Positions 1 to 64,000 of a stretch of 64,000 nucleotides of DNA are shown piece after piece (the first letter of the stretch is position 1; every line of letters begins with the position of its first letter). The DNA is taken from contig JAHCIH010000010.1 in NCBI GenBank assembly GCA_026129335.1, positions 1 to 64,000 of the forward strand, given 5' to 3'. Both the position numbers and the translations under genes were made by a program. Below the pieces are notes generated by a model. It ran no database searches. It was not told the DNA's origin and saw nothing but the letters and a program-made list of their open reading frames with translations. Source of the DNA: Anaerolineales bacterium. GTDB lineage: Bacteria > Chloroflexota > Anaerolineae > Anaerolineales > UBA11579.

Positions 1-437
1 ATATAGGTTTTGACCTGGAGCGAGCGTTAGACTTACTCAGCTCTTGCTGGCTCTGAGGCCCGACGAGGAATACCTGAAATGACTGTTACCCAGCAGCGTT
101 GGCTGGTTGAAAGGGCGCAATAGGAATTTCTCCTCGCCGCTGCGCGGCTCGTTCGAAATGACAATACGTGCGCGTGTCGCTCTGATCTCGTGTCACTCTG
201 AGCGAAGCGAAGAGCTTTCAGTACGTTGGTTGAAAAGAATATGCCTTCTGAAGGGAGCGGTACAAGGTAAAGGGCCAGCATAGCGAAAAGCATTGCCTTG
301 AAATCCCGCCTAAAATCCACCGCAACCAACACTTTGCCAGTATCCTGGCAGTCCAGGCCCAGGGTTGTCAAGGAATTAATACAACTTACCCCCGCCCCGT
401 GGGGATTAATTATTAAACTTTCGCCAGCAGCACAGCG
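1..437. other. Non-coding stretch with repeat remnants
   Basis: No convincing gene is seen. The left part (about 76-213) holds pieces of the dispersed intergenic repeat: GAAATGAC ends at 76-83 and 155-162, and a CTGAGCGAAGCGAAGAGC string around 193-213. A 112-codon open frame on the minus strand runs through these repeats and has no recognisable family, so it was not called. The right part is lower in GC and precedes the 3' end of an exporter gene; no clear terminator hairpin with a T-run was found. Confidence 0.5.
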
Positions 438-1745
438 CTATCCTGCTCCTCGCGTCGGGTCCTTGGGGTTGGCGGGCGGAACGGTCTCGCTGCCCGGCTG
501 CAGGTGCACCTTGCGCAGCGGCGAGAGATAGGCGTACAGCGGCCCCAACAGCGCCAGGAACCCGCAGACCACCAGAGCGCTTTGCAGTCCCATCTGGGTG
601 CCCAGCAGCCCGCCGAGCAGCGAGCCCAGCGTGGCCGTGCCGTACACCGCGAAGCGGTGCCCCGCGGTCACCCGGGCCAGGAAGTCGTCGCTGACCGTAT
701 TTTGGCGGAAGGTCCATTGGTGGATGTTGGCCACAGTACCGAAGACGCCCATGGCAATGTGCGCCGCGAACAGCACGGGCAATAGCGCCGCCCCGGCCGC
801 GAAGGGGATCGCCAGTCGGCCCAGGTTCTGCAGCAGCCAGCCGAAGATGATCGCCGGCCCCACGCCGATGCGCCGGGCCGCCGGCCCGGCCAGGGTGGCG
901 CCGACCATTGCCGCGCCGCCGCTGGCCGCGAAAATGGCGCCGATCATCGCCGGGCTCAACTGCAGGTCCTGCGCCAGGTACAGCAGGTAGATCGCCATGC
1001 CCGCCGAGTTGAACAGCACGATGATCATCGAGGCGATGATGATCGCACGCAGCGCCGGCGTGTCGAACAGGGCGTGGAGCCCGGCCACAATGTCCTGCCA
1101 CACGGTGCCGCGCTGGCCTGTTCGCCGGGCCAGGGTCTCCGGCGTTTTGATGCGTGTGATCGCGAAGGCCGAGACCAGATTGGCAATGCCGTCCATCAGC
1201 ACCGCGAAGGGCGCGCTGAGCCACTGCACCAGCAGGCCGCCAAGCCCCGGGCCGCCCAGTTCGGCCAGCGAATGGCTGGCGTGCAGCTTGCTGTTCGATT
1301 GGATCAGGTGGCGGCGGGTAACCAGTGCTGGCACATAGGCGAAATGGGCCACGTCGTGGATTACCGCAAGGGTGCCCACACCGAAGACCACGATATAAAG
1401 TTGCTCCAGGCGCAGCAGCGAGAGCGCCGCGGCCAGCGGTACGGAGAACAGCAGCAGCGAGCGCAGCAGGTCGGCAGTGACCATCACCGGCTTGCGCCGC
1501 ACGCGGTCCAGCCACACGCCGGCCAGCAAGCTGAACAGCGGGAAGGGCAGGCTGCCGAAAGTGCGCAGCAGGCCCATCTGCATGGCGTTGGCGCCCAGCA
1601 GGGTCACCGCCGCCAGCGGGATGGCCAGGTTGGTGATCTGTCCGCCAAATACGCCGATGGTGGTGCCAAACCACAGTTTGTTGAAATCGGCCAGGCGTTG
1701 TTTGAGCTCGGGAGCGGAGGGATTGGGTGCGGCGTTGGCTTCCAC
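438..1745 (-). CDS. MFS transporter, enterobactin exporter EntS-like
   Basis: This 435-residue integral membrane protein of the major facilitator superfamily probably exports a small molecule by proton antiport. Twelve hydrophobic segments alternate with short loops, and the family A-loop LDRVRRKP lies between the second and third helices (about residues 55-62), typical of the MFS_3 (EntS/TetV-like) branch. I chose the GTG at 1745 because AAAGGA lies just upstream; an in-frame ATG about 55 nt earlier would extend the protein into the lipB promoter. The open frame continues far upstream antisense to lipB, but that part is a shadow. It is divergent from lipB. The substrate cannot be told from sequence. 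Confidence 0.85.
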   Translation of the reverse strand: MEANAAPNPSAPELKQRLADFNKLWFGTTIGVFGGQITNLAIPLAAVTLLGANAMQMGLLRTFGSLPFPLFSLLAGVWLDRVRRKPVMVTADLLRSLLLFSVPLAAALSLLRLEQLYIVVFGVGTLAVIHDVAHFAYVPALVTRRHLIQSNSKLHASHSLAELGGPGLGGLLVQWLSAPFAVLMDGIANLVSAFAITRIKTPETLARRTGQRGTVWQDIVAGLHALFDTPALRAIIIASMIIVLFNSAGMAIYLLYLAQDLQLSPAMIGAIFAASGGAAMVGATLAGPAARRIGVGPAIIFGWLLQNLGRLAIPFAAGAALLPVLFAAHIAMGVFGTVANIHQWTFRQNTVSDDFLARVTAGHRFAVYGTATLGSLLGGLLGTQMGLQSALVVCGFLALLGPLYAYLSPLRKVHLQPGSETVPPANPKDPTRGAG

Positions 1746-1820
1746 GGATTCCTTTCGTAAGAACAACGACAGGGCGCAAAGAGCGCGCCCTGGGCTGAAT
1801 GGTATCATCCTCGCGCGACA

Positions 1821-2579
1821 ATGACCACTTGCCAAGTTTTCCGCCTCGGCGTCACCGAATACCAAAAAGCCTGGCACCTGCAGAACCAGCTTGCCGGGCA
1901 AATCGCCGCCGGCGAGCAGCCGCCCACGCTGCTGCTCCTGGAACATGCCCACGTGTACACCTTTGGCACCCGCGGCCAGGCCGAGAACCTGCTCTGGGAG
2001 CAGGCCCGCCTGCAGGCCCAGCAGGTGGACGTGCACTGGGTGGACCGCGGCGGCGATGTGACCTACCACGGCCCTGGGCAGCTGGTGGGCTACCCACTGC
2101 TGCCGCTGGGCGAAGTGCGCGTGGACCCCGAAACGGGCAAGACGCGCATCGCCCAGGGCGACTATGTGGGCTACCTGCGCAAGCTGGAGAGCATGCTGAT
2201 CCTCAGCCTGGCCCGCCTGGGCGTGCCGGCGGGCCAGGTGGCCGAGCAGACCGGCGTTTGGGTGCAGCCCGATGTGGCCTCGCGCTGCCGCCACTGCCCG
2301 CCGGAGTTGAAGCAGGCGCCCAGCAAGATCGCCTCCATCGGCGTGAAGGTGGATGCCCGCGGCATCTCGCGCCACGGCTTCGCCTTGAATGTAGAGCCGG
2401 ATATGAGCTATTGGGACGGCATCATCGCCTGCGGGCTGGAGAACCAGAACCAGATCAGCCTGGAATACCTGCTCGACCAGCCGCCTGGCATGGAACGTGT
2501 AATCGAAGAAGTAGTCGCGTCCTTCGGTGATACCTTCGGCTACCAGATGCAGCTGGCCGAAGGCGTGCTGCAAATCTAG
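1821..2579 (+). CDS. lipB: Octanoyltransferase LipB
   Basis: This enzyme transfers the octanoyl group from octanoyl-ACP to the lipoyl domains of 2-oxoacid dehydrogenases and GcvH, the first step of lipoate synthesis, in the cytoplasm. The signature RGGDVTYHGPGQLVGYP spans residues 76-92, followed by the KIASIGVKV lysine motif, SRHGFALNV, and IIACGL, which carries the catalytic cysteine. The length (252 aa) is slightly above the family norm because of a short insert with a CxxC (RCRHC) before the lysine motif. A TATCAT -10-like hexamer lies at 1803-1808, 12 nt before the ATG, and no Shine-Dalgarno is visible. lipA is not in this window. Confidence 0.95.
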   Translation: MTTCQVFRLGVTEYQKAWHLQNQLAGQIAAGEQPPTLLLLEHAHVYTFGTRGQAENLLWEQARLQAQQVDVHWVDRGGDVTYHGPGQLVGYPLLPLGEVRVDPETGKTRIAQGDYVGYLRKLESMLILSLARLGVPAGQVAEQTGVWVQPDVASRCRHCPPELKQAPSKIASIGVKVDARGISRHGFALNVEPDMSYWDGIIACGLENQNQISLEYLLDQPPGMERVIEEVVASFGDTFGYQMQLAEGVLQI

Positions 2580-2641
2580 TTGGCAGCCCGCTGCGTTTGA
2601 CACCCGCTGCGTTCATTGTGTAGACTCGACGCGGTTCAACC

Positions 2642-3295
2642 ATGAGCACGAATTACGCACTTATCCTCCATGTCGGGCCAGACCCGGGCCGCCGCTTTGA
2701 CCTGAACGGCCCCAGCCTGCTGCTGGGCCGCGACCCGAACGCCGACATCCTGCTGGAAGACACTGAAGTCTCGCGCCGCCATGCGCGGCTCATCGCCCAG
2801 AGTGGCGGCTTTGCCATCGAGGATCTGGGCTCCACCAACGGTACTTTCGTGAACGAGCAGCCGGTGCGTACGGTGCTGCCACTGCGCGAGGGTGACACCA
2901 TCCGCCTGGGCGGTCTGGTGGTCTTGCGCTATGAAGCGGCGGGCGCGGAAGAAGAGGCCAGCGGCATGCCCGTCTGGCAGGTGGCCCCGGAGCCCGAGCC
3001 TCAGCTGGCGACGGAGATCCCCGCCGCGCCGCTGCCGCCCGCCGAACCCGAGGTCGCCGTGGCGGCGCCGCTGCCGGCTGCCCCGGCGCCCGCTGAGCCA
3101 GCCGCCGAAGGCCGCGTGGCCCGGCGGCGCGAACGCCGCAAAGGGCTGCGCCTGCCGCTGGACAAGCCCTGGGTGGCCCCGGTGCTGATCGCCGGCCTGC
3201 TCGGCGCCTGCGCGCTGATCTTCTTCCTGTGGTATGTGGACGCCAACTTCCTGTGGTGCGATGTCTTCGGCGGCCTGATCCCCGCCTGCCGCTAA
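2642..3295 (+). CDS. FHA-domain protein with C-terminal membrane anchor
   Basis: This 217-residue protein has an N-terminal forkhead-associated domain that should bind phosphothreonine peptides. Residues GR (29-30), SRRH (44-47) and LGSTNGTFVN (62-71) form the phosphate-binding loops. A long Pro/Ala/Glu linker and a basic stretch (ARRRERRKG) then lead to one hydrophobic helix at about 178-198 and a short tail with two cysteines. The layout suggests an FHA domain held on the cytoplasmic face of the membrane as a docking point for Ser/Thr kinase signalling. No kinase gene lies nearby, so the partner is unknown. It follows lipB by 62 nt in the same direction. Confidence 0.85.
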   Translation: MSTNYALILHVGPDPGRRFDLNGPSLLLGRDPNADILLEDTEVSRRHARLIAQSGGFAIEDLGSTNGTFVNEQPVRTVLPLREGDTIRLGGLVVLRYEAAGAEEEASGMPVWQVAPEPEPQLATEIPAAPLPPAEPEVAVAAPLPAAPAPAEPAAEGRVARRRERRKGLRLPLDKPWVAPVLIAGLLGACALIFFLWYVDANFLWCDVFGGLIPACR

Positions 3296-3300
3296 TACCA

Positions 3301-3440
3301 CGGTTTGTCATTGCGAGGAGTAGCCAGCGCAGGGCGCTGGCAGCGACGAAGCAATCTGTACGTTTGCTAACCACAAAGGCACAAAGATCACAAAGAAACT
3401 ATAAAGTTTTTGACTTTGTGGTTGCTTGTCTTAACCGGCA
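3301..3440. repeat. Composite dispersed repeat (GTCATTGCGAGG type plus CACAAAG type)
   Basis: Between the FHA gene and the aminotransferase lies a repeat starting GTCATTGCGAGGAGTAGC at about 3307, with an internal hairpin CCAGCGC-AGG-GCGCTGG and a GCGACGAAGCAATCT tail. A second element follows at about 3370-3425, beginning ACCACAAAGGCACAAAG and closing with CTTTGTGGT, an imperfect inverted repeat. A GCAATGAC at about 3439-3446 mirrors the left end. The second element resembles the one before hutU (about 61535-61603). These are non-coding and probably form hairpins. Confidence 0.7.
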
Positions 3441-3590
3441 ATGACGGTCAAGGTAGAAGCTTCTAGTTACAATGGGATTGCCTGCACAGGGAGACCTTCC
3501 TTGTTGTCGCCCTCAGGTAAGCAGATTGGGATCAGACTTGCAGTCCTGTCCTTAGTTACTAATCGCTAATTACTATTTTTCGGAGGCCGT

Positions 3591-4661
3591 ATGGCTCGCT
3601 TGTTTATTCCCGGTCCGGTGGATGTGGACGATGAAGTGGCTGCTGCGCAGACCCAGCCGATGCTGGCGCACCGCAGCGCCCAATTCGAGGGACTCTACCG
3701 CCGGGTGGGCGACACCGCCCGCCAGCTCTTCTTCACCGAAAGCCGCGTACTGATCAGCGCCTCCTCCGGCACAGGTATGCACGAAGCCGCGGTGCGCAAC
3801 CTGGTACAGGAGCGCCTATTGTGCTGCGTCAACGGCGCTTTCGCCGCCCGCTGGCAGCAGGTGGCCGAGAGCAACGGAAAACAGACCGCCGTGCTCGAGG
3901 CCGAGTGGCAGCAGCCCATCACCCCTGAGATGGTCGCCGAGGCGCTCAAGGGTGGGGAGTACGAAGCCATCCTGGTCGTCCACAACGAGACCTCCACCGG
4001 CCTGGTCAACCCGGTCAGAGACATCGCTGCTGCAGCCCGCGAGGCCAGCCCCGACACGCTGATCTGCGTGGACGCGGTCTCCTCGCTGGCCGGCGACAAG
4101 ATCGAGATGGACGCCTGGGGTCTGGACTTCGTGCTGACCTCTTCGCAGAAGGCGCTGGCCCTGCCGCCAGGCATCTCCCTGGCCGCGGTCAGCGACCGGG
4201 CGATGGCCAAAGCCGAGACGGTCAGCAACCGCGGCTGGTACTTTGACCTGCTGCGCATGGACAAACACCGCCTCAAGGATTCCACGCCGGCCACGCCGGC
4301 GATCAGCCTGCTCTATGCGCTGGATGTGCAGTTGCGCCGCATCATGGAAGAGGGCCTCGAGGCGCGTTTTGCCCGCCACGCTGCCATGGCGCAGATGGCC
4401 CGCGAGTGGGCGTTGCAGCGCGGCTTCCAACTCTACGCGCCGGAGGGATACCGCTCGCAGACCGTCACCACGGTGGACAACACGCGCGAGATCGATGTGG
4501 CCGCGCTCAACGCCTTCCTCGGCGAGCGCGGCATGCGCATTGCCAACGGCTACGGCCCGCTGAAAGGCAGGACCTTCCGCATCGGCCACATGGGCGAACT
4601 AACCCCCAGCGACGTGGAGGAATTGCTCGCGGCGATGGACACCTTCCTCGAGACGCTCTAG
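3591..4661 (+). CDS. Class V aminotransferase (alanine-glyoxylate / serine-pyruvate type)
   Basis: This 356-residue PLP enzyme belongs to fold type I, aminotransferase class V, AGXT-like branch. Likely reactions are transfer of an amino group from serine or alanine to glyoxylate or pyruvate; thermophile and Chloroflexota members can also act on phosphoserine. HNETSTG (131-137) contacts the cofactor, D161 in the CVDAVSS motif should pair with the pyridine nitrogen, and K187 in SSQKALALPPG is the Schiff-base lysine. CGGAGG precedes the ATG by 6 nt and fixes the start. The gene is monocistronic and ends in a strong terminator. Confidence 0.85.
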   Translation: MARLFIPGPVDVDDEVAAAQTQPMLAHRSAQFEGLYRRVGDTARQLFFTESRVLISASSGTGMHEAAVRNLVQERLLCCVNGAFAARWQQVAESNGKQTAVLEAEWQQPITPEMVAEALKGGEYEAILVVHNETSTGLVNPVRDIAAAAREASPDTLICVDAVSSLAGDKIEMDAWGLDFVLTSSQKALALPPGISLAAVSDRAMAKAETVSNRGWYFDLLRMDKHRLKDSTPATPAISLLYALDVQLRRIMEEGLEARFARHAAMAQMAREWALQRGFQLYAPEGYRSQTVTTVDNTREIDVAALNAFLGERGMRIANGYGPLKGRTFRIGHMGELTPSDVEELLAAMDTFLETL

Positions 4662-4666
4662 GGAAC

Positions 4667-4702
4667 AAAAAACGGCCGCCCTATTGGGCGGCCGTTTTTT
4701 TT
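4667..4702. terminator. Bidirectional intrinsic terminator
   Basis: AAAACGGCCGCCC, a TATT loop and GGGCGGCCGTTTT form a GC-rich stem flanked by A and T runs, so it can end transcription from both sides. It separates the aminotransferase from the convergent MFS gene. Its right arm encodes the last residues of the MFS protein and contains its stop codon neighbourhood. The core CGGCCGCC stem recurs in the terminator at 5932-5963. Confidence 0.85.
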
Positions 4703-5886
4703 CGCGGAATGCCCACCAGCAAAGCCAGCGGCCCGAGCAAAATGACCCACATTCCCCAACCCAGCCCGGCGGCCTGAGCCAGCGCTCCGATGCCGAGTGG
4801 CATCAACTGGCCCACCAAGCCGGAGACACTGCCCAAGGTCATCACCGTGCCGCTTTGGCCCGGCATGGCCGCGTACAACCGTCCCTTCAATATGGCGTAC
4901 CAGCCGGCGTTGAACAAACCCATGAAAGCCAGAATGACCAGCTTGAGTTCAAAAACTGGCGTGATTAGAAACAGCGGATACAGGAGCAATTCGGCGATCA
5001 CGCTCACTCGCAAGTAATCCAAGCCCTTTACCCGCTCCAGCAGAGGGATGAGCAGGAAATCTCCCAACAAACCGACACCCAGCCAGACTGTGACCCCAAT
5101 GCCAGCCTGTAACGGCGTCGCCATGCCCACATCCACAAGGTAAAGGGCCAGGAAGCCGAGCAGAACATCCAACATCAGGTCAGAGAATTCCAGCAAGACC
5201 AGCCAGCGCAATACCTCGCGGCGCTTGAGGGCGACGAATGCGGCGCGCAAACCCTGGCGAAAAGTGGCAGGTGTTTCGCTTGTGCTGTTAGTTTTGCTCT
5301 TCTGTTTTGCAACCCGTGCTGCGGGCGAGAACTTGTGTCGGGCAGCATATGCGACCAGCAGCAAGGCGAGGATGCCGAAGACCGCATACATACCCTGCCA
5401 GCCCAGGCCCAGCCCCATTGCCGCGCCCAGCGCCAGCGGCCCGGCCACCAGCCCCAGCGACCCGGCGAAAGTCCAGCGCGCCATATTCTGTTCGTGGCGT
5501 GCTGGTTCTTCGTCCATTAGGGATGCTTGCGACAAGCTCACAAATGCCCCAGATGAAGGATAGAAGAGGACAAAGGACAGCAGCAAGACCCAGAAGCTCT
5601 GGCTGTAGGCGGTGAGCAGGAGCGATGCCGCGAAAAAGATGCCTCCGCCCAATATCAGTACGCGTCGTTTCCATACATCCCCCAAAATTCCGATCACCGG
5701 CTCTATAAAACTGGCCACCACCCCGGGTATTGAGAGCAAGGCTCCAATTTGCAAGTAGTTCAATCCAAAGTCGTCGCGTATCAGCGGCCAGGCCGCCTCG
5801 CGTGCCCCGAAGACGAATTCGTCTAGAAATTCGATCAGGAGAAGGGTGAGTATGAATGGAGGAATACGCCTCATTCTGCTGCGCAT
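4681..5886 (-). CDS. MFS transporter
   Basis: This 401-residue major facilitator protein has about twelve hydrophobic helices and a GDVWKRR A-loop after helix 2. Its closest type is the MFS_1 efflux and sugar-transporter group; the substrate cannot be predicted. The start used is the first ATG (MRSRMRRIPP); a second ATG five codons in is equally possible and neither has a good ribosome site. The 3' end overlaps the bidirectional terminator, so its last codons lie within the hairpin. It is the only gene of its transcript, with the holin-like gene and its terminator upstream. Confidence 0.8.
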   Translation of the reverse strand: MRSRMRRIPPFILTLLLIEFLDEFVFGAREAAWPLIRDDFGLNYLQIGALLSIPGVVASFIEPVIGILGDVWKRRVLILGGGIFFAASLLLTAYSQSFWVLLLSFVLFYPSSGAFVSLSQASLMDEEPARHEQNMARWTFAGSLGLVAGPLALGAAMGLGLGWQGMYAVFGILALLLVAYAARHKFSPAARVAKQKSKTNSTSETPATFRQGLRAAFVALKRREVLRWLVLLEFSDLMLDVLLGFLALYLVDVGMATPLQAGIGVTVWLGVGLLGDFLLIPLLERVKGLDYLRVSVIAELLLYPLFLITPVFELKLVILAFMGLFNAGWYAILKGRLYAAMPGQSGTVMTLGSVSGLVGQLMPLGIGALAQAAGLGWGMWVILLGPLALLVGIPRKKTAAQ

Positions 5887-5931
5887 TTTCTTATCATAAT
5901 CCCCAGTCCATGATCGATTTGGCCAGAGAAC

Positions 5932-5963
5932 AAAAACGGCCGCCCAAAAGGCGGCCGTTTTTT
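5932..5963 (-). terminator. Intrinsic terminator after the holin-like gene
   Basis: AAAACGGCCGCC, loop CAAAA, GGCGGCCGTTTT with flanking A and T runs. It lies 17 nt past the stop of the minus-strand holin-like gene and ends the response regulator-holin transcript. The stem is nearly identical to that at 4667-4702. Confidence 0.85.
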
Positions 5964-5980
5964 GTTGGCGTCTGCGCCGC

Positions 5981-6385
5981 TTAGCGCGGGCGTTTGGCGC
6001 TGGAGCGCGGTTTGCCGTCGGGGATCACCGCGTACAGCACCATGCTCACCAGGCTGACGATGATCGCGCCCAGGAAGGCATCCGGCCACCACTCGATCGT
6101 GCTGGTGACGCCGAACTGCGAGCCGATCCAAAAGGTCAGCTGGAACAACAGGGTGTTGACCACCAGGCTGAACAAGCCCAGGGTCAACACATAGAACGGG
6201 CAGGTCACCAGCTTGAGCAGCGGGCGGATCAGCACGTTCACCAAACCGAAGATCAGACCCAGTGCCACGTAGGTCACCCAGTTCTGCGGATCGGTTACGG
6301 CGCCCTGCAGGCCGGGCACCAGGTAGATGGCCGCGTAGAGGGCCACCGCGTTGACTGCCAGGCGTACAATCCAAAGACTTTCCAT
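5981..6385 (-). CDS. Phage holin family protein (four-helix small membrane protein)
   Basis: This 134-residue protein has four hydrophobic segments with the family pattern VNAVALYAA, GLIFGLVNVLIRPLLK, and PFYVLTLGLFSLVVN. It matches the widespread bacterial phage_holin_4_2/YvlD-like family, which despite its name is chromosomal and of unknown role. TAGGAGG 11 nt upstream fixes the ATG at 6385; an upstream extension in the ORF is not needed. It starts 16 nt after the response-regulator stop, so the two are cotranscribed and may belong to an envelope-stress response, as yvlD-like genes often do. Confidence 0.8.
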   Translation of the reverse strand: MESLWIVRLAVNAVALYAAIYLVPGLQGAVTDPQNWVTYVALGLIFGLVNVLIRPLLKLVTCPFYVLTLGLFSLVVNTLLFQLTFWIGSQFGVTSTIEWWPDAFLGAIIVSLVSMVLYAVIPDGKPRSSAKRPR

Positions 6386-6401
6386 AGAGCTAAAAAACCT
6401 C

Positions 6402-7061
6402 CTATTTCTCCTCAGGCGCAAAATTTTCTATGCGATGTTTCACCGCATAGGCTGCCGCTTCGGCCCGGGTGGCCAGGCCAAGCTTGCTGAGTATGGAGCT
6501 AACGTAATTGCGCACTGTTTTCTCACTCAAGAATACCTCAGCGGCGATCTCTTTGTTGCGCTTTCCCTGCGCCACTAAAGTCAGCACACGCAGTTCCTGC
6601 TCGGTGAGCGGCGCAAAGGCTTCGGTTTCGGCTTTACGCCGCGTCTCGCGCATGCGCTTGAACACCTGCTGGGTGACAGCCGGGTCCAGCAGCGATTCGC
6701 CGCGGCCGATGCGCTCCAGGGCGTTGATCAGTTCGCCGCTGTCGATCTGTTTGAGTACATAGCCGGAGGCGCCGGCCGAGATGGCGTCGAAGAGCAGATC
6801 GTCGTCGGCGAAGGTGGTCAGCATGATCACCTTGGTTTCCGGCTGCGCCGCGGTGATCTCGCGGGTGGCGTCGATGCCGCTCTTGCCGGGCAGGCGGATA
6901 TCCATCACGATCACGTCGGGCTTGTATTCCGCCGCCAGGCGGATGGCCTGGTCGGCATTGTCCGCCTCGGCGACCACCTCGAATTTGGGATAGTTGGAGA
7001 GCAGCGACTTCAGCCCCAGTCGCACCACCTCGTGATCATCAACCAGCAGGATTTTCAGCAT
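6402..7061 (-). CDS. NarL/FixJ-type response regulator
   Basis: This 219-residue DNA-binding response regulator has a receiver domain at 1-120 with acidic pair D8/D9, phospho-acceptor D54, T82 and K104. A LuxR-type helix-turn-helix lies near 150-210 ([30 protein letters not shown]). It is divergent from the histidine kinase at 7128, its obvious partner. The ATG at 7061 has GGAG 5 nt upstream and a TATAAT at 7107-7102; the open frame continues upstream antisense to the kinase, which is a shadow. Targets are unknown, but the cotranscribed holin-like gene is a candidate. Confidence 0.92.
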
Positions 7062-7086
7062 CAAAGCTCCCCAAAACGGGCGAAAG

Positions 7087-7107
7087 TATAATTGGCGCGT
7101 GATTATA
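7087..7107. promoter_or_regulatory. Overlapping divergent -10 elements of the two-component pair
   Basis: TATAAT at 7087-7092 faces right toward the histidine kinase. The reverse complement, TATAAT at 7107-7102, faces left toward the response regulator. The two promoters overlap face to face, so firing of one should hinder the other. The right-facing one places a start about 7099, where a GTG mini-ORF begins (see findings). Confidence 0.65.
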
Positions 7108-7127
7108 GCATGCGGGGTTTTTCGGCC

Positions 7128-8516
7128 ATGAGCAATCGCCATCTCAAGTCGCTGGCGGTGGTGCTGCCCACGCTCTTCCTGGCGGTGGTGCTCTACCTGC
7201 GCTTCAACCTCACCCCAGCCGGCCGCGAGCTGGAGGCCAACCTCTACGCCATCCTGGCGGTTGCGCTCGGCGCCATCGTCTTCTCCATCTTCGTCTTCAA
7301 TGCCATCGAGCGCAGCCAGCAAGCCCTGCACGAAACCAACCGCCACTTGGAGGCGCTGCACCAGGCCGCCCTGGCGCTGACCACCGAGCTGGACCTGCAG
7401 GCTGTACTGCAGAAAGTGGTACACCTCAGCCGCGAGCTGCTCAATGCCAAATACGGCGCACTGGGCGTGGCCGACGAGGAAGGCAACCGCATCCGCCAGT
7501 TCATCACCTCCGGCATCAGCGACGAGGCGCGCGCCCGCATCGGCCCGCCGCCGCAGGGCCACGGCCTGCTCGGCGTGCTCAACCCCGGCGGCCAGCCGCT
7601 GATCGTTAACGACATCAGCAAAGACCCCCGCTCGGCGGGCTTCCCGCCCAACCATCCGCCGATGCAGTCGCTGCTCGGCGTGCCCATCCGCTCCAAGGGC
7701 GAGCTGTTCGGCAACCTGTACGTGGCCGACAAGTTCGAACTCTCCGCGGAGGGCGAGCAACTGCTCAACTTCGACCCCAGCGACCAGCAGTTGCTGGAGA
7801 AGTTCGCCACGCAGGCGGCCATCGCCATTGAGAACGCCCAGCTCTACCGCAAGACCCAGGAACTGGCCGTGCTGCAGGAGCGCGAGCGCTTTGGCATGGC
7901 GCTGCACGACGGCATCATGCAGCAGGTCTACGCCACCGGGCTGTCGCTGCAAGAGGCGCAACGCCGCCTGGGTGAACGCCAACCGCAGGAGGCAGGCAGC
8001 CGCATCGGCCAGTCCATCGAGGACCTCAGCCAGATCCTGCGCGACCTGCGCAACTACATTTTGGGGCTGCGCACCGGTCGCTACCAGGGACAAGACCTGG
8101 CCAGCAGCCTGGCGCAAATGGCCCGCGAACTACACGCCAACACGCTGATGAACGTGCGCTTCACCCCACCGGAGAAACCCGCCGAGCTGGGCCTCAGCGA
8201 GGTGCAGACCGATGAGTTGATCTACATCGTGCAGGAGGCGTTGAGCAATATTCGCAAGCACGCCTATGCGCGCAACGTGGACCTGGGCCTCGAGCGCAGC
8301 GAAGCCGGCGTGCGCTTGCGCATCGACGACGACGGCGTGGGCTTCGACCTGGACGGCGCCGGCGTGGGCGGCGGCAACGGCCTGCGCAACATGCGCGAGC
8401 GGGCGCACAAGCTGGATGGAGCGCTGCGCGTCTGGTCCCAGCTGGGCAAGGGTACACACATTGAGCTGGTGGTGCCCGTCGCCGCCCCGGAGGCGGCTTC
8501 ACTGCCCGGCGCGTAA
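7128..8516 (+). CDS. GAF-domain sensor histidine kinase, DegS/NarX type
   Basis: This 462-residue kinase has two N-terminal transmembrane helices with almost no periplasmic loop, so it likely senses inside the cell or membrane. A GAF domain covers about 75-240. A HisKA_3 dimerisation helix has phospho-acceptor H260 in the motif [10 protein letters not shown], followed by an HATPase_c domain ([33 protein letters not shown]). It should phosphorylate the divergent regulator. I prefer ATG 7128. Alternatives are ATG 7110 and TTG 7092, but the latter lies within the -10 hexamer. No Shine-Dalgarno is clear; the start overlaps the stop of a 10-codon mini-ORF (ATGA). Confidence 0.88.
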
Positions 8517-8525
8517 CAGGGATTC

Positions 8526-8546
8526 TGTCCCGCCCGAATCGGGACA
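8526..8546 (+). terminator. Weak stem-loop after the kinase gene
   Basis: TGTCCCG, a 7-nt loop and CGGGACA form a perfect 7-bp stem 10 nt past the kinase stop. There is no T-run, so termination function is uncertain. Confidence 0.35.
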
Positions 8547-8645
8547 ATCACGCGGACATGTGTACCTATTCCGCGATAAGTTCGTTGTTTATAGTAAGCC
8601 CAACTTTGATGGAGATTCGCCTGATGCGAATCCAAGGAGATCAAA

Positions 8646-9221
8646 ATGGCATCTATAGTGCAGCGCGGACGTGTAATTCAGGACCCCAACTTCATCCGCA
8701 CCTTGTTCAACGATACCCGCCTGGCATGGCTGTGGTTGATCGTCCGGGTATGGCTGGGTCTGCAGTGGCTGAACAGCGGCCTGGGCAAAGTGGAAAACCC
8801 GGCCTGGGTGCAAACCGGCGAAGCCCTGCGCGGGTTCTGGACCAATGCGGTGGCCATCCCTGAAAGCGGCCGCCCCCCAATCACCTTCGATTGGTATCGC
8901 TCTTTCCTCCAGTTTATGCTGGACAGTGAAGCCTACTCGTGGTTCGGCGCCTTCGTGGCCTACGGCGAAACCCTGGTCGGCATCGGCCTGATCCTCGGCG
9001 CCTTCACCGGCATCGCCGCCTTCTTCGGCGGGCTGATGAACTGGAACTTCATGATGGCCGGCACGGCCAGCAGCAACCCGCTGCTCTTCGTGGCCGCCCT
9101 GGGCATCGTAATGGCCTGGAAGATCGCCGGCTACATCGGCCTGGACTACTTCCTGCTCCCCGCCGTGGGCACCCCCTGGGGCTGGGTATCCGAGCGCAAG
9201 CCGGCCAAGGCAAGAACTTAG
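8646..9221 (+). CDS. DoxX family membrane protein (DoxD-like)
   Basis: This 191-residue protein has four hydrophobic segments in the DoxX/DoxD pattern, including VRVWLGLQWLNSGLGKV near the start, AYGETLVGIGLILGAFTG and a GLMNWNFMMAG segment. The family includes the quinone-binding subunit of thiosulfate:quinone oxidoreductase of Acidianus and many proteins of unknown electron-transfer or redox role. AAGGAGATCAAA precedes the ATG. It is monocistronic with a terminator at 9250. A thiosulfate role is possible but not shown, as no DoxA-like partner is nearby. Confidence 0.75.
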   Translation: MASIVQRGRVIQDPNFIRTLFNDTRLAWLWLIVRVWLGLQWLNSGLGKVENPAWVQTGEALRGFWTNAVAIPESGRPPITFDWYRSFLQFMLDSEAYSWFGAFVAYGETLVGIGLILGAFTGIAAFFGGLMNWNFMMAGTASSNPLLFVAALGIVMAWKIAGYIGLDYFLLPAVGTPWGWVSERKPAKART

Positions 9222-9249
9222 CTCCCCCAAAGGTTTCTCTCCTTTAGAA

Positions 9250-9276
9250 AACGGGGCCTGCATCGCAGGCCCCGTT
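9250..9276 (+). terminator. Stem-loop terminator after the DoxX gene
   Basis: AACGGGGCCTGC, loop ATC, GCAGGCCCCGTT: a perfect 12-bp stem 29 nt after the stop. The trailing sequence is only mildly T-rich. Confidence 0.7.
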
Positions 9277-9292
9277 CGCTATCTCAGTAGGC

Positions 9293-9400
9293 GGCGGTGG
9301 TCTATCCCACCAAACGGCGGTGGTCTATCCCACCAAACGGCGGTGGTCTATCCCACCAAACGACGGTGGTCTATCCCAGCAAACGGCGATGGTCTACCAT
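9293..9400. repeat. 23-bp tandem repeat spanning the end of the CoA-binding gene
   Basis: The unit GGTCTATCCCACCAAACGGCG recurs with exact 23-bp period; TCTATCC or its variant TCTACC begins at 9301, 9324, 9347, 9370 and 9393. The rightmost copies are diverged and encode the last residues and stop (at 9371-9373) of the minus-strand CoA-binding gene; the leftmost three are nearly identical. The array therefore looks like recent amplification of the gene's own 3' end. Confidence 0.9.
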
Positions 9401-9775
9401 GATGCAGCGGTCCATCACCAGCGGCAGCCCGGCCGCCTCGGCGCGTTGGGCCGCGGCCCGGCTGGAAACGCCCAGTTGCCCCCACACCGCGCCGGCCCCG
9501 GCGGCGATGGCCTCGGCCACCACGCCGTCCAGGTGTTCCCGGCGGCGGAAGACGTTGACGATGTCCACAGGCTCCGGCAGCGCCGCCAGGTTGGCGTAGG
9601 CCGGCTCGCCGGCGGCCTCTTCGATTTCCGGATTGACTGCGTAGACACGGTAGCCGGCAGCACGCAGATACTGGGCGATGCGGTAGCTGGTGCGGTACGG
9701 CTTGTCGGAGTGCCCGACAACGGCGATGACCCGGGCTTCACTGAGCAGCCGGGTGAGGTCTGGTTGTGTATCCAC
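9371..9775 (-). CDS. CoA-binding domain protein (YccU-like)
   Basis: This 134-residue single-domain Rossmann protein matches the CoA_binding_2 family. It has VIAVVGHSDKPYRTS near residue 16, a second strand YRVYAVNP, DIVNVFRRRE, and AVWGQLGV with the final MDRCIMVDHRR. The conserved late cysteine (DRC) is a site of CoA disulfide formation in homologues. The GTG at 9775 gives family length and starts 5 nt after the stop of the upstream GNAT gene, so the pair is an operon. The stop lies inside a 23-bp tandem array. Confidence 0.88.
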   Translation of the reverse strand: MDTQPDLTRLLSEARVIAVVGHSDKPYRTSYRIAQYLRAAGYRVYAVNPEIEEAAGEPAYANLAALPEPVDIVNVFRRREHLDGVVAEAIAAGAGAVWGQLGVSSRAAAQRAEAAGLPLVMDRCIMVDHRRLLG

Positions 9776-9780
9776 TGTGC

Positions 9781-10758
9781 TTATTCCTTCCAGGGGTAGT
9801 CCATCCAAATCAGCGTGCGCACGGCGCGGAAACCGCATTGCTCTAGGGCTTCCACGGCACGGCCCGCCGGGTAGTTCAGCGAGAGGGGCCGGTAGCTGTA
9901 CAAGCGCTGGGCGGCCTCGGCGACCAGCGCAGGCAGGGCGGCGGCCTCGCTCTTGGGCGGGGCCGCCAGCCACAGGTGGTCGGCCTCCATCGCCGAGGAT
10001 TGCCAGCTGAGCACGCCGAGCAAGCGGCCGTTTTGCACCGCGCTCCACTGCTCGATTTGGCGGGCGCTCAATGCCCGCTCCAGGCTGCCGCGCAGGCCGG
10101 GCTGCAGGGCCACCGGTTCCAGCGGCAACTGCCAGCGCAGGTCGGCGGGGTAGTTGGCATCCAGCCATTCTTGCTGCCTGGCCCAGTCCTGCGTTTTGCG
10201 CGCACGCGGGCGCGCATGCGTCTCCGGCAGGTTGGGCGAAGGCTGCCAGAGCAGGCGCCAGCTGGTGCGCTGCATGCGTTCGCGGAAGCCAATCTTGCGG
10301 TAGAGCTCCACCGCGGCGGGGTTGTCCGCGTCCACTTGCAACCAGGTTTTCGGGCGGCCGCGGGCGACCAGGTCTTGCAGGGCCGCCTGGGTGAGCGCTT
10401 CGGCGATGCCGCGGCGGCGGTGCTCCGGGTGCACGGACACATTGGCGATCAGGTACAGCCGCTGGCCGGCATGGCGCTGGGCGATGAGGCTCAGGTTGCC
10501 CACTACGCGCTCGCCTTCCTGCCAGACGAAGCCGTTGAGCGGCAGGTCCGTGCGCCCGCTGCTGGCCGCCAGGTCCAGCAGCGGGCCGCTGCGGGCGGCG
10601 TCGCGCATCTGCTGGATGTAGAGGCGCCCGTCGGCATCCAGGCTGTTGGCGAAGCACAGCTCCACCAGGTCGGCCACCGCGTTCAGGTCGCGGCGGATGT
10701 CGAAACGGCGCAGGTTGCTGGGGAATTCTTGCGGAATGGACAAGGCTTGAGCGCTCAT
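9781..10758 (-). CDS. GNAT family N-acetyltransferase with two GNAT-like halves
   Basis: This 325-residue protein has a clear acetyl-CoA site in its N-terminal half (VSVHPEHRRRGIAEAL, about residues 108-123, then DADNPAAVELYRKIGF). The C-terminal half is a degenerate second GNAT fold (GVLSWQ, ALPALVAEAAQRL, ALEQCGF). Substrate is unknown. The start used is ATG 10758; an in-frame TTG at 10770 lies only 4 nt after a TATAAT (10780-10775) and could be a near-leaderless start. It is divergent from the LysM gene and followed by the CoA-binding gene. Confidence 0.82.
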   Translation of the reverse strand: MSAQALSIPQEFPSNLRRFDIRRDLNAVADLVELCFANSLDADGRLYIQQMRDAARSGPLLDLAASSGRTDLPLNGFVWQEGERVVGNLSLIAQRHAGQRLYLIANVSVHPEHRRRGIAEALTQAALQDLVARGRPKTWLQVDADNPAAVELYRKIGFRERMQRTSWRLLWQPSPNLPETHARPRARKTQDWARQQEWLDANYPADLRWQLPLEPVALQPGLRGSLERALSARQIEQWSAVQNGRLLGVLSWQSSAMEADHLWLAAPPKSEAAALPALVAEAAQRLYSYRPLSLNYPAGRAVEALEQCGFRAVRTLIWMDYPWKE

Positions 10759-10774
10759 GGTTGCAGCCAAATCA

Positions 10775-10798
10775 ATTATATTCCCGCGCTGATATAAT
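10775..10798. promoter_or_regulatory. Divergent -10 elements between GNAT and LysM genes
   Basis: TATAAT at 10780-10775 on the minus strand serves the GNAT gene. TATAAT at 10793-10798, with an extended TG motif (TGATATAAT), serves the LysM gene and ends 8 nt before its ATG. No convincing -35 hexamers were seen. Confidence 0.65.
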
Positions 10799-10806
10799 TA
10801 CGAATT

Positions 10807-11631
10807 ATGCGCATTTCCAAGCCAAAACTGTGGTTGACCCTGGGGTTGTTCGTCGCTCTCGGCCTGCTGGCGTTGGGCCTGCCCGGTTCGGTGCTGGGCG
10901 CCGAGCTAAGCCAACAGGCCACCCCCGAACCGCTGCCGCCGGCGGGTGAAGACGGTCGCATCCTGTACACCGTGCAGGCCGGCGATTCGCCCTGGGGTAT
11001 CTCGGCCCGCTTTGGCATCCCCCTGCAAACCCTGCAAAGCCTGAACAACTGGGGTCCCGACACGGTGGTCAATGAGGGCCAGGTGATCCTGCTTGGCCTC
11101 GCCCAGGAACCCACCGCCACCAGCGCACCGGAAGACGATGTGGTGGCCACCACCACCCCGGAATCCCCCGAGAGCCCCGGCACGGGCGTGATTTGTGTGT
11201 TGCTTTTTGATGATGTGAACGGCGACGCCATGCGCCAGACCAGCGAGTTCGGCATCCTCGGTGGGCAGGCCAGCGTGAGCGAGCGCACCGGCCTGGCCAG
11301 CCGCACCCTGCCCACGCAGGGCGGCATGGATGAGGACGGCGAGCCGCTGCGCAGCTGTTTCGAAGACCTGCCGGTGGGCGAGTACACCATCAGCGTGGCC
11401 ATCCCCGACGGCTATAACCCGACCACCGCGCCGAACATCACCATCCAGATCGCCCCGGGCCAGACTCAGGACATCAACTTCGGCGCGCAGATGAGTTCGG
11501 CTGGCGGCTTCAGCATCCTCTCGCCTGAAGAGGGCGGGCGCTCGCCGCTGATGGGCCTGCTGGGCATCGTGCTGCTGCTGGCCGGCGGCGGGTTGGGCTT
11601 CTATACGTTGCAGTTGGGACGCAGACGGTAG
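10807..11631 (+). CDS. LysM-domain surface protein with C-terminal anchor
   Basis: This 274-residue envelope protein has a signal peptide (about 1-32, ending in VLGAELS) and a LysM peptidoglycan-binding domain at about 53-100 (YTVQAGDSPWGISARFGIPLQ, then VVNEGQVILL). A Thr/Pro/Ser linker follows, then a SdrD B-like beta domain (CVLLFDDVNGDAMRQ ... GEYTISVAIPDGY). A glycine-rich transmembrane helix ends in GRRR. It is probably anchored in the membrane and bound to the wall. The -10 hexamer ends 8 nt before the ATG with no ribosome site, so the mRNA is likely leaderless. Confidence 0.85.
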   Translation: MRISKPKLWLTLGLFVALGLLALGLPGSVLGAELSQQATPEPLPPAGEDGRILYTVQAGDSPWGISARFGIPLQTLQSLNNWGPDTVVNEGQVILLGLAQEPTATSAPEDDVVATTTPESPESPGTGVICVLLFDDVNGDAMRQTSEFGILGGQASVSERTGLASRTLPTQGGMDEDGEPLRSCFEDLPVGEYTISVAIPDGYNPTTAPNITIQIAPGQTQDINFGAQMSSAGGFSILSPEEGGRSPLMGLLGIVLLLAGGGLGFYTLQLGRRR

Positions 11632-11644
11632 AGACTTGTAAATA

Positions 11645-11701
11645 GAGATTGGAGATTGCACGACCTGGGAATCTCCAATCTCCAATCTCTAGTCTCCAAT
11701 C
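11645..11701. repeat. GAGATTGGAGATT hairpin repeat
   Basis: GAGATTGGAGATT (11645-11657) and its perfect complement AATCTCCAATCTC (11670-11682) enclose a 12-nt loop, followed by more units of the same word. It sits between convergent genes, and the stop codon of the minus-strand gene (11691-11689) lies inside it. It probably acts as a terminator-like hairpin. Confidence 0.8.
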
Positions 11702-12735
11702 TGTCTGTACATCTCCCCCAGCTTTACCCTAAACTCATTCGCGTCCCACCCCGCCGCTCGTTTCTCGGCGGCTCCTTCCAGCCCCTCGCGGGCTTTTTCG
11801 TCCACCACCACGGTGATGATCGCCGCGCCGAACGCGCGCGGGTCGCCGGCGGGCACCAGGTAGCCCGCCGGGCCGAGGATGCTTTCGGCCTCTGCGCTGT
11901 GCTGGGCGACGATGGCCTTGGCGCAGGCCAGCGCCGCCCGATACGGGTCGCCCCAGGCCAACGGCGGCGCGGCGCAGACCACCGCCGTGCTGCTCTGCAG
12001 CATGGCGGCCTGGTCTTGCGGCTCCAGCAGCGGGGCGGCGCGTACTGTGTCGCCGGCGTGGTGCTGCTCCAGCTGCGCGGCGAGCCAGTTGGCGTGTTCG
12101 CCGTCGGTGGGGGCGATCAGCAACGGGTAATACTCGCCAATCGAGGCCGAGGCCCAGCTCCAACTTTCCAGCAGGGCGGCCAGCGCCGCCTCATCATCGA
12201 GACCGAGCACCAGCACATACTCCTCCGGCAGCCCCGCGGGGGGCGCCGCCGGACGACCAGGCCGGAAGCTGGGGTGCGCCGCCGGCGGCAGCTGGTGCAG
12301 CGCGCCGGGCAGGCGCGGGGCGGGCATGTCCTCCGGCCAGAGGATGGCGGCGCGGGCCAAGCCGCCGCGTCCCAGGGCGGCCTGCAGCGGTTTGCGCCCG
12401 CCGCCTGATTTTATGGGCGGCTCCGCGGGGCTGACCAGCGTGGCCGCCTTGCCCAGCAGGCTGGCTCCCAGGCCGCAGGTATGGATGGCTACGACGTCGT
12501 TCTCCGCCGCCAGGCGCGGCAGAATACGCTGCTCCCAGGCGCCGCGGTCGTGGCTGTGCCAGTACACACCCGGCTGCCCGTCCGGAAGCGGGGCCGCCTG
12601 CGGGTCGGTGGGCAGGGCCAGCAGCGGCTCCACGCCATCCGGCGCGGCGGCCAGCAGCGTGCGCAGCTGCCAGGCCGCCGGGCTCAGAGGGGCGTAAGCC
12701 AGCGGCCAGGCGTCGTAAAGGATGCGCGTGGGCAT
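11689..12735 (-). CDS. Glycosyltransferase-like protein (GT4-type fold, degenerate)
   Basis: This 348-residue protein opens with TRILYDAWPLAY, a typical GT-B N-terminal strand. It ends with a GT4-like C-terminal pattern: YVLVLG, a PLLEPQDQAAMLQSSTAVVC region, and GYLVPAGDPRAFGAAI where the nucleotide-sugar binding site normally lies. The usual E-x7-E signature is imperfect. The middle is Pro/Ala-rich. A role in surface or capsule sugar assembly is possible but unproven. The stop is within a dispersed repeat, and the start lies 129 nt from glyQS on the opposite strand. No strong ribosome site was found. Confidence 0.5.
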   Translation of the reverse strand: MPTRILYDAWPLAYAPLSPAAWQLRTLLAAAPDGVEPLLALPTDPQAAPLPDGQPGVYWHSHDRGAWEQRILPRLAAENDVVAIHTCGLGASLLGKAATLVSPAEPPIKSGGGRKPLQAALGRGGLARAAILWPEDMPAPRLPGALHQLPPAAHPSFRPGRPAAPPAGLPEEYVLVLGLDDEAALAALLESWSWASASIGEYYPLLIAPTDGEHANWLAAQLEQHHAGDTVRAAPLLEPQDQAAMLQSSTAVVCAAPPLAWGDPYRAALACAKAIVAQHSAEAESILGPAGYLVPAGDPRAFGAAIITVVVDEKAREGLEGAAEKRAAGWDANEFRVKLGEMYRQIGD

Positions 12736-12782
12736 GGAAGAAGTAAATCAGGGAGTAGTCGATTGGTCAACAGATTGAGGAT

Positions 12783-12832
12783 AGAGATTGGAGAATAGAG
12801 ATTCAAACCAATCTCCAATCTCTAATCTCCAA
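12783..12832. repeat. GAGATTGGAGA repeat copy upstream of glyQS
   Basis: AGAGATTGGAGAATAGAGATT is followed by CCAATCTCCAATCTCTAATC, giving an imperfect hairpin of the same family as 11645-11701. It lies between the divergent glycosyltransferase-like gene and glyQS, just upstream of the glyQS promoter. Confidence 0.75.
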
Positions 12833-12851
12833 TGAGTAATTCCCCCTCGCT

Positions 12852-12857
12852 TATAAT
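12852..12857 (+). promoter_or_regulatory. -10 element of glyQS (leaderless start)
   Basis: TATAAT ends 7 nt before the ATG at 12865. No Shine-Dalgarno lies between, so the transcript probably begins at or next to the A of the start codon. Confidence 0.65.
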
Positions 12858-12864
12858 CTCGCCA

Positions 12865-15864
12865 ATGACTAAATCCACTCCTCCTTCCAGCCCCGACTTC
12901 CAAACCTTGGTCGCCCGCCTGCAACAGTTCTGGGCGGATTGGGGCTGTGTCATCTGGCAGCCGTACAATGAAAAGGTCGGCGCGGGGACGATGAACCCGG
13001 CCACCTTCCTGCGCGTGTTGGGGCCGGAGCCTTGGAACGTGGCCTACGTGGAGCCTTCGGTGCGCCCGGACGACGGGCGCTACGGCGAGAACCCCAACCG
13101 TATGCAGCAGCACACTCAGTTCCAGGTGATCCTCAAGCCCGACCCGGGTGACCCGCAGGAGGCCTACCTGCACTCGCTGGAAGCCATCGGCGTGGACGTG
13201 CGCAAGCACGACATCCGCTTCGTGGGGGACAACTGGGCCTCGCCGGCGCTTGGCGCCTGGGGACTGGGCTGGGAAGTGTGGCTGGACGGGCTGGAAATCA
13301 CCCAGTTCACCTATTTCCAGCAGGCCGGCGGCGTGGCGCTGGAGCCGGTTTCCGTGGAAATCACCTATGGCCTGGACCGCATCGCCATGGCCTTGCAGGG
13401 CGTGGGCTTCGTCGGCGACCTGCGTTGGGACGCCCGCCGCACTTGGGGCGACATGTATTTGCAGGGCGAGCGCGAGCACAGCCAGTATTACTTCGAGGTC
13501 GCCGATGTGGAGCGCAACCGCAGGCTGGCCGAGTTGTATGAAGAAGAAGCCAAAGCGGCACTGGACGCCGGCCTGCTGCTGCCCGCCTACGACTACGTGC
13601 TCAAGACCTCGCACGCCTTCAATGTGCTGGACTCTCGCGGCGCCATCGGCGTCACCGAGCGCCAGGCCTACTTCCGGCGCATGCGCACCCTGGCCAGCCA
13701 GGTGGCCGAAGCGTATTTGGCCCAGCGCCAGCGCGAAGAGTTCCCCTGGCTGGAGGACGCCGCCGACGCTAAACCTGCCGTCAAAGCGGCCAAGATCAGC
13801 GGCCCCAAGCAGCCCGCCGATTTTCTGTTGGAAATCGGCACCGAGGAACTGCCCGCCGAAGATGTGACCGCCGCCATTGCCCAATTGGAAAACAGCCTCC
13901 GCGGGCTGCTCGCCGAGCAGCACCTGGAATACAAGGATTTGAAGGTCGGCGGCACGCCGCGCCGCCTTGCCGCCCAGGTCGCTGGCCTGGCGGCCGCCCA
14001 GCCCGACCGCGACCAGCTGGTCAAAGGCCCGCCCGCGGCGCGCGCCTTCGGCGCCGATGGCACACCGGCCCCGGCCGCCGAGGGCTTCGCCCGCGGCCAG
14101 GGCCTCAGCGCCGCCGACCTGACCGTCGAGACAATCGACGGCGGCGAATACGCCGTGGCCCGCGTGCACCAGAAGGGCCGCCCGGCCGCTGAGGTGCTGG
14201 CCGCCGAACTGCCCGAGTTGATTGCCGGGCTGAAGTTCGAACAGTCCATGCGCTGGAACGCCAGCGGGGTCAGCTTTGCCCGCCCGCTGCGCTGGCTGCT
14301 TGCCCTGCACGGCGAACACCTGGTGCCCTTCGAATACGCCGGGGTGCACAGCGCCGCAGCCAGCCGCGGCCTGCGCCTGGATACTGCGGCCGAGTTCGCC
14401 GTCAAGTCCCCCAAAGAGTATTCCGCCCAGCTCAAGAAGCAGGGCATCCTGCTCGACCTTGCCGAGCGCCGCGCGGCCATCGAAGCCCAAATCGTCGATC
14501 TGGCCAAGGCGGCCGGCGGCAGCGTGCCGGCTGATCCCGGCCTACTGGACGAAGTGACCAACCTGGTCGAGGCACCGGCCGCTTTGCTGGGCGAATTCGA
14601 GGCCGAATATTTGGCGCTGCCCCGCGAAGTGCTCATCGCGGTGATGCGCAAGCACCAGCGCTGCTTCCCGCTGGAAAAGGGCGGGGTGCTGCTTAATAAA
14701 TTCATCGCCGTGGGCAACGGCAAGTTCGACCTAGCGGCGGTCACCGCCGGCAACGCCGCGGTTATCCGCGCCCGCTTCGCCGACGCGGCCTACTTTGTGC
14801 GCCGCGACCGCGAGCAGCCACTGGTCAGTTACCTGGAAAAACTGCGCCAGCTCACCTTCCAAAAAGACCTCGGCTCCATGTGGGACAAGGGCCAACGCAT
14901 CCGCAAGCTGGCTGGCGAGTTGGCCCCCGCACTGGGCCTGGATGCTGCCGAGCAGTCTACCGCGCTGCGCGCCGCCGAGCTGAGCAAGGCTGATCTTGCC
15001 ACCAAGATGGTGGTGGAGATGACCTCGCTGCAGGGCGTGATGGGCAAATATTACGCCCTGGATTCCGGCGAGCCGCCCGAGGTCGCCGAGGCCATCTTCG
15101 AGCATTACCTGCCGCGCTTCGCCGGCGACGCCACGCCGAAAGGCGCCGCCGGCTTCGCCGTGGGCCTGGCCGACCGGCTGGACAGCCTGGCCGGCCTTTT
15201 CGCCCTGGGCCTGGAGCCGACCGGCGCCAAGGACCCCTTCGCCCAGCGGCGGGCGGCCATCGGCCTGGTGCAGAGCCTCATCGCCCGCGAAGCCGACTTT
15301 GACCTGCGCGCCGGGCTGGTCGCCGCAGCCGCGGCGCAGCCTGTGCCGGTGAGCGCAGAGGCGCAGGCCCGCGCCCTGGAGTTCATCGTCCAGCGCCTGC
15401 GGGCGCTGCTGCTGGAGGGCGGCGCCCGCCACGATGTGGTCGATGCCGTGCTGGCCGCCCAGGGCGGCAACCCGGCCGCCGCGGCCCGCGGCGTGGCCCA
15501 ATTGGCCGCGCACACCGCGGGCAAAGACTGGGCGCAAGTGCTGCCCGCCTTTGCGCGCTGCGTGCGCATCACCCGCGAGCTGCCGGAGCGCTATAGCGTT
15601 GACGCAGCGCTCTTGCAAGACGAAGCCGAGAAGGCGCTACACACTGCGCTGCAAACCGCCCAGGCTGCCACCCGCGCCCCCGGCTCGGTGGACGATTTCT
15701 TCGCCGCCTTCGCGCCGATGATCCCGGCGATCAACCGCTTCTTTGACGAGGTGCTGGTGATGGCCGACGATGAGGCGTTGAAGAGCAACCGCCTGGGCCT
15801 GTTGCAAGCCATTGTCGCCCTGGCTGACGGCGTAGCTGATTTCTCGAAACTGGAAGGTTTTTAG
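12865..15864 (+). CDS. glyQS: Glycyl-tRNA synthetase, fused alpha and beta chains
   Basis: This 999-residue single polypeptide joins the bacterial GlyQ (alpha, about 1-290) and GlyS (beta, about 317-999) subunits through a short Ala/Lys-rich linker near 300-316. The alpha part has [32 protein letters not shown] and FTYFQQAGG of the catalytic core. The beta part begins [15 protein letters not shown] and contains the HD-like [18 protein letters not shown] segment and C-terminal anticodon-binding helices ([22 protein letters not shown]). Fusions of this kind occur in Chlamydia and some other phyla. I chose ATG 12865 over 12832 because the -10 hexamer ends 7 nt before it. Confidence 0.93.
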
Positions 15865-16059
15865 CCGTCAGGGGCGGACGGCCGTGCGCCCCTAACGGTG
15901 GCCACAATGCATGTCATCCCTGAGCGAAGCGAAGGATCCCCAAAACCACAGCACCGCTCAGTTCTGTGGCCCTGCGGAAGAACGCGCCTCATGGATTCTT
16001 CGCTGGACCAGGTTCGGCGCCCTGGTGAGAAATTCAATACCCGCTCGGAATGACACCGA
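15865..16059. repeat. Intergenic repeats after glyQS
   Basis: An imperfect palindrome CCGTCAGGGGCG...CGCCCCTAACGG (15865-15898) follows the glyQS stop directly; a perfect relative sits at 52509-52536. A second element runs from GTCATCCCTGAGCGAAGC (about 15913) to CTCGGAATGACAC (about 16047), with mirrored GTCAT/ATGAC ends. No gene is seen. The first hairpin may end glyQS transcription. Confidence 0.7.
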
Positions 16060-16947
16060 CTAGGTAATCGAAGCCTCGTAAATGCTCTGCACCGTAGCGT
16101 CCAGCGCCGCGTCGAATTCCGCGTCGCTCTGCTGGGCGGTGAGCCCTTCGGTGAGCGCGCGGGAGAAGCTGGCCACCACGCCGGGATTGCGCGCCAGGCG
16201 GGCGTTGGCTTGGTCCCGGCTGTAGCCGCCTGAGAGTGCCACCACGCGCAGCACCTTGGGGTGCTGCACCAGCGGGCTGTAGAAGCCGTCGGTATCGGGC
16301 AGGGTCAGTTTCAACATCACGGGTTGGTCATCGCCGAGCTGGTCCAGACCGGCCAGCAGGGCATCCTGGAGCAACACTTCGGCCTCGGCCTTTGTGGGAC
16401 TGTGGATGTCGATCTCAGGCTCCAGGATCGGCACCAGGCCGGCAGCCAAAATTTGGCGCCCCACCGCGAACTGCTGGTCGACGATGGCCTGCACGCCAGC
16501 CGGCACGGCTTGCTTGATCACCGAGCGCATCTTGGTGCCGAAGATGCCCGCCTTCACGGCGCGGGCCAGCAGCTCGTCCAACCCATCCATCGGCTTCATC
16601 AGCTGGACGCCGTCCGCTTCCGCCGCCACCCCCTTGTCCACCTTGAGGAAGGGCACGATGCCCTTCTGTGACCAGAGGTATTCTGCCGAACCCAGTCCAC
16701 CGATCTGGCGGTCCATGGTGCCTTCGAAGAGGATGGCGCCGACGATGCGCTCGCCGCTGAAGCTCGGGCTGGTGGCGATGCGGGCACGCATCTCATGGAT
16801 GCGCGCGAACATCTCACTTTCGTTGGCATAGGCGTCCTCGCCCAGCCCGTAGAGCTCGAGGGCCTTTGGCGTGCTGCCCCCGCTTTGGTCCAGGGCGGCG
16901 ATGAAGCCTTTTCCGCTTTGAATTTTGGCTAATTGTTGTGTATTGAT
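16060..16947 (-). CDS. fda: Class I fructose-bisphosphate aldolase, apparent ATC start
   Basis: This enzyme interconverts fructose 1,6-bisphosphate and two triose phosphates through a lysine Schiff base. It matches the Staphylococcus FdaA-type class I family: GKGFIAALDQSGGSTPKAL near residue 12, then TSPSFSGERIVGAILFE, FLKVDKG, GTKMRS, ILEPEID, VMLKLTLP and VVALSGGYS. The first ATG (16812) would delete 45 residues including the conserved GFIAALDQSGGS motif. The frame is closed by a TAG at 16959-16957, and no ATG, GTG or TTG lies between. The codon at the family start position (family MN.EQL, here INTQQL) is ATC at 16947-16945, which gives 295 residues, the family length. A TAGAAT ends 6 nt before it. 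Confidence 0.85.
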   Translation of the reverse strand: MNTQQLAKIQSGKGFIAALDQSGGSTPKALELYGLGEDAYANESEMFARIHEMRARIATSPSFSGERIVGAILFEGTMDRQIGGLGSAEYLWSQKGIVPFLKVDKGVAAEADGVQLMKPMDGLDELLARAVKAGIFGTKMRSVIKQAVPAGVQAIVDQQFAVGRQILAAGLVPILEPEIDIHSPTKAEAEVLLQDALLAGLDQLGDDQPVMLKLTLPDTDGFYSPLVQHPKVLRVVALSGGYSRDQANARLARNPGVVASFSRALTEGLTAQQSDAEFDAALDATVQSIYEASIT

Positions 16948-16953
16948 GGCTCT

Positions 16954-16959
16954 ATTCTA
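16954..16959 (-). promoter_or_regulatory. -10 element ahead of the aldolase ATC start
   Basis: TAGAAT on the minus strand, overlapping the stop codon of the upstream glyoxalase-like gene, ends 6 nt before the ATC. The spacing equals that of the other leaderless starts in this window. Confidence 0.55.
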
Positions 16960-17346
16960 AACGTTCTGCGACAGCGACGCATTGATCTCGATCAGCGTGC
17001 CGGCCGGGTCGCGCAGGTGGGCCACTCTCAATACCCAGTTGACCTGGTCGTGCGGCTCGGTGACGAACTGAGCGCCCTTGGCCTGCAGGGCGGCATAAGT
17101 CGCGTCCACGTCGGGCACTCGGAAGGTCAGCGCAATCTGGTCGCCGCCGGCCGCCGGCTTGGTCCCCAGCACGCCAGCCATCAAATCGCGCTTGTACAGG
17201 CCCAGGCGACAATCCCCGGCCAGGAATTCGTAATACACGCCATCCACGGCGACAACTTCTTCGAGTTCGAGTACATCTTTGTAAAAGGCGCGGCAGCTTT
17301 CAATGTCGTCCACCAGCAAGCGGGTGTGGGTCAGGTTGATGTCCAT
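16957..17346 (-). CDS. VOC family (glyoxalase/dioxygenase fold) protein
   Basis: This 129-residue vicinal-oxygen-chelate protein has THTRLLVDDIESCRAFYKDVL at the start, a second half with ALTFRVPDVDATYAALQAKG, and the final DPAGTLIEIN metal-site strand. Metal ligands are plausibly H7 and the late glutamate. The specific reaction is unknown. AAGGAG precedes the ATG. The gene lies between the AraC regulator upstream and the aldolase 10 nt downstream, so read-through to the aldolase is likely. Confidence 0.82.
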   Translation of the reverse strand: MDINLTHTRLLVDDIESCRAFYKDVLELEEVVAVDGVYYEFLAGDCRLGLYKRDLMAGVLGTKPAAGGDQIALTFRVPDVDATYAALQAKGAQFVTEPHDQVNWVLRVAHLRDPAGTLIEINASLSQNV

Positions 17347-17367
17347 AGGCTCTCCTTGCAGTCCATC

Positions 17368-18240
17368 CTAGGCGACTTCCGTTGAGTGCGCTTCTCGAAT
17401 CTCACCTTTCGCCACCGCGCTCGGCGGGCAGCCAAAATGTTTGTGAAATAAGTGGCTGAACGAACCCAGGCTGCTGAAGCCGACCTGCAGACAGGCCTCG
17501 GTGACCGAGACGCCCTCGCTCAGCAACTGCCGCGCTTTCGCCAGGCGCACGCGGGTCAGGTATTGGTGCGGGGTGAGCCCGAAGGCCTTGCGGAAGGTGC
17601 GCAGCAGGTGGTTGGGCGACATATGGACCGCGGCGGCGATGTCCTGCAGCGAGAGCGGCGCGGCGTAAGCGGCGAGGATGTGCTCGCGGGCGAGGTGGGC
17701 GCGCTGGTACAGTTCCCGGCGCGTGGCCGAGCTGGCCGCCGGGAAGGCGCCCACCTGGCGGCGCACCCGGCTGGCCAGGCCCAGCACGGCGGGCAGCAGG
17801 GCCAGCAACTGCTCATCCAGCCAGGCGGGGTCATTGGCGTGCGCGGCGTGGGTTGCCCGCAGCGCCCGCAGCCGCGGCGAGATGGCGTTGTCGTGCGCGT
17901 AGCTGCGTGTGGGCAGGGTGGGGATGGCCAGCCCGCCAGCGCCTGGTTCGGCCAGCAGTTCGCCCTCGGCCTGGGTCAGCGAACGCAGCGCGTCCCTGAC
18001 CAACTCGGGAGCGAAGAATACACAGAAGGATTCAACCGGCTCGAGGGCATCGATTTCGATGCGGTATTCCTGCCCGTCGTTGAGCAGTAGGTAGCGCTGC
18101 GCGTCCAGGCGGAAGCGTCCACCTTCGGCCTGATACAACGCTTCGCCGGAAACGAAGGACTTGATCGAGAGCCAGCCGGCGCCCTGCCACTCGTGGCAGC
18201 GGGCGCGCTGGTGGAGGATGAAGCTGCGCGCCCCGTTCAT
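17368..18240 (-). CDS. AraC family transcriptional regulator
   Basis: This 290-residue regulator has an N-terminal cupin-like ligand domain (WLSIKSFVSGEALYQAEGGRF, LLLNDGQEYRIEID). Its C-terminal AraC DNA-binding domain has two helix-turn-helix units (SLQDIAAAVHMSPNHLLRTFRKAFG and VTEACLQVGFSSLGSFSHLFHKHFG). The ATG at 18240 overlaps the stop of the upstream small membrane-protein gene (ATGA), so translation is coupled; the longer open frame upstream is a shadow. The VOC gene follows 21 nt downstream and may be its target. Confidence 0.88.
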   Translation of the reverse strand: MNGARSFILHQRARCHEWQGAGWLSIKSFVSGEALYQAEGGRFRLDAQRYLLLNDGQEYRIEIDALEPVESFCVFFAPELVRDALRSLTQAEGELLAEPGAGGLAIPTLPTRSYAHDNAISPRLRALRATHAAHANDPAWLDEQLLALLPAVLGLASRVRRQVGAFPAASSATRRELYQRAHLAREHILAAYAAPLSLQDIAAAVHMSPNHLLRTFRKAFGLTPHQYLTRVRLAKARQLLSEGVSVTEACLQVGFSSLGSFSHLFHKHFGCPPSAVAKGEIREAHSTEVA

Positions 18241-18584
18241 TTGCGAAACGACCGGGTGATCAGCAGCAGGATAAGTATCGCCAGCGCAGGGAGCAGCAAG
18301 CCGCCGCCGATGCTGAAGAGGAACAGCAGCGAGAACGCGAGCAGCACGATTGCCCCAGCCCAATAGGCCGCGGCCTGTTTTCGCCACTGGCCCCAGAGGA
18401 TGGCGGCGGCTGCCAGCAACGGAACCCAGGCTGCCGGGGCCGCTGCGCGCGAGACTTGGATCGCGGATGAATTCTCCATCATTGTGGTGATTTCCACGCC
18501 GGCGGACAGCAGCCAGCCAGCGTAAGCCAGGATGGCAATCGCCAGCAGGGTAGTCAGAGCGGCGGAAATCTTGGAGATGCTCAT
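18237..18584 (-). CDS. Small membrane protein of unknown function
   Basis: This 115-residue protein has three hydrophobic helices: about 8-30, 50-65 and a long stretch 75-108 that may be two. A basic patch WRKQ lies between them and RSFRK forms the tail. No family was recognised. It starts 1 nt after the recO stop and ends overlapping the AraC start, so recO, this gene and the regulator form one tightly packed transcript. Confidence 0.65.
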   Translation of the reverse strand: MSISKISAALTTLLAIAILAYAGWLLSAGVEITTMMENSSAIQVSRAAAPAAWVPLLAAAAILWGQWRKQAAAYWAGAIVLLAFSLLFLFSIGGGLLLPALAILILLLITRSFRK

Positions 18585-18585
18585 C

Positions 18586-19356
18586 TTATTGGGCCGCGCT
18601 GCGGCGCACCCGTTCCAGAAAACGAGGCGTGTTCAGGCCGCGTTCCGCCAGGTAGGTGAGGTAGGCGTTCATCAGGCTTTCCAGCTCGCGCTGCGTGCTG
18701 GGCGCCGGGTCGGCTCGCCCTGCCTGTGTGTAGCTGCTGCGCTGCAGGTGGCGCAGCCACTTGAGCGCAGGCAGCGAGATGGGCCGGGCGCCGGACTGCG
18801 CCCGCCCGCAGCGCGGGCAGAGGGCGCCACCTTGCTCAAAGGAGAAGAACTGGTCTTGCGGCTGGATTTGCTCACCGCAGTCCAGGCAGTTCTGCAGCTC
18901 GGGGCGGAAGCCCACCTGGTCCAGCAGGCGCACTTCGTAAAAGCGCACCGCCAGTTGCTGGTTCTCGCCGCTTGCCAGGCGGGCCAGCGTCTCGGCCAGC
19001 AGACGGTAGAGGCCGGGCTGTGCCTCACCCTCGGCGCTGAACTTGTCGGCCAGCTCGGCGGCATAGGAGGCGTAGCCCAGAGCCTCCAGGTCGGCACTCA
19101 GCGCGCCATGAGTCTCGATGGCCTCGGCCTGGCTGACGATGTACAGGTCGCGTCCGCTGGCCAGCTGCAAGCGGCTGCGGCTGAACGGCTCCAAGTGGCC
19201 GCCTTTACGCGAGCCGGGCTTGCGGGCGCCCTTGGCCAGGGCGCGCAGCTTGCCCTGCTCGCGGGTGTACAGGGTCAGCAGGCGGTCGGCTTCGCCGAAA
19301 TCGCTGTGCTTGAGGATGATGGCTTCGACGCGCTGAGAACGCGCTTCGCGGGGCAT
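18586..19356 (-). CDS. recO: DNA repair protein RecO
   Basis: RecO works with RecF and RecR to load RecA on gapped DNA and anneals complementary strands. The 256-residue protein has the N-terminal OB fold (VEAIILKHSDFGEADRLLTLY, GKLRALAKGARKPGSR), a helical bundle and the zinc site C157-x2-C160 ... C180-x2-C183. A TAGAAT with extended TG (19368-19363) ends 6 nt before the ATG, so the mRNA is probably leaderless. It is divergent from the VOC gene at 19415. Confidence 0.93.
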   Translation of the reverse strand: MPREARSQRVEAIILKHSDFGEADRLLTLYTREQGKLRALAKGARKPGSRKGGHLEPFSRSRLQLASGRDLYIVSQAEAIETHGALSADLEALGYASYAAELADKFSAEGEAQPGLYRLLAETLARLASGENQQLAVRFYEVRLLDQVGFRPELQNCLDCGEQIQPQDQFFSFEQGGALCPRCGRAQSGARPISLPALKWLRHLQRSSYTQAGRADPAPSTQRELESLMNAYLTYLAERGLNTPRFLERVRRSAAQ

Positions 19357-19362
19357 ACGGGG

Positions 19363-19382
19363 ATTCTATCAGCCACTATAAT
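19363..19382. promoter_or_regulatory. Divergent -10 elements between recO and a VOC gene
   Basis: TGATAGAAT (hexamer 19368-19363, minus strand) ends 6 nt before the recO ATG. TATAAT at 19377-19382 serves the rightward VOC gene, which has a 5' leader with GGAGG. Confidence 0.65.
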
Positions 19383-19414
19383 CAGGCGCATCGCGTTTGA
19401 TCAGGAGGCATGTC

Positions 19415-19789
19415 ATGCAGCTGGGAGCGTTTTCGATCAGTTTGACGGTCAAGGACATCAAGGCATCGCGCCAGTTCTACGAGAAACTGGGGTTTGAGAT
19501 ATTTGGTGGCAAAGAAGAAGACAACTGGCTGATGCTGAAGAACGGCGAGGCGGTGGTCGGCATCTTTCAGGGGATGTTCGAAAAGAACATGCTCACCTTC
19601 AACCCGGGCTGGGACCAGGACGCCAAGGACCTGCCCGAGTTCACTGATGTCCGCCAGCTCCAGCAGGCGCTAAAGGAACGCGGCTTGGAACTGGAAAGCG
19701 AGGTTGATCCGGCTGTGCAGAGCGGCCCGGGTTTCCTTACGCTCACCGATCCGGACGGCAACCCGATCCTGGTGGACCAGCACCGCTAG
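19415..19789 (+). CDS. VOC family glyoxalase-like protein
   Basis: This 124-residue vicinal-oxygen-chelate protein has [22 protein letters not shown], the second-half sequence [16 protein letters not shown] and the closing [12 protein letters not shown] strand. It resembles the lactoylglutathione lyase-like group of unknown substrate. CAGGAGG stands 6 nt before the ATG at 19415; an upstream TTG in frame (19397) was rejected for lack of a ribosome site. A long hairpin follows the stop. Confidence 0.82.
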
Positions 19790-19802
19790 CCTTTCGCCTG
19801 AC

Positions 19803-19832
19803 GAGAAGCGCTCCCTATAGGGAGCGCTTCTC
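19803..19832 (+). terminator. Perfect 30-nt palindrome, probable terminator
   Basis: GAGAAGCGCTCCCT, loop AT, AGGGAGCGCTTCTC, followed by CTTTCTT. It lies 14 nt past the VOC stop and just before the padR promoter, so it should insulate the two. Confidence 0.7.
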
Positions 19833-19837
19833 CTTTC

Positions 19838-19883
19838 TTGACATACCGTGGAAGCCATATTATTCTAGTGATAGAATAATATG
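19838..19883 (+). promoter_or_regulatory. padR promoter with perfect 12-bp palindromic operator
   Basis: TTGACA (19838-19843) and TATTCT (19861-19866) are separated by 17 nt, a near-consensus promoter. A perfect inverted repeat, CATATTATTCTA (19856-19867), GTGA, TAGAATAATATG (19872-19883), covers the -10 element, the expected transcript start and the ATG of padR (19881). PadR regulators bind such AT-rich dyads, so autorepression is strongly suggested. The transcript leader would be only about 8 nt. Confidence 0.8.
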
Positions 19884-20414
19884 ACAAACACTGAACTCGC
19901 CATCCTCGGCCTGGTGGTCGAAGCCCCCCGCCACGGCTACGAAATCGAACAGCTCATCGAGGGGCGCGGCATGCGCTCCTGGACGGAGGTGGGCTTCTCT
20001 TCCATTTACTACATCCTTGGCAAACTGGAGCGCCGCGGCTGGCTGCGCAGTCACCGTGAGCCGGCGGCGGGCCGCGGGCCGCAGCGCAAGGTGTATACCG
20101 CGCTGCCCGCCGGCCTCAAGGCCTGGACCGAAGGCACCCTGAAGCTGCTCGCCGACCCGGGGGGGCCGCGGCCCTTCCTGCTGGGACTGGCCGGCTTGCC
20201 CGGCCTGCCGGCGGGCGAGGCGCTGGCCGCGCTGCGGGGATACCGCCGCGGCCTGCTGGCCCGCCGTGACGAAGTGGAAACAGCCTGGCAGTCCGGCGGG
20301 CAGTTGCCCTACTTCCTCGAAGGCATGTTCGAGTACAGCTTCAACCTGCTGCAGACCGAGATCGAGTGGCTGGACCGCTACATCCCCCGCCTGGAGAGCC
20401 AGGTGGACGAGTAA
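19881..20414 (+). CDS. PadR family transcriptional regulator
   Basis: This 177-residue regulator has a PadR winged helix (LAILGLVVEAPRHGYEIEQLIEGRG, SSIYYILGKLERRGWL, GPQRKVYTALPAG) and a C-terminal helical dimerisation domain. PadR proteins repress detoxification or efflux genes and are released by small ligands. The start codon lies inside a perfect palindrome that overlaps its own promoter. The GyrI-like gene follows 15 nt downstream and probably binds the same kind of small molecule. Confidence 0.9.
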   Translation: MTNTELAILGLVVEAPRHGYEIEQLIEGRGMRSWTEVGFSSIYYILGKLERRGWLRSHREPAAGRGPQRKVYTALPAGLKAWTEGTLKLLADPGGPRPFLLGLAGLPGLPAGEALAALRGYRRGLLARRDEVETAWQSGGQLPYFLEGMFEYSFNLLQTEIEWLDRYIPRLESQVDE

Positions 20415-20429
20415 GAAGAAGGAACTGCC

Positions 20430-21065
20430 ATGCAAAAGCTGGATCTCAAAAAGGAATACAGGCACCTCTACAACCCCAGCGCCAGGGAAGTCGAGATCGT
20501 TGAAGTGCCAAGCTTCAACTTCATCATGATCGACGGCGTAATACCGGCAAACATGGCCGTGGAGGACGCCCCGGACTATCAGCACGCCCTGGAGGCGCTG
20601 TACAGCTATTCGTACACGCTCAAATTCAAGGTCAAGAAAGATCCCGACAACCCAGTGGACTATGCGGTGATGCCGCTGGAGGGGCTGTGGTGGACCAAGA
20701 CCAGCCATCGTGAATTCACCCCCAGCCGTAAAGAGGCCTGGTACTTCACCGCCATGATCATGCAGCCGGAACCGGTGAGCGCGGCGCACTTCGCCCAGGC
20801 CCGCGAGGAACTGCGCAAAAAGAAAGAGTTGCGCAGCCTGGACCTGGCCCGCTTCGAAGCCTTTGAGGAAGGGCTGTGCACGCAGATTATGCACATCGGC
20901 CCATTCTCCGAAGAGCCAGCCACCATCGCCCGCATGATCGCCTTCGGCGAGGAGCACGGTTACCGTGCCCGCGGCAAACACCACGAGATCTACCTGAGCG
21001 ACCCGCGGCGCACCGCGCCGGAAAGGCTCAGGACCGTGCTGCGCCACCCGGTGAGCCAGGTTTAG
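20430..21065 (+). CDS. GyrI-like small-molecule-binding domain protein
   Basis: This 211-residue protein matches the GyrI-like/SbmC fold family often paired with MerR or PadR regulators. It shows EVEIVEVPSFNFIMIDGVI, the mid-region YAVMPLEGLWW, WYFTAMIMQPEPV, and MHIGPFSEEPATIARMIAF. Members bind hydrophobic compounds and some have cyclopropanoid hydrolase activity. GAAGGA precedes the ATG. Its stop overlaps the convergent Nudix stop by a few bases. It is presumably controlled by the PadR palindrome. Confidence 0.8.
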   Translation: MQKLDLKKEYRHLYNPSAREVEIVEVPSFNFIMIDGVIPANMAVEDAPDYQHALEALYSYSYTLKFKVKKDPDNPVDYAVMPLEGLWWTKTSHREFTPSRKEAWYFTAMIMQPEPVSAAHFAQAREELRKKKELRSLDLARFEAFEEGLCTQIMHIGPFSEEPATIARMIAFGEEHGYRARGKHHEIYLSDPRRTAPERLRTVLRHPVSQV

Positions 21066-21493
21066 GAATCGTTGCGGAACACTTCGGCGGAAGACGGCCC
21101 TGTCTGCCGCTTCATCGTCAGAGCGGCGGGGTTTGCCATGGCATCCTGGATTCGCTCTACCTGCTTGGCAGACATGTTCTCCGGCAACTTGCTGATGGGG
21201 AAGTAGTCCAGGCGGTCCGCTTCGACGTTCAGCGTCAGTGCGCCGCCGACCGCCTGGCAGACAAAGCTGAAGACGATTTCGTCCGCCTCGGGCTTGAAGT
21301 AGACGCCGGCCAGCCTCTCCACCACCACGGTCAGGCCGGTCTCTTCCTGTGCTTCGCGGATCACTGCATCCCAAGGGCTTTCGCCGCGCTCCACCTGCCC
21401 GCCGGGCAGGTTCCACAGGTCCATGTCCCGCCGGTGGCAGAGCAGCACCTTGTCGCCGTCTCGGATGATCGCAAATGCACCCAGTTTGAACAT
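21062..21493 (-). CDS. Nudix hydrolase
   Basis: This 143-residue enzyme hydrolyses a nucleoside diphosphate linked to another group. The Nudix box is complete at about residues 31-54: GG-x5-E-x7-REAQEETGL fits GX5EX7REUXEEXGU. Substrate is unknown. The ATG at 21493 follows an in-frame TTG two codons earlier and has no clear ribosome site. It is convergent with the GyrI-like gene; the two stop codons overlap. Confidence 0.88.
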   Translation of the reverse strand: MFKLGAFAIIRDGDKVLLCHRRDMDLWNLPGGQVERGESPWDAVIREAQEETGLTVVVERLAGVYFKPEADEIVFSFVCQAVGGALTLNVEADRLDYFPISKLPENMSAKQVERIQDAMANPAALTMKRQTGPSSAEVFRNDS

Positions 21494-21528
21494 AATCAAA
21501 GCCGCTTTACGACTTTGGCTAGTTTAGC

Positions 21529-22155
21529 TTATTCCCCAACCCAAACGACGTAGCTCAAACTATTTTCCCGGTAGTGGCCGGTGAATTCCCAGCAGCCTGG
21601 CGAAGGCAGGCGAAGGCCGGTTAGCATGCCCCAGTGAAAGTCTTCGTGGTAGCCGTTGGTGGCGGGCGGCCCCACTTCAACCAAAGGCATTTCGGCGTCC
21701 AGCCGCCTGGCGGTCACAGCTAGGTCAGGTTTCTGTTCCAGCGAACCGTTGTAACCCTCGCGGAACCACCACAGTTTGTACGCCAAGGGATCGGCATACA
21801 GCTTGCCATCCGGCGTCAGAAATGTCCACAACGCTTCTGTGCCGTACCAGGTCATACCATAGGGCGCCTGTGGCGGGTGGGGCTGCGGCGGAACAAAGGC
21901 TTCCTGCGGCAAAGTGACCGGGCAGTCCTCGAAAGAGCCTGAAGCTGGGTATTCGCTGCTCACTGGCAGATCAGCTGCTTTGGCTGCGCCGCTGGGCGCG
22001 ATCGCATTAGAGGCCAGTTGGGGCCCTTCATGATCGGAGGCGACATCCAAAGCATAGGTTTCCTTTACCGTTTCCGGATTGGCGATTTCGCCAGCGTTGG
22101 GCGCACAGGCTACCAACACACTTAACAGCAATAGATTGGCAAGTAGATTTCTCAT
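21529..22155 (-). CDS. Lipoprotein of unknown function
   Basis: This 208-residue protein begins with a lipoprotein signal (LLLLSVLVAC, cysteine at about 17). A mature part with NAPSGAAK-like linker leads to a tryptophan-rich domain (GMTWYGTEALWTFLTPDGK, KLWWFREGY, SPGCWEFTGHY). The end resembles beta-sandwich substrate-binding folds. No family was recognised. It lies downstream of the sigma-factor pair on the same strand, 57 nt away, and may belong to the same regulon. Confidence 0.7.
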   Translation of the reverse strand: MRNLLANLLLLSVLVACAPNAGEIANPETVKETYALDVASDHEGPQLASNAIAPSGAAKAADLPVSSEYPASGSFEDCPVTLPQEAFVPPQPHPPQAPYGMTWYGTEALWTFLTPDGKLYADPLAYKLWWFREGYNGSLEQKPDLAVTARRLDAEMPLVEVGPPATNGYHEDFHWGMLTGLRLPSPGCWEFTGHYRENSLSYVVWVGE

Positions 22156-22212
22156 CGCGAACTCCTTACGTCTTAATACACCGCGCTGCGCTTGCCGGTT
22201 CCCCCGGCAGGT

Positions 22213-22965
22213 TCAGCGCAGTGATTCTGCGATGAGCAGGGCTTCTTGCAAAGAAAAGTCGCCTTCCAGGCGGTAAGTCACATCCCTTGTTTCCCAGATG
22301 AGCACGTTGCGTGGTACGAAACGGTGAATTCCAGCACCAGGGCCGATTTGGAACAAGAGCACATGCTCTCCCTCCATCCAAACGGCGCGAGCGTTGTTTA
22401 CGCTTGTTTCAAGTATGCGTTCAGGCGGCCCTTTTCCGGCATATACGCCGGGGCCAAGCAGCCAGAGGCTGATAGCAACCTGCTGGGAATCTTGTGGGTC
22501 GAGCCAGGCCAAAAGCACAGCCTCCCCGCCATCCAGATACAAATGGAAAACTTTATCAGGCAGACCGAGGTCGGCTGGTTCGCCGGGCAGCAGGATGGGG
22601 AACAGCGCTTTGGCGCGCGCCTCTTCCAGACTCATCTCGCCGTCCAGGCCGAAGGCGGCATCCGACTCCTGAGTGGCGGCAATGGGCCTGGCTTCAACAG
22701 GCGACTTAGTGGCCAAGGCCAACGGCAGGGATGCTTCGGTCGCGTAAATGCGTATTACGCCGATTTGCAGGAATTCGGCCACCGCGGCGCGCACCGGGGG
22801 AACTGCCAGCAAGCTGGCCAGCAGCACCAAGACGCCAACCCAGATGGCGTGGTAGCGGCGCTGCTTCTTGAACACCACGAGCTTGGGCGCCTGCGGGTAC
22901 GGAAAGGCCCGGGCGACTTGCTTTATTTTCTTCTCAAATGCTTCTTCAGGCTTGTCCATCTTCAT
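22213..22965 (-). CDS. Membrane protein paired with ECF sigma factor (DUF4367-like)
   Basis: This 250-residue protein has a short cytoplasmic N-terminus (EEAFEKKIKQVARAFPYPQAPK), one transmembrane helix at about 43-62, and an extracellular region that looks like DUF4367/DUF4179 domains. It starts in an ATGA overlap with the sigma factor stop, so the two are translationally coupled. Position and topology suggest an anti-sigma role. The N-terminus lacks the zinc HXXXCXXC motif of classical ZAS anti-sigma factors, so this is inference. Confidence 0.6.
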   Translation of the reverse strand: MKMDKPEEAFEKKIKQVARAFPYPQAPKLVVFKKQRRYHAIWVGVLVLLASLLAVPPVRAAVAEFLQIGVIRIYATEASLPLALATKSPVEARPIAATQESDAAFGLDGEMSLEEARAKALFPILLPGEPADLGLPDKVFHLYLDGGEAVLLAWLDPQDSQQVAISLWLLGPGVYAGKGPPERILETSVNNARAVWMEGEHVLLFQIGPGAGIHRFVPRNVLIWETRDVTYRLEGDFSLQEALLIAESLR

Positions 22966-23510
22966 TCCGCCTTCTCCATCAAATCCGGGAAGTCGCGCTC
23001 CAACACTTTCCGCAGGCGCTTGAGCGCCCGGCTGCTGCGCGACTTGACTGTCCATTCGGCGATATCCGCTGCCTGGGCGGCTTCGTCCACGCGCAGGTCG
23101 AGAAAATAGCGCAGGTAAATCATCTCTTGGTCTTGCGGGCTCAATTTGCGCACAGCCAGCCAAAGCCTCTGTGCCTCCAGGCGGCTGCCGACATCTGGTG
23201 CCTCTGGCGGCAGCCTTTGAGCCTCGCGCCGTAGGGCGGCCCAATAGCGTCCAATAGAGCGCCGCCGGTTACGCGCCAGGTTGCTGGCGATGCGCAGCAG
23301 CCAGGGGCGCAGCGGCCGGGCAGCATCAAAGCCGCCCAGGCTCCGGTAGGCGCGGATGAAAGTCTCCTGGGCGATGTCTCCCGCGTCATCGACATTACCC
23401 AGAAGCAAATAGGCCAGCCGAAAAACCGGCTCCCGATGGCTTCGTATCAGGGCATCCCAGGCGGCCTCATCTCCTTGGCGAGCTTGCTCAATCCAGCGCG
23501 CTTCGTTCAC
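22962..23510 (-). CDS. ECF-type RNA polymerase sigma factor
   Basis: This 182-residue sigma factor has region 2 (about 20-85: DALIRSHREPVFRLAYLLLGNVDDAGD, DIAQETFIRAYRSL, FRPWLLRIA-like) and region 4 (about 115-170: KLSPQDQEMIYLRYF, VKSRSSRALKRLRK). Region 4 has the QTVKSR-like helix used for -35 recognition. It starts with GTG at 23510 after GGGAG. The downstream membrane protein overlaps by 4 nt and is the probable regulator. A TTGACG on the minus strand near 23550 may belong to its own promoter. Confidence 0.88.
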   Translation of the reverse strand: MNEARWIEQARQGDEAAWDALIRSHREPVFRLAYLLLGNVDDAGDIAQETFIRAYRSLGGFDAARPLRPWLLRIASNLARNRRRSIGRYWAALRREAQRLPPEAPDVGSRLEAQRLWLAVRKLSPQDQEMIYLRYFLDLRVDEAAQAADIAEWTVKSRSSRALKRLRKVLERDFPDLMEKAE

Positions 23511-23626
23511 AAGCTCCCGTGCAAGGCCATCTCATCTGTTAATAGTTACACCACTCGGCGTCAATGCGTTCCCGTAAAATTCCACAGGAGAGCAGGCAGG
23601 AACCCTTCTTGCTCTTTGGAGATAAG

Positions 23627-24649
23627 TTAGATATTCAGTTCCCCAAATTTCTTGAGCACATACAGCGCATCTGCGGTGACCCATTCGTTCAACTTCTTCT
23701 TGCTGGTGCCGCCCCAGTCCACATAGTCCGCGCCCAGGCTGATCTGGTCCGAGACTTTGGTGTAGTACCTGCTTTCCGCCGGCCATCCGCCGTAGGGCAA
23801 TTCCTTTTCTTTCAGCAGCGCCAGGGCATCCTGCAGGCGCGGGTCCCCGGTCATGCCGATCTCGGCGAACACCTTGAGCGCGGCGAGGATGTCGTAGTGC
23901 CAGTAGAGCGGATAGTGCAGCTTGATGAACTCTTCGCGAATCACGCGGCCATCGCGGACGCGTTTGTACAGCTTGCGGGTCAGGAATACTTCGGCGGCGC
24001 GCGTCACGGCCCGCGCCGCCTTCGGGTCGCCGGTGTGCTGGGCGTACAGATGCAAGCCGCGCATCGCCCACAGTGTGTGGATGAAGGTAGAGGTGTCCGC
24101 GTCCAGCTCCTTGTCGCAGTTCCAGCCGCCGTCCGGCCATTGCCAGTGCAGCAGGCGCTCTGCCAGTTGGTGAATGCGCTCGTCTTCCAGGCCCAACGCC
24201 AGCACCGCATAGAGTGCATTGCCCTGCTGCGAAGCGCAGACGCGGTGGCGGCCTTGCATCAGTGGGATGGCCTTGCGCAGCTTCTTGTAGGCATCCGGCT
24301 TGCTCTCCGCGGCGAACTCCTGGAAGTAGCGCTCGGTCAGCCAGGCGCCCATCACCTCATCGGCGGTGGGCTGCAGCCACTTCATCCCGCAAGGGTAGCC
24401 GATATCCGCCAGGGTCATCAGCACCCACTGCGCGCCCTGCCATTTGGCGTACACCTTGGCCTTCAGCCGCCCCTGCTTGTCCACCTTGCTGAGCAGCGCG
24501 GCGACCCTCGGCGACTCGGCGATCTCTTTCTCCAGCTCGCGGATGGGTGGGCTGTCTCTTTCCTCGCCCAAAACCTTGACGCGTATTTTCCAGCGCACGG
24601 ACGGCTCGCTGGAATTCAGCAGCAGGTTAATAAGTTCGGAGTGTTCCAT
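23627..24649 (-). CDS. Prenyltransferase/squalene-cyclase-like alpha-barrel protein
   Basis: This 340-residue protein is all-helical with the QW-like repeat WQWPDGGWNCDKE near residue 170 and related WAMRGLHLY and LPYGGWPAESRYY segments. It fits the terpenoid cyclase/prenyltransferase alpha-alpha toroid fold. It lacks the DXDD acid motif of class II cyclases, so it is probably not a hopene synthase. Related stand-alone proteins are common in Chloroflexota with no known role. CTGGAG precedes the ATG, which lies 12 nt after the methyltransferase stop, so the two are cotranscribed. Confidence 0.7.
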   Translation of the reverse strand: MEHSELINLLLNSSEPSVRWKIRVKVLGEERDSPPIRELEKEIAESPRVAALLSKVDKQGRLKAKVYAKWQGAQWVLMTLADIGYPCGMKWLQPTADEVMGAWLTERYFQEFAAESKPDAYKKLRKAIPLMQGRHRVCASQQGNALYAVLALGLEDERIHQLAERLLHWQWPDGGWNCDKELDADTSTFIHTLWAMRGLHLYAQHTGDPKAARAVTRAAEVFLTRKLYKRVRDGRVIREEFIKLHYPLYWHYDILAALKVFAEIGMTGDPRLQDALALLKEKELPYGGWPAESRYYTKVSDQISLGADYVDWGGTSKKKLNEWVTADALYVLKKFGELNI

Positions 24650-24661
24650 GTTGTCTCCAGT

Positions 24662-25381
24662 TTATGAGGGAATCCACCATTGATACAAGCCCAGCCGTCC
24701 GCCGGCGCCGTCGGAGAGAAAGCTCTCCTCTACGGTGAAACCCGTCTCCGCGGCCAGCTTGCCCAGCTCGTCTTCGCTGAAGTGATGGGCGTAGCGCAGG
24801 CCGCTGCCGCCGCTCCGCCAGTCGAGCAGGTAATCGCCAGCATCCACGTCACCGGTTTGTAGCCCGGCGGCGGTCCAGGGCTGGATGCGGGCGGCCAGCT
24901 TGGGACTGTTGAGGAACTGCCAGTTAGAGTGCGCCAATCGCCCGCCGTCCGCCAGCAGCCGGCGAGCTTGGCGCAGAAAGCTCAACCGCCGTTCACGGCC
25001 GGGGATGTGGTGCAGCACGGCAAAAGCGAAAATGAAATCAAAGGACCCGCTTTCCAGCTTCGCGGCCCAGTCTGGACGGGTTAAGTCGGCTTCACGAAAT
25101 TGGAGATTTGAGAACCGAGATTGGGCGCTAGCCGTGGCGAGCAGTTCGGCGCTGAAGTCCAGGCCCAGATAGCCGCCGCGGTGGCCGCGGCGGGTCAGCT
25201 CGGCGGCCAGCACGCCGTTGCCGCAGCCCAAGTCGAGGATGCTGGCTTCAACCGGCACGGCTTCGAGCACGCGCAGCACACCAGGCTGCGGGCGGGCGCG
25301 GCTGGCGGAAAACGGCGCGGCCAGCGTTTGATAGAATTGTTTGTTCAGGTCAATCAGGCGCTGCGCGACTGCATCGTCCAT
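24662..25381 (-). CDS. Class I SAM-dependent methyltransferase
   Basis: This 239-residue enzyme has the SAM motif I ILDLGCGNGVLAAEL (about 49-63), motif II GLDFSAELL, FIFAFAVLHHIPGRE and the late FTVEESFLSD strand. The ATG at 25381 is set by TATACT (25393-25388) ending 6 nt upstream, again a leaderless arrangement; the longer frame antisense to elp3 is a shadow. Residues in the segment QSRFSNLQF are encoded by a string that looks like the intergenic GAGATTGGAGATT repeat. It is divergent from elp3, with only 15 bp between starts. Like tRNA or small-molecule methyltransferases, its target is unknown. Confidence 0.82.
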   Translation of the reverse strand: MDDAVAQRLIDLNKQFYQTLAAPFSASRARPQPGVLRVLEAVPVEASILDLGCGNGVLAAELTRRGHRGGYLGLDFSAELLATASAQSRFSNLQFREADLTRPDWAAKLESGSFDFIFAFAVLHHIPGRERRLSFLRQARRLLADGGRLAHSNWQFLNSPKLAARIQPWTAAGLQTGDVDAGDYLLDWRSGGSGLRYAHHFSEDELGKLAAETGFTVEESFLSDGAGGRLGLYQWWIPS

Positions 25382-25387
25382 GGCCAG

Positions 25388-25393
25388 AGTATA
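25388..25393 (-). promoter_or_regulatory. -10 element of the methyltransferase gene
   Basis: TATACT on the minus strand ends 6 nt before the ATG at 25381. It lies within the 15-bp gap to the elp3 start, so the two divergent promoters must overlap the coding starts. Confidence 0.55.
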
Positions 25394-25396
25394 CCG

Positions 25397-27010
25397 ATGA
25401 CCCTCACCGGCAACCCACAACCCCGCATTCGCAACTGGGAAAGCGCCAAGCGCGCCACCCCGGAGCGCCTGGCCCAGGCCCGCGCCGCGCTGGAAGACAT
25501 CCGCGCCGGTGCGGATGTCTTCGACGCGCTCAGCCGCCACCCGCTGGCGGGCGGTGGCTTCGTGGGCAAGCAGGTGCTGGTGGCGGTCTACCGCCAGCTG
25601 GTGGAGAGCGGTGAATGGGCCGAAGACCCGGCGCTGCTAGCCCGCATCCGCCTCAAGCCGATGCGCAGCCTCTCCGGCGTCAGCGTGGTCACTGTACTGA
25701 CCAAGCCTTACCCCTGCCCGGGCAAGTGCGTGTTCTGCCCCACGGATGTGCGCATGCCCAAGAGCTATTTACCGGACGAGCCGGGGGCGATGCGCGCCCT
25801 GCAGCACGACTTCGATCCCTACCGCCAGGTGGCCAGCCGCCTCGAGGCGCTGGATGCGGTGGGGCACCCCACGGACAAAATCGAGCTGCTCATTTTGGGC
25901 GGCACCTGGTCTTCGTACAAGCGTGACTATCAGGAAGATTTCATCCTGCGCATGTTCGCCGCGCTGAACGGCGAAGCCAGCCCGGACCTGGCCGCCGCGC
26001 AGCGCCTCAACCAGCGCGCCGCACAGCGCAGCGTGGGCTTGGCCATCGAGACCCGCCCCGATCACGTCACCCCCGACGAGCTGGCCTGGTTGCGCTATTT
26101 GGGAGTCACCAAAGTGCAGCTCGGCGCGCAGAGCTTCGACGAGCGCATCCTGGAGCTCAACAAACGCGGCCACACGCCGGAGGAAACCCGTCGAGCGGTG
26201 GAACTGCTGCGCGCTGCCGGGTTCAAGATCGTGCTGCACTGGATGCCCAACTTGCTTGGCGCCACGTTGGACGGCGACCGCGCCGATTTCGCCAAACTGT
26301 GGGATGGCTACTGTCCGGACGAGCTCAAGGTTTATCCCACGCAGCTGTTGGAGAACGCCGAGCTGTACCTGCATTGGCAGCGAGGTGAATACCAGCCCTA
26401 TACTACGGAAGAATTGGTCGAGCTGCTGGCCGACCTGAAAGCCAGCATCCCGGAATACTGCCGCATCAACCGCGTCATCCGAGACATCCCCTCCAACAAT
26501 GTGGTCGAAGGCAACCGGCGCACCAGCCTGCGCATGGATGTGCACGCGCGCATGACCGCCCGCGGCCAGCGCTGCGGCTGCATCCGCTGCCGCGAGGTGC
26601 GCGGCAACCGCGTAGACGCCGCTGCGCTGGAACTGCGCGACAGCGCCTACGCCGCCGGCCCAGCCCAGGAGCATTTCCTCAGCTTTGTCACCCCGCAGGA
26701 CAAGCTGGCTGGCTTCCTACGCCTTTCGCTGCCCGGGCCGGGTTCGCCGGCCACCGGCCTCGCCGACCTGGACGGCGCCGCGCTGGTGCGCGAAGTGCAC
26801 GTCTACGGCCAATCGCTGGAGGTGGGCGCCGAGCAGCAGGGCGCCGCCCAGCACAGCGGGCTGGGCACGCGCCTACTAGCCCGTGCTGAGGAGCTCGCCC
26901 GCGAGGCCGGCTTCCGCCGCATAGCGGTCATCGCCGCGGTGGGCACGCGTGACTACTACGCAGGCCGCGGCTATCGCCTGGGCGAGAGCTATATGCTCAA
27001 GGAACTCTGA
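25397..27010 (+). CDS. elp3: Elp3 tRNA uridine-34 carboxymethylating enzyme (radical SAM + GNAT)
   Basis: Bacterial Elp3 uses a radical SAM domain and an acetyl-CoA-binding GNAT domain to begin cm5U formation at wobble uridine of tRNA. The 537-residue protein has the 4Fe-4S cysteines C107-x3-C111-x2-C114 (PCPGKCVFC), the SAM barrel (ELLILGGTWSSY, GLAIETRPDHV, VQLGAQSFDERIL), a zinc-like CGCIRCREV site, and a C-terminal GNAT domain (HSGLGTRLLARAEELAREAGF, VGTRDYYAGRGY). The length fits family members such as the structurally studied Dehalococcoides protein. The open frame upstream of the ATG is antisense to the methyltransferase and was excluded. Confidence 0.93.
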   Translation: MTLTGNPQPRIRNWESAKRATPERLAQARAALEDIRAGADVFDALSRHPLAGGGFVGKQVLVAVYRQLVESGEWAEDPALLARIRLKPMRSLSGVSVVTVLTKPYPCPGKCVFCPTDVRMPKSYLPDEPGAMRALQHDFDPYRQVASRLEALDAVGHPTDKIELLILGGTWSSYKRDYQEDFILRMFAALNGEASPDLAAAQRLNQRAAQRSVGLAIETRPDHVTPDELAWLRYLGVTKVQLGAQSFDERILELNKRGHTPEETRRAVELLRAAGFKIVLHWMPNLLGATLDGDRADFAKLWDGYCPDELKVYPTQLLENAELYLHWQRGEYQPYTTEELVELLADLKASIPEYCRINRVIRDIPSNNVVEGNRRTSLRMDVHARMTARGQRCGCIRCREVRGNRVDAAALELRDSAYAAGPAQEHFLSFVTPQDKLAGFLRLSLPGPGSPATGLADLDGAALVREVHVYGQSLEVGAEQQGAAQHSGLGTRLLARAEELAREAGFRRIAVIAAVGTRDYYAGRGYRLGESYMLKEL

Positions 27011-27459
27011 TGGCCGGCGACTTTCATACCCGCCTGGCCTACGCCCGCGGCAACCGGCTCTTCGGCCACCAGGCTTACCTGCTGCTGAAGCTGCTCGGCG
27101 CCGAAATCCCACGCAGCGTCCAGATCGCCCCCGGCTTCACGTTGGTGCACGGCGGCTTCGGCGTGGTCATCCACCCCAGCACGCGCATTGGCCGGGATGT
27201 GAAGATCTACCCCGGCGTCACCCTGGGCCGGGCGGACATCCACCTGCCGATGGAGCAGTCTAAATTCGAGGGCATCGAGTTGGGCGATGAGGTGATCCTC
27301 TCACCGGGCAGCAAGGTGCTCTGCAAGCAGGGGATATTGCGCGTGGGCCGCGGCACGGTGCTGGGCGCCAACGCTGTGCTACTGGAATCCACCGGCGAAG
27401 GCGAGGTCTGGGCTGGCGTGCCTGCCAAGCGGGTGGGTAAGCGCGAGGGGTGGGGATAA
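27010..27459 (+). CDS. Serine acetyltransferase-like hexapeptide-repeat protein
   Basis: This 149-residue left-handed beta-helix protein is related to the CysE C-terminal domain. It has APGFTLVHGGFGVVIHPSTRIG, VKIYPGVTLGR, a loop and VGRGTVLGANAVLLEST with AGVPAKRVG at the end. It lacks the CysE N-terminal helical domain, so it may acetylate something other than serine. Its ATG overlaps the elp3 stop (TGATG), which couples translation of the two. This gene pair is worth noting because elp3 is usually alone. Confidence 0.8.
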   Translation: MAGDFHTRLAYARGNRLFGHQAYLLLKLLGAEIPRSVQIAPGFTLVHGGFGVVIHPSTRIGRDVKIYPGVTLGRADIHLPMEQSKFEGIELGDEVILSPGSKVLCKQGILRVGRGTVLGANAVLLESTGEGEVWAGVPAKRVGKREGWG

Positions 27460-27499
27460 GGGATAGCCTTCCTACCGAATTGGGAGGAAATATGGTATT

Positions 27500-27793
27500 A
27501 TGCGAGTGATTGCAAAAAGCACCTTAGTGAAATTTTGGGCATCCCACCCGGATGTTGCCGATGCCTTGCGTGCCTGGTATGTGGATGTTTCGAAAGCTGA
27601 TTGGGGCGGCCCTTCTGACCTGAAAGCGATTTACGCCACAGTTAGCATTTTGCGAGACAACCGGGCAGTTTTTAACATCAAAGGGAATAAATACCGTCTG
27701 GTGGTTAAAGTCAATTATTCCGCAAAGATTGTCTTTATCCGCTTTGTAGGCACACATGCCCAATACGACCGAATTGACGCTGAGGCCATTTAG
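27500..27793 (+). CDS. higB: HigB-type mRNA interferase toxin
   Basis: This 97-residue toxin matches the HigB_toxin family (RelE superfamily): MRVIAKSTLVKFWASHPDV at the start, YVDVSKADWGGPSDLK, and NKYRLVVKVNYSAKIVFIRFVGTHAQYDRID. HigB cuts mRNA on the ribosome. GGAGG lies 12 nt before the ATG. The antitoxin gene follows at once, in toxin-first order as for HigBA. The pair is visibly lower in GC than the flanking genes, which suggests acquisition. Confidence 0.9.
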   Translation: MRVIAKSTLVKFWASHPDVADALRAWYVDVSKADWGGPSDLKAIYATVSILRDNRAVFNIKGNKYRLVVKVNYSAKIVFIRFVGTHAQYDRIDAEAI

Positions 27794-27802
27794 TTGAACA
27801 GT

Positions 27803-28186
27803 ATGGAGATTAAACCGATTCGCACCGAAGAGGATTACCACAACGCTTTGCGGGAAATTGAGCGTATTTTTGAAGCCAAGCCGGATACTCCGGAGGGCGA
27901 CCGATTGGATATCCTCGTGACCCTGGTGGAAAAATACGAACAAGAACATTATCCGATTGACGCCCCTGATCCTGTAGTTGCTCTCGAATATTTCATGGAG
28001 AGCAGGGGACTAAGCCGAGCGGATTTGGAAGCTTACATTGGCGGTTCTGGCCGTATATCTGAAGTGTTGAATTACAAACGGCCATTGTCCTTGCGAATGA
28101 TCCGCAAATTGCACTATGAATTGGGGATACCTGCTGAGGCACTGCTGAGAGAAGTACCGCGTAAGTCTGAGCGTTACTCGACCTAA
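27803..28186 (+). CDS. higA: HigA-type antitoxin with HTH domain
   Basis: This 127-residue antitoxin opens with MEIKPIRTEEDYHNALREI, the standard HigA start. A C-terminal XRE helix-turn-helix follows (MESRGLSRADLEAYIGGSGRISEVLNYKRPLS). It should bind HigB and repress the operon. I chose ATG 27803, 9 nt past the toxin stop; a TTG at 27794 is also in frame. It ends just before the tRNA-Phe promoter. Confidence 0.9.
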   Translation: MEIKPIRTEEDYHNALREIERIFEAKPDTPEGDRLDILVTLVEKYEQEHYPIDAPDPVVALEYFMESRGLSRADLEAYIGGSGRISEVLNYKRPLSLRMIRKLHYELGIPAEALLREVPRKSERYST

Positions 28187-28196
28187 CCGCCCTTTC

Positions 28197-28225
28197 TTGA
28201 CAGGCTCCAGGCCGCCCAGTACAAT
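28197..28225 (+). promoter_or_regulatory. Promoter of tRNA-Phe
   Basis: TTGACA (28197-28202), 17-nt spacer, TACAAT (28220-28225), 10 nt before the mature tRNA. This is a near-consensus sigma-70-type promoter. Confidence 0.85.
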
Positions 28226-28235
28226 TCGTCTCCTT

Positions 28236-28308
28236 GCCGAGGTAGCTCAGTTGGTAGAGCACGCGACTGAAAATCGTGGGGTCGCCAGTTCAAGTCTGGC
28301 TCTCGGCA
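28236..28308 (+). tRNA. tRNA-Phe (GAA)
   Basis: A full cloverleaf: acceptor GCCGAGG pairs with TCTCGGC, the D arm is GCTCAGTTGGTAGAGC, the anticodon stem CGCGA/TCGTG carries the loop CTGAAAA with anticodon GAA, and the T arm contains GTTCAAGTC. The discriminator is A; CCA is not encoded. Confidence 0.95.
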
Positions 28309-28313
28309 CCTAC

Positions 28314-28373
28314 GCTGCTGCTGGCGCAGCAGCTAATAGAGAAGCTGCTGAGCTTCGCTCGGCAACGCTTCTC
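28314..28373 (+). other. Two stem-loops between tRNA-Phe and tRNA-Gly
   Basis: GCTGCTG...CAGCAGC (28314-28333) and GAGAAGC...GCTTCTC (28339-28373) follow tRNA-Phe. They may be processing or termination hairpins; neither has a clear T-run. Confidence 0.45.
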
Positions 28374-28380
28374 CACGTAG

Positions 28381-28410
28381 TTCACAAATCGCCACAGGCT
28401 GCGTTATAAT
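28381..28410 (+). promoter_or_regulatory. Promoter of tRNA-Gly
   Basis: TTCACA (28381-28386), 18-nt spacer, TATAAT (28405-28410), 14 nt before the tRNA. Confidence 0.7.
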
Positions 28411-28424
28411 TCTCGGCCTAACTT

Positions 28425-28497
28425 GCGGGCGTGGCTCAGTTGGTAGAGCGTCTCCTTGCCAAGGAGAAGGTCACGAGTTCGAGTCTCGTCGCCCGCT
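28425..28497 (+). tRNA. tRNA-Gly (GCC)
   Basis: Acceptor GCGGGCG pairs with CGCCCGC, the D arm is GCTCAGTTGGTAGAGC, the anticodon stem TCTCC/GGAGA encloses TTGCCAA (anticodon GCC), and the T loop is GTTCGAGTC. The discriminator is T and CCA is not encoded. A strong terminator follows. Confidence 0.95.
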
Positions 28498-28500
28498 CAG

Positions 28501-28536
28501 AACAAAAGAAACGGGTATGCACCCGTTTCTTTTGTT
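28501..28536 (+). terminator. Perfect 16-bp hairpin terminator after tRNA-Gly
   Basis: AACAAAAGAAACGGGT, loop ATGC, ACCCGTTTCTTTTGTT. The long perfect stem ends in a T-rich arm, so it can work in both directions. Confidence 0.85.
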
Positions 28537-28553
28537 ATCTGCGCTTTGCTCGG

Positions 28554-28559
28554 TATAAT
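28554..28559 (+). promoter_or_regulatory. -10 element of tRNA-Cys
   Basis: TATAAT ends 10 nt before the tRNA, the same distance as for tRNA-Phe. The -35 region is unclear and would overlap the preceding terminator. Confidence 0.65.
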
Positions 28560-28569
28560 CGCAACGTTT

Positions 28570-28640
28570 GGCGACGTGGCCAAGTGGTAAGGCAAGGGTC
28601 TGCAAAACCCTGACCACGGGTTCGAATCCCGTCGTCGCCT
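28570..28640 (+). tRNA. tRNA-Cys (GCA)
   Basis: Acceptor GGCGACG pairs with CGTCGCC, the anticodon arm AGGGTCTGCAAAACCCT carries GCA, and the T loop is GTTCGAATC. The discriminator is T, as expected for tRNA-Cys (U73). CCA is not encoded. Confidence 0.95.
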
Positions 28641-28652
28641 CTAAAGAATAAG

Positions 28653-28682
28653 AAAATAGCAGCCCTACGGGTTGCTATTTTT
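28653..28682. terminator. Bidirectional terminator between tRNA-Cys and rnhA
   Basis: AAAATAGCAGCCC, loop TAC, GGGTTGCTATTTT with one G-T pair and flanking A/T runs. It ends tRNA-Cys from the left and rnhA from the right; the rnhA stop codon (28677-28675) lies in its right arm. Confidence 0.8.
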
Positions 28683-29109
28683 GTTTCAGCATAGCTTCCC
28701 GCGCCAGCTGGTCCACGCGCTGGTTGTCGCGGTTCGTGGAGTGTCCCTTGACCCAGTGCCATTGGATGTCGTGGCCCTGGATGGCGGCGGCCAGCGCCTG
28801 CCACAGTTCCACGTTGGCCAGTGCGCCGCCCTTGCGCTTCCAGCCGCGTGCCTGCCAGCCCGGCAGCCACTCGGTAATCCCGCGGCGCAGGTACTCCGAG
28901 TCGGTATAGAACTCGGCCTGGCTGCCCGACGGCAGTGCCTGCAAGGCGCGCAAGGCGGCTGTCAGCTCCATGCGGTTGTTGGTCGTGCCGGCTTCGCCGC
29001 CGCTGAGCACCTGCTCGCCGTCCGCGCTACGCAGCAGCGCAGCCCAGCCGCCGGGGCCGGGGTTGCCCAGGCAGGAGCCGTCGGTGTAAATGGTGATGGG
29101 GGATTGCAT
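28675..29109 (-). CDS. rnhA: Ribonuclease HI
   Basis: RNase HI cuts the RNA of RNA-DNA hybrids. The 144-residue protein has catalytic residues D10 (IYTDGSCLGNPGPGGWA), E48 (NNRMELTAAL), D70 (YTDSEYL) and D133 (RVDQLA), plus the basic handle WLPGWQARGWKRK. A TACAAT on the minus strand (29121-29116) ends 6 nt before the ATG, so the mRNA is probably leaderless. It follows dinB on the same strand but with its own promoter. Confidence 0.94.
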   Translation of the reverse strand: MQSPITIYTDGSCLGNPGPGGWAALLRSADGEQVLSGGEAGTTNNRMELTAALRALQALPSGSQAEFYTDSEYLRRGITEWLPGWQARGWKRKGGALANVELWQALAAAIQGHDIQWHWVKGHSTNRDNQRVDQLAREAMLKQK

Positions 29110-29115
29110 GCCCGC

Positions 29116-29121
29116 ATTGTA
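29116..29121 (-). promoter_or_regulatory. -10 element of rnhA (leaderless start)
   Basis: TACAAT ends 6 nt before the rnhA ATG. No Shine-Dalgarno lies between. Confidence 0.6.
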
Positions 29122-29134
29122 GCGGACTGGGGAG

Positions 29135-29620
29135 TTATCGGCCGATTTCGCCGAAGTAGACCCAGCTTTGCAGGTCGGGCGGTTCGATGCCCAGTTCGGT
29201 GATGATCGCCTTGATCTGCTCGCGGTGTTCCGTCGCGTGGTTGATCACTTGGGTGAGGATAATCGACTTGGGCACCTGGCGCGGCACGCCGCGCCAGTTC
29301 ACTTCCACGGCATCTTCGGCTTGTACTTTGGGCGCCCATTCGATCAACCCTTCGCCCGTCTGGCGCAGCGCGGCGGCCATTTCCTGCATGCTCATGCGCG
29401 GTGCATCCTCGGGATGGGCGTAAGGCTGGCCGGTGCTGATGCGCGAGAAGTAAGACTGCTCTGACCGAGCGATGTGCTCCAGGGTTTCATGGATCGAACC
29501 GTATGACCCGGCAATGCGTGCTTCGAGTTGCTCGGCGGTCAAGTTGGCGCAGTGTTCCAGCAGGCACAGGTTGGCCCACAAATGATGGCGGAAGAGAACA
29601 GTCAGCGTATCTGCGTTCAT
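29135..29620 (-). CDS. DinB family protein
   Basis: This 161-residue four-helix-bundle protein of the DinB/YfiT superfamily has an N-terminal LFRHHLWANLCLLEHC helix. The metal-binding histidines are probably in HETLEHI and VINHATEHREQI. The family includes thiol transferases and DNA-damage-induced proteins of unknown role. It lies 8 nt downstream of dnaA and is likely cotranscribed with it. Confidence 0.82.
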   Translation of the reverse strand: MNADTLTVLFRHHLWANLCLLEHCANLTAEQLEARIAGSYGSIHETLEHIARSEQSYFSRISTGQPYAHPEDAPRMSMQEMAAALRQTGEGLIEWAPKVQAEDAVEVNWRGVPRQVPKSIILTQVINHATEHREQIKAIITELGIEPPDLQSWVYFGEIGR

Positions 29621-29628
29621 CCTGGTTC

Positions 29629-30987
29629 CTAAATACGCACCCGCTCGCCATAGAGCTGCTCGCGCAGGTTGCCCACTTGGCGGCGCAGGCGCTCATCGTG
29701 TTCCAGCAGTTCGTTGATCTTCTGGCAGCCGTGCATCACCGTGGTGTGGTCGCGGCCGCCGAGCAGGTCGCCGATGGCGGGCAGCGAGAGCTGGGCCTCT
29801 TCGCGCAGCAGGTACATGGCCACCTGGCGGGCCAGGGCCACCTCGGCGGAGCGCTCGCGGGAGAGCAACCGCTCGATGGAGACGCCGAAGGCGCGGCTGA
29901 CTGCCTCGGCGAGCTGCTCAGGCTCCAGCGGCTGCGGCTCGGGGAGCAGGTCCGCCAGGGCGCTGTCCACCAGGCTGGGGGTCAGCGGCACGTTGCGCAG
30001 GTACGCGTAGGCGATGATGCGGTTCAGCGCCCCTTCCAGCTCGCGGATGTTGGACTGCATGCGTGCGGCGATGGTCTCCAATACCGCCGGGTCCAGCCGC
30101 TTGCCGATGCGTTCTGCGTTGCTGCGCAGGATCGCCAGGCGCGTCTCGTAGTCCGGCGACTGAATGTCCACGGTCAGTCCCCATTCGAAACGGGAGCGCA
30201 GCCGTTCTTCCAGAGTGACCAGACCCTTCGGCGAGCGGTCCGAGGTGATCACGATCTGTTTGTTCTGTCCGTGCAGGGTGTTGAAGGTGTGGAAGAATTC
30301 TTCCTGGGTGGATTCCTTGCCGGCGATGAACTGGATGTCGTCGATCAAGAGCACATCGGTGCGGCGGTACTTGTCGCGGAAAGCCTGCGTACTGTGGCTG
30401 CGGATGGCGTGGATCAGGTCGTTGGTGAATTCTTCGGAGGAGACGTAGAGCACCTGCAGGCCGCGCTGCACCGCGGCGTTGCCGATGGCGTGCAGCAGGT
30501 GCGTTTTGCCCAGGCCGACGCGGCCGTAGAGGAACAGCGGGTTGTAGGCCCGGGCCGGGTTCTCGGCCACGGCCAGCGCGGCGGCGTGCGCCATGCGGTT
30601 GCTGCCGCCCACCACGAAGGTTTCGAAGGTGTAGCGCGGGTTGACGGTGAAGTTCGCCGAGCCATAGCTGGCTCGTTCAGCCGGCGGCTCCGGCTCGGCA
30701 GCCGCCGCAGGCGCCTCGGCCAGTTCTTCCGGCGCCTGCGCCGCTTGCCAGACCACGAAGCGCACTTCCACGGTGCGGTTCATCATGCCGGTGAGCAGGC
30801 GGGTCACCCCGCTCTTCAGCCGGCTTTCCAGCCAGTCGCGGGCGTAGGCGTTGTTCACGCCGATGACGAAAGAGCCATCCTCGTAGGCCACCAGTTCCGC
30901 CTCGCGCACCCAGGTGTCGAATGTGCCTTTGGGCATGTCCACTTGTAATTGGCCGAGTGCGGCTTGCCATGCCTGGCTGGCATTCAT
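29629..30987 (-). CDS. dnaA: Chromosomal replication initiator DnaA
   Basis: DnaA binds origin boxes and opens oriC. The 452-residue protein has domain I (1-80, WQAALGQLQVDMPKGTFDTWV), a Pro/Ala linker, and the AAA+ core beginning YTFETFVVGGSNRMAHAAA. Walker A is GRVGLGKT (155-162; the second residue is usually G), Walker B is LLIDDIQF, and sensor motifs ITSDRSP and RLRSRFEWG follow. Domain IV has the signature GGRDHTTVMHGCQKI. GAGGAGG lies 9 nt before the ATG. dnaN is not adjacent; dinB and rnhA follow. Confidence 0.96.
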   Translation of the reverse strand: MNASQAWQAALGQLQVDMPKGTFDTWVREAELVAYEDGSFVIGVNNAYARDWLESRLKSGVTRLLTGMMNRTVEVRFVVWQAAQAPEELAEAPAAAAEPEPPAERASYGSANFTVNPRYTFETFVVGGSNRMAHAAALAVAENPARAYNPLFLYGRVGLGKTHLLHAIGNAAVQRGLQVLYVSSEEFTNDLIHAIRSHSTQAFRDKYRRTDVLLIDDIQFIAGKESTQEEFFHTFNTLHGQNKQIVITSDRSPKGLVTLEERLRSRFEWGLTVDIQSPDYETRLAILRSNAERIGKRLDPAVLETIAARMQSNIRELEGALNRIIAYAYLRNVPLTPSLVDSALADLLPEPQPLEPEQLAEAVSRAFGVSIERLLSRERSAEVALARQVAMYLLREEAQLSLPAIGDLLGGRDHTTVMHGCQKINELLEHDERLRRQVGNLREQLYGERVRI

Positions 30988-31550
30988 GCGGATGGGACCT
31001 CCTCTTGGTGTCAGTTGTGCCCGGCGAATAGCTAGACTGAAACAGGCTGATCGTCGTCGTGCCGTGACGAACGCATTTCAGTTGACTATTCAGTTGCTCT
31101 GCTTGTGGTTCGCAGCTGGGGCACACCTGCGACAGGCAGCAGATTCTAATCAGAAAACCTCGCCCAACCATGCCCACCGCCCTACGCACACCTAAAAAAA
31201 ACCTATTCTTTAAGCTTTTCAAATGTTAAAGAAAGGATTGGGAACTTTGCCGAATTGCGGCCCGGTCTATACGGTACGACAGGCCAAGCCGGCACCCATG
31301 CGTGGGGGTGGGCAAGCTTAAAAGCGCCACACGGCGGCCCGCGCGATTGCGACAAAACCCACAACCACCCCCCTGGACACAAAGTTAAAGCCCTTTGGGT
31401 GTCCCTGCGGCAGAAAGAGAAAGGATTGATTTCGCAGTTTGTGAATCTGGCCTTTCCGGCGACCAATCGGCTGTGTCTGCCTCTAAATCGAGCAAACCTA
31501 CAAGCCCCCTAAACCAAGAGGTGGTAAAACTCCAGCCACAAGGAGTCTCT
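30988..31550. other. 563-bp gap upstream of dnaA; possible origin or ECF leader
   Basis: No gene is seen. Open frames on both strands here lack family features. The gap holds an AT-rich run (about 31190-31236) and GAAAGGATTG twice (about 31230 and 31418). It also holds an imperfect hairpin GGACAC...GTGTCC (31374-31403). Several CCACA cores exist, but none matches the DnaA box TTATCCACA better than 6 of 9. An oriC function is possible from position only. No TPP or cobalamin riboswitch core could be recognised ahead of the transporter genes. Confidence 0.35.
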
Positions 31551-32129
31551 ATGCCAACCAAAACTTCTTCTAAATGGAATACGCGCGACCTGATGGTGAC
31601 CCTGGTCATCGGCCTGGCTGTCGGCGTGCTCTTCATCCCCACCACGATCATTTATGTGGGTTCCCTGGCGGGAGGCATGCTGGCCCGCTCTGTGATCGGC
31701 GGCGTGTATTTCCTGCCGGCGGTCTTTGCGGCGTATGTGATCCGCAAACCGGGAGCCGGGCTCCTGGCCAGCGCCGTTGGCGGGATGGTGGCCCTGGCTT
31801 CTCCGAATGGCTTCATTGCCATGATCGTGTGCATCATGATAGGCTTGTTGGGCGATTTGCTCATTTGGTTGATCACACGCTACAAGAGCTTTTCGGCCAG
31901 CAAACTGGGTCTCGCCGGGTTCGTTACCGGGTTGGGTGTCTTCTTGGCTATGCTGAGCCGCTTGGGCGGTGATGACATGCAGCTTGCCGTGGTGGTGCCG
32001 GCGTTGTTGGTTTCCGGCCTGGCCTTTGCGGCATGTGCTTTGTTGGCCAAAGCTTTGGCGGATGCTGTGGCCCGCACCGGAGTGCTGGCCAACACCGGCT
32101 TGGGAAAGGAAAATGTTGAAGAGATCTGA
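31551..32129 (+). CDS. ECF transporter S component, YkoE-like
   Basis: This 192-residue protein has about five to six hydrophobic helices, starting WNTRDLMVTLVIGLAVGVLF and including LARSVIGGVYFLPAVFAAYVIRKPGAG. The layout resembles the YkoE substrate-binding component for thiamine or hydroxymethylpyrimidine, and the downstream fused double ATPase and T component match ykoDC order. AAGGAG precedes the ATG at 31551. The vitamin specificity is inference by order and length; no thi gene is present. Confidence 0.75.
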   Translation: MPTKTSSKWNTRDLMVTLVIGLAVGVLFIPTTIIYVGSLAGGMLARSVIGGVYFLPAVFAAYVIRKPGAGLLASAVGGMVALASPNGFIAMIVCIMIGLLGDLLIWLITRYKSFSASKLGLAGFVTGLGVFLAMLSRLGGDDMQLAVVVPALLVSGLAFAACALLAKALADAVARTGVLANTGLGKENVEEI

Positions 32130-32445
32130 GTTGGCGGCCCCCAGCCCGACAATCCAAAAACGCAGCGACCGCCTCACCGGCGGCTACCTCATTTTCGTGG
32201 CGGTGCGCTGCACGCTGCAGTATGTGGTGCTGCCTTTCCTGCTGCCTTTCCTGGGCTTCAGCGGAGTGTGGTCGGCGGGGATTGCCGCGGCGATCGATGT
32301 GCTCGCCCTGGGCATGATCATCTACAACATCTTCAATTTGTGGAACACCTCCTGGCGCTGGCGTTACCTGGCGCTCAGCGTGGTAATGATCACCATTTTG
32401 GTGATTTTCCTCTATCAAGATTTCAAATACCTTTTCCCTGGTTAG
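32113..32445 (+). CDS. Small membrane protein in the ECF operon
   Basis: This 110-residue protein has a basic N-terminus and three hydrophobic helices (about 27-48, 50-73, 83-103). GAAAGGAAA precedes the ATG, which overlaps the end of the S-component gene by 17 nt. It ends 9 nt before the ATPase gene. No family was recognised. Its position inside a ykoEDC-like operon suggests an accessory part of the transporter. Confidence 0.65.
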   Translation: MLKRSELAAPSPTIQKRSDRLTGGYLIFVAVRCTLQYVVLPFLLPFLGFSGVWSAGIAAAIDVLALGMIIYNIFNLWNTSWRWRYLALSVVMITILVIFLYQDFKYLFPG

Positions 32446-32454
32446 CTGGTTTGC

Positions 32455-34167
32455 ATGATTGACGTTTCTGCCCTGACGGTGAAATATACAGGGCGCAAGC
32501 GACCGGTGCTGCGCGAGCTATCTCTGCAGGTGCCCAAAGGTCAAACCCTGCTCATCCTCGGCCCCTCGGGCTCGGGCAAGAGCAGCCTGGCGCTTACGCT
32601 CAACGGGCTGATCCCCCATTCCATCGGCGAGGTGCTCGGCGGGGCGGTGCGCGTGGCCGGCGCCGATACACAGCACACCCCAGTGGCGCAGCTGGCCCAG
32701 CGCGTCGGCATCCTGTTCCAGGATCCCGACGCGCAGTTCGCCACGCTCACGGTGGAAGACGAGATCGTCTTCGGCCTGGAGAACCTGTGCCTGGACCCGG
32801 CGCAGATGGACGCCCGCGTGGAGGCCGCCCTGGCCCAGGTGGGCATGGCGCATGCCCGTCGCCGTCCGGTCTTCGCCCTTTCCGGCGGCGAGAAGCAACG
32901 CATCGCCCTGGCGGCGCTGCTGGCCATGCAGCCGGAGGTGCTGGTCTTCGATGAACCCACCGCCCACCTCGATTCCGTGGGCACCCAGCAGGTCTTCGCC
33001 CTGTTGGCCCAACTGAAGGCGCGCGGCGAGCACACCCTGATCCTCATCGAGCACAAGCTGGACGAACTGATGCACCTGGTGGATCGGGTGGTGGTGCTGG
33101 ATATGGACGGCGCGGTTTTTGCCGACGGGCCGCCGCGCACCCTCTTCGACCAACACGCGGTTGAGTTGCAAGAGATGGGCGTGTGGATGCCGCAGGTCTG
33201 CCTGCTGGCTCAACAGTTGCGCACTGCCGGCCTGCCGCTGAAGGCCTTCCCGGTGACCATCGGCGAGGCGGTCAAGGCGCTTGGCCCCGCGCTGGCTGCT
33301 GCGCCGCCTGCGCCGGCTCCCGTTCCGTCACCGGTCAACCCGGGCGGCGCAGCGGTGTATTCGGTCCGCGACCTGAGCTTCAGTTACGGTGATATGCCCG
33401 CGCTTCACAATGTGTCGCTGGATATCCAGCAGGGCGACTTCCTGGCGATTGTCGGCCCCAACGGGGCGGGCAAGAGCACGCTTGCCCGCCACCTCATCGG
33501 CCTGCTCACCCCGCCACCCGGCACGGTGCTGCTCAACGAGCAGGATGTCCACGACCTGGACGCCCGCCGATTGGCGCAGCAGGTGGCTTACGTTTTCCAG
33601 AACCCGGAGCACCAGTTCGTCACCGAGCGGGTCGACGATGAAGTCGCCTTCGGGCTGCGCGCCGCCGGCATGGGAGAGGAGCAGGTGGCCGCCCAAACCG
33701 CTCGCCTGCTGGAGACCTTCGGCTTGGCGCGCTATGCGCCAGCCAATCCCTTCACGCTCAGCCACGGCGAGAAACGCCGGCTGAGCGTGGCGGCCATGCT
33801 GGCCATAGGTCAAGAGACGTTGATATTGGACGAACCCACCTTCGGGCAAGATGAGCGCAACGCCGCCGCCCTGATGGCCTTGCTGCGCGCCCTGAACGCC
33901 GAGGGCAAGACGGTGGTGATGATTACCCACGATATGCGCCTGGTGGCCGAGGCGGCGGACAAAGTCGCCGTAATCCTCGGCGGCCGGCTGGAGTTCTTTG
34001 GCCCGCCGGCCGAGTTGTTCGCTCAGGGCGACCTGCTCGCTCGCGCTCACCTCAACCTGCCGCCGCTGGCCCGCCTGGCCGCGCTGCTGGCCACCCAACA
34101 CCCGCAGATGGCGGGCTGGGCCACGCTGCAGGACTACCAGCCTCTGAGCGAGGCGGTGAGGGTTTAG
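32455..34167 (+). CDS. ECF transporter ATPase, two fused ATP-binding domains
   Basis: This 570-residue protein joins two EcfA-type ATPases. Domain 1 (1-240) has Walker A GPSGSGKSS (36-44), signature LSGGEKQR and Walker B VLVFDEP. Domain 2 (from about 302) has GPNGAGKST, the Q-loop FQNPEHQF, signature LSHGEKRR and LILDEPTFGQ. A Pro/Ala linker lies near 280-300. Such YkoD-like fusions power group I or II ECF vitamin transporters. The T-component start follows after 1 nt. Confidence 0.92.
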   Translation: MIDVSALTVKYTGRKRPVLRELSLQVPKGQTLLILGPSGSGKSSLALTLNGLIPHSIGEVLGGAVRVAGADTQHTPVAQLAQRVGILFQDPDAQFATLTVEDEIVFGLENLCLDPAQMDARVEAALAQVGMAHARRRPVFALSGGEKQRIALAALLAMQPEVLVFDEPTAHLDSVGTQQVFALLAQLKARGEHTLILIEHKLDELMHLVDRVVVLDMDGAVFADGPPRTLFDQHAVELQEMGVWMPQVCLLAQQLRTAGLPLKAFPVTIGEAVKALGPALAAAPPAPAPVPSPVNPGGAAVYSVRDLSFSYGDMPALHNVSLDIQQGDFLAIVGPNGAGKSTLARHLIGLLTPPPGTVLLNEQDVHDLDARRLAQQVAYVFQNPEHQFVTERVDDEVAFGLRAAGMGEEQVAAQTARLLETFGLARYAPANPFTLSHGEKRRLSVAAMLAIGQETLILDEPTFGQDERNAAALMALLRALNAEGKTVVMITHDMRLVAEAADKVAVILGGRLEFFGPPAELFAQGDLLARAHLNLPPLARLAALLATQHPQMAGWATLQDYQPLSEAVRV

Positions 34168-34168
34168 C

Positions 34169-34987
34169 ATGCGCACCGTTTACCTGCAGGGCGACTCCCT
34201 GCTGCACCGGCTCAACCCGTTGAGCAAGTTCCTGGTGAACCTGGCCCTGTTCATTTTTGTGCTTTTCACTAACGATCCTTGGGCCCCTCTGGCGTTTATC
34301 GCCCTCACCGTGCTGGTGCTGGTGCTGCTCGGCCGGGTGCCTCTCCTGCGCCTGGTGAAATTGATGACGCCCCTGGTGCTCATCGCCACCGTGTTCCTGC
34401 TGATGTACCCGCTGGCGGTGCGCCAAAGCCTGGTGGACCACACGCCGCTGCTCTGGCAGTGGGGGCCGCTGCGGGTGTACGCGGGCTCTCTGGATCACGC
34501 GCTGGCCACGGCTCTGCGCATCCTCGCTCTGTTGGCGCTCTCGCTGCCCTTCTCGCTGACCACCGACTCGGCCGATTTCATCCGCGCTCTGGTGCAGCAG
34601 GGGCGCCTGCCGTACCGGGTCGGTTACAGCACATTGGCTGCTTTCGGTTTCATCCCCATGCTGCAGAACGAAGTCTCGGTAATCGGCGCGGCGCACCGCG
34701 TGCGCGGCGTGAACGGCACGGCGGGCTGGCGCGGCGCTTACGAGCGCCTGCGCCGCTACGCCGTGCCGCTGCTCACCGGCGCCATTCGCCAGGCCGAGCG
34801 CACCGCCCTGGCGATGGACGGGCGCGCCTTTGGCGCCTTGCCGCAACGTACTTACTTCCAGCGTATGCGCTTCACCGCGGTCGATTGGCTGTTTGTCTTC
34901 GGCATGCTGGCTGTATCGGCCCTGCTGGTCTTCGCTCTGTATCATTTTGGCCTGCTGGGCGAGTTGAGCCTGCTCAAAATCCTCTAA
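34169..34987 (+). CDS. ECF transporter T component (EcfT/YkoC-like)
   Basis: This 272-residue membrane protein couples the S component to the ATPases. It has the N-terminal LHRLNPLSKFLVNLALF segment and several membrane helices. The coupling helices carry the family motifs near AAHRVRGV and ERTALAMDGRAFG (Ala-Arg-Gly-type motifs), where the ATPases dock. It closes the four-gene operon, after which a new promoter drives the HutX-like gene. Confidence 0.9.
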   Translation: MRTVYLQGDSLLHRLNPLSKFLVNLALFIFVLFTNDPWAPLAFIALTVLVLVLLGRVPLLRLVKLMTPLVLIATVFLLMYPLAVRQSLVDHTPLLWQWGPLRVYAGSLDHALATALRILALLALSLPFSLTTDSADFIRALVQQGRLPYRVGYSTLAAFGFIPMLQNEVSVIGAAHRVRGVNGTAGWRGAYERLRRYAVPLLTGAIRQAERTALAMDGRAFGALPQRTYFQRMRFTAVDWLFVFGMLAVSALLVFALYHFGLLGELSLLKIL

Positions 34988-35017
34988 GTGGTTGAAAACT
35001 ACGTTCACCTACTAAAC

Positions 35018-35047
35018 TTGTAAAAACCTATATACCCGCCCTACAAT
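35018..35047 (+). promoter_or_regulatory. Promoter of the HutX-like gene
   Basis: TTGTAA (35018-35023), 18-nt spacer, TACAAT (35042-35047). AGGTG (35061-35065) serves as ribosome site for the ATG at 35072. Confidence 0.6.
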
Positions 35048-35071
35048 CGCCTTTGAATTGAGGTGATTCGT

Positions 35072-35617
35072 ATGGTGATGGAACAAACCCTGCCGGTTCT
35101 GACCGGTTTGTCCCCACAGGAACGCAGTGCGGCCATCCGCGAGGCCTTCGACCGCGACCGCAAGCAAATGGTGCTGCTGTTGGCCATGCAGCTCGGCGTG
35201 CCCGAGCTGGAGGTGGTGCGCGCCATGCCCGCCGAGCTGGCCCGCGAGCTGGACTTCTCGCGCTGGGAGGAAATCATCCGCTCGTTCGAAGCCTTGGGCG
35301 AGGTGCATGTCATCGTATCCAACATGGCCACCACACTGGAGTGCGTCGGCAAGTTCGGCAAGTTCAGCACAACCCACGGCTTCTTCAATGTGCAGACGCC
35401 TTCGCTGGACATGCACATCCGCATCGCCGGGCTGGCCGGTGTATACGCAGTGCGCAAGCCCAGCCACACCGACGGCAAAGAGGCGCTGAGCTTCCAATTC
35501 TTCGACCCGCGCGGCGGCGCGGCCTTCAAGGCCTTCCTGACCTTTGGCGGCAAAGACCCCTCGCCGGAACGCCTGGCACAATACGAGGACATCATCCAGC
35601 GCTTTGCGCTGGATTAG
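35072..35617 (+). CDS. ChuX/HutX-like heme utilisation protein
   Basis: This 181-residue protein matches the ChuX/HutX family: an N-terminal helical part with QLGVPELEVVRAMP, then the beta core WEEIIRSFEALGEVHVIVSN, ECVGKFGKF, HGFFNVQTPSLDMHIRIAG and LSFQFFDPRGGAAFKAFL. Members bind heme and carry or degrade it in the cytoplasm. ATG 35072 is preferred over GTG 35063 for its AGGTG spacing. No heme transporter or iron regulator lies nearby, so the physiological context is unclear. Confidence 0.78.
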   Translation: MVMEQTLPVLTGLSPQERSAAIREAFDRDRKQMVLLLAMQLGVPELEVVRAMPAELARELDFSRWEEIIRSFEALGEVHVIVSNMATTLECVGKFGKFSTTHGFFNVQTPSLDMHIRIAGLAGVYAVRKPSHTDGKEALSFQFFDPRGGAAFKAFLTFGGKDPSPERLAQYEDIIQRFALD

Positions 35618-35637
35618 ATAGTCCGATGGTTTACAAC

Positions 35638-35667
35638 AAAAGAGCGGCTAAAAAGCCGCTCTTTTTT
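35638..35667. terminator. Bidirectional intrinsic terminator
   Basis: AAAAGAGCGGCT, loop AAAA, AGCCGCTCTTTT and more T. It separates the HutX-like gene from the convergent lipoprotein gene. Confidence 0.85.
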
Positions 35668-35668
35668 G

Positions 35669-36391
35669 CTAAGGCCGCACCGTGGGCAGTTCATCGCAGG
35701 TGCTGCCGTTCATGTTCAACTGGGATTGCTCCATCCAGCCGATGCCGCTGAACCGGCTGTTGCCGTCGCTCAGATCCAGCTGCGCCCAGCCGTTGGTGGT
35801 CAGGCCGAGCACGCCGGCGAATTCACCCACTTCCAGCGTGCCGCGCACCGAGGCGGTGATGTTCGGGCTGGTGTACACCGTCACGTTGGCCATCGGCATG
35901 GCGTAGCATTGCTCCGGCCGCGGCACCCAGTTCACCTGCGGCACGGAGACGCAGTCGCCGCTGAGCAGCACATCGTCGAAGTGCGCCCAACGCAGGCGGA
36001 AGACACCGAAGTTGGCCGCCTGGGTAATGCCGGGGTCAAAGCCCACCCAGCCATCCCAAGTGCGCACCACCACCACGGTGTTGAAGCCCGGGCCCAGGTC
36101 GGCAAAGACGCGCGCCTCGCGGTGGGGCCGCATATACAACTGACCGTTCTCTTCACCTTGAAGCACGCAGGCGGTGGCGCCGCGCGGCCAGGGGTAGGCG
36201 CCCACCGGCTCGGGGTCCGGATCCGGTTCGGGGTCGGGTTCAGGGTCCGGGTCGGGGCTGGGAGCCACGGTGACCATCACAGTGATGACGACGGGCTCCT
36301 CCGGAGGGCTTGTCGGTTCGGCAGTGGCAGGCGCACAGGCGACCAACAGCCCGGCCAACAAAAGCAATGAGAGGGAGATTTTGGCGTTCAT
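35669..36391 (-). CDS. SH3-like lipoprotein with Asp-Pro/Glu-Pro linker
   Basis: This 240-residue lipoprotein has a signal ending LLVAC (cysteine about 19), followed by a striking acidic proline repeat of DP and EP pairs near 45-62. Two bacterial SH3b-like units then follow (YMRPHREARVFADLGPG ... VVVVRTWDGWVGFDPG and VTVYTSPNITASVRGTLEVGEF ... GWAQLDLSDG). It is likely anchored outside the membrane and may bind wall or surface polymers. Its start lies within 101 bp of the upstream gene's end. Confidence 0.75.
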   Translation of the reverse strand: MNAKISLSLLLLAGLLVACAPATAEPTSPPEEPVVITVMVTVAPSPDPDPEPDPEPDPDPEPVGAYPWPRGATACVLQGEENGQLYMRPHREARVFADLGPGFNTVVVVRTWDGWVGFDPGITQAANFGVFRLRWAHFDDVLLSGDCVSVPQVNWVPRPEQCYAMPMANVTVYTSPNITASVRGTLEVGEFAGVLGLTTNGWAQLDLSDGNSRFSGIGWMEQSQLNMNGSTCDELPTVRP

Positions 36392-36443
36392 AGAAACGCC
36401 AACGATGGTTGGGACGGCGGAGTTACAGCGCTTTTAGCTTGGC

Positions 36444-38492
36444 TTAATCCAGAGCGGAGGCCAGGTCGCAGCGCACAATCTCAACCAGTTCCGCCGCGGC
36501 CGTCTCACGCGCCTGGCTGGGGTAGGTCTCGCCCAGAATGCGCTCCCAATTGCTGCACAGCTGGGTGCGGGATGCCTGGTTGCGGCGGTACATATCCCGG
36601 CTCAGTTCAAAAGCTTCCTGCCAGTGCCCCTGTTTCGCATAGGCTTCAATGAAGGGCATCAGTTCAAGGCTGCTGTTTGGCCCCAGTCCGGCAGCTTGTG
36701 CCGTCCCCCAGAGGGAGAGCACCCGTTGCCAATCGCCGGCCTGGCGAGCCAGCTCCGCCTTCTGATAGTAGAAGCACCAGCCGCGCTCCGGCTCGGGGCC
36801 GAAGATGTCCAGCGGGGGGTGCTGCGCATCGCCCCGCTCGCCGACTAGGGCCAGGTTGGCGGCAGGCAGCAGGCTGCGAAAGGCAGCCGGCAGCAGATGG
36901 TTGTCGGCATCATGGGGCGAGAGCAGCCACAGGCACTGCCCGGGCTCTTCGTTGTACACGAATAAGGCCTTGCGGCTGTCGCCCGAGAAGGACAGGCTGG
37001 TGCCCTCGATGAGCAGCGGCATGCCTGCGAGGAAGTCCGCTTCGGCGCCCTCGAAATCGTGAATGTCGAGGTACATGATGTTCAGCTGTCGGGGGGTCTG
37101 CCCTGCATCCTTGGGATACAGCAGGCTGATCGCGGCAGCCGGCGTAAAGCCGTCCACAAAGACAGTCAGGGCGCCGTCGCCCAGGATGGCGCTGCCCGGT
37201 TCGATGCTCGGCGCCCGCCAAACCAACTGCCAGTAGAAGTCGCGCTGCTCGTCCCAAGCCCAGCGGAAGTCGTTGGTGCGCCGCACCAGAATGGCCATGG
37301 CCAGGCCGAGCAGCACGGCGAGCACCAGCATCTGGCGCCGGCGCTCGGTGACCAGCCAGGAGACCATGCCCAGCATGAATACAGCCGCGCCAAACAGGGT
37401 GGGCAGGTTGAACCTGTCGGCGAACAGCCCACTCAGCGGGTCCCTGCCAATCAACAAAGTGGGTATCAGGCCAAGCAGCATGCCCGCCGCGCCAAAGGCC
37501 ATCGCCCGCGCCTGCCAACCGGCGCTCCCGGCTTCGTCCCCGAATTGGCTCATGAACCAGTAGGCAAGCAGTGCCCCTAGCGGAATCAATGCCCAGCTAA
37601 ACAGCGAGAAGGCGCTGTCCAATTCCAGGCTGCCCGGGGTGACCGCCCGGCTCCAGACTTCAAAGATGACGAAGATGAAGTTGCGCGCCGTGATCTGGAG
37701 CGCCTCCAGCCAGGTGCCCCAAAAATTGCTGCGCAAGCCATCAAAGAAGACGATGGGGTTCTGTTCCTGCGGCGCCTCGAGAATGAACAAACGCCAGATG
37801 GTGAAGGCCAGCACGATGGCCAGATACGGCGCGTAGGTCCTTGCGGTCTTGGCCAGCCGGGCGCGCCAGGCGCCATTTTGTTCCGAGAACAGCAGCCACA
37901 AGGCCAGGGGGCGCAGCAGTTCCAGGCCCAGGTAATACTCTTTGGTGAAGATGTGCAGCCCGGCAGTGAACAAAGCCAGCGCAGTGAATTGGCGCTGGTG
38001 CTGCGGCCTGCGCTGAGCGGCCAGCATGCTGCCGAACGAGACGAAGAAGAGGGCATACAGCAGGAAATCCTGCGACATGATGATGGCCAGCGGCTGCAAA
38101 TAGAAGATCGGGTACACGGCGAATAAAGCGGCCGCCCAGGTCGCGACCCCCGGCCTTTTGGGCCACAACTGGCGCAGCGCCCACCACATGGCCACCACGG
38201 CCAGCCAGCGCGCCACCAGGCCGAACAGGTGCCAGTGCAGCGGCTTCTCGCCCAACAGGCTCATCGTCAGGCTGTACGGCCAGATATAGAAAGGCCGCCC
38301 GCCCACGCTGAGCAGGTGGTTCAGCCCCTCGAAGCCGTAAGTGCGCTTGAGGAAAACAATTTGCCAGTCGTCCCAGTAGAAACCCAGCTGGTTGATGAAC
38401 CAACCATAGGCCATCACCAGGAGGACAAAAAAGAAGGCGGGTGGGCCGTAAGGCGATGCGGCCAGATTTTTCAGTGATTTGGGAATGGACAA
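36444..38492 (-). CDS. Polytopic membrane protein, GT-C glycosyltransferase-like
   Basis: This 682-residue protein has about twelve transmembrane helices in its first 420 residues. An acidic motif FYWDDWQIVFL stands just after the first helix, as in GT-C enzymes that use lipid-linked sugars. The C-terminal 260 residues are soluble and helical, with TPR-like repeats (WCFYYQKAELARQAGDWQRVLSLW, QGHWQEAFELSRDMY). A role in surface sugar transfer is plausible. No ribosome site of note precedes the ATG. tRNA-Pro and its terminator lie upstream. Confidence 0.7.
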   Translation of the reverse strand: MSIPKSLKNLAASPYGPPAFFFVLLVMAYGWFINQLGFYWDDWQIVFLKRTYGFEGLNHLLSVGGRPFYIWPYSLTMSLLGEKPLHWHLFGLVARWLAVVAMWWALRQLWPKRPGVATWAAALFAVYPIFYLQPLAIIMSQDFLLYALFFVSFGSMLAAQRRPQHQRQFTALALFTAGLHIFTKEYYLGLELLRPLALWLLFSEQNGAWRARLAKTARTYAPYLAIVLAFTIWRLFILEAPQEQNPIVFFDGLRSNFWGTWLEALQITARNFIFVIFEVWSRAVTPGSLELDSAFSLFSWALIPLGALLAYWFMSQFGDEAGSAGWQARAMAFGAAGMLLGLIPTLLIGRDPLSGLFADRFNLPTLFGAAVFMLGMVSWLVTERRRQMLVLAVLLGLAMAILVRRTNDFRWAWDEQRDFYWQLVWRAPSIEPGSAILGDGALTVFVDGFTPAAAISLLYPKDAGQTPRQLNIMYLDIHDFEGAEADFLAGMPLLIEGTSLSFSGDSRKALFVYNEEPGQCLWLLSPHDADNHLLPAAFRSLLPAANLALVGERGDAQHPPLDIFGPEPERGWCFYYQKAELARQAGDWQRVLSLWGTAQAAGLGPNSSLELMPFIEAYAKQGHWQEAFELSRDMYRRNQASRTQLCSNWERILGETYPSQARETAAAELVEIVRCDLASALD

Positions 38493-38573
38493 GGCTTTGA
38501 CCTTTGGAGTGCCGCAGTCCGGCGATTATAGCGGAGATGCAAAACGAGCCAACGGGAGTGGTGGCTGGAACAG

Positions 38574-38605
38574 AAAGGCCCGTTTGCTCATGCAAACGGG
38601 CCTTT
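38574..38605 (-). terminator. Terminator of tRNA-Pro
   Basis: AAAGGCCCGTTTGC, loop TCAT, GCAAACGGGCCTTT: a perfect 14-bp stem directly downstream of tRNA-Pro on the minus strand, with a short T-run. Confidence 0.8.
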
Positions 38606-38608
38606 CCC

Positions 38609-38685
<77 letters not shown>

Positions 38686-38707
38686 AATGACCTTGCGGTG
38701 AAACGCG

Positions 38708-38735
38708 ATTGTATCGCGGATTCACCCGCTTTCAA
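38708..38735 (-). promoter_or_regulatory. Promoter of tRNA-Pro
   Basis: Minus strand TTGAAA (38735-38730), 16-nt spacer, TACAAT (38713-38708). Confidence 0.65.
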
Positions 38736-38776
38736 AGCTGGGCACCGCCTGAAAATTGCGCAAAGGGCCGCGATGG

Positions 38777-38782
38777 TATAAT
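38777..38782 (+). promoter_or_regulatory. -10 element of the yebC-ruv operon
   Basis: TGGTATAAT, an extended -10, lies 33 nt before the yebC ATG, giving a normal leader with AAAGGG as ribosome site. The -35 region is not clear. Confidence 0.6.
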
Positions 38783-38815
38783 TTTCTTTCTTAACGTTAG
38801 CAAAGGGTTCCAACT

Positions 38816-39571
38816 ATGTCCGGACACAGTAAATGGTCTACCATCAAGCGCAAAAAGGCGGTGACCGACGCCAAGCGTGGCCAGGTTTTCACCCGTCTGG
38901 CGCGTGAAATCGCCATCGCCGCCCGTGAGGGCGGCGGCAACCCCGACAGCAATTTCACGCTGCGCGTGGCCGTCGAGAAAGCCCGCGCCGAGAGCATGCC
39001 CGCCGCCAACATCGAGCGCGCCATCCAGCGCGGCACCGGCGAGGGCAAGGACGCCACGGCGATCGAGCAGATCACCTACGAGGGCTATGCCCCGCACGGC
39101 GTGGCGCTGATCATCGATTGCGTCACCGACAATCGCAACCGCACCGTCTCCGAACTGCGCCATGTGCTCACCCGCAGCGGCGGCAGCCTGGGAGAGACCG
39201 GCTCGGTAGGCTGGCAGTTCACCCAGGTGGCCTTCTTCGCTTTCCCCGCCGGCGAGCATAGTGAGGAGCAGCTCTTCGAGTTGGCTGCCGAAGCCGGCGC
39301 CGACGATGTCTGGGTGGAAGACGGCCAGGCCGAGATCACCGGCCCGGTGGCTGCCTTCAAACAGATCGGCGATGCGCTGCGCAATGCCGGCATCGGCATT
39401 GCGGATGCCGGGCTGCGCATGCAGCCCAACCAGGAAGTCGACCTGGAGCCCGCCGAGACCATCCAGGTGATGCGCACCATCGAAGCGCTGGAAGACCTGG
39501 ACGATGTCCAGAAAGTGGCCTCCAACCTGAACATTAGCGACGCGGCCCTGGAGCAACTCGCCTCGGCCTGA
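38816..39571 (+). CDS. yebC: YebC/PmpR family protein
   Basis: This 251-residue protein has MSGHSKWSTIKRKKAVTDAKRG at the start, FTRLAREIAIAAREGGGNP, GGSLGETGSVGWQF and the C-terminal acidic domain. YebC proteins were described as transcriptional regulators and more recently as ribosome-associated factors that relieve stalling at proline stretches. The location directly upstream of ruvC is conserved in many bacteria. AAAGGG precedes the ATG. Confidence 0.95.
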   Translation: MSGHSKWSTIKRKKAVTDAKRGQVFTRLAREIAIAAREGGGNPDSNFTLRVAVEKARAESMPAANIERAIQRGTGEGKDATAIEQITYEGYAPHGVALIIDCVTDNRNRTVSELRHVLTRSGGSLGETGSVGWQFTQVAFFAFPAGEHSEEQLFELAAEAGADDVWVEDGQAEITGPVAAFKQIGDALRNAGIGIADAGLRMQPNQEVDLEPAETIQVMRTIEALEDLDDVQKVASNLNISDAALEQLASA

Positions 39572-39576
39572 AGCCC

Positions 39577-40077
39577 ATGCTGGCTATCGGCATTGACCCC
39601 GGCACCGCCATCACCGGCTACGGCCTGGTGCGGCGCAGCGACGACGGCGAGCTGCACGCCCTGGACTGGGGCGTGATCCTCACTCCGGCGGACATGCCGG
39701 GCAGCCAACGCCTTGAAGTCATCTTCCAATCTCTTAGTGAATTGCTCGCCAACCACCAGCCGCAGACCGCGGCGGTGGAATCATTGTTCTTCCAGCGCAA
39801 CGTGCGCACAGCGATGAGTGTGGGCCAGGCCCGCGGCGTGGTGCTGCTGGCCCTCCAGTTGGCCGGCGTACCGGCCCACGACTACAACCCCAACCAGGTG
39901 AAGCAGGCGGTCAGCGGCTACGGCGCGGCGGACAAGGGCCAGATGCAGAGCATGGTGCGCACCCTGCTGCAGCTGCCCGAGCTGCCCAAGCCAGACGATG
40001 CCGCCGATGCGCTGGCCGTGGCCATCTGCCACCTCAACACCCAGCGCACCCAACAGCTGATCGCCCAGAACGGATAG
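39577..40077 (+). CDS. ruvC: Holliday junction resolvase RuvC
   Basis: RuvC cuts Holliday junctions bound by RuvAB. The 166-residue nuclease has catalytic acids D7 (AIGIDPGTA), E68 (AAVESLFF) and D140/D141/D144 (KPDDAADALA), and the QARGVVLLAL helix. It starts 5 nt after yebC. Unlike the usual ruvC-ruvA adjacency, two membrane-protein genes stand between it and ruvA. Confidence 0.95.
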   Translation: MLAIGIDPGTAITGYGLVRRSDDGELHALDWGVILTPADMPGSQRLEVIFQSLSELLANHQPQTAAVESLFFQRNVRTAMSVGQARGVVLLALQLAGVPAHDYNPNQVKQAVSGYGAADKGQMQSMVRTLLQLPELPKPDDAADALAVAICHLNTQRTQQLIAQNG

Positions 40078-40080
40078 CCG

Positions 40081-41352
40081 ATGAGCGAGATCGACCTGTT
40101 CATTCGCTTCGGCGCCGCGCTGGCCATTGGCTTTTCCATCGGCCTGCAGCGCGAGTTCTCGCACCGTGAAGGTCGCGATGCGCACAGTATCGATACCCTG
40201 CCCGCCGGCGAGCGCACCTTCGCCCTGTTGGCGCTCAGTGGGGCGCTGGCCGCCATGGCCTCCGACCAGTTCCGCCAGCCGCTGATCTTCTTCGGCCTGG
40301 TGCTGGCGATAGGCCTGCTGTTGGTGGTGGGCTACGTGTTCAAGGCGCGCAACCAGCACTTCGGCATGACCACCGAGGCGGCCATCCTGGTCAGCGTGCT
40401 CTTGGGCGGGCTGTGCTATTGGAACTATGTGGGCCTGGCGGTGGCGTTGGGCGTCACCACAGTGCTGATCCTGTCCATCAAGCTGGAGACCGACCGGCTG
40501 GTCACCGCGCTGACCCGTGAAGATATCTTTGCCGCGCTGCAGTTCGCCGTGATCAGCATCATCGTGCTGCCGCTGCTGCCCAGTGGGCCGCTGCTGCCGC
40601 CGCCATTCGATGTGCTCGACCCCTTCAAGATCTGGCTGATGGTCGTGTTTATCTCCGGCATCAGCTTTCTCGGCTATTTGATGATCAAGCTGTTGGGCAA
40701 CGAAACCGGCATCGGCATCACCGGGGTGTTGGGCGGCCTGGTCTCCAGCACCGCGGTCACCCTGGCGCTCTCGCGGCGCAGCAAAGAGAAGGGCATTGTG
40801 CGCGCCTTGGCGGTGGCCATCATGGTCGCCTGGGCGATCATGTTCGCCCGCGTCCTCTTCCAAGTCGCCGTGCTCAACATCGAACTGCTGCGTGCCTCCT
40901 GGTTCCCGCTGCTGGCCAGCGGGCTGGCCGGCTTTGGCTTCGCCGCCTACCTGTGGTTCTCCCGCCCGCGCAGCCCGGCCAATGGACTGGTGCAGTTCAG
41001 CAACCCGTTCAGCCTGGGCACCGCGCTGGGCTTCGGGTTGATCTACGCTATGGTGCTGCTGGTCTCGCGCGCTGCCCAACTCTACCTGGGTGACCAGGGT
41101 GTTTTGCTTTCCAGCTTCATCGCCGGCTTCGCCGACGTCAACGCCATCACCCTCACCCTGGTGGAGCTGACCAACAATGGCGGCCTGAGCACGCAGGTTG
41201 CCACCCAGGGCCTGGTGCTCGCCGCGGTGACCAACACGGTCTTCAAGGGCCTGCTCATGCTGCAGCTCGGCTCCCAGGGCCTGCGCAAGACCCTGCTGCC
41301 GGGCCTGGCGCTGATCCTGTTGGTGGCGGCGGTCACGGTCGGGCTCTTTTAG
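40081..41352 (+). CDS. MgtC/SapB-DUF4010 membrane protein, copy 1
   Basis: This 423-residue protein has an N-terminal MgtC/SapB domain (about 1-140: IRFGAALAIGFSIGLQREFSHREG, AGERTFALLALSGALAA) and a C-terminal DUF4010 domain (WLMVVFISGISFLGYLMIKLLG, GGLVSSTAVTLALS, GFADVNAITLTLVEL). It has about twelve membrane helices. MgtC proteins act in magnesium and ATP homeostasis; DUF4010 is unknown. It starts 3 nt after the ruvC stop. It is a paralogue of the next gene. Confidence 0.82.
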   Translation: MSEIDLFIRFGAALAIGFSIGLQREFSHREGRDAHSIDTLPAGERTFALLALSGALAAMASDQFRQPLIFFGLVLAIGLLLVVGYVFKARNQHFGMTTEAAILVSVLLGGLCYWNYVGLAVALGVTTVLILSIKLETDRLVTALTREDIFAALQFAVISIIVLPLLPSGPLLPPPFDVLDPFKIWLMVVFISGISFLGYLMIKLLGNETGIGITGVLGGLVSSTAVTLALSRRSKEKGIVRALAVAIMVAWAIMFARVLFQVAVLNIELLRASWFPLLASGLAGFGFAAYLWFSRPRSPANGLVQFSNPFSLGTALGFGLIYAMVLLVSRAAQLYLGDQGVLLSSFIAGFADVNAITLTLVELTNNGGLSTQVATQGLVLAAVTNTVFKGLLMLQLGSQGLRKTLLPGLALILLVAAVTVGLF

Positions 41353-41376
41353 CCGGCAACAGATTTCCAGGCGGCC

Positions 41377-42642
41377 ATGTTCCAGGAACCACAATTATTC
41401 TTCCGCCTCTTCGCCGCTTTGGCCATGGGTTTCCTCATCGGCCTGCAGCGTGAGCATTCCCACGGTGGCCCGGGCCGCGAGATCCTGGCCGGCGAACGCA
41501 CCTTTGCGCTGATCGGCGCCAGCGGCTTCCTGGCGGCGCTGATGTCCGACCAGTTCGGGCAGCCGCTGATCTACTTCGCTGCCATCGCCTTCGTGGCGGC
41601 GCTCACCGCCATCGGCTATTTCACTGAGGCCACGCAAAAAGGCCGGGTGGGCATCACCAGCGAGGTCTCCGTTCTGTTGGCCATGCTGCTGGGCGGCCTG
41701 AGCTATTGGAATTACCTCGGCCTGGCGGTGGCCGCGGCCATCGGCGCCACGTTGCTGCTCTCGCTGAAGATCGAGACGGACAAGTTCGTTGCCGCGCTGA
41801 CCCGCGAAGACATCCTCGCCGCCCTGCAGTTCGCCGCGGTGACCGCCATCGTGTTGCCCATCCTGCCCAACACGCCGCTGGGGCCGCCGCCGCTGGATGT
41901 GCTCAACCCGTTCAATATCTGGCTGATGGTCGTGTTCATCTCCGGCATCAGCTTCCTCGGCTACGTGCTGATCAAGCTGCTCGGGGCCGACCACGGCATC
42001 CGCATCACCGGCTTCCTCGGCGGCCTGGTCTCCAGCACCGCGGTGACGCTCTCCTTCGCCCAGCGCAGCATCAAGCTGCCCAAGCTGGCCAAGCCGTTCG
42101 CCCTGGCCATCCTGGTCGCCTGGACGATGATGTTTGCGCGCGTGATGGTGGAGGTAGCCGTGGTCAACCGCGACCTGCTGCGCGTGGTCTGGCCGCCGGT
42201 GGTCGCTTCCGGCCTGGCCGGGCTGGGCTACGCGGTCTTCCTGATGCTGGCCAAGCGCCGCAGCGACCAGGACGCGGTGCACTTCTCCAACCCGTTTGAC
42301 CTGCTTTCCGCGCTGCGTTTTGGCCTGCTCTACGCCGCAGTGCTGCTGATGGCGCGCAGCGCCCAGGTCTACCTGGGCGATACCGGCGTGCTGCTGGCCG
42401 GCTTCCTCTCCGGCCTGGCCGATGTGGACGCCATCACGCTCTCCCTGGCGGAGTTGGCGCGCAGCGGCGGCCTGAGCCTGGACCTGGCGGCCAAGGCGCT
42501 GGTCAACGCCGTCATGGCCAACACGCTGGTCAAAGGAGGCATGGTGCTGTTGGCCGGCTCGGCCAGCCTGCGCCGTGCCGTGCTGCCCGGGCTGGTACTG
42601 ATCCTGGTCGTGGGGCTGGGCACAGCCTACTGGTTGCTATGA
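41377..42642 (+). CDS. MgtC/SapB-DUF4010 membrane protein, copy 2
   Basis: This 421-residue protein is a clear paralogue of the upstream gene, colinear over its whole length: FRLFAALAMGFLIGLQREHSH, AGERTFALIGASGFLAALMSDQFGQ, VFISGISFLGY, GGLVSSTAVTLSF and GLADVDAITLSLAELA. The pair arose by tandem duplication. Its last codon overlaps the ruvA start (ATGA), so it is translationally coupled to a DNA-repair gene. The two may form a heterodimer in the membrane, which is speculation. Confidence 0.82.
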   Translation: MFQEPQLFFRLFAALAMGFLIGLQREHSHGGPGREILAGERTFALIGASGFLAALMSDQFGQPLIYFAAIAFVAALTAIGYFTEATQKGRVGITSEVSVLLAMLLGGLSYWNYLGLAVAAAIGATLLLSLKIETDKFVAALTREDILAALQFAAVTAIVLPILPNTPLGPPPLDVLNPFNIWLMVVFISGISFLGYVLIKLLGADHGIRITGFLGGLVSSTAVTLSFAQRSIKLPKLAKPFALAILVAWTMMFARVMVEVAVVNRDLLRVVWPPVVASGLAGLGYAVFLMLAKRRSDQDAVHFSNPFDLLSALRFGLLYAAVLLMARSAQVYLGDTGVLLAGFLSGLADVDAITLSLAELARSGGLSLDLAAKALVNAVMANTLVKGGMVLLAGSASLRRAVLPGLVLILVVGLGTAYWLL

Positions 42643-43217
42643 TCGCTTCACTGAGCGGGCGGGTGGCCCAAATCGACGAGAGCGGCCTGGTGCTGGAGTT
42701 GTCCGGCGTGGGTTACCGCGTCAGCGTGCCCACGCCATTGCTGGAGGAGGCCCAGGTGGGCCAAACCCTGTTCGTGCACACCCACCTGGTGGTGCGCGAG
42801 AACGAGCTAAGCTTGTATGGTTTCGCCACGCTGGAGGCACGCCAGTTGTTCAGCCTGCTGCTGGGCGTGGACCGCGTAGGCCCGCGGCTGGCGCTGGCGC
42901 TGCTCTCACGGCTGGCGCCGGCCGCGCTGCGCGCCGCCGTGCTGGCCGGCGACAGCGCCATGATCGCCAAGGTGCCCGGGGTGGGCGCCAAGACGGCGCA
43001 GAAGATCGTGCTGCACCTGGCCGACAAAGTGCAGCCCGGCGAGGGCGACACGGCGGCCTGGGAGCGCCAGACCAGCGACAGCGACCTGCTCGCCGCGCTC
43101 ACCGGCTTGGGCTACAGCGTGGTCGAAGCGCAAACCGCCCTGCAGTCGCTGCCGGAAGACGCCCCCGATGATTTGGAAGAAAGATTGAAACTGGCTTTGC
43201 GCTACTTTGGCCGTTGA
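42639..43217 (+). CDS. ruvA: Holliday junction DNA helicase subunit RuvA
   Basis: RuvA binds the four-way junction and loads RuvB. The 192-residue protein has domain I (MIASLSGRVAQIDESGLVLELSGVGYRVSVP), tandem helix-hairpin-helix motifs (LLGVDRVGPRLALALLSRL, KVPGVGAKTAQKIVLHL) and the mobile C-terminal domain III (DLLAALTGLGYSVVEAQTAL). Its start overlaps the stop of the membrane-protein gene and its end overlaps the convergent J-domain gene by 16 nt. ruvB is not in the window. Confidence 0.95.
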   Translation: MIASLSGRVAQIDESGLVLELSGVGYRVSVPTPLLEEAQVGQTLFVHTHLVVRENELSLYGFATLEARQLFSLLLGVDRVGPRLALALLSRLAPAALRAAVLAGDSAMIAKVPGVGAKTAQKIVLHLADKVQPGEGDTAAWERQTSDSDLLAALTGLGYSVVEAQTALQSLPEDAPDDLEERLKLALRYFGR

Positions 43218-44026
43218 TTGCCGGCCGGGCCCTCAAGTTCCACCCCCAACCCCAACAATTGCTCCTCCAGCTCGCTGATCCGCGCCCGCACGTCGCTCTC
43301 CATCTCGGCGATGGGGTCGCGCCGCCCGCTGCGATCGGCTTTGCTCTCGGAGTGCATCTGCATCGCCGGTGAGAGGTCCAGCTCGCGGATGGTGTTCTCC
43401 ACCTCAAAGATCATCGTATCCAACTGGCGCAGCTCCAGCGTCAGGCGGGCCAGTTGGGCTTCCGAAGCCTGGCTGGGCGTCGTCGCGCCCGCAGGGTGGC
43501 TTTTATCCAACGCTTGCAGCGTTTCCAGGTCTTTGTTCATATAGGCCTGGTTGATCTGCGCCATCACTTCTTCATGCTCTTTCTTCTCGGCTTCACTGGC
43601 CGCCAGGTCAGGGTGGTAGCGCTTGGCCAACTGGCGGAACAGCTCGCGCAGCTTGCGCTCGTAGTCCGGGTCTTTTGGTGCGGCCTGCTTCTTGGCGGGC
43701 AGGCGTTCTTCGCCCTCATCTACCGGCTCGCCGGCCGCGGCGGTTCCGCCGCGACCCAGCCGGTTGGCTTGCCAGCCGCTGGGCGGCGGAGCCTGGTCGG
43801 CGAGCAGCTCGTCCAACATCTGGCGCAGGCGGGCCTGCTGCTTCTGCAGCGGGGCCACCCGCCGGTTGTAGACCTGGGTGAATTCGTGGATCGCCCGCCG
43901 GGTGTTGCTCAGTTCGATCTCCAGCAGGTCCAGGTACTCACGCCGGCGCTCCACTTTGGCGCGCAAAGTGCCCAGGTCCGGGTGCACCGTAGTCGAAAGG
44001 CTGGTTTTGGAGCGTTTGGCGTTCAT
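43202..44026 (-). CDS. Coiled-coil protein with central J domain
   Basis: This 274-residue protein has an N-terminal coiled coil (about 20-75), a linker, and a DnaJ J-domain core at about 122-168. The J core shows YERKLRELFRQLAKRYHPDLA with the HPD motif, then EVMAQINQAYMNKDLETLQ. A second coiled coil with LELRQLDTMIFEVENTIRELDL and a C-terminal DVRARISELEEQLLGLG segment follow. The HPD motif should stimulate an Hsp70. No glycine/phenylalanine or zinc domain is present, so it is a specialised J protein. It is convergent with ruvA and divergent from atpA. Confidence 0.78.
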   Translation of the reverse strand: MNAKRSKTSLSTTVHPDLGTLRAKVERRREYLDLLEIELSNTRRAIHEFTQVYNRRVAPLQKQQARLRQMLDELLADQAPPPSGWQANRLGRGGTAAAGEPVDEGEERLPAKKQAAPKDPDYERKLRELFRQLAKRYHPDLAASEAEKKEHEEVMAQINQAYMNKDLETLQALDKSHPAGATTPSQASEAQLARLTLELRQLDTMIFEVENTIRELDLSPAMQMHSESKADRSGRRDPIAEMESDVRARISELEEQLLGLGVELEGPAGNQRPK

Positions 44027-44110
44027 CGCAAAGGTAAAATTATACCCATCTGGCCTTTACGCCCAAATTGCCTTGCAAAGGTGGCCGGCCGCAGAGAGTT
44101 TGTGAATTAC

Positions 44111-44139
44111 TGGACAAGCAAAGGGCTTTCAGTTATGAT
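44111..44139 (+). promoter_or_regulatory. Promoter of the F1 ATPase operon
   Basis: TGGACA (44111-44116), 17-nt spacer, TATGAT (44134-44139), with the start about 44146. ATGGAGTGG follows as ribosome site for atpA. The good promoter supports an operon that begins at atpA. Confidence 0.75.
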
Positions 44140-44177
44140 CAGCCCATCAATTCGCCCACCGCGATGGAGTGGATTCC

Positions 44178-45826
<1,649 letters not shown>

Positions 45827-45830
<4 letters not shown>

Positions 45831-45856
45831 CAGTTAACAGCTGACAGTAGACAGTA
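45827..45856 (+). repeat. CTGACAGTTAACAG-type repeat between atpA and atpG
   Basis: CTGACAGTTAACAGCTGACAGT with ACAGT units fills the gap between the atpA stop (TGA, 45828-45830) and the atpG ATG. The atpA stop codon is part of the repeat. No ribosome site is seen for atpG. Confidence 0.6.
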
Positions 45857-46769
45857 ATGGCTAACACGCGCGAAATTCGCTTACGCATCCGCAGCGTAAA
45901 GAACATCTCGCCAGGTGACCCGCGCCTTGCAGGCGGTCAGCGCCAGCCGGGTGCGCAAGGCCATGGACGCCGTGGAGCATACCCGCCCCTACGCCAGCAA
46001 GGCCTGGCAGGTGCTCACCCATATCGCCGGCCAGCCCGGTCGCAACAACCTGCACCCGCTGCTCATCGAGCGCAGCGAGGTCAAGAATGTGATCGTGGTC
46101 ATGGTCAGCGGCGAGCGCGGCCTGGCCGGCCCTTACAACACCAATATCCTGCGCTACACACTCAACCATTTCCGGAACTACTCTGTGCCGGTGCGCTATG
46201 TCGCCGTGGGCCGCAAAGGCGCCGAACTGCTGCACCGCCGCGGGCTGAACGTGATGGCGCAGTTCACCGAACTGCCGCCCGAGCCGCAGTTCACCGACGC
46301 GTCGCCTATCGGGCGCATCGTGGTGGACGAGTTCCTTTCCGGCGGGGCGGATGAGATCTATTTGGTCTATACCAACTTCATTAACATGATCCGCCAGGCG
46401 CCCACCATGAAGAAGCTGCTGCCGCTGGAGTTTGGAAGCACCGAGGGTTTGGTGCGCTCCGAGTTCGGCGAGCAGCCGGCGGCCAGCGAAGGCCCCTCGG
46501 CGGCCTATGCTTACGAGCCGGGCCAGATCGAAATTCTGGATCAGATCGTGCCGCGCTTTACCGCGCTGCAGGTCTACCAGGCGCTGCTGGAATCCAATGC
46601 CAGCGAGCACGCCGCCCGCATGGTGGCGATGAAGAACGCCACCGACAACGCCAGCGAGCTGGGCAACGCCCTGACCCTGGAATACAACAAGATCCGCCAG
46701 CAAAGCATCACCAACGAAATGCTGGATATCGCCGGCGGCGCCGAAGCTTTGGCGCAGGCCAGCCAATAA
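45857..46769 (+). CDS. atpG: ATP synthase F1 subunit gamma, disrupted by a +1 frameshift
   Basis: The gamma subunit is the rotating shaft of F1. The first 18 codons (MANTREIRLRIRSVKNIS) are read from 45857, but the rest of the family sequence (QVTRALQAVSASRVRKAM onward to the C-terminal NASELGNALTLEYNKIRQQSITNEMLDIAGG) is in the next frame. One extra C at about 45911 accounts for the shift: TCGCCAGGTG is seen where TCGCAGGTG would keep the frame. The joined protein would be 303 residues. If only the second frame is used, GTG 45915 gives a 284-residue product without the N-terminal helix. An assembly error, a real mutation, or programmed frameshifting could explain it; I favour error because the gene is essential. 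Confidence 0.85.
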
Positions 46770-48191
<1,422 letters not shown>

Positions 48192-48197
48192 AACCAA

Positions 48198-48256
48198 ATC
48201 TCCAATCTCTAATCTCAGGTTGCTCGACGAGATTAGGGATTGGAGACTGGAGATTG
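48198..48256. repeat. GAGATTGGAGATT hairpin repeat between atpD and atpC
   Basis: CAATCTCTAATCTC and GAGATTAGGGATTG pair with one mismatch around a 12-nt loop. The right end contains GGAG (48249-48252) at good distance from the atpC ATG, so the repeat itself supplies the ribosome site of atpC. Confidence 0.75.
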
Positions 48257-48260
48257 TTGA

Positions 48261-48713
48261 ATGACCATCCGCTGCGAAATCGTTTCCCAAGACCGCTCTG
48301 TCTTCCAGGGCGATGTGGACATGGTCGTCATCCCCGGCTCGGAGGGCGAGATGGGCATTTTGCCCAAGCACTCGCCGTTGCTCTCCACCATCCGCCTGGG
48401 CGTGATCAAAGTGCGCCAGGGCGCTGAAGAGCATCTCTTCACCGTCACCGGCGGCCTGGTGGAAGTGCAGCCTGACATCGTCACCATCCTGGCCGACGCG
48501 GCCGAGGATGTGGGCGAAATCGACGTGACCCGCGCCGAAGAGGCCAAGCGCCGCGCCGAGCAGCGCCTGGCCGAAGGCCCGGGCAAAGACGCCGAGGCCC
48601 TGCTGGCCGCTGAGGCCGCCCTGCAGCGCTCTTCCCTGCGCCTGGCAGTCGCCCAAAAATACGGACGGACCCGCCGCACAAGCCAGTTCCCAACTTCCGG
48701 TCTCGGCGAGTAA
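48261..48713 (+). CDS. atpC: ATP synthase F1 subunit epsilon
   Basis: The 150-residue epsilon subunit has the beta-sandwich domain (TIRCEIVSQDRSVFQGDVDMVVIPGSEGEMGILPKHSPL, FTVTGGLVEVQPDIVTILAD) and a C-terminal helical hairpin with RAEEAKRRAEQRL. It regulates F1 rotation and ATP hydrolysis. Its ribosome site lies inside the upstream dispersed repeat. It closes the F1 operon; an mreB-like gene follows 107 nt away. Confidence 0.93.
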   Translation: MTIRCEIVSQDRSVFQGDVDMVVIPGSEGEMGILPKHSPLLSTIRLGVIKVRQGAEEHLFTVTGGLVEVQPDIVTILADAAEDVGEIDVTRAEEAKRRAEQRLAEGPGKDAEALLAAEAALQRSSLRLAVAQKYGRTRRTSQFPTSGLGE

Positions 48714-48766
48714 AATACGCCCCTGATGGCTATCCTCTCTCGTGAACCGGCCGCAGGCCGTTGCGA

Positions 48767-48783
48767 GCCCGCGTCAGGCGGGC
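48767..48783 (+). terminator. Short hairpin after atpC
   Basis: GCCCGC, 5-nt loop, GCGGGC. The stem is GC-rich but has no T-run, so termination is uncertain. Confidence 0.3.
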
Positions 48784-48820
48784 GTGGCAATCTAGGCTTT
48801 AATAAGGTGGGACTTTAGCT

Positions 48821-49822
48821 ATGGCCTTGTTATCGCGTGAATTAGGTATCGACCTGGGCACGAATTTCATCCGCATTGTTGAAGGCGGTGAGATCGTGCT
48901 GCAGGAACCCACCATCGTTGCCGTAGACCTGGACGAACAAAAGATCGTGGCCGTGGGCGACGAGGCCTTGGGCATGGTCGGCCGCGTGCTGGAAGAGTCC
49001 ATCGAAGTCATCCGCCCGCTGCAAAAGGGCGTGGTGGCCTACTACGAGTTGACCGAGCTGCTCATCGACCATTTGGTGCGCAAGATCGGCGGCTCGGTAC
49101 GCTTCTTCAAGCCCCGCATCATGATCACCCATCCTCACGGCATCACCAGTGTGGAACGCCGCGCAGTGCACGAGGCGGCCCTGCAGGTGGGCGATGCCCA
49201 CCTGGTGCCGCAGCCGCTGGCCGCCGCCCTGGGCATCGACCTGCCGGTGGGCACGCCCACCGGTAATATGGTGATTAGTATGGGCGGCGGCTGCACCCAG
49301 GTCGCGGTGATCGCCATGAACGATGTGGTTTCCGGCGAGACACTGCGCGTGGGCGGCGTGGACCTGGACGACGCCATCGCCGGCTATGTGCGCCGCAAAT
49401 ACGGTCTGCACATCGGCCAGCGCACGGCTGAGATGGTCAAGCTGCGCATTGGCGCCGCCGTGCCGCAGGATGAAGAGCAGACCATGGAGCTGCAGGGCCA
49501 GGATCAGATCAGCGGCCTGCCGCGCCCGCTGAGCCTGACGACCTCCGAGGTCGTCGATGCGGTGACACCACCGCTGGATGAAATCTTCGAGATGATCCGC
49601 CGTGTGCTGGAAAAGACGCCACCCGAGTTGGCCTCCGACATCATTGACCGCGGCGTGGCCATTTGCGGCGGCGGCGCGCTGCTGCGCGGCATGGACCGCC
49701 TGATGACCCAGAAGCTGGGCGTGCCCGCCTACCTGGTGGACGACCCGGTGAACTGCACTGCCATGGGTGCGCTGCGCGCGGTGGAGATGGCGCCGGCGCT
49801 GCAGAGGATGAACCGGCTGTAG
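48821..49822 (+). CDS. MreB-like actin homologue
   Basis: This 333-residue actin-fold ATPase has the phosphate-1 motif GIDLGTNFIRI, the VIRPLQKGVVAYYE segment, an adenosine motif near GVAICGGGALLRGMD and phosphate-2 near NMVISMGGGCTQVAVIA. MreB polymers guide wall synthesis in rods. It stands alone without mreC or mreD. Compared with MreB of E. coli the DIGGGTT phosphate-2 motif is altered (SMGGGCT), so ATP handling may differ. AAGGTGGG lies upstream of the ATG. Confidence 0.85.
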   Translation: MALLSRELGIDLGTNFIRIVEGGEIVLQEPTIVAVDLDEQKIVAVGDEALGMVGRVLEESIEVIRPLQKGVVAYYELTELLIDHLVRKIGGSVRFFKPRIMITHPHGITSVERRAVHEAALQVGDAHLVPQPLAAALGIDLPVGTPTGNMVISMGGGCTQVAVIAMNDVVSGETLRVGGVDLDDAIAGYVRRKYGLHIGQRTAEMVKLRIGAAVPQDEEQTMELQGQDQISGLPRPLSLTTSEVVDAVTPPLDEIFEMIRRVLEKTPPELASDIIDRGVAICGGGALLRGMDRLMTQKLGVPAYLVDDPVNCTAMGALRAVEMAPALQRMNRL

Positions 49823-49827
49823 AGGTG

Positions 49828-49893
49828 GTAACTAGTAACCAGTAAGTAGGGCTTCTGAGCCCAATCCCCAGTCTCCAATTACTAATTACTATT
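49828..49893. repeat. ACTAGTAA / CAGTCTCCAATTACTAATTACT repeat
   Basis: GTAACTAGTAACCAGTAAGTA and CCCAGTCTCCAATTACTAATT lie between the convergent mreB-like and rex genes. The rex stop codon (49891-49889) lies inside the right part. These belong to the same class of low-complexity repeats as at 58402-58429 and 3555-3578. Confidence 0.65.
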
Positions 49894-50506
49894 CAAGATA
49901 ATACGTCATCCGCTGCAGGTGGATCGAGGGGTCGATGTTCTGCACGCGTACCCCGGCGGGCACGCTGAGGTGCACCGGTGCGTAGCTCAGGATGGCGCGC
50001 ACCCCGGCCTCGACGAGCTGGTTGACCACGTCTTGCGCTTGAGTGGCCGGCACGGCGATCATGGCGATCTTGATCCCCGCCGCGGCGATCTCATCCCTTA
50101 GCTGGCGGCCGTCTTTGATCATAAAGCCGGCCGCCTCGCTGCCGACCAGCTCCGGTTTGTTATCGAAAATCATGGCGATGCGGAAGCCGCGCTCGCTGAA
50201 GCCGCTGTAGCCGGCCAGCGCCCGGCCGATGTCGCCGGCGCCCACGATGGCCACGTCCCACACACGGTTCACCTTGAGGATCTCGCTCAGCTGCTTGGAG
50301 AGGAACTCGATGTTGTAGCCGGTACCCTGTTTGCCGAATTCGCCGAACTGCGAAAGGTCCTTGCGGATCTGGGCGGCGGAGATGCCCAGGCGTTCGCCCA
50401 GCTCCTGTGAGCTGGTCACCTGGCGGCCTTCCTGGCCCATTTGCACCAGCGCGCGCAGGTACACCGGCAGGCGGCCGATCACGATGTCAGGGATTTGTTT
50501 GGCCAT
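49889..50506 (-). CDS. rex: Redox-sensing transcriptional repressor Rex
   Basis: Rex binds operators of fermentation and respiration genes and lets go when NADH/NAD+ rises. The 205-residue protein has an N-terminal winged helix (VTSSQELGERLGISAAQIRKDLSQFGEFGKQGTGY) and a Rossmann domain (VAIVGAGDIGRALAGY, AMIFDNKPELVG). AAGGAGG stands 7 nt before the ATG at 50506; the longer frame was rejected. Rex-like operators lie in its own promoter region. Confidence 0.94.
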   Translation of the reverse strand: MAKQIPDIVIGRLPVYLRALVQMGQEGRQVTSSQELGERLGISAAQIRKDLSQFGEFGKQGTGYNIEFLSKQLSEILKVNRVWDVAIVGAGDIGRALAGYSGFSERGFRIAMIFDNKPELVGSEAAGFMIKDGRQLRDEIAAAGIKIAMIAVPATQAQDVVNQLVEAGVRAILSYAPVHLSVPAGVRVQNIDPSIHLQRMTYYLE

Positions 50507-50543
50507 TGGCGAATCCTCCTTGCAGCTTCGAAAGCCGGGGGTA

Positions 50544-50593
50544 ACTGTATCATTAGTCTTCTTATTGTGCAAACGCGTACAATGGTTTCACAA
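50544..50593 (-). promoter_or_regulatory. rex promoter with overlapping Rex-type operators
   Basis: On the minus strand TTGCAC (50572-50567) and TACAGT (50549-50544) are 17 nt apart. The 18-mer TTGTGCAAACGCGTACAA (50565-50582) covers the -35 and matches 10 of 14 fixed positions of the Rex consensus TTGTGAA-N4-TTCACAA. A second overlapping 18-mer (50576-50593), read on the minus strand, begins with TTGTGAA exactly. Autoregulation by Rex is likely, and the site is also close to the obg promoter. Confidence 0.6.
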
Positions 50594-50617
50594 ATGGGGT
50601 GCAATCTGAGGCGGCGA

Positions 50618-50623
50618 TATAAT
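50618..50623 (+). promoter_or_regulatory. -10 element of obg-nadD
   Basis: TATAAT lies 17 nt before the obg ATG. The short leader has no Shine-Dalgarno. Confidence 0.6.
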
Positions 50624-50640
50624 CCGCTTGCCCCTGAACC

Positions 50641-51909
50641 ATGACAGAAACCCAATTTTTGGACGAAGTAGAGATATTGGTGCGCTCCGGCAAAGGCGGC
50701 GATGGCATGGTGCACTTCCATCGCAGCTCGCACAACCCCCGCGGCGGGCCAGACGGCGGCGACGGCGGCCGCGGCGGCGCGGTGGTCTTTGAAGTGGACG
50801 ACTCGCTGCGCACCCTGCACACCTTCCGCTTCAAAAAGCAGTTCGTCGCCAAAGACGGCGCCCCCGGCGGCCCCAACCAGCGCAGCGGCCGCGGCGCGCC
50901 GGACTTGGTGCTGCGCGTGCCGCCCGGCACGCGCGTGTGGGCCGTGGCCGGCGGCCTGATCGGCGACCTGACTGCGCCGGGCCAGCGCCTGGTGGCGCTG
51001 GCCGGCGGCCGCGGCGGCCGCGGCAACCAGCACTTCGCCACCTCGCGCAACCAGGCGCCGCGCATCGCCGAGAAGGGCGAGCCCGGCGGCGAGTTGGCCC
51101 TGCGCCTGGAACTCAGCCTGATCGCCGATGTGGGCCTGGTGGGCGTGCCCAACGCGGGCAAATCCACGCTGCTGGCCTCGCTCACCCGTGCCCGGCCCAA
51201 AATTGCCAATTACCCCTTCACCACCTTGCAGCCGAATTTAGGGGTCGCCGCCCTGGACGAAGAGACCAGCCTGGTGCTGGCGGATATTCCCGGGTTGATT
51301 GAAGGCGCCCACGAGGGCAAGGGCCTGGGCCACGATTTCCTGCGCCACATCCAGCGCACCCGCGTGCTGGTGCATTTGTTGGACGGCCTGGCCGAAGACC
51401 CGCTGGCCGACTTCAGCCAGATCAACAGTGAACTGGCCCTCTTCGACGCCGAACTGGCTGCCAAGCCGCAGATCGTGGCGCTGAACAAGATGGACCTGCC
51501 GGACGTGCAGGCGCGCTGGCCCGAGATCGAAAAGCAGCTCAAGAAGCTGGGCCACCGGCCGCTGGCCATCTCTGCGGCCAGCGGCGAGGGCGTGCGCCAG
51601 CTGCTCGGCCGCGCCGCCGCGGCGCTGGCCGAACTGCCGCCTCCCGAACCCGCCGCCGAGCTGCCGGTATACCGCCCGCCTGCAGACCCCGCTGAGTTCC
51701 ACGTGGAACGCGAAGGCCCGGCCTGGCGGCTGCACGGCGCCGCCCTGGAACGAGCCGCGGCGATGACCTACTGGGAGCACGACCAATCGGTGCGCCGTTT
51801 CCAGCGCATCCTGCAGCGCCTGGGCGCCGACGTGGCGCTGCGCGAAGCCGGCGTGCAGCACGGCGACATGGTGCGTATTGGTGAGCACGAACTGGAGTGG
51901 CACGAATGA
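50641..51909 (+). CDS. obg: GTPase Obg/CgtA
   Basis: Obg is an essential GTPase in ribosome assembly and stress control. The 422-residue protein has the glycine-rich Obg fold (VRSGKGGDGMVHFHR, GPDGGDGGRGGAVVF), the G domain with G1 GVPNAGKST (168-176), YPFTTLQPNLG, DIPGLIEGAHEGKGLG and NKMDLPD, and a C-terminal OCT domain (VYRPPADPAEFHVERE). The ATG lies 17 nt after its -10 box with no ribosome site. nadD overlaps its stop (ATGA). Confidence 0.95.
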   Translation: MTETQFLDEVEILVRSGKGGDGMVHFHRSSHNPRGGPDGGDGGRGGAVVFEVDDSLRTLHTFRFKKQFVAKDGAPGGPNQRSGRGAPDLVLRVPPGTRVWAVAGGLIGDLTAPGQRLVALAGGRGGRGNQHFATSRNQAPRIAEKGEPGGELALRLELSLIADVGLVGVPNAGKSTLLASLTRARPKIANYPFTTLQPNLGVAALDEETSLVLADIPGLIEGAHEGKGLGHDFLRHIQRTRVLVHLLDGLAEDPLADFSQINSELALFDAELAAKPQIVALNKMDLPDVQARWPEIEKQLKKLGHRPLAISAASGEGVRQLLGRAAAALAELPPPEPAAELPVYRPPADPAEFHVEREGPAWRLHGAALERAAAMTYWEHDQSVRRFQRILQRLGADVALREAGVQHGDMVRIGEHELEWHE

Positions 51910-52508
51910 ACCGGCGGCTGGGCGTCTTCGGCGGCACCTTCGACCCACCGCATCTTGGTCACCTCATCCTGGCTGCCGAGGCGCAGGCTCAACTCGGCCT
52001 CGAGAAAGTGCTCTTCGTGCTCACCCCGCAGCCGCCCCACAAGCTGGACAACCAGATCAGCGCTCTGGAAGAGCGCCTCGACCTGCTTGCCGCCGCGGTG
52101 CGCGGCCAGGCCATCTTCGAACTCTCCCGCGTGGAGATCGACCGGCCTGGCCCGCATTACACCACCGACACGCTGACCCTGCTGGGCGAGCAATTCCCCG
52201 ATTGCGAACTGGTCTATCTAATGGGCGGCGATTCGCTGGACGACCTGCCCGGCTGGTATAAGGCGCCCGACCTGCTGGCCGCTTGCGCGGCCATCGGCGT
52301 TATGCTGCGGCCCGGCGCTCAGCCCGACCTGGCCGCCCTGGAGGCGGCCCTGCCGGGACTGAGCGCCAAGCTGCAGATTGTGGACGCGCCGCTGCTGCAG
52401 ATCTCCTCCAGCCAGATCCGCGTGCGGGTGCGTGATGGCGGCCACTTCCGCTTTTATTTGCCCGGCGCGGTCTACGAACTCATCCTACAGCGCGGGTTGT
52501 ATAAATAA
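51906..52508 (+). CDS. nadD: Nicotinate-nucleotide adenylyltransferase NadD
   Basis: NadD makes NaAD from NaMN and ATP in NAD synthesis. The 200-residue protein has the nucleotidyltransferase motif GVFGGTFDPPHLGH (6-19), YTTDTL, YLMGGDSLDDLPGWY and the late SSSQIR. The ATG overlaps the obg stop, so translation is coupled; the upstream GTG frame was not used. obg-nadD pairs are conserved in many bacteria. The Rex sites just upstream of obg could link NAD synthesis to redox state, which is inference. Confidence 0.93.
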   Translation: MNRRLGVFGGTFDPPHLGHLILAAEAQAQLGLEKVLFVLTPQPPHKLDNQISALEERLDLLAAAVRGQAIFELSRVEIDRPGPHYTTDTLTLLGEQFPDCELVYLMGGDSLDDLPGWYKAPDLLAACAAIGVMLRPGAQPDLAALEAALPGLSAKLQIVDAPLLQISSSQIRVRVRDGGHFRFYLPGAVYELILQRGLYK

Positions 52509-52917
52509 GTAGGGGCGGCTTGCAAGCCGCCCCTACGGGTTGTCTTCTGTGCATCCTGAGGAAGCGAAGAGGGGGTTTCACCGCCTCAGGCGGCAACCGT
52601 AACCTCCCGCTTTTCCGTGCATCCTGAGCGAAGCGAAGGATCCCCGTAACCTCAAAAGGCGTTCTGGGTGATACCGTAGGAAACTTGCCTTTCGCGAACG
52701 AAAGCATCACGGCTCCCGCTTGACGCCTTCACAGATTTTCACACCTTCTCGCCACTCCATGCTTTAATCCGGCTTGTATTGGGCCAATCGCGCGTCTTGG
52801 AGGGGTTAGGTTGTATTAAAAACCCCCGCGCCCGAGCGATTAATATAACTTTTGTGCCCAGCACCTTGACAGAGGTGAACTTGGTGAGGAAAAACCCGTG
52901 AAAGACTGTTCAAGCCG
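52509..52917. repeat. 409-bp gap with palindrome and dispersed repeats
   Basis: GTAGGGGCGGCTTGCAAGCCGCCCCTAC (52509-52536) is a perfect palindrome just after nadD and could end its transcript. CATCCTGAGGAAGCG (about 52551) and CATCCTGAGCGAAGCGAAGGATCCCC (about 52620) are copies of the dispersed repeat. The right half (about 52700-52917) is lower in GC and shows no gene or clear structure. Confidence 0.65.
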
Positions 52918-54363
52918 CTAGTCCTCGAAATACTCAGCGAGTAATCCACTGATATCCGCGTCGCTGTGCTGGGCCAGGAGGGCGAAAAAGTCCGCCCGGC
53001 CCATGATGCGCCCGCGACCCTGCTCGGCGTAATCCCGGAGGAAAGCGAAGAAAGCTTCATCGCCCGTCATGCCGCGCAGCTCGTGCAGGAAGAGCGCGCC
53101 GCGCATGTACACCGCGTGCACGTAAGGGGCGAAGCCGTTGTGGTCGTAGATGCGACTGCCCACCCAGCCGCCTGGCGCAAAGCGCTGGATGCGGAAATCC
53201 CACCACCAGTTTTCCAAATCGGGCTGCACGGCCTGGTAATAAAGCAGCTCGCAGTAGATCGCCAGGCTTTCGTCGAGCCAGGGTTCCAGCGCCTGGTCGC
53301 TGCCCACCTGGCCGAACCACCAATTGTGAGCGATTTCGTGGGCGGTCAGTGCGGTGAGGTAGTTGCGCCGGTCGTAGGTGTAGGTGATGAAGTAATGCTG
53401 GTCGAGGAAGAACAGCCCATCGGATTCCATGCCGTCGGGAAACAGGGCCATCACAATGGCGGCGTGCTCGTAGGGGTAGGGGCCGAACAGCCCGCTGTAG
53501 ACCTCGATCGCTTCGCGAGCCACGCGCAGCGCCGCTTCGGCGGCATCGCGCTGCTCTTCGAAGAAGTAGACTGATATGGGGATGTCCCCCTGGCGGGCGT
53601 CCAGCCTGCGGTAGTGCCCGCTGGCCGACCAGACGAAGCGCCGCGCATTCTCCAGCCGGTACAGCCAGCCGCCGTCGGTCCCCTCAGCGGGTGCCGGGGC
53701 CGCCACGCTGAGGCCGGCCGGCGCGTTGCGCACGCGGATGTGCACTTCGAAATCGGCGCTCTCGTACACGCCGTGTTCGCCCACCGCGGCCGGGCTGTGC
53801 GCCAGCCAGCCCTGGCCGGCGCGGTAGGGCGGGGCGTAGGGATACCAGTCCACCAGGTTGGTCTGCCGCTCGGTCCAACCCAACAGCGCCGGCCCACGCG
53901 GCAAGTACAGCTCATATTCCATGGCCAGGTGCAGCGCCTCGCCAGGCGCTAGTGGGGCGGCAAGCGTCAGCCGCACAAGTCCGTCCGTAGGCTCATTGAG
54001 TGTGGCGGCTGGGCCGGCCACGGTTTCCAGTCTGAGCAGTTGGAAACTGGCGCCCTGGCGCTGGGCTTCGACCACCAGCAGTATTTCGCCCAAGGCTTCT
54101 GTGTTGTTGTTGCTGTATTCGATTTCCTGGCGCACATGCAGGTAGTGCGCGGCATAGTCCAGCGTCGCTTGCAGCCAGTATTGGGTCCGCATGGCGGGGG
54201 CCGGCGCGGCTGGCTGCGGGCCGGCCCCCGGCTCGCTTGCGGTTTGGGTTGGGGTTTCGTTTGTGGGAGAGAGCGTGTTGGGCAGGGTAGCTTCCGGGGC
54301 AGGCGCCGGCCCGGCGGCGCAGGCCGCCAGCAGGCAGAGGAGCAGCAGCCCGGCCGCTTTCAT
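52918..54363 (-). CDS. M1 family metallopeptidase, lipoprotein
   Basis: This 481-residue gluzincin has a lipoprotein signal (LLLLCLLAAC) and a Thr/Pro linker. An N-terminal beta domain leads to the zinc site HEIAH at 342-346 with the third ligand E365 (LDES), 19 residues later as required. The family removes N-terminal residues from peptides; here it should act outside the membrane. The typical GAMEN motif is replaced by ALFPDGMESDG. Its start overlaps the rnhB stop (ATGA), so the two are coupled. Confidence 0.88.
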   Translation of the reverse strand: MKAAGLLLLCLLAACAAGPAPAPEATLPNTLSPTNETPTQTASEPGAGPQPAAPAPAMRTQYWLQATLDYAAHYLHVRQEIEYSNNNTEALGEILLVVEAQRQGASFQLLRLETVAGPAATLNEPTDGLVRLTLAAPLAPGEALHLAMEYELYLPRGPALLGWTERQTNLVDWYPYAPPYRAGQGWLAHSPAAVGEHGVYESADFEVHIRVRNAPAGLSVAAPAPAEGTDGGWLYRLENARRFVWSASGHYRRLDARQGDIPISVYFFEEQRDAAEAALRVAREAIEVYSGLFGPYPYEHAAIVMALFPDGMESDGLFFLDQHYFITYTYDRRNYLTALTAHEIAHNWWFGQVGSDQALEPWLDESLAIYCELLYYQAVQPDLENWWWDFRIQRFAPGGWVGSRIYDHNGFAPYVHAVYMRGALFLHELRGMTGDEAFFAFLRDYAEQGRGRIMGRADFFALLAQHSDADISGLLAEYFED

Positions 54364-55004
54364 GGGCTGCGCATGGGCGCAAAGCTGCGCCGGTGTTGCG
54401 GGCTGGGCCCGTGCTGTAGGATGGCTTCACGGTGCTCTTCAGTAGCATAGCCCTTATGGGCGGCGAAGCCATAACGCGGAAAACGCTTGTCCAGCTTGCA
54501 CAATTCGGCGTCGCGCGCCACTTTTGCCAGCACGGAAGCGGCCGCAATGCTTAGGCATAACGCGTCGCCGGCGATGATTGCCGTCTGCGGTAGCGGGATT
54601 TCCTCGAGGCGCATGAAATCCACCAGCAGATGCTGTGGCGGGCAATGCAGGCCCTGCACCGCTCGCCGCGCCGCCAGCCGCGTGGCAGGCGCGATGCCGT
54701 GGCGGTCGATTTCTTTGCAGCTGGCCCAGCCGATGGCGTAGTCCGCGGCGTGCTCGCGGATGTGCGGGGCCCATTCCTCCCGTTCGGCGGGGCTCATCTG
54801 CTTGGAATCACGTACTCCGTCCAGTTGGCGCAAGATACTGCGCTGCGCCGGCAGCACCACTGCAGCGGCGTAGACCGGGCCGGCCAACGCGCCGCGGCCC
54901 ACTTCGTCGATGCCGGCCAGCAGGGTCAGTCCTTGTCGCCAAAGCGACGATTCATATTTTAGACTCGGTCGCGGCTTGGGCAGTTCGAGCGTCCGCCTAG
55001 GCAT
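54360..55004 (-). CDS. rnhB: Ribonuclease HII
   Basis: RNase HII removes ribonucleotides from DNA. The 214-residue protein has the LAGIDEVGRGALAGPVYAAAVVL motif with the catalytic DE pair, DSKQMSPAERE, AIIAGDALCLSIAAASVLAKVARD and the final YGFAAHKGYATEEH. It overlaps the end of the upstream GT2 gene by 8 nt and the start of the peptidase gene by 4 nt, so the three form one operon. Confidence 0.94.
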   Translation of the reverse strand: MPRRTLELPKPRPSLKYESSLWRQGLTLLAGIDEVGRGALAGPVYAAAVVLPAQRSILRQLDGVRDSKQMSPAEREEWAPHIREHAADYAIGWASCKEIDRHGIAPATRLAARRAVQGLHCPPQHLLVDFMRLEEIPLPQTAIIAGDALCLSIAAASVLAKVARDAELCKLDKRFPRYGFAAHKGYATEEHREAILQHGPSPQHRRSFAPMRSP

Positions 55005-55719
55005 ACAGCCCTCGCCGGGCGTTGCGCCGGATGGTCAGGATGTCTTTGAACATGCGCGCCGCGTCCTGCAGCGGGCGCACATGGCTTTGCGGACTGTAAT
55101 ACCAGGGGATGGGCAGTTCGAGGATGTCGTATCCGTGCAACTGAGCCATATAGAGGATTTCCACGTCGAACGCCCAGCCCATGATGGTCTGGCGGGGGAA
55201 CAGCGCCTCGGCGACATCGGCGCGGAAACCCTTGAAACCGCACTGTGTATCTTGCAGCCCGGGCAGGGCCAGCAGGCGGATCATCGCGTTGATTACCCGG
55301 CCGCCCCAATGGCGATATTCAGGCTCGTTGTAGCGCACCGCGCCGGGCGCCTCGCGCGAGGCGATGACGATGGGCGTGCCACTTTGCAGCGGTGGCAGGA
55401 AGCGGGCCACTTCTTCTACCGGCATGGACAGATCGGCATCCAGCATGATGCGGAATTGCCCGCTGGCTGCCAGCATGCCGTGCTTCACTGCCCGGCCCTT
55501 GCCGCGTGCCGCGGCACGCTGCACGCTGAAGCCAGGATGCGCCCGGCAGAACGCCTCGGCCACTTCGTAGGTGCTGTCGTCGCTGCCGTTTTCGATGACC
55601 AGCACTTCGCTGGCGTAGGGCTGGGCCTGCACAAAAGCGTGGATTTTTTCCAGGCTGTCGGGCAGGCGATTTTCCTCGTTGTAGGCCGGGATGATCAGCG
55701 AGAGTAGCGGGGCGGGCAC
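54997..55719 (-). CDS. GT2 family glycosyltransferase, dolichyl-phosphate glucose synthase-like
   Basis: This 240-residue GT-A enzyme has [18 protein letters not shown], the nucleotide contact [26 protein letters not shown], the metal motif DADLS and the later [10 protein letters not shown] and AFDVEIL segments. It lacks membrane helices, as in ALG5-like soluble cores. The GTG at 55719 follows a TATAAT (55731-55726) by 6 nt, so the operon GT2-rnhB-peptidase probably has a leaderless GTG start. It is divergent from dtd. Confidence 0.88.
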
Positions 55720-55725
55720 GCGGGA

Positions 55726-55754
55726 ATTATACGGCAGGGGCGCGATGTTATACT
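55726..55754. promoter_or_regulatory. Divergent -10 elements of the GT2 and dtd genes
   Basis: TATAAT at 55731-55726 (minus) ends 6 nt before the GT2 GTG. TATACT at 55749-55754 (plus) ends 7 nt before the dtd ATG. The starts are only 42 bp apart, so the promoters overlap and both mRNAs should be leaderless. Confidence 0.65.
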
Positions 55755-55761
55755 GCCGCGC

Positions 55762-56208
55762 ATGCGGGCATTAATTCAGCGCGTGCGTTCAGCTGCCGTG
55801 CAAGTAAATGGCGAAGAACTGGGCCGTATTGGCCAAGGCCTGGTCGTTTTGCTGGGCGTGGGCCAGGGGGATGGAGAGGCTGAAGCCGAGTACCTGGCCG
55901 ACAAAGTCGCCAACCTGCGTATCTTCGAAGACGCCGAGGGCAAAATGAACCTCTCGCTGCTGGATGCTGGCGGCGCGGCCTTGGTGGTCTCACAGTTCAC
56001 GCTGTACGCCGATACGGCCAAAGGTCGCCGGCCTTCGTTTGTGGACGCTGCACCGCCCGAGCAGGCCGAGCCGTTGGTGGAGCACTTCGCCGAATTGCTC
56101 GCCGCCCGCGGCGTGCAGGTGGCCAGCGGCCGTTTTGGCGCCGAGATGCTGGTGGAGATAAATAACGACGGACCAGTGACGATTTGGATTGAGAAAAGCA
56201 GAGATTAG
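55762..56208 (+). CDS. dtd: D-aminoacyl-tRNA deacylase
   Basis: Dtd removes D-amino acids (and glycine from tRNA-Ala) mischarged on tRNA. The 148-residue protein has [15 protein letters not shown] at the start, the catalytic SQFTL motif at 77-81 and the cis Gly-Pro motif NDGPVT at 135-140. No ribosome site precedes the ATG, in line with a leaderless mRNA. Its stop codon (56206-56208) is part of a hairpin repeat. Confidence 0.94.
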
Positions 56209-56236
56209 AGATTGGAGATTCTGAATCTCTAATCTC
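56201..56236. repeat. GAGATTAGAGATT hairpin repeat
   Basis: GAGATTAGAGATT (56201-56213) and AATCTCTAATCTC (56224-56236) form a perfect 13-bp stem with a 10-nt loop. It lies between convergent dtd and the PyrD-like gene; the dtd stop is in the left arm. Confidence 0.8.
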
Positions 56237-56239
56237 CAT

Positions 56240-56989
56240 TTACCAGTTGCCACTCCACAACCCCACATCCACCTGCACCGCCATGGCTCCCGCGGCCAGC
56301 AGGGTTTCGCCGTCTGCTTGCGAATACACTCCACCGGCTGCGATGACCGCCAGCCCCTGGCCGGCCAACAGGCGGGTGGCTTCAAGCGCCTGCGGCAGCA
56401 GTGCTGGCCCATAGAGCCGGCCGCTGACCAACGCCCCGCCCGGGCCGGGCAGGGCGCCGCGCGGCGGCCCCAGGCTCACCGCCGCGGCCCCGGCGGCCAG
56501 AACTGCATCGGCCAGTTCCAGCGCCCTGGTCACGGGCAGCTGGGCGATGCAGGGCAACTCGCCGCGGGCCGCCCCACACAGCTCACCCGCCAACCCGGCC
56601 GAAGCGTCCGCTGGGATGCCTACTTCCACCGCCAGCACATTCTCGAGGCCCTCGATGCGCAGGACCATCTTGCGCATCTCCTCGGCCGAAGCGGCCAGCA
56701 GGTGAACGATGACCGGCACCGCCGACCGCGCCCAGGCGCCGGCGTGCTTCTTCAGCGCCGCGCTCAGCCCCGGGTTGGGCAGCCCGCTGTGCAGCAGCAC
56801 GCCGCCGGGGTACTCCAGCAGCCCGGGCGCCGCGGCGGCCCGCCTTGGCGCCAGGCTGATCGGATTGGTCACAAAGACACCCAGCAGGCCAGGCAGCGAA
56901 CCGTCGCCCGGCGGGGCAAAGCCCAGGCTGCCGGCGGCGTTCATCCAGCGGCTGGGCAGCTCCAATGCAGGACTGTCTGTAGAGGGCAT
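56240..56989 (-). CDS. Dihydroorotate dehydrogenase-like protein lacking the catalytic motif
   Basis: This 249-residue TIM-barrel protein resembles PyrD: WMNAAGSLGFAPP near the start, GVFVTNPISLAPR, a barrel strand VLAVEVGIPAD, and AVIAAGGVYSQADGETLLAAGAMAVQVD with the phosphate-binding end. It is about 50 residues shorter than PyrD, and where class 1 enzymes have N-x-SCPN it has GIPADAS, so the catalytic Cys or Ser is absent. It may bind FMN for another use. The ATG at 56989 follows a TATAAT (57001-56996) by 6 nt; the upstream extension is a shadow. Confidence 0.65.
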   Translation of the reverse strand: MPSTDSPALELPSRWMNAAGSLGFAPPGDGSLPGLLGVFVTNPISLAPRRAAAAPGLLEYPGGVLLHSGLPNPGLSAALKKHAGAWARSAVPVIVHLLAASAEEMRKMVLRIEGLENVLAVEVGIPADASAGLAGELCGAARGELPCIAQLPVTRALELADAVLAAGAAAVSLGPPRGALPGPGGALVSGRLYGPALLPQALEATRLLAGQGLAVIAAGGVYSQADGETLLAAGAMAVQVDVGLWSGNW

Positions 56990-56995
56990 AGGCGG

Positions 56996-57022
56996 ATTAT
57001 ACGCAGGGCCATCAGCTATAAT
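56996..57022. promoter_or_regulatory. Divergent -10 elements of the PyrD-like and DsbA-like genes
   Basis: TATAAT at 57001-56996 (minus) ends 6 nt before the PyrD-like ATG. TATAAT at 57017-57022 (plus) ends 7 nt before the DsbA-like ATG. With 40 bp between start codons there is no room for leaders. Confidence 0.7.
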
Positions 57023-57029
57023 TCCGCCT

Positions 57030-57794
57030 ATGCCCACGACACGCCCTGACGATGAAATCGTAAGCTTTAAGAAATCCCACTTGTTTGCCGTGCTCGGCTT
57101 TGCCGCCGGCATTTTGGTGGGTTATTTGGTTTGGGGCAGCAGCTTGCTGGCCCTCCTGGCCCCGCGCAGCACGGCCGCTGCGGAAAGCAGCGTCGTTTCC
57201 GCCCCGCAAACTCAGGCGCAACTCCCCGCTGCCCCGGCCAGCGACGACATCGTCGCCCAGCGCTACAACGTGCCGGTGGAGGAACACGACCCCAGCCTTG
57301 GCGACGAGAACGCGGCGATCACCATCATCGAGTTCTCCGATTTCCAATGCCCCTTCTGCCAGCGCTACGCCACCCAGACCCACGCGCAGCTGATGGACAC
57401 CTACGGCGAGCACATCCGCTTTGTGTACAAGGACTTCCCGCTGACCAGCATCCACCCCGAGGCGTACCCGGCCGCCTTGGCCGCGCAGTGCGCCCACGAG
57501 CAAGGCCACTTCTGGGAATACCATGACCTGCTCTTCAGCCAGCGCCTCGAACTGGGTGATGCCACCTACCTGGCCTATGCCGAAGAGCTGGAACTGGATA
57601 TCCCCGGGTTCAGCGCTTGCTACGAGGAAGAACGCTATCTGGCCGAAGTGCAGGCGGACTACGACTTCGCCATGCAGCTCGGGGTCAGTTCCACGCCCAC
57701 ATTCTTCATCAACGGTATCGCCGTGATCGGTTCGCAGCCATTTTCGGTGTTCGCCCAGATCATCGACTACGAACTGGCCAACCAGGGAGAATAG
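57030..57794 (+). CDS. Membrane-anchored DsbA-like thiol oxidoreductase
   Basis: This 254-residue protein has an N-terminal signal anchor (about 17-42), an Ala/Pro/Gln linker, and a thioredoxin-fold DsbA domain with active site CPFC (107-110), FVYKDFPLTSIH and the cis-proline loop SSTPTFFING. It belongs to the DSBA_2/BdbD-like group that forms or shuffles disulfides outside the membrane. I chose the ATG at 57030 on the -10 spacing; the longer open frame is antisense to the neighbour. Confidence 0.9.
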   Translation: MPTTRPDDEIVSFKKSHLFAVLGFAAGILVGYLVWGSSLLALLAPRSTAAAESSVVSAPQTQAQLPAAPASDDIVAQRYNVPVEEHDPSLGDENAAITIIEFSDFQCPFCQRYATQTHAQLMDTYGEHIRFVYKDFPLTSIHPEAYPAALAAQCAHEQGHFWEYHDLLFSQRLELGDATYLAYAEELELDIPGFSACYEEERYLAEVQADYDFAMQLGVSSTPTFFINGIAVIGSQPFSVFAQIIDYELANQGE

Positions 57795-57809
57795 CCCGCC
57801 TTCCCACCG

Positions 57810-58412
57810 ATGAGCGCCCAGACCGATTTGCACGTTGTGCTAGCCGGTCCCGAGCATTGGGACGACCTGCTCGAATTCTTCGAGCGCATCCCCTGCACCT
57901 GCCAATATTGGCGGGTCTCTTCTTCTGAATACAGAGGCTCCAAAAACGAGGGTCTGGATGCCTGGGTGGCGGCGCGGCGTGCCGCGCTGCGAGCCCAACT
58001 GGAGGACTCCACGCCGCCCGGGGTGCTGGCTTACCTGGAGGGCCAACTGGTCGGCTGGTGCGGTTTTGGCCCGCGGCCGCAGATGGGTCGCCTGGTGCGT
58101 TCGCGCACCATCCCCAAAGTGGATGACCAGCCGGTTTGGTCGGTGGTCTGCTTTATCGTGCGCACCGGGTTCCGCCGCCGCGGCATCACCGGCGCCCTGT
58201 TGCAGGGCGTCATCGACTGTGCCCGCCAACACGGCGCGCCAGGCTTGGAAGCCTACCCGGTGGACCCCGAGGGCAAGCGCATCAGCGGCGCCTTCGCCTA
58301 TGTAGGCACGACCTCCATGTTTGAGCGCGCCGGCTTCCGGCGTGTGCTGCTGACCGATTCGACCAGTGCCAAATTGCCGCGTTGGTTGATGCGGTTGGAA
58401 ACTAGTAATTAG
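57810..58412 (+). CDS. GNAT family acetyltransferase
   Basis: This 200-residue acetyltransferase has the CoA site VCFIVRTGFRRRGITGALLQGVI and a later FAYVGTTSMFERAGFRRV. A CTC motif (FFERIPCTCQYWR, about residues 25-37) stands before the fold, as in a group of GNATs often seen in Chloroflexota and actinobacteria. Substrate is unknown. It starts 15 nt after the DsbA-like gene. Its stop lies in a short repeat shared with the convergent methyltransferase gene. Confidence 0.82.
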   Translation: MSAQTDLHVVLAGPEHWDDLLEFFERIPCTCQYWRVSSSEYRGSKNEGLDAWVAARRAALRAQLEDSTPPGVLAYLEGQLVGWCGFGPRPQMGRLVRSRTIPKVDDQPVWSVVCFIVRTGFRRRGITGALLQGVIDCARQHGAPGLEAYPVDPEGKRISGAFAYVGTTSMFERAGFRRVLLTDSTSAKLPRWLMRLETSN

Positions 58413-58429
58413 TAAATACTACTTACTAG
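58402..58429. repeat. CTAGTAATTAGTAA repeat holding two stop codons
   Basis: CTAGTAATTAGTAA, ATACTA and CTTACTAG form a near palindrome. The TAG of the plus-strand GNAT gene (58410-58412) and the TAG of the minus-strand methyltransferase (58428-58426) both lie inside it. Confidence 0.7.
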
Positions 58430-59334
58430 CTCATTGGATTCTTGAAATTGTAAATCCCATCCACCCGCCCCCAACGGAGCTTGCAGCTGGGGCAGGCCAG
58501 CGTGTCCCCCTGGCTGTCTGGCAGCGGTGTGCTGCACTCCGGGCACTTGAAAAAGCCATCCGTGGCTGCGGGCGGCCCGTCGTTGCCGGCCGAGAGCCGG
58601 TAGAACAGGCTGGGCGTGAACTGCCACAGCGCCCCGGTGGGCTGGAAGGCGGCGTCCGCAGCCACCAGCAGGCGCAGCGGGATGTGGCGCTTGAGCCAGC
58701 CCATGCGGAAGTGGGAGACGCTTAGCTGGCGCTCGATGCGGAAGCCAGCCTCGCGCAGCCAGCCGCGCATCGTGCGGGGGTGGAAGTCGAAGTTCAGTGG
58801 GATGTATTCCACAGGCTCGGGGGAAAACGGGCTCCAGCTTTGGCGCCGCAGCCAGTAGCGCAAAATCGCTTTCAAATTGCGTTTATTGGCGAATTCCAGC
58901 AAAAAAACGCCGTGCGGCTGCAAGACCTGGCGGATTTGGGCCAACGCCTGCGGCGCTTCGGCCAGGTGGTGGATGACGCGTATCATCGTGGCGCCATCGA
59001 ACAGACCATCCACAAAAGGCAGTTTGTATACATCTGCAGCCACGTAAATGTAACGGGGGTCTGTGCCCAGGCGCTGTTGAGCCTGCTCAAGCTGCGTGGT
59101 GGAATAATCCATCACCACGATGCGCTCGTAGCCGTGATAACGCGGCGTGTTGCGTCCCGCGCCGGCGCCCACCTCCAGCAGCAGTTTGCCGCTGGCCGGC
59201 AGCAGGCGGCGGATGGCGATGGCCTCTACCTGGTCTTCGTACTGGCGTTCGCCCTGCTCCCAAAAGCGCTGCTGATAATCGGACCCTTCGTAATCACATA
59301 TCGGGGGATGCTCGCTCTGTGCCTCAGGCGGCAT
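58426..59334 (-). CDS. SAM methyltransferase with C-terminal zinc ribbon
   Basis: This 302-residue protein has a class I methyltransferase domain ([16 protein letters not shown] about 52-67, [34 protein letters not shown]) and ends with a Trm112-like zinc ribbon ([10 protein letters not shown] ... [11 protein letters not shown]). The ribbon may bind a partner or substrate. Its 5' end overlaps the ugd 3' end by 11 nt, so it is translated from the ugd transcript; a role in sugar or lipid modification linked to UDP-glucuronate is possible. Confidence 0.8.
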
Positions 59335-60673
59335 GGGGGCGAACCTCGATTTCAGTCTCGATAATGCCGTTCTCGTTGTAGCCGCGGCCGATGCCGTAAT
59401 AGTCGAAACCCATGTTGCGCATGACTTGCGGCTGGTACAGGTTGCGCCCGTCCACGATAACCGGCGTCTTCATGCTCTCACGTACGCGCCCCATGTCCAG
59501 GTTCTTGAACTCGTTCCATTCGGTGACCACCAGGATGGCGTCACAGCCCTCGGCCAGGTCGTAGGCATCCTGGGCCATCTCGACCTTGGGTAGCAGTTCG
59601 GCGGCAGCGGGCATCGCCACCGGATCGAAGGCGCGCACCTGCGCGCCGGCGGCCAGCAGGGCTTCGGCGATGTCGATGGAGGGCGCTTCGCGCATGTCGT
59701 CGGTGTTGGCCTTGAAAGCCAGGCCGAGCAGGCCAATGCGGCGGCCCTGCAGGCCGCCGAGGGCCTGCTCCAGCCGGCGCACCGCCAGCTCGCGCCGGCG
59801 GCCGTTCACTTCCATCACGGAGTTGAGGATGCGTGGCTCGTGGCCCATCTCCTCGGCCATGTAAGCCAGCGCCTTTACGTCTTTGGGGAAGCACGAGCCG
59901 CCGTAGCCCAGCCCGGCTTCGAGGAACTGCTTGCCGATGCGTGTGTCGAAGCCCATGCCGGCGGCGACTTCCTTTACATCGGCGCCCAGCGATTCGCACA
60001 CGTCGGCAATTTCGTTGATGAACGAAATCTTGGTCGCCAGGAAGGCGTTGGAGGCGTACTTGATCATCTCGGCGGTGCGCAGGTCGGTGATCACGATGGG
60101 GGCGCGCAGCGGCAGGTGCAGCTGGGCCACCTTGTCGGCGGCCTCGCGGTGCAGCGAGCCCAGCACCGTGCGGTGCGGGTTCATGAAGTCGGTGATCGCC
60201 GCGCCCTCGCGCAGGAACTCGGGACAGGAGACCACCCAGAAGTCCACCGGCTTGGGCTGCGCTTTTCGGATGATGTCGGCCACGAAGTCGCCGGTGCCCA
60301 CCGGCACGGTGGACTTGTTGACCACCACCGCCGGCGCTTGCATGTGCTCGGCGATGGAGCGGGCGGCGGATTCCACGTACTTCAAATCGGCCTCGCCATC
60401 CCCGCCGGAGGGCGTGCCCACGCAAATGAAGATAAATTCGCTTTCCTTGAGGGCTTCGGGGTACGAGGTGGTGAAGTGCAGCCGGCCCGCTTGTACATTG
60501 CGATTGACCAGCTCTTCCAGCCCCGGCTCGTAGATGGGCATCTCGCCGCGCTTCAGCCCGGCGACGCGTTCTTCATTCACATCCAGGGCGGTGACGTGGT
60601 TGCCCAGGTCGCTGAAGCAGGCCGCAGTGACCAGGCCCACATAGCCGACCCCGATTACGCTGATTTTTTTCAT
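59324..60673 (-). CDS. ugd: UDP-glucose 6-dehydrogenase
   Basis: Ugd oxidises UDP-glucose to UDP-glucuronate with two NAD+. The 449-residue protein has the Rossmann motif [17 protein letters not shown] (4-20), [15 protein letters not shown], the central dimer helix with [18 protein letters not shown], catalytic C261 in [10 protein letters not shown], and the C-terminal UDP domain [23 protein letters not shown] precedes the ATG. The methyltransferase gene follows in overlap. Confidence 0.95.
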
Positions 60674-60737
60674 CTAAACTCCGCAGAATCCGGTTTGGCG
60701 GCAATGATAACACCGGCAAACATGCATTGCCGGGCGT

Positions 60738-60743
60738 TAGAAT
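60738..60743 (+). promoter_or_regulatory. -10 element of the M23 lipoprotein gene
   Basis: TAGAAT ends 6 nt before the GTG start codon, with no ribosome site, so the mRNA is probably leaderless with a GTG start. Confidence 0.6.
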
Positions 60744-60749
60744 GGGCGA

Positions 60750-61532
60750 GTGAAGCGCTTTGTGTGCCTGTTCTGCCTGCTGCTAGCCGCCTGCGCCGCG
60801 CCCCCTCCCGAGCCCACCGCCACGGCCAGCCCGCCGCCTCCCGTCACGCCCAGCCCGCTCCCTTCGGCCACGGCCACCGAGGAGCCCAGCCCCACGCCCA
60901 TCCCGATTAGCGCAGTGTGTTCGCCGCTGGGCGGGCATTCCTTTCAGGCGCTGCTGGGCTACATCAGCCAGGGTTTCAGCCCGCCGCCGAGCAGCAGCAA
61001 CTGGGATGGCGGGCACCACGGGCTCGACTTCGCCTACTACCAGCGCAACGACCCCGGCGGGTTCGGCGGCCATATCGAGGGCGCGCCGCTGCAGTCCGTG
61101 CTGGATGGTTATGTCGCCGGCTTGGGCTACGCGTCCATCTACGGCCATTACCTCATTGTGGAGACGCCCTGGGCGCAGCTGCCGCCAGGCCTGGCCGCCC
61201 TGTATTCTGTGGCGGAAGGGCAGTCGGCCTACGTTATGTACGCACACCTGCAGGAGGAGGCGCCTTTCGTGCTCAGTGAACCGCTGGATTGCGGGCAGAT
61301 GGTCGGGCAGGTGGGCGCCACCGGCGATGCGTTCTTCGTGGTGGAGCCGCACCTGCACTTTGAACTGCGCGTGGGCGCCAGCGGGCTGCGCCTGGCGGCG
61401 ATGACCTATTACGGCGCGCAGGACAGCCCAGCGGAGCAGGAGGAATATCGCCGCTGGCGCAACAGCCTCGAGTTTCTGCTGCACGACCCGCTGCCATTGT
61501 TCAATTTTGGGGCGGCAGAAAATTTGGATTGA
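60750..61532 (+). CDS. M23 (LytM) family metallopeptidase, lipoprotein
   Basis: This 260-residue protein has a lipoprotein signal (FCLLLAAC), a Pro/Thr/Ser linker and a LytM peptidase domain. The zinc site is complete: H89-xxx-D93 in HHGLDFAYY and the HLHFELR motif near residue 205. It may cut wall peptides or scaffold them. The GTG start is fixed by the -10 spacing. A CACAAAG-type repeat separates it from hutU. Confidence 0.85.
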   Translation: MKRFVCLFCLLLAACAAPPPEPTATASPPPPVTPSPLPSATATEEPSPTPIPISAVCSPLGGHSFQALLGYISQGFSPPPSSSNWDGGHHGLDFAYYQRNDPGGFGGHIEGAPLQSVLDGYVAGLGYASIYGHYLIVETPWAQLPPGLAALYSVAEGQSAYVMYAHLQEEAPFVLSEPLDCGQMVGQVGATGDAFFVVEPHLHFELRVGASGLRLAAMTYYGAQDSPAEQEEYRRWRNSLEFLLHDPLPLFNFGAAENLD

Positions 61533-61534
61533 TA

Positions 61535-61603
61535 ACCACAAGACACAAAGACCACAAAGATTTATTTTCTTTGTGCTCCTTTGTGACTTTGTGGTTAATG
61601 CTT
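61535..61603. repeat. CACAAAG-type inverted repeat before hutU
   Basis: TAACCACAAGACACAAAGACCACAAAG and TTTGTGACTTTGTGGTTAAT form an imperfect inverted repeat. It resembles the element at about 3370-3425. The hutU -10 candidate TACAAT (61605-61610) follows directly. Confidence 0.7.
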
Positions 61604-61629
61604 TTACAATTAGTCTCTAAGGATTACAT

Positions 61630-63285
<1,656 letters not shown>

Positions 63286-63310
63286 GCCGCGGCACACCCT
63301 GAGGAACACC

Positions 63311-64000
63311 TTGAAAACGCCTGCCCTGGGCTGGCAACTGGCCCTGTTTACTCTCATTCGCCTGCTGGTCAGCACCATCTACCGCATGGTCTATCCCTTC
63401 CTGGGCGCGTTCCGCGACGGGCTGGGCGTGCCGCTGGATACGCTGACCTTTGCGGTGGGTCTGCGCTCGCTGGCCGCGGCTCTGATGGGGCCGTTCCTGG
63501 CCGCCCAGGGCGACCTGCGCGGCCGAAAGGCGGGCATGCTCTTGGGCCTGTTCGTTTTTCTGTTGGGCATGGCTGCGGTCATCCTGTGGCCCAGCTTCGC
63601 CACCTTCGTGCTCGCGCTGATCCTCTCGGCGCTGGGCAAAATCACCTTTGACCCCACCATGCAGGCTTACATCGCCGACCGGGTGCCCTACCAGCGCCGC
63701 AGCCTGGCCATCACTGTCACCGAGTTCAGCTGGTCCGGCGCGTTCCTGTTGGGCATGCCGGTGGTGGGCTGGGTCATCGCTCATTACGGTTGGATCAGTC
63801 CGTTCTACCTGCTGGGCGGCCTGGTGCTGCTGGCCGCGGTGGTCTTCTATGTCAGCATCCCCGCAGACCCGCCGCGCCCCGCCGAGCGGCCGAATCTGCT
63901 GCGCAGCCTGTTGGGCTCCAAAGCCGCGCTGGCGGCGCTGGGGCTGACCTTCTTCGCCTGCCTGGCCAACGAGCTGATCAACCTGACCTTCGCCGTGTGG
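63311..64000 (+). CDS. MFS transporter, cut by the window end
   Basis: A reading frame opens at TTG 63311 after GAGGAA and stays open to the last base (230 codons). The product has seven or so hydrophobic helices with VGLRSLAAALMGPFLAAQGDLRGRKAGM, a typical MFS A-loop, and SWSGAFLLGMPVVGWVI. It lies 25 nt after hutU and may carry histidine, urocanate or a related compound, which is inference from position only. The C-terminal half is outside the window. Confidence 0.8.
   Translation, partial: MKTPALGWQLALFTLIRLLVSTIYRMVYPFLGAFRDGLGVPLDTLTFAVGLRSLAAALMGPFLAAQGDLRGRKAGMLLGLFVFLLGMAAVILWPSFATFVLALILSALGKITFDPTMQAYIADRVPYQRRSLAITVTEFSWSGAFLLGMPVVGWVIAHYGWISPFYLLGGLVLLAAVVFYVSIPADPPRPAERPNLLRSLLGSKAALAALGLTFFACLANELINLTFAVW

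Follow-up and report, generated by a model that had tools for sequence, protein, structure and literature searches.

The window analysed here, a 64,000-nucleotide stretch of the genome of an Anaerolineales bacterium, contains a yebC-ruvC-ruvA cluster in which two genes for MgtC-DUF4010 membrane proteins, mgt1 and mgt2, lie between ruvC and ruvA. On balance we favour the reading that the cluster takes a lineage-specific form here, in which the ruvC|ruvA junction would serve as a permissive, co-transcribed slot occupied by at least two MgtC-DUF4010 lineages. The features are as follows.

38816..39571, + strand: yebC (YebC/PmpR family, TACO1), which opens the cluster (NF001030 equivalog, E 1.7e-93; Pfam)
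39577..40077, + strand: ruvC, Holliday-junction endonuclease (PF02075, E 1.2e-50; NF000711 equivalog)
40081..41352, + strand: mgt1, MgtC + DUF4010 membrane protein, 423 aa (PF02308 and PF13194; tree)
41377..42642, + strand: mgt2, MgtC + DUF4010 membrane protein, 421 aa (PF02308 and PF13194; tree; AlphaFold2 mean pLDDT 89.5)
41797..42639, + strand: DUF4010 part of mgt2, modelled alone (pLDDT 91.5, pTM 0.87; two internal repeats)
42639..42642, + strand: ATGA overlap of the mgt2 stop and the ruvA start (sequence; identical overlap in G008)
42639..43217, + strand: ruvA, Holliday-junction branch-migration protein (TIGR00084 equivalog, E 5.5e-52; RuvA_N Pfam, E 3.5e-19)
43202..44026, - strand: DnaJ-like neighbour, convergent, which closes the cluster (PF00226, below its cut-off)
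44169..45830, + strand: atpA neighbour, first of the F1 ATP synthase genes (TIGR00962 equivalog)

The five genes from yebC to ruvA run head to tail on the + strand, and the gaps of 5, 3, 24 and -4 nt listed in the initial annotation are exact; Pfam confirms what the genes encode. The DnaJ-like gene and the end of ruvA share 16 nt. A scan of the + strand from 38816 to 43217 found no sigma-70-like promoter, and this pattern scan, taken with the gaps, suggests that yebC-ruvC-mgt1-mgt2-ruvA is packed as a single transcription unit. The window keeps the content and order of yebC, ruvC and ruvA known from the yebC-ruvC-ruvA-(ruvB) cluster of bacteria, but differs in the two membrane-protein genes that separate ruvC from ruvA and in the position of ruvB. 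Viewed as a ruv operon, its ruvC and ruvA form a single co-directional cluster (one strand, gaps of -4 to 24 nt) from which ruvB is absent, the full RuvB_N match being at G000:C5 and ruvC-ruvA at C2. In the eight genomes searched, ruvB, the gene for the third resolvasome component, was either on a contig other than that of ruvC-ruvA or separated from them by at least about 200 kb. PMC3403352 places ruvABC in one operon in most RuvC-bearing organisms, and yebC and ruvC in a shared operon in about half of them. No description of mgt genes between ruvC and ruvA was found in the open literature searched, which leaves out most subscription papers.

In a second member of the window's genus, G008 (95% complete, 1.16-Mb contig), the order of these five genes is identical, so the arrangement is not an assembly artefact. 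With 18 further family genomes carrying single-copy versions, chance packing and misassembly are both ruled out. The initial annotation had named an arrangement unique to this genome as the case against its proposal, and G008 and the other family genomes dispose of that case: DUF4010 was found in 20 of the 24 genomes of the window's family, each of which has a copy in the ruvC|ruvA interval, more than chance placement would give. The four genomes without DUF4010 are 68-83% complete. The mgt arrangement is inherited within the lineage. In the 32 loci compared, the mgt gene usually follows ruvC closely (gap of 20 nt or less in 29), while the spacing from mgt to ruvA is looser.

Across the order, ruvC and ruvA were found on one contig and strand in 105 genomes; a further seven of the 112 RuvC-bearing genomes were left out of the spacing count (two with no RuvA match, five with the genes on different contigs). 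RuvC and RuvA_N matches are less than 300 nt apart in 69 of the 105, which bears out, for this order, the expectation that the two genes are usually adjacent, and more than 500 nt apart in the remaining 36. Twenty of the 105 have MgtC-DUF4010 between ruvC and ruvA, in two families, and the remaining 16 are spaced differently, by 504-982 nt. The spacer content was read in nine of these 16. A SpoU RNA methylase was present in all five genomes read of family f13, in which all 12 genomes show the spacing; a SAM methyltransferase was present in all three read of family f14 (3/9 of f14 overall); and G116 alone has a PD-(D/E)XK protein. Occupants of the slot therefore differ between Anaerolineales families and are mutually unrelated genes. 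G016, G043, G055 and G115 lack the insert although they belong to insert-bearing families.

Such patchy occurrence, with absences in these four genomes, and such varied occupants would suit a pure accident, in which a neutral insertion has been kept for no other reason than that its removal would disturb the operon. We regard this as unlikely. Between the window genome and G008, NG86 dN/dS was 0.15 for mgt1 and 0.08 for mgt2, compared with 0.14 for ruvA, 0.08 for yebC and 0.07 for atpA, values indicative of purifying selection on both mgt genes. An alignment of 15 MgtC-DUF4010 sequences has 72 invariant columns, and the insert is present in 20 of the 24 family genomes, those in which it is missing being incomplete assemblies.

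Both membrane proteins are well defined by their domains. DUF4010 was matched at E 9e-63 and 3e-65 and MgtC at E 5e-19 and 2e-14; the curated cut-off of PF02308 was passed with 69.2 and 54.7 bits against 31.4, and that of PF13194, over its full length (profile 1-210), with 212 and 220 bits against 30. NCBIfam named yebC, ruvC and ruvA as equivalogs and had no model for either membrane protein. The N-terminal ~130 residues resemble the MgtC family (PF02308, e.g. Salmonella MgtC), but the mgt proteins continue at their C-terminal end into DUF4010 (210 profile positions), and their genes lie in a housekeeping cluster with no adjoining Mg2+ P-type ATPase gene in the window. They share both domains, over full length, with the MgtC-DUF4010 proteins (PF13194), which we take to be COG3174, and have relatives in many phyla at 35-63% identity; the relatives examined outside Anaerolineales differ in not being beside ruvC. 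None of 40 DUF4010 loci outside the order (from 39 genomes, several with less than 5 kb on one side) is near ruvC.

Unlinked MgtC-DUF4010 loci, 115 in number with the same contig possibly recurring, have no common partner gene. As raw counts, PPK2 was near five of them and CHAD near four (Pfam checked for three in each case), and a P-type cation ATPase was near four loci of f5 copies, two of which are one contig.

Mgt1 and mgt2 are 57% identical and are the only DUF4010 genes found in the window's assembly, which is 72% complete. The description of the pair as duplicated holds for the window genome and G008 but not for the genus, whose members normally have one copy: the tandem pair occurs in two of 11. 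In the tree, mgt1 clusters with the lone copy found in other members of the genus, and mgt2 was found in the genus only in the window genome and G008. A close relative, G014, has the first copy only and has probably lost the second. Mgt2 may be a duplicate made in the genus stem or may be sister to the G015 copy (p 0.23).

A single clade of the f8 MgtC-DUF4010 proteins was rejected, with a p-AU of 0.001 for 8 coded rows and 0.0001 for 11, a split that had been noticed in the tree before the test, and the slot therefore holds two MgtC-DUF4010 lineages within one family. The f1 copies as one clade were not rejected (p 0.19). In L084/L120, MgtC-DUF4010 is in the slot and RuvC/RuvA group with another family. 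The fragment L001, the short L131 and L145, and identical proteins were kept out of the trees. One clade of all slot copies gave p 0.0017 when L023, an unlinked G001 copy which falls within the main clade of slot copies, was kept outside, and was not rejected (p-AU 0.16) when L023 was allowed inside. Two independent arrivals as the sole reading were therefore dropped, since tandem copies of long standing, lost differentially, could account for the pattern in place of repeated arrival; old paralogues of this kind are a possible alternative on the trees. That one gene family recurs in the slot, in two f8 lineages and in L084/L120, nevertheless exceeds what would be expected were the slot purely neutral, and argues for some benefit of adjoining ruvC.

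RuvC and RuvAB need Mg2+, and the initial annotation had tied the membrane pair to the Holliday-junction enzymes through magnesium. In a functional coupling of this type, the MgtC-DUF4010 protein would establish the ionic state required by RuvC/RuvAB, be it Mg2+, membrane potential or something else, with co-translation matching their amounts. That Mg2+ need, the retention of the insert across the family, the two lineages in one slot within f8 and the very tight spacing behind ruvC are all compatible with it. We consider it quite improbable, however, as the slot holds an RNA methylase, a SAM methyltransferase or a PD-(D/E)XK gene elsewhere in the order, most of the order (the 69 close-spaced genomes) is without any insert, four genomes lack it within the same families, ruvB is apart from ruvC-ruvA in the eight genomes searched, and the 40 DUF4010 loci read outside the order are not near ruvC. 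A magnesium-specific form is not supported: it is weakened by those other occupants, and MgtE and/or CorA are present in 23 of the 24 family genomes (MgtE in 18, CorA in 10). The label 'magnesium-related' derives solely from the MgtC name, and no evidence for Mg2+ was found.

A putative link of the mgt genes to ATP synthase appears very improbable. The yebC-ruvC-(mgt)-ruvA genes adjoin atpA/atpG in many loci, and Salmonella MgtC, according to PMC6658541, binds F1Fo ATP synthase, blocking it, as well as PhoR. However, atp genes also adjoin yebC-ruvC-ruvA where there is no mgt (L046, L059-L061, L063, L067, L069, L073, L078, L081), and their neighbourhood is therefore independent of mgt. In addition, five f1 genomes have mgt beside ruvC without atpA in the stretch read (L048-L051, L053), and a convergent gene lies between ruvA and atpA.

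The DUF4010 part of mgt2 contains two internal repeats, GGLVSSTAVTLS and SGLADVDAITLS, and hhalign of half against half gave 90-95% probability (E 1.6e-6 to 4.1e-8). Each repeat has a conserved motif, a property which by itself is not specific to the ion-transporter superfamily, to which TRAP, DASS/INDY and ArsB belong. The alignment of the model with elevator-type carriers (TRAP, DASS/INDY, ArsB, CNT) covers most of its 281 residues, and such carriers make up nearly all of the first 14 structure matches (Z 6.3-7.5), but Z stays below 13, the value advised for helical proteins. The best Z was 7.5, with LicB and nucleotide-sugar transporter folds at 6.3 and receptors from 5.8. Foldseek gave no match at E 0.001, and a sequence search of solved structures none at E 1. 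Profile comparison with CitMHS and DctM was not significant (E 0.0099 for one CitMHS subset, 0.55 for its reversal; 0.14-0.58 for other sets); the positive control, CitMHS against DctM, failed as well, reaching only E 0.0085, and the comparison is uninformative. The open literature searched yielded no functional study of DUF4010. The resemblance to elevator-type carriers is a weak, model-based lead to the fold of DUF4010, and the MgtC-DUF4010 protein is probably an ion or solute carrier. That it might be an unrecognised elevator-type carrier whose co-translation with ruvC is selected, two lineages having been drawn into the slot so as to tie an ion or solute gradient to Holliday-junction processing, strikes us as a distant prospect.

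Under the favoured reading of a permissive slot, the ruvC|ruvA junction would be a tolerant site in a generally needed, co-transcribed Anaerolineales operon, in which different families hold different housekeeping-type genes. MgtC-DUF4010 is the occupant in the window's family, in some members of a second family and in at least one further lineage; it is presumably translated right behind ruvC and, in the window genome and G008, is present as an old tandem pair. We infer that the benefit would be steady co-expression and not magnesium supply for RuvC/RuvAB. In a deeply conserved recombination cluster, one position is filled by unrelated genes in related families, a caution for anyone who would infer function from gene neighbourhood by itself. 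That an uncharacterised membrane family recurs there gives an inexpensive way of testing whether neighbourhoods of this kind are ever a sign of coupling.

The arrangement that the initial annotation described stands: yebC (38816-39571), ruvC (39577-40077), two membrane protein genes (mgt1, 40081-41352; mgt2, 41377-42642) and ruvA (42639-43217) lie on the forward strand with gaps of 5, 3, 24 and -4 nt. Pfam and NCBIfam models back the identities of YebC, RuvC and RuvA; each membrane protein matches both MgtC (PF02308) and DUF4010 (PF13194) above the Pfam cut-offs, and neither has an NCBIfam model. The two share 57% identity, and no further DUF4010 gene turned up in the assembly (43 contigs, 72% complete). 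A scan for sigma-70-like promoters on the forward strand inside the cluster found none, and the 6-kb stretch contains seven terminator-like sites, no clear excess over shuffled sequence (mean 4.9, sd 2.7). Between the window's genome and its congener G008, NG86 dN/dS is about 0.15 for mgt1 and 0.08 for mgt2, against about 0.14 for ruvA, 0.08 for yebC and 0.07 for atpA, and by this measure both copies look functional. On the reverse strand of the window, 36444-38492 encodes a 682-aa protein that by eye has a membrane portion and a C-terminus resembling repeats, and neither Pfam nor NCBIfam matches it at E 0.001; the translation of 29629-30987 (reverse) was judged DnaA-like by eye, so a replication origin may lie near 31 kb.

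PMC3403352 describes ruvABC as one operon in most RuvC-bearing organisms, with yebC accompanying ruvC in about half of them; the literature searched held no description of an MgtC-DUF4010 gene (mgt) between ruvC and ruvA. DUF4010 is present in 20 of 24 genomes of the family sample, and all 20 carry a copy in this slot. The four genomes without it are 68-83% complete, and one of them (G016) has ruvC and ruvA adjacent on reading. The tandem pair is confined to the window's genome and G008 among 11 genus members (nine with DUF4010). Across the order, DUF4010 was detected in 27 of 121 genomes: 20 carry it in the slot (12 in family f1, 8 in f8) and 7 elsewhere (f5, f6 and f10), the latter with short ruvC-ruvA spacings of 35-129 nt. 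In a scan of named genomes, ruvC and ruvA flank mgt in 15 of the best 80 relatives, and the records of all 15 name Anaerolineae, Anaerolineales, Anaerolineaceae, Chloroflexi or Chloroflexota. The class sample gave DUF4010 matches in 51 of 298 genomes, and yebC, ruvC and ruvA occur in none of the 40 loci read from it. The arrangement is real and conserved within a clade.

Outside the slot, the f5 mgt genes are found some 1-5 kb downstream of a gene for a P-type cation ATPase, putatively identified by eye from its translation (loci L062, L064 and L066; L140, with the same neighbourhood, is the same contig as L064). As raw counts only, PPK2 genes occur within about 5 kb of unlinked copies at L136, L139, L157, L160 and L192, and CHAD-domain genes at L112, L115, L129 and L136; such neighbours span several phyla.

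The survey of ruvC-ruvA spacing, a check named beforehand, was run in the order, where 112 of 121 genomes have a RuvC match and 110 a RuvA_N match. Spacing was counted in the 105 with both on one contig and strand: it is below 300 nt in 69, 504-982 nt in 16 and 1297-2639 nt in 20. The last class is exactly the slot carriers of MgtC-DUF4010. The middle class comprises all 12 genomes of f13, 3 of 9 in f14, and G116 of f11, with the following occupants in the nine spacers read.

Other genes found between ruvC and ruvA
L081:6496-7320; L205-L207, L209: SpoU/TrmH-type RNA 2'-O-methyltransferase, f13
L202:1642-2544, L203:1445-2341, L204:1332-2240: SAM methyltransferase (PF10672), about 300 aa, 3 of 9 f14 genomes
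L208:1479-1886: PD-(D/E)XK_3 (PF13366) protein, G116

The SpoU-family gene is the spacer in the five f13 loci read (by Pfam in two, by tblastn in the rest), and at L081 it overlaps both ruvC and ruvA by 4 nt, as tight as the window's cluster. Unrelated genes can thus fill the slot, and no other evidence weighs as heavily against a magnesium-specific reading. The proposed tie between a magnesium-related membrane pair and Holliday junction enzymes found no support in anything tested. Of the 24 family genomes, 18 have MgtE and 10 have CorA, and 23 have at least one of the two; the window's incomplete assembly yielded CorA and no MgtE. Functional coupling of mgt to recombination keeps a small chance because the family recurs in the slot, and we consider it improbable.

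With script-chosen start codons, no more than 20 nt separate ruvC from mgt in 29 of the 32 linked loci, and a 4-nt overlap is frequent; the mgt-to-ruvA gap varies from -4 to 264 nt (excluding G008, where a second copy intervenes); the steady link of mgt is therefore to ruvC. In all eight genomes searched, ruvB is elsewhere, its full RuvB_N match being either on a different contig or at a distance of some 200 kb or more. A link to ATP synthase is tempting, since Salmonella MgtC binds F1Fo according to PMC6658541 and atpA starts 951 nt after ruvA in the window (F1 genes, 44169-48713). However, F1 genes come after yebC-ruvC-ruvA in several of the order's families, whether the membrane genes are present or absent, and mgt remains with ruvC in five genomes with no atpA in the stretch read. 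The cluster is a variant of a known operon whose slot is filled differently family by family.

In a tree of 57 proteins, the main slot clade holds 28 rows plus the second, unlinked G001 copy; six f8-type rows form a separate clade with full support (100/100). Forcing every slot copy into a single clade was rejected (p 0.0017) only with the G001 copy left out; with it included the constraint was not rejected (p 0.16). Holding the f8 copies together was rejected with the eight coded rows (p 0.001) and with three additional rows assigned by the analyst (p 0.0001), so two MgtC-DUF4010 lineages occupy the same slot within one family. Their origin may be repeated arrival, in-place replacement, or ancient tandem copies that were differentially lost. 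Tandem copies do occur here and can vanish: mgt2 is common to the window's genome and G008, and in their close relative G014 mgt1, nearly identical to that of G008, runs straight to ruvA. The hosts of L084 and L120 are placed with f11 by RuvC and RuvA and their MgtC-DUF4010 proteins are sister to the f8 type, a mismatch pointing to transfer or hidden paralogy.

An AlphaFold2 model built from 63 homologues reached pLDDT 89.5, and DUF4010 modelled alone 91.5 (pTM 0.87). The domain is all-helical with two repeats (hhalign, half against half, 90% probability, E 1.6e-6), aligning GGLVSSTAVTLS opposite SGLADVDAITLS. A Foldseek search with the model gave no match at E 0.001. On re-examination of its candidates, CNT, TRAP, INDY/NaS/NaCT and ArsB carriers made up nearly all of the top 14 rows, with 202-251 of 281 residues aligned at Z 6.3-7.5, where helical proteins need about 13; other carrier folds followed (Z 6.3 over 168-185 residues), then receptors (from Z 5.8 over about 112-125). 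Because these scores fall short and comparison with the CitMHS and DctM profiles was uninformative, an ion-transporter-superfamily-like fold for DUF4010 is no more than a lead. If true, such a fold would favour an anion or solute carrier over a Mg2+ channel.
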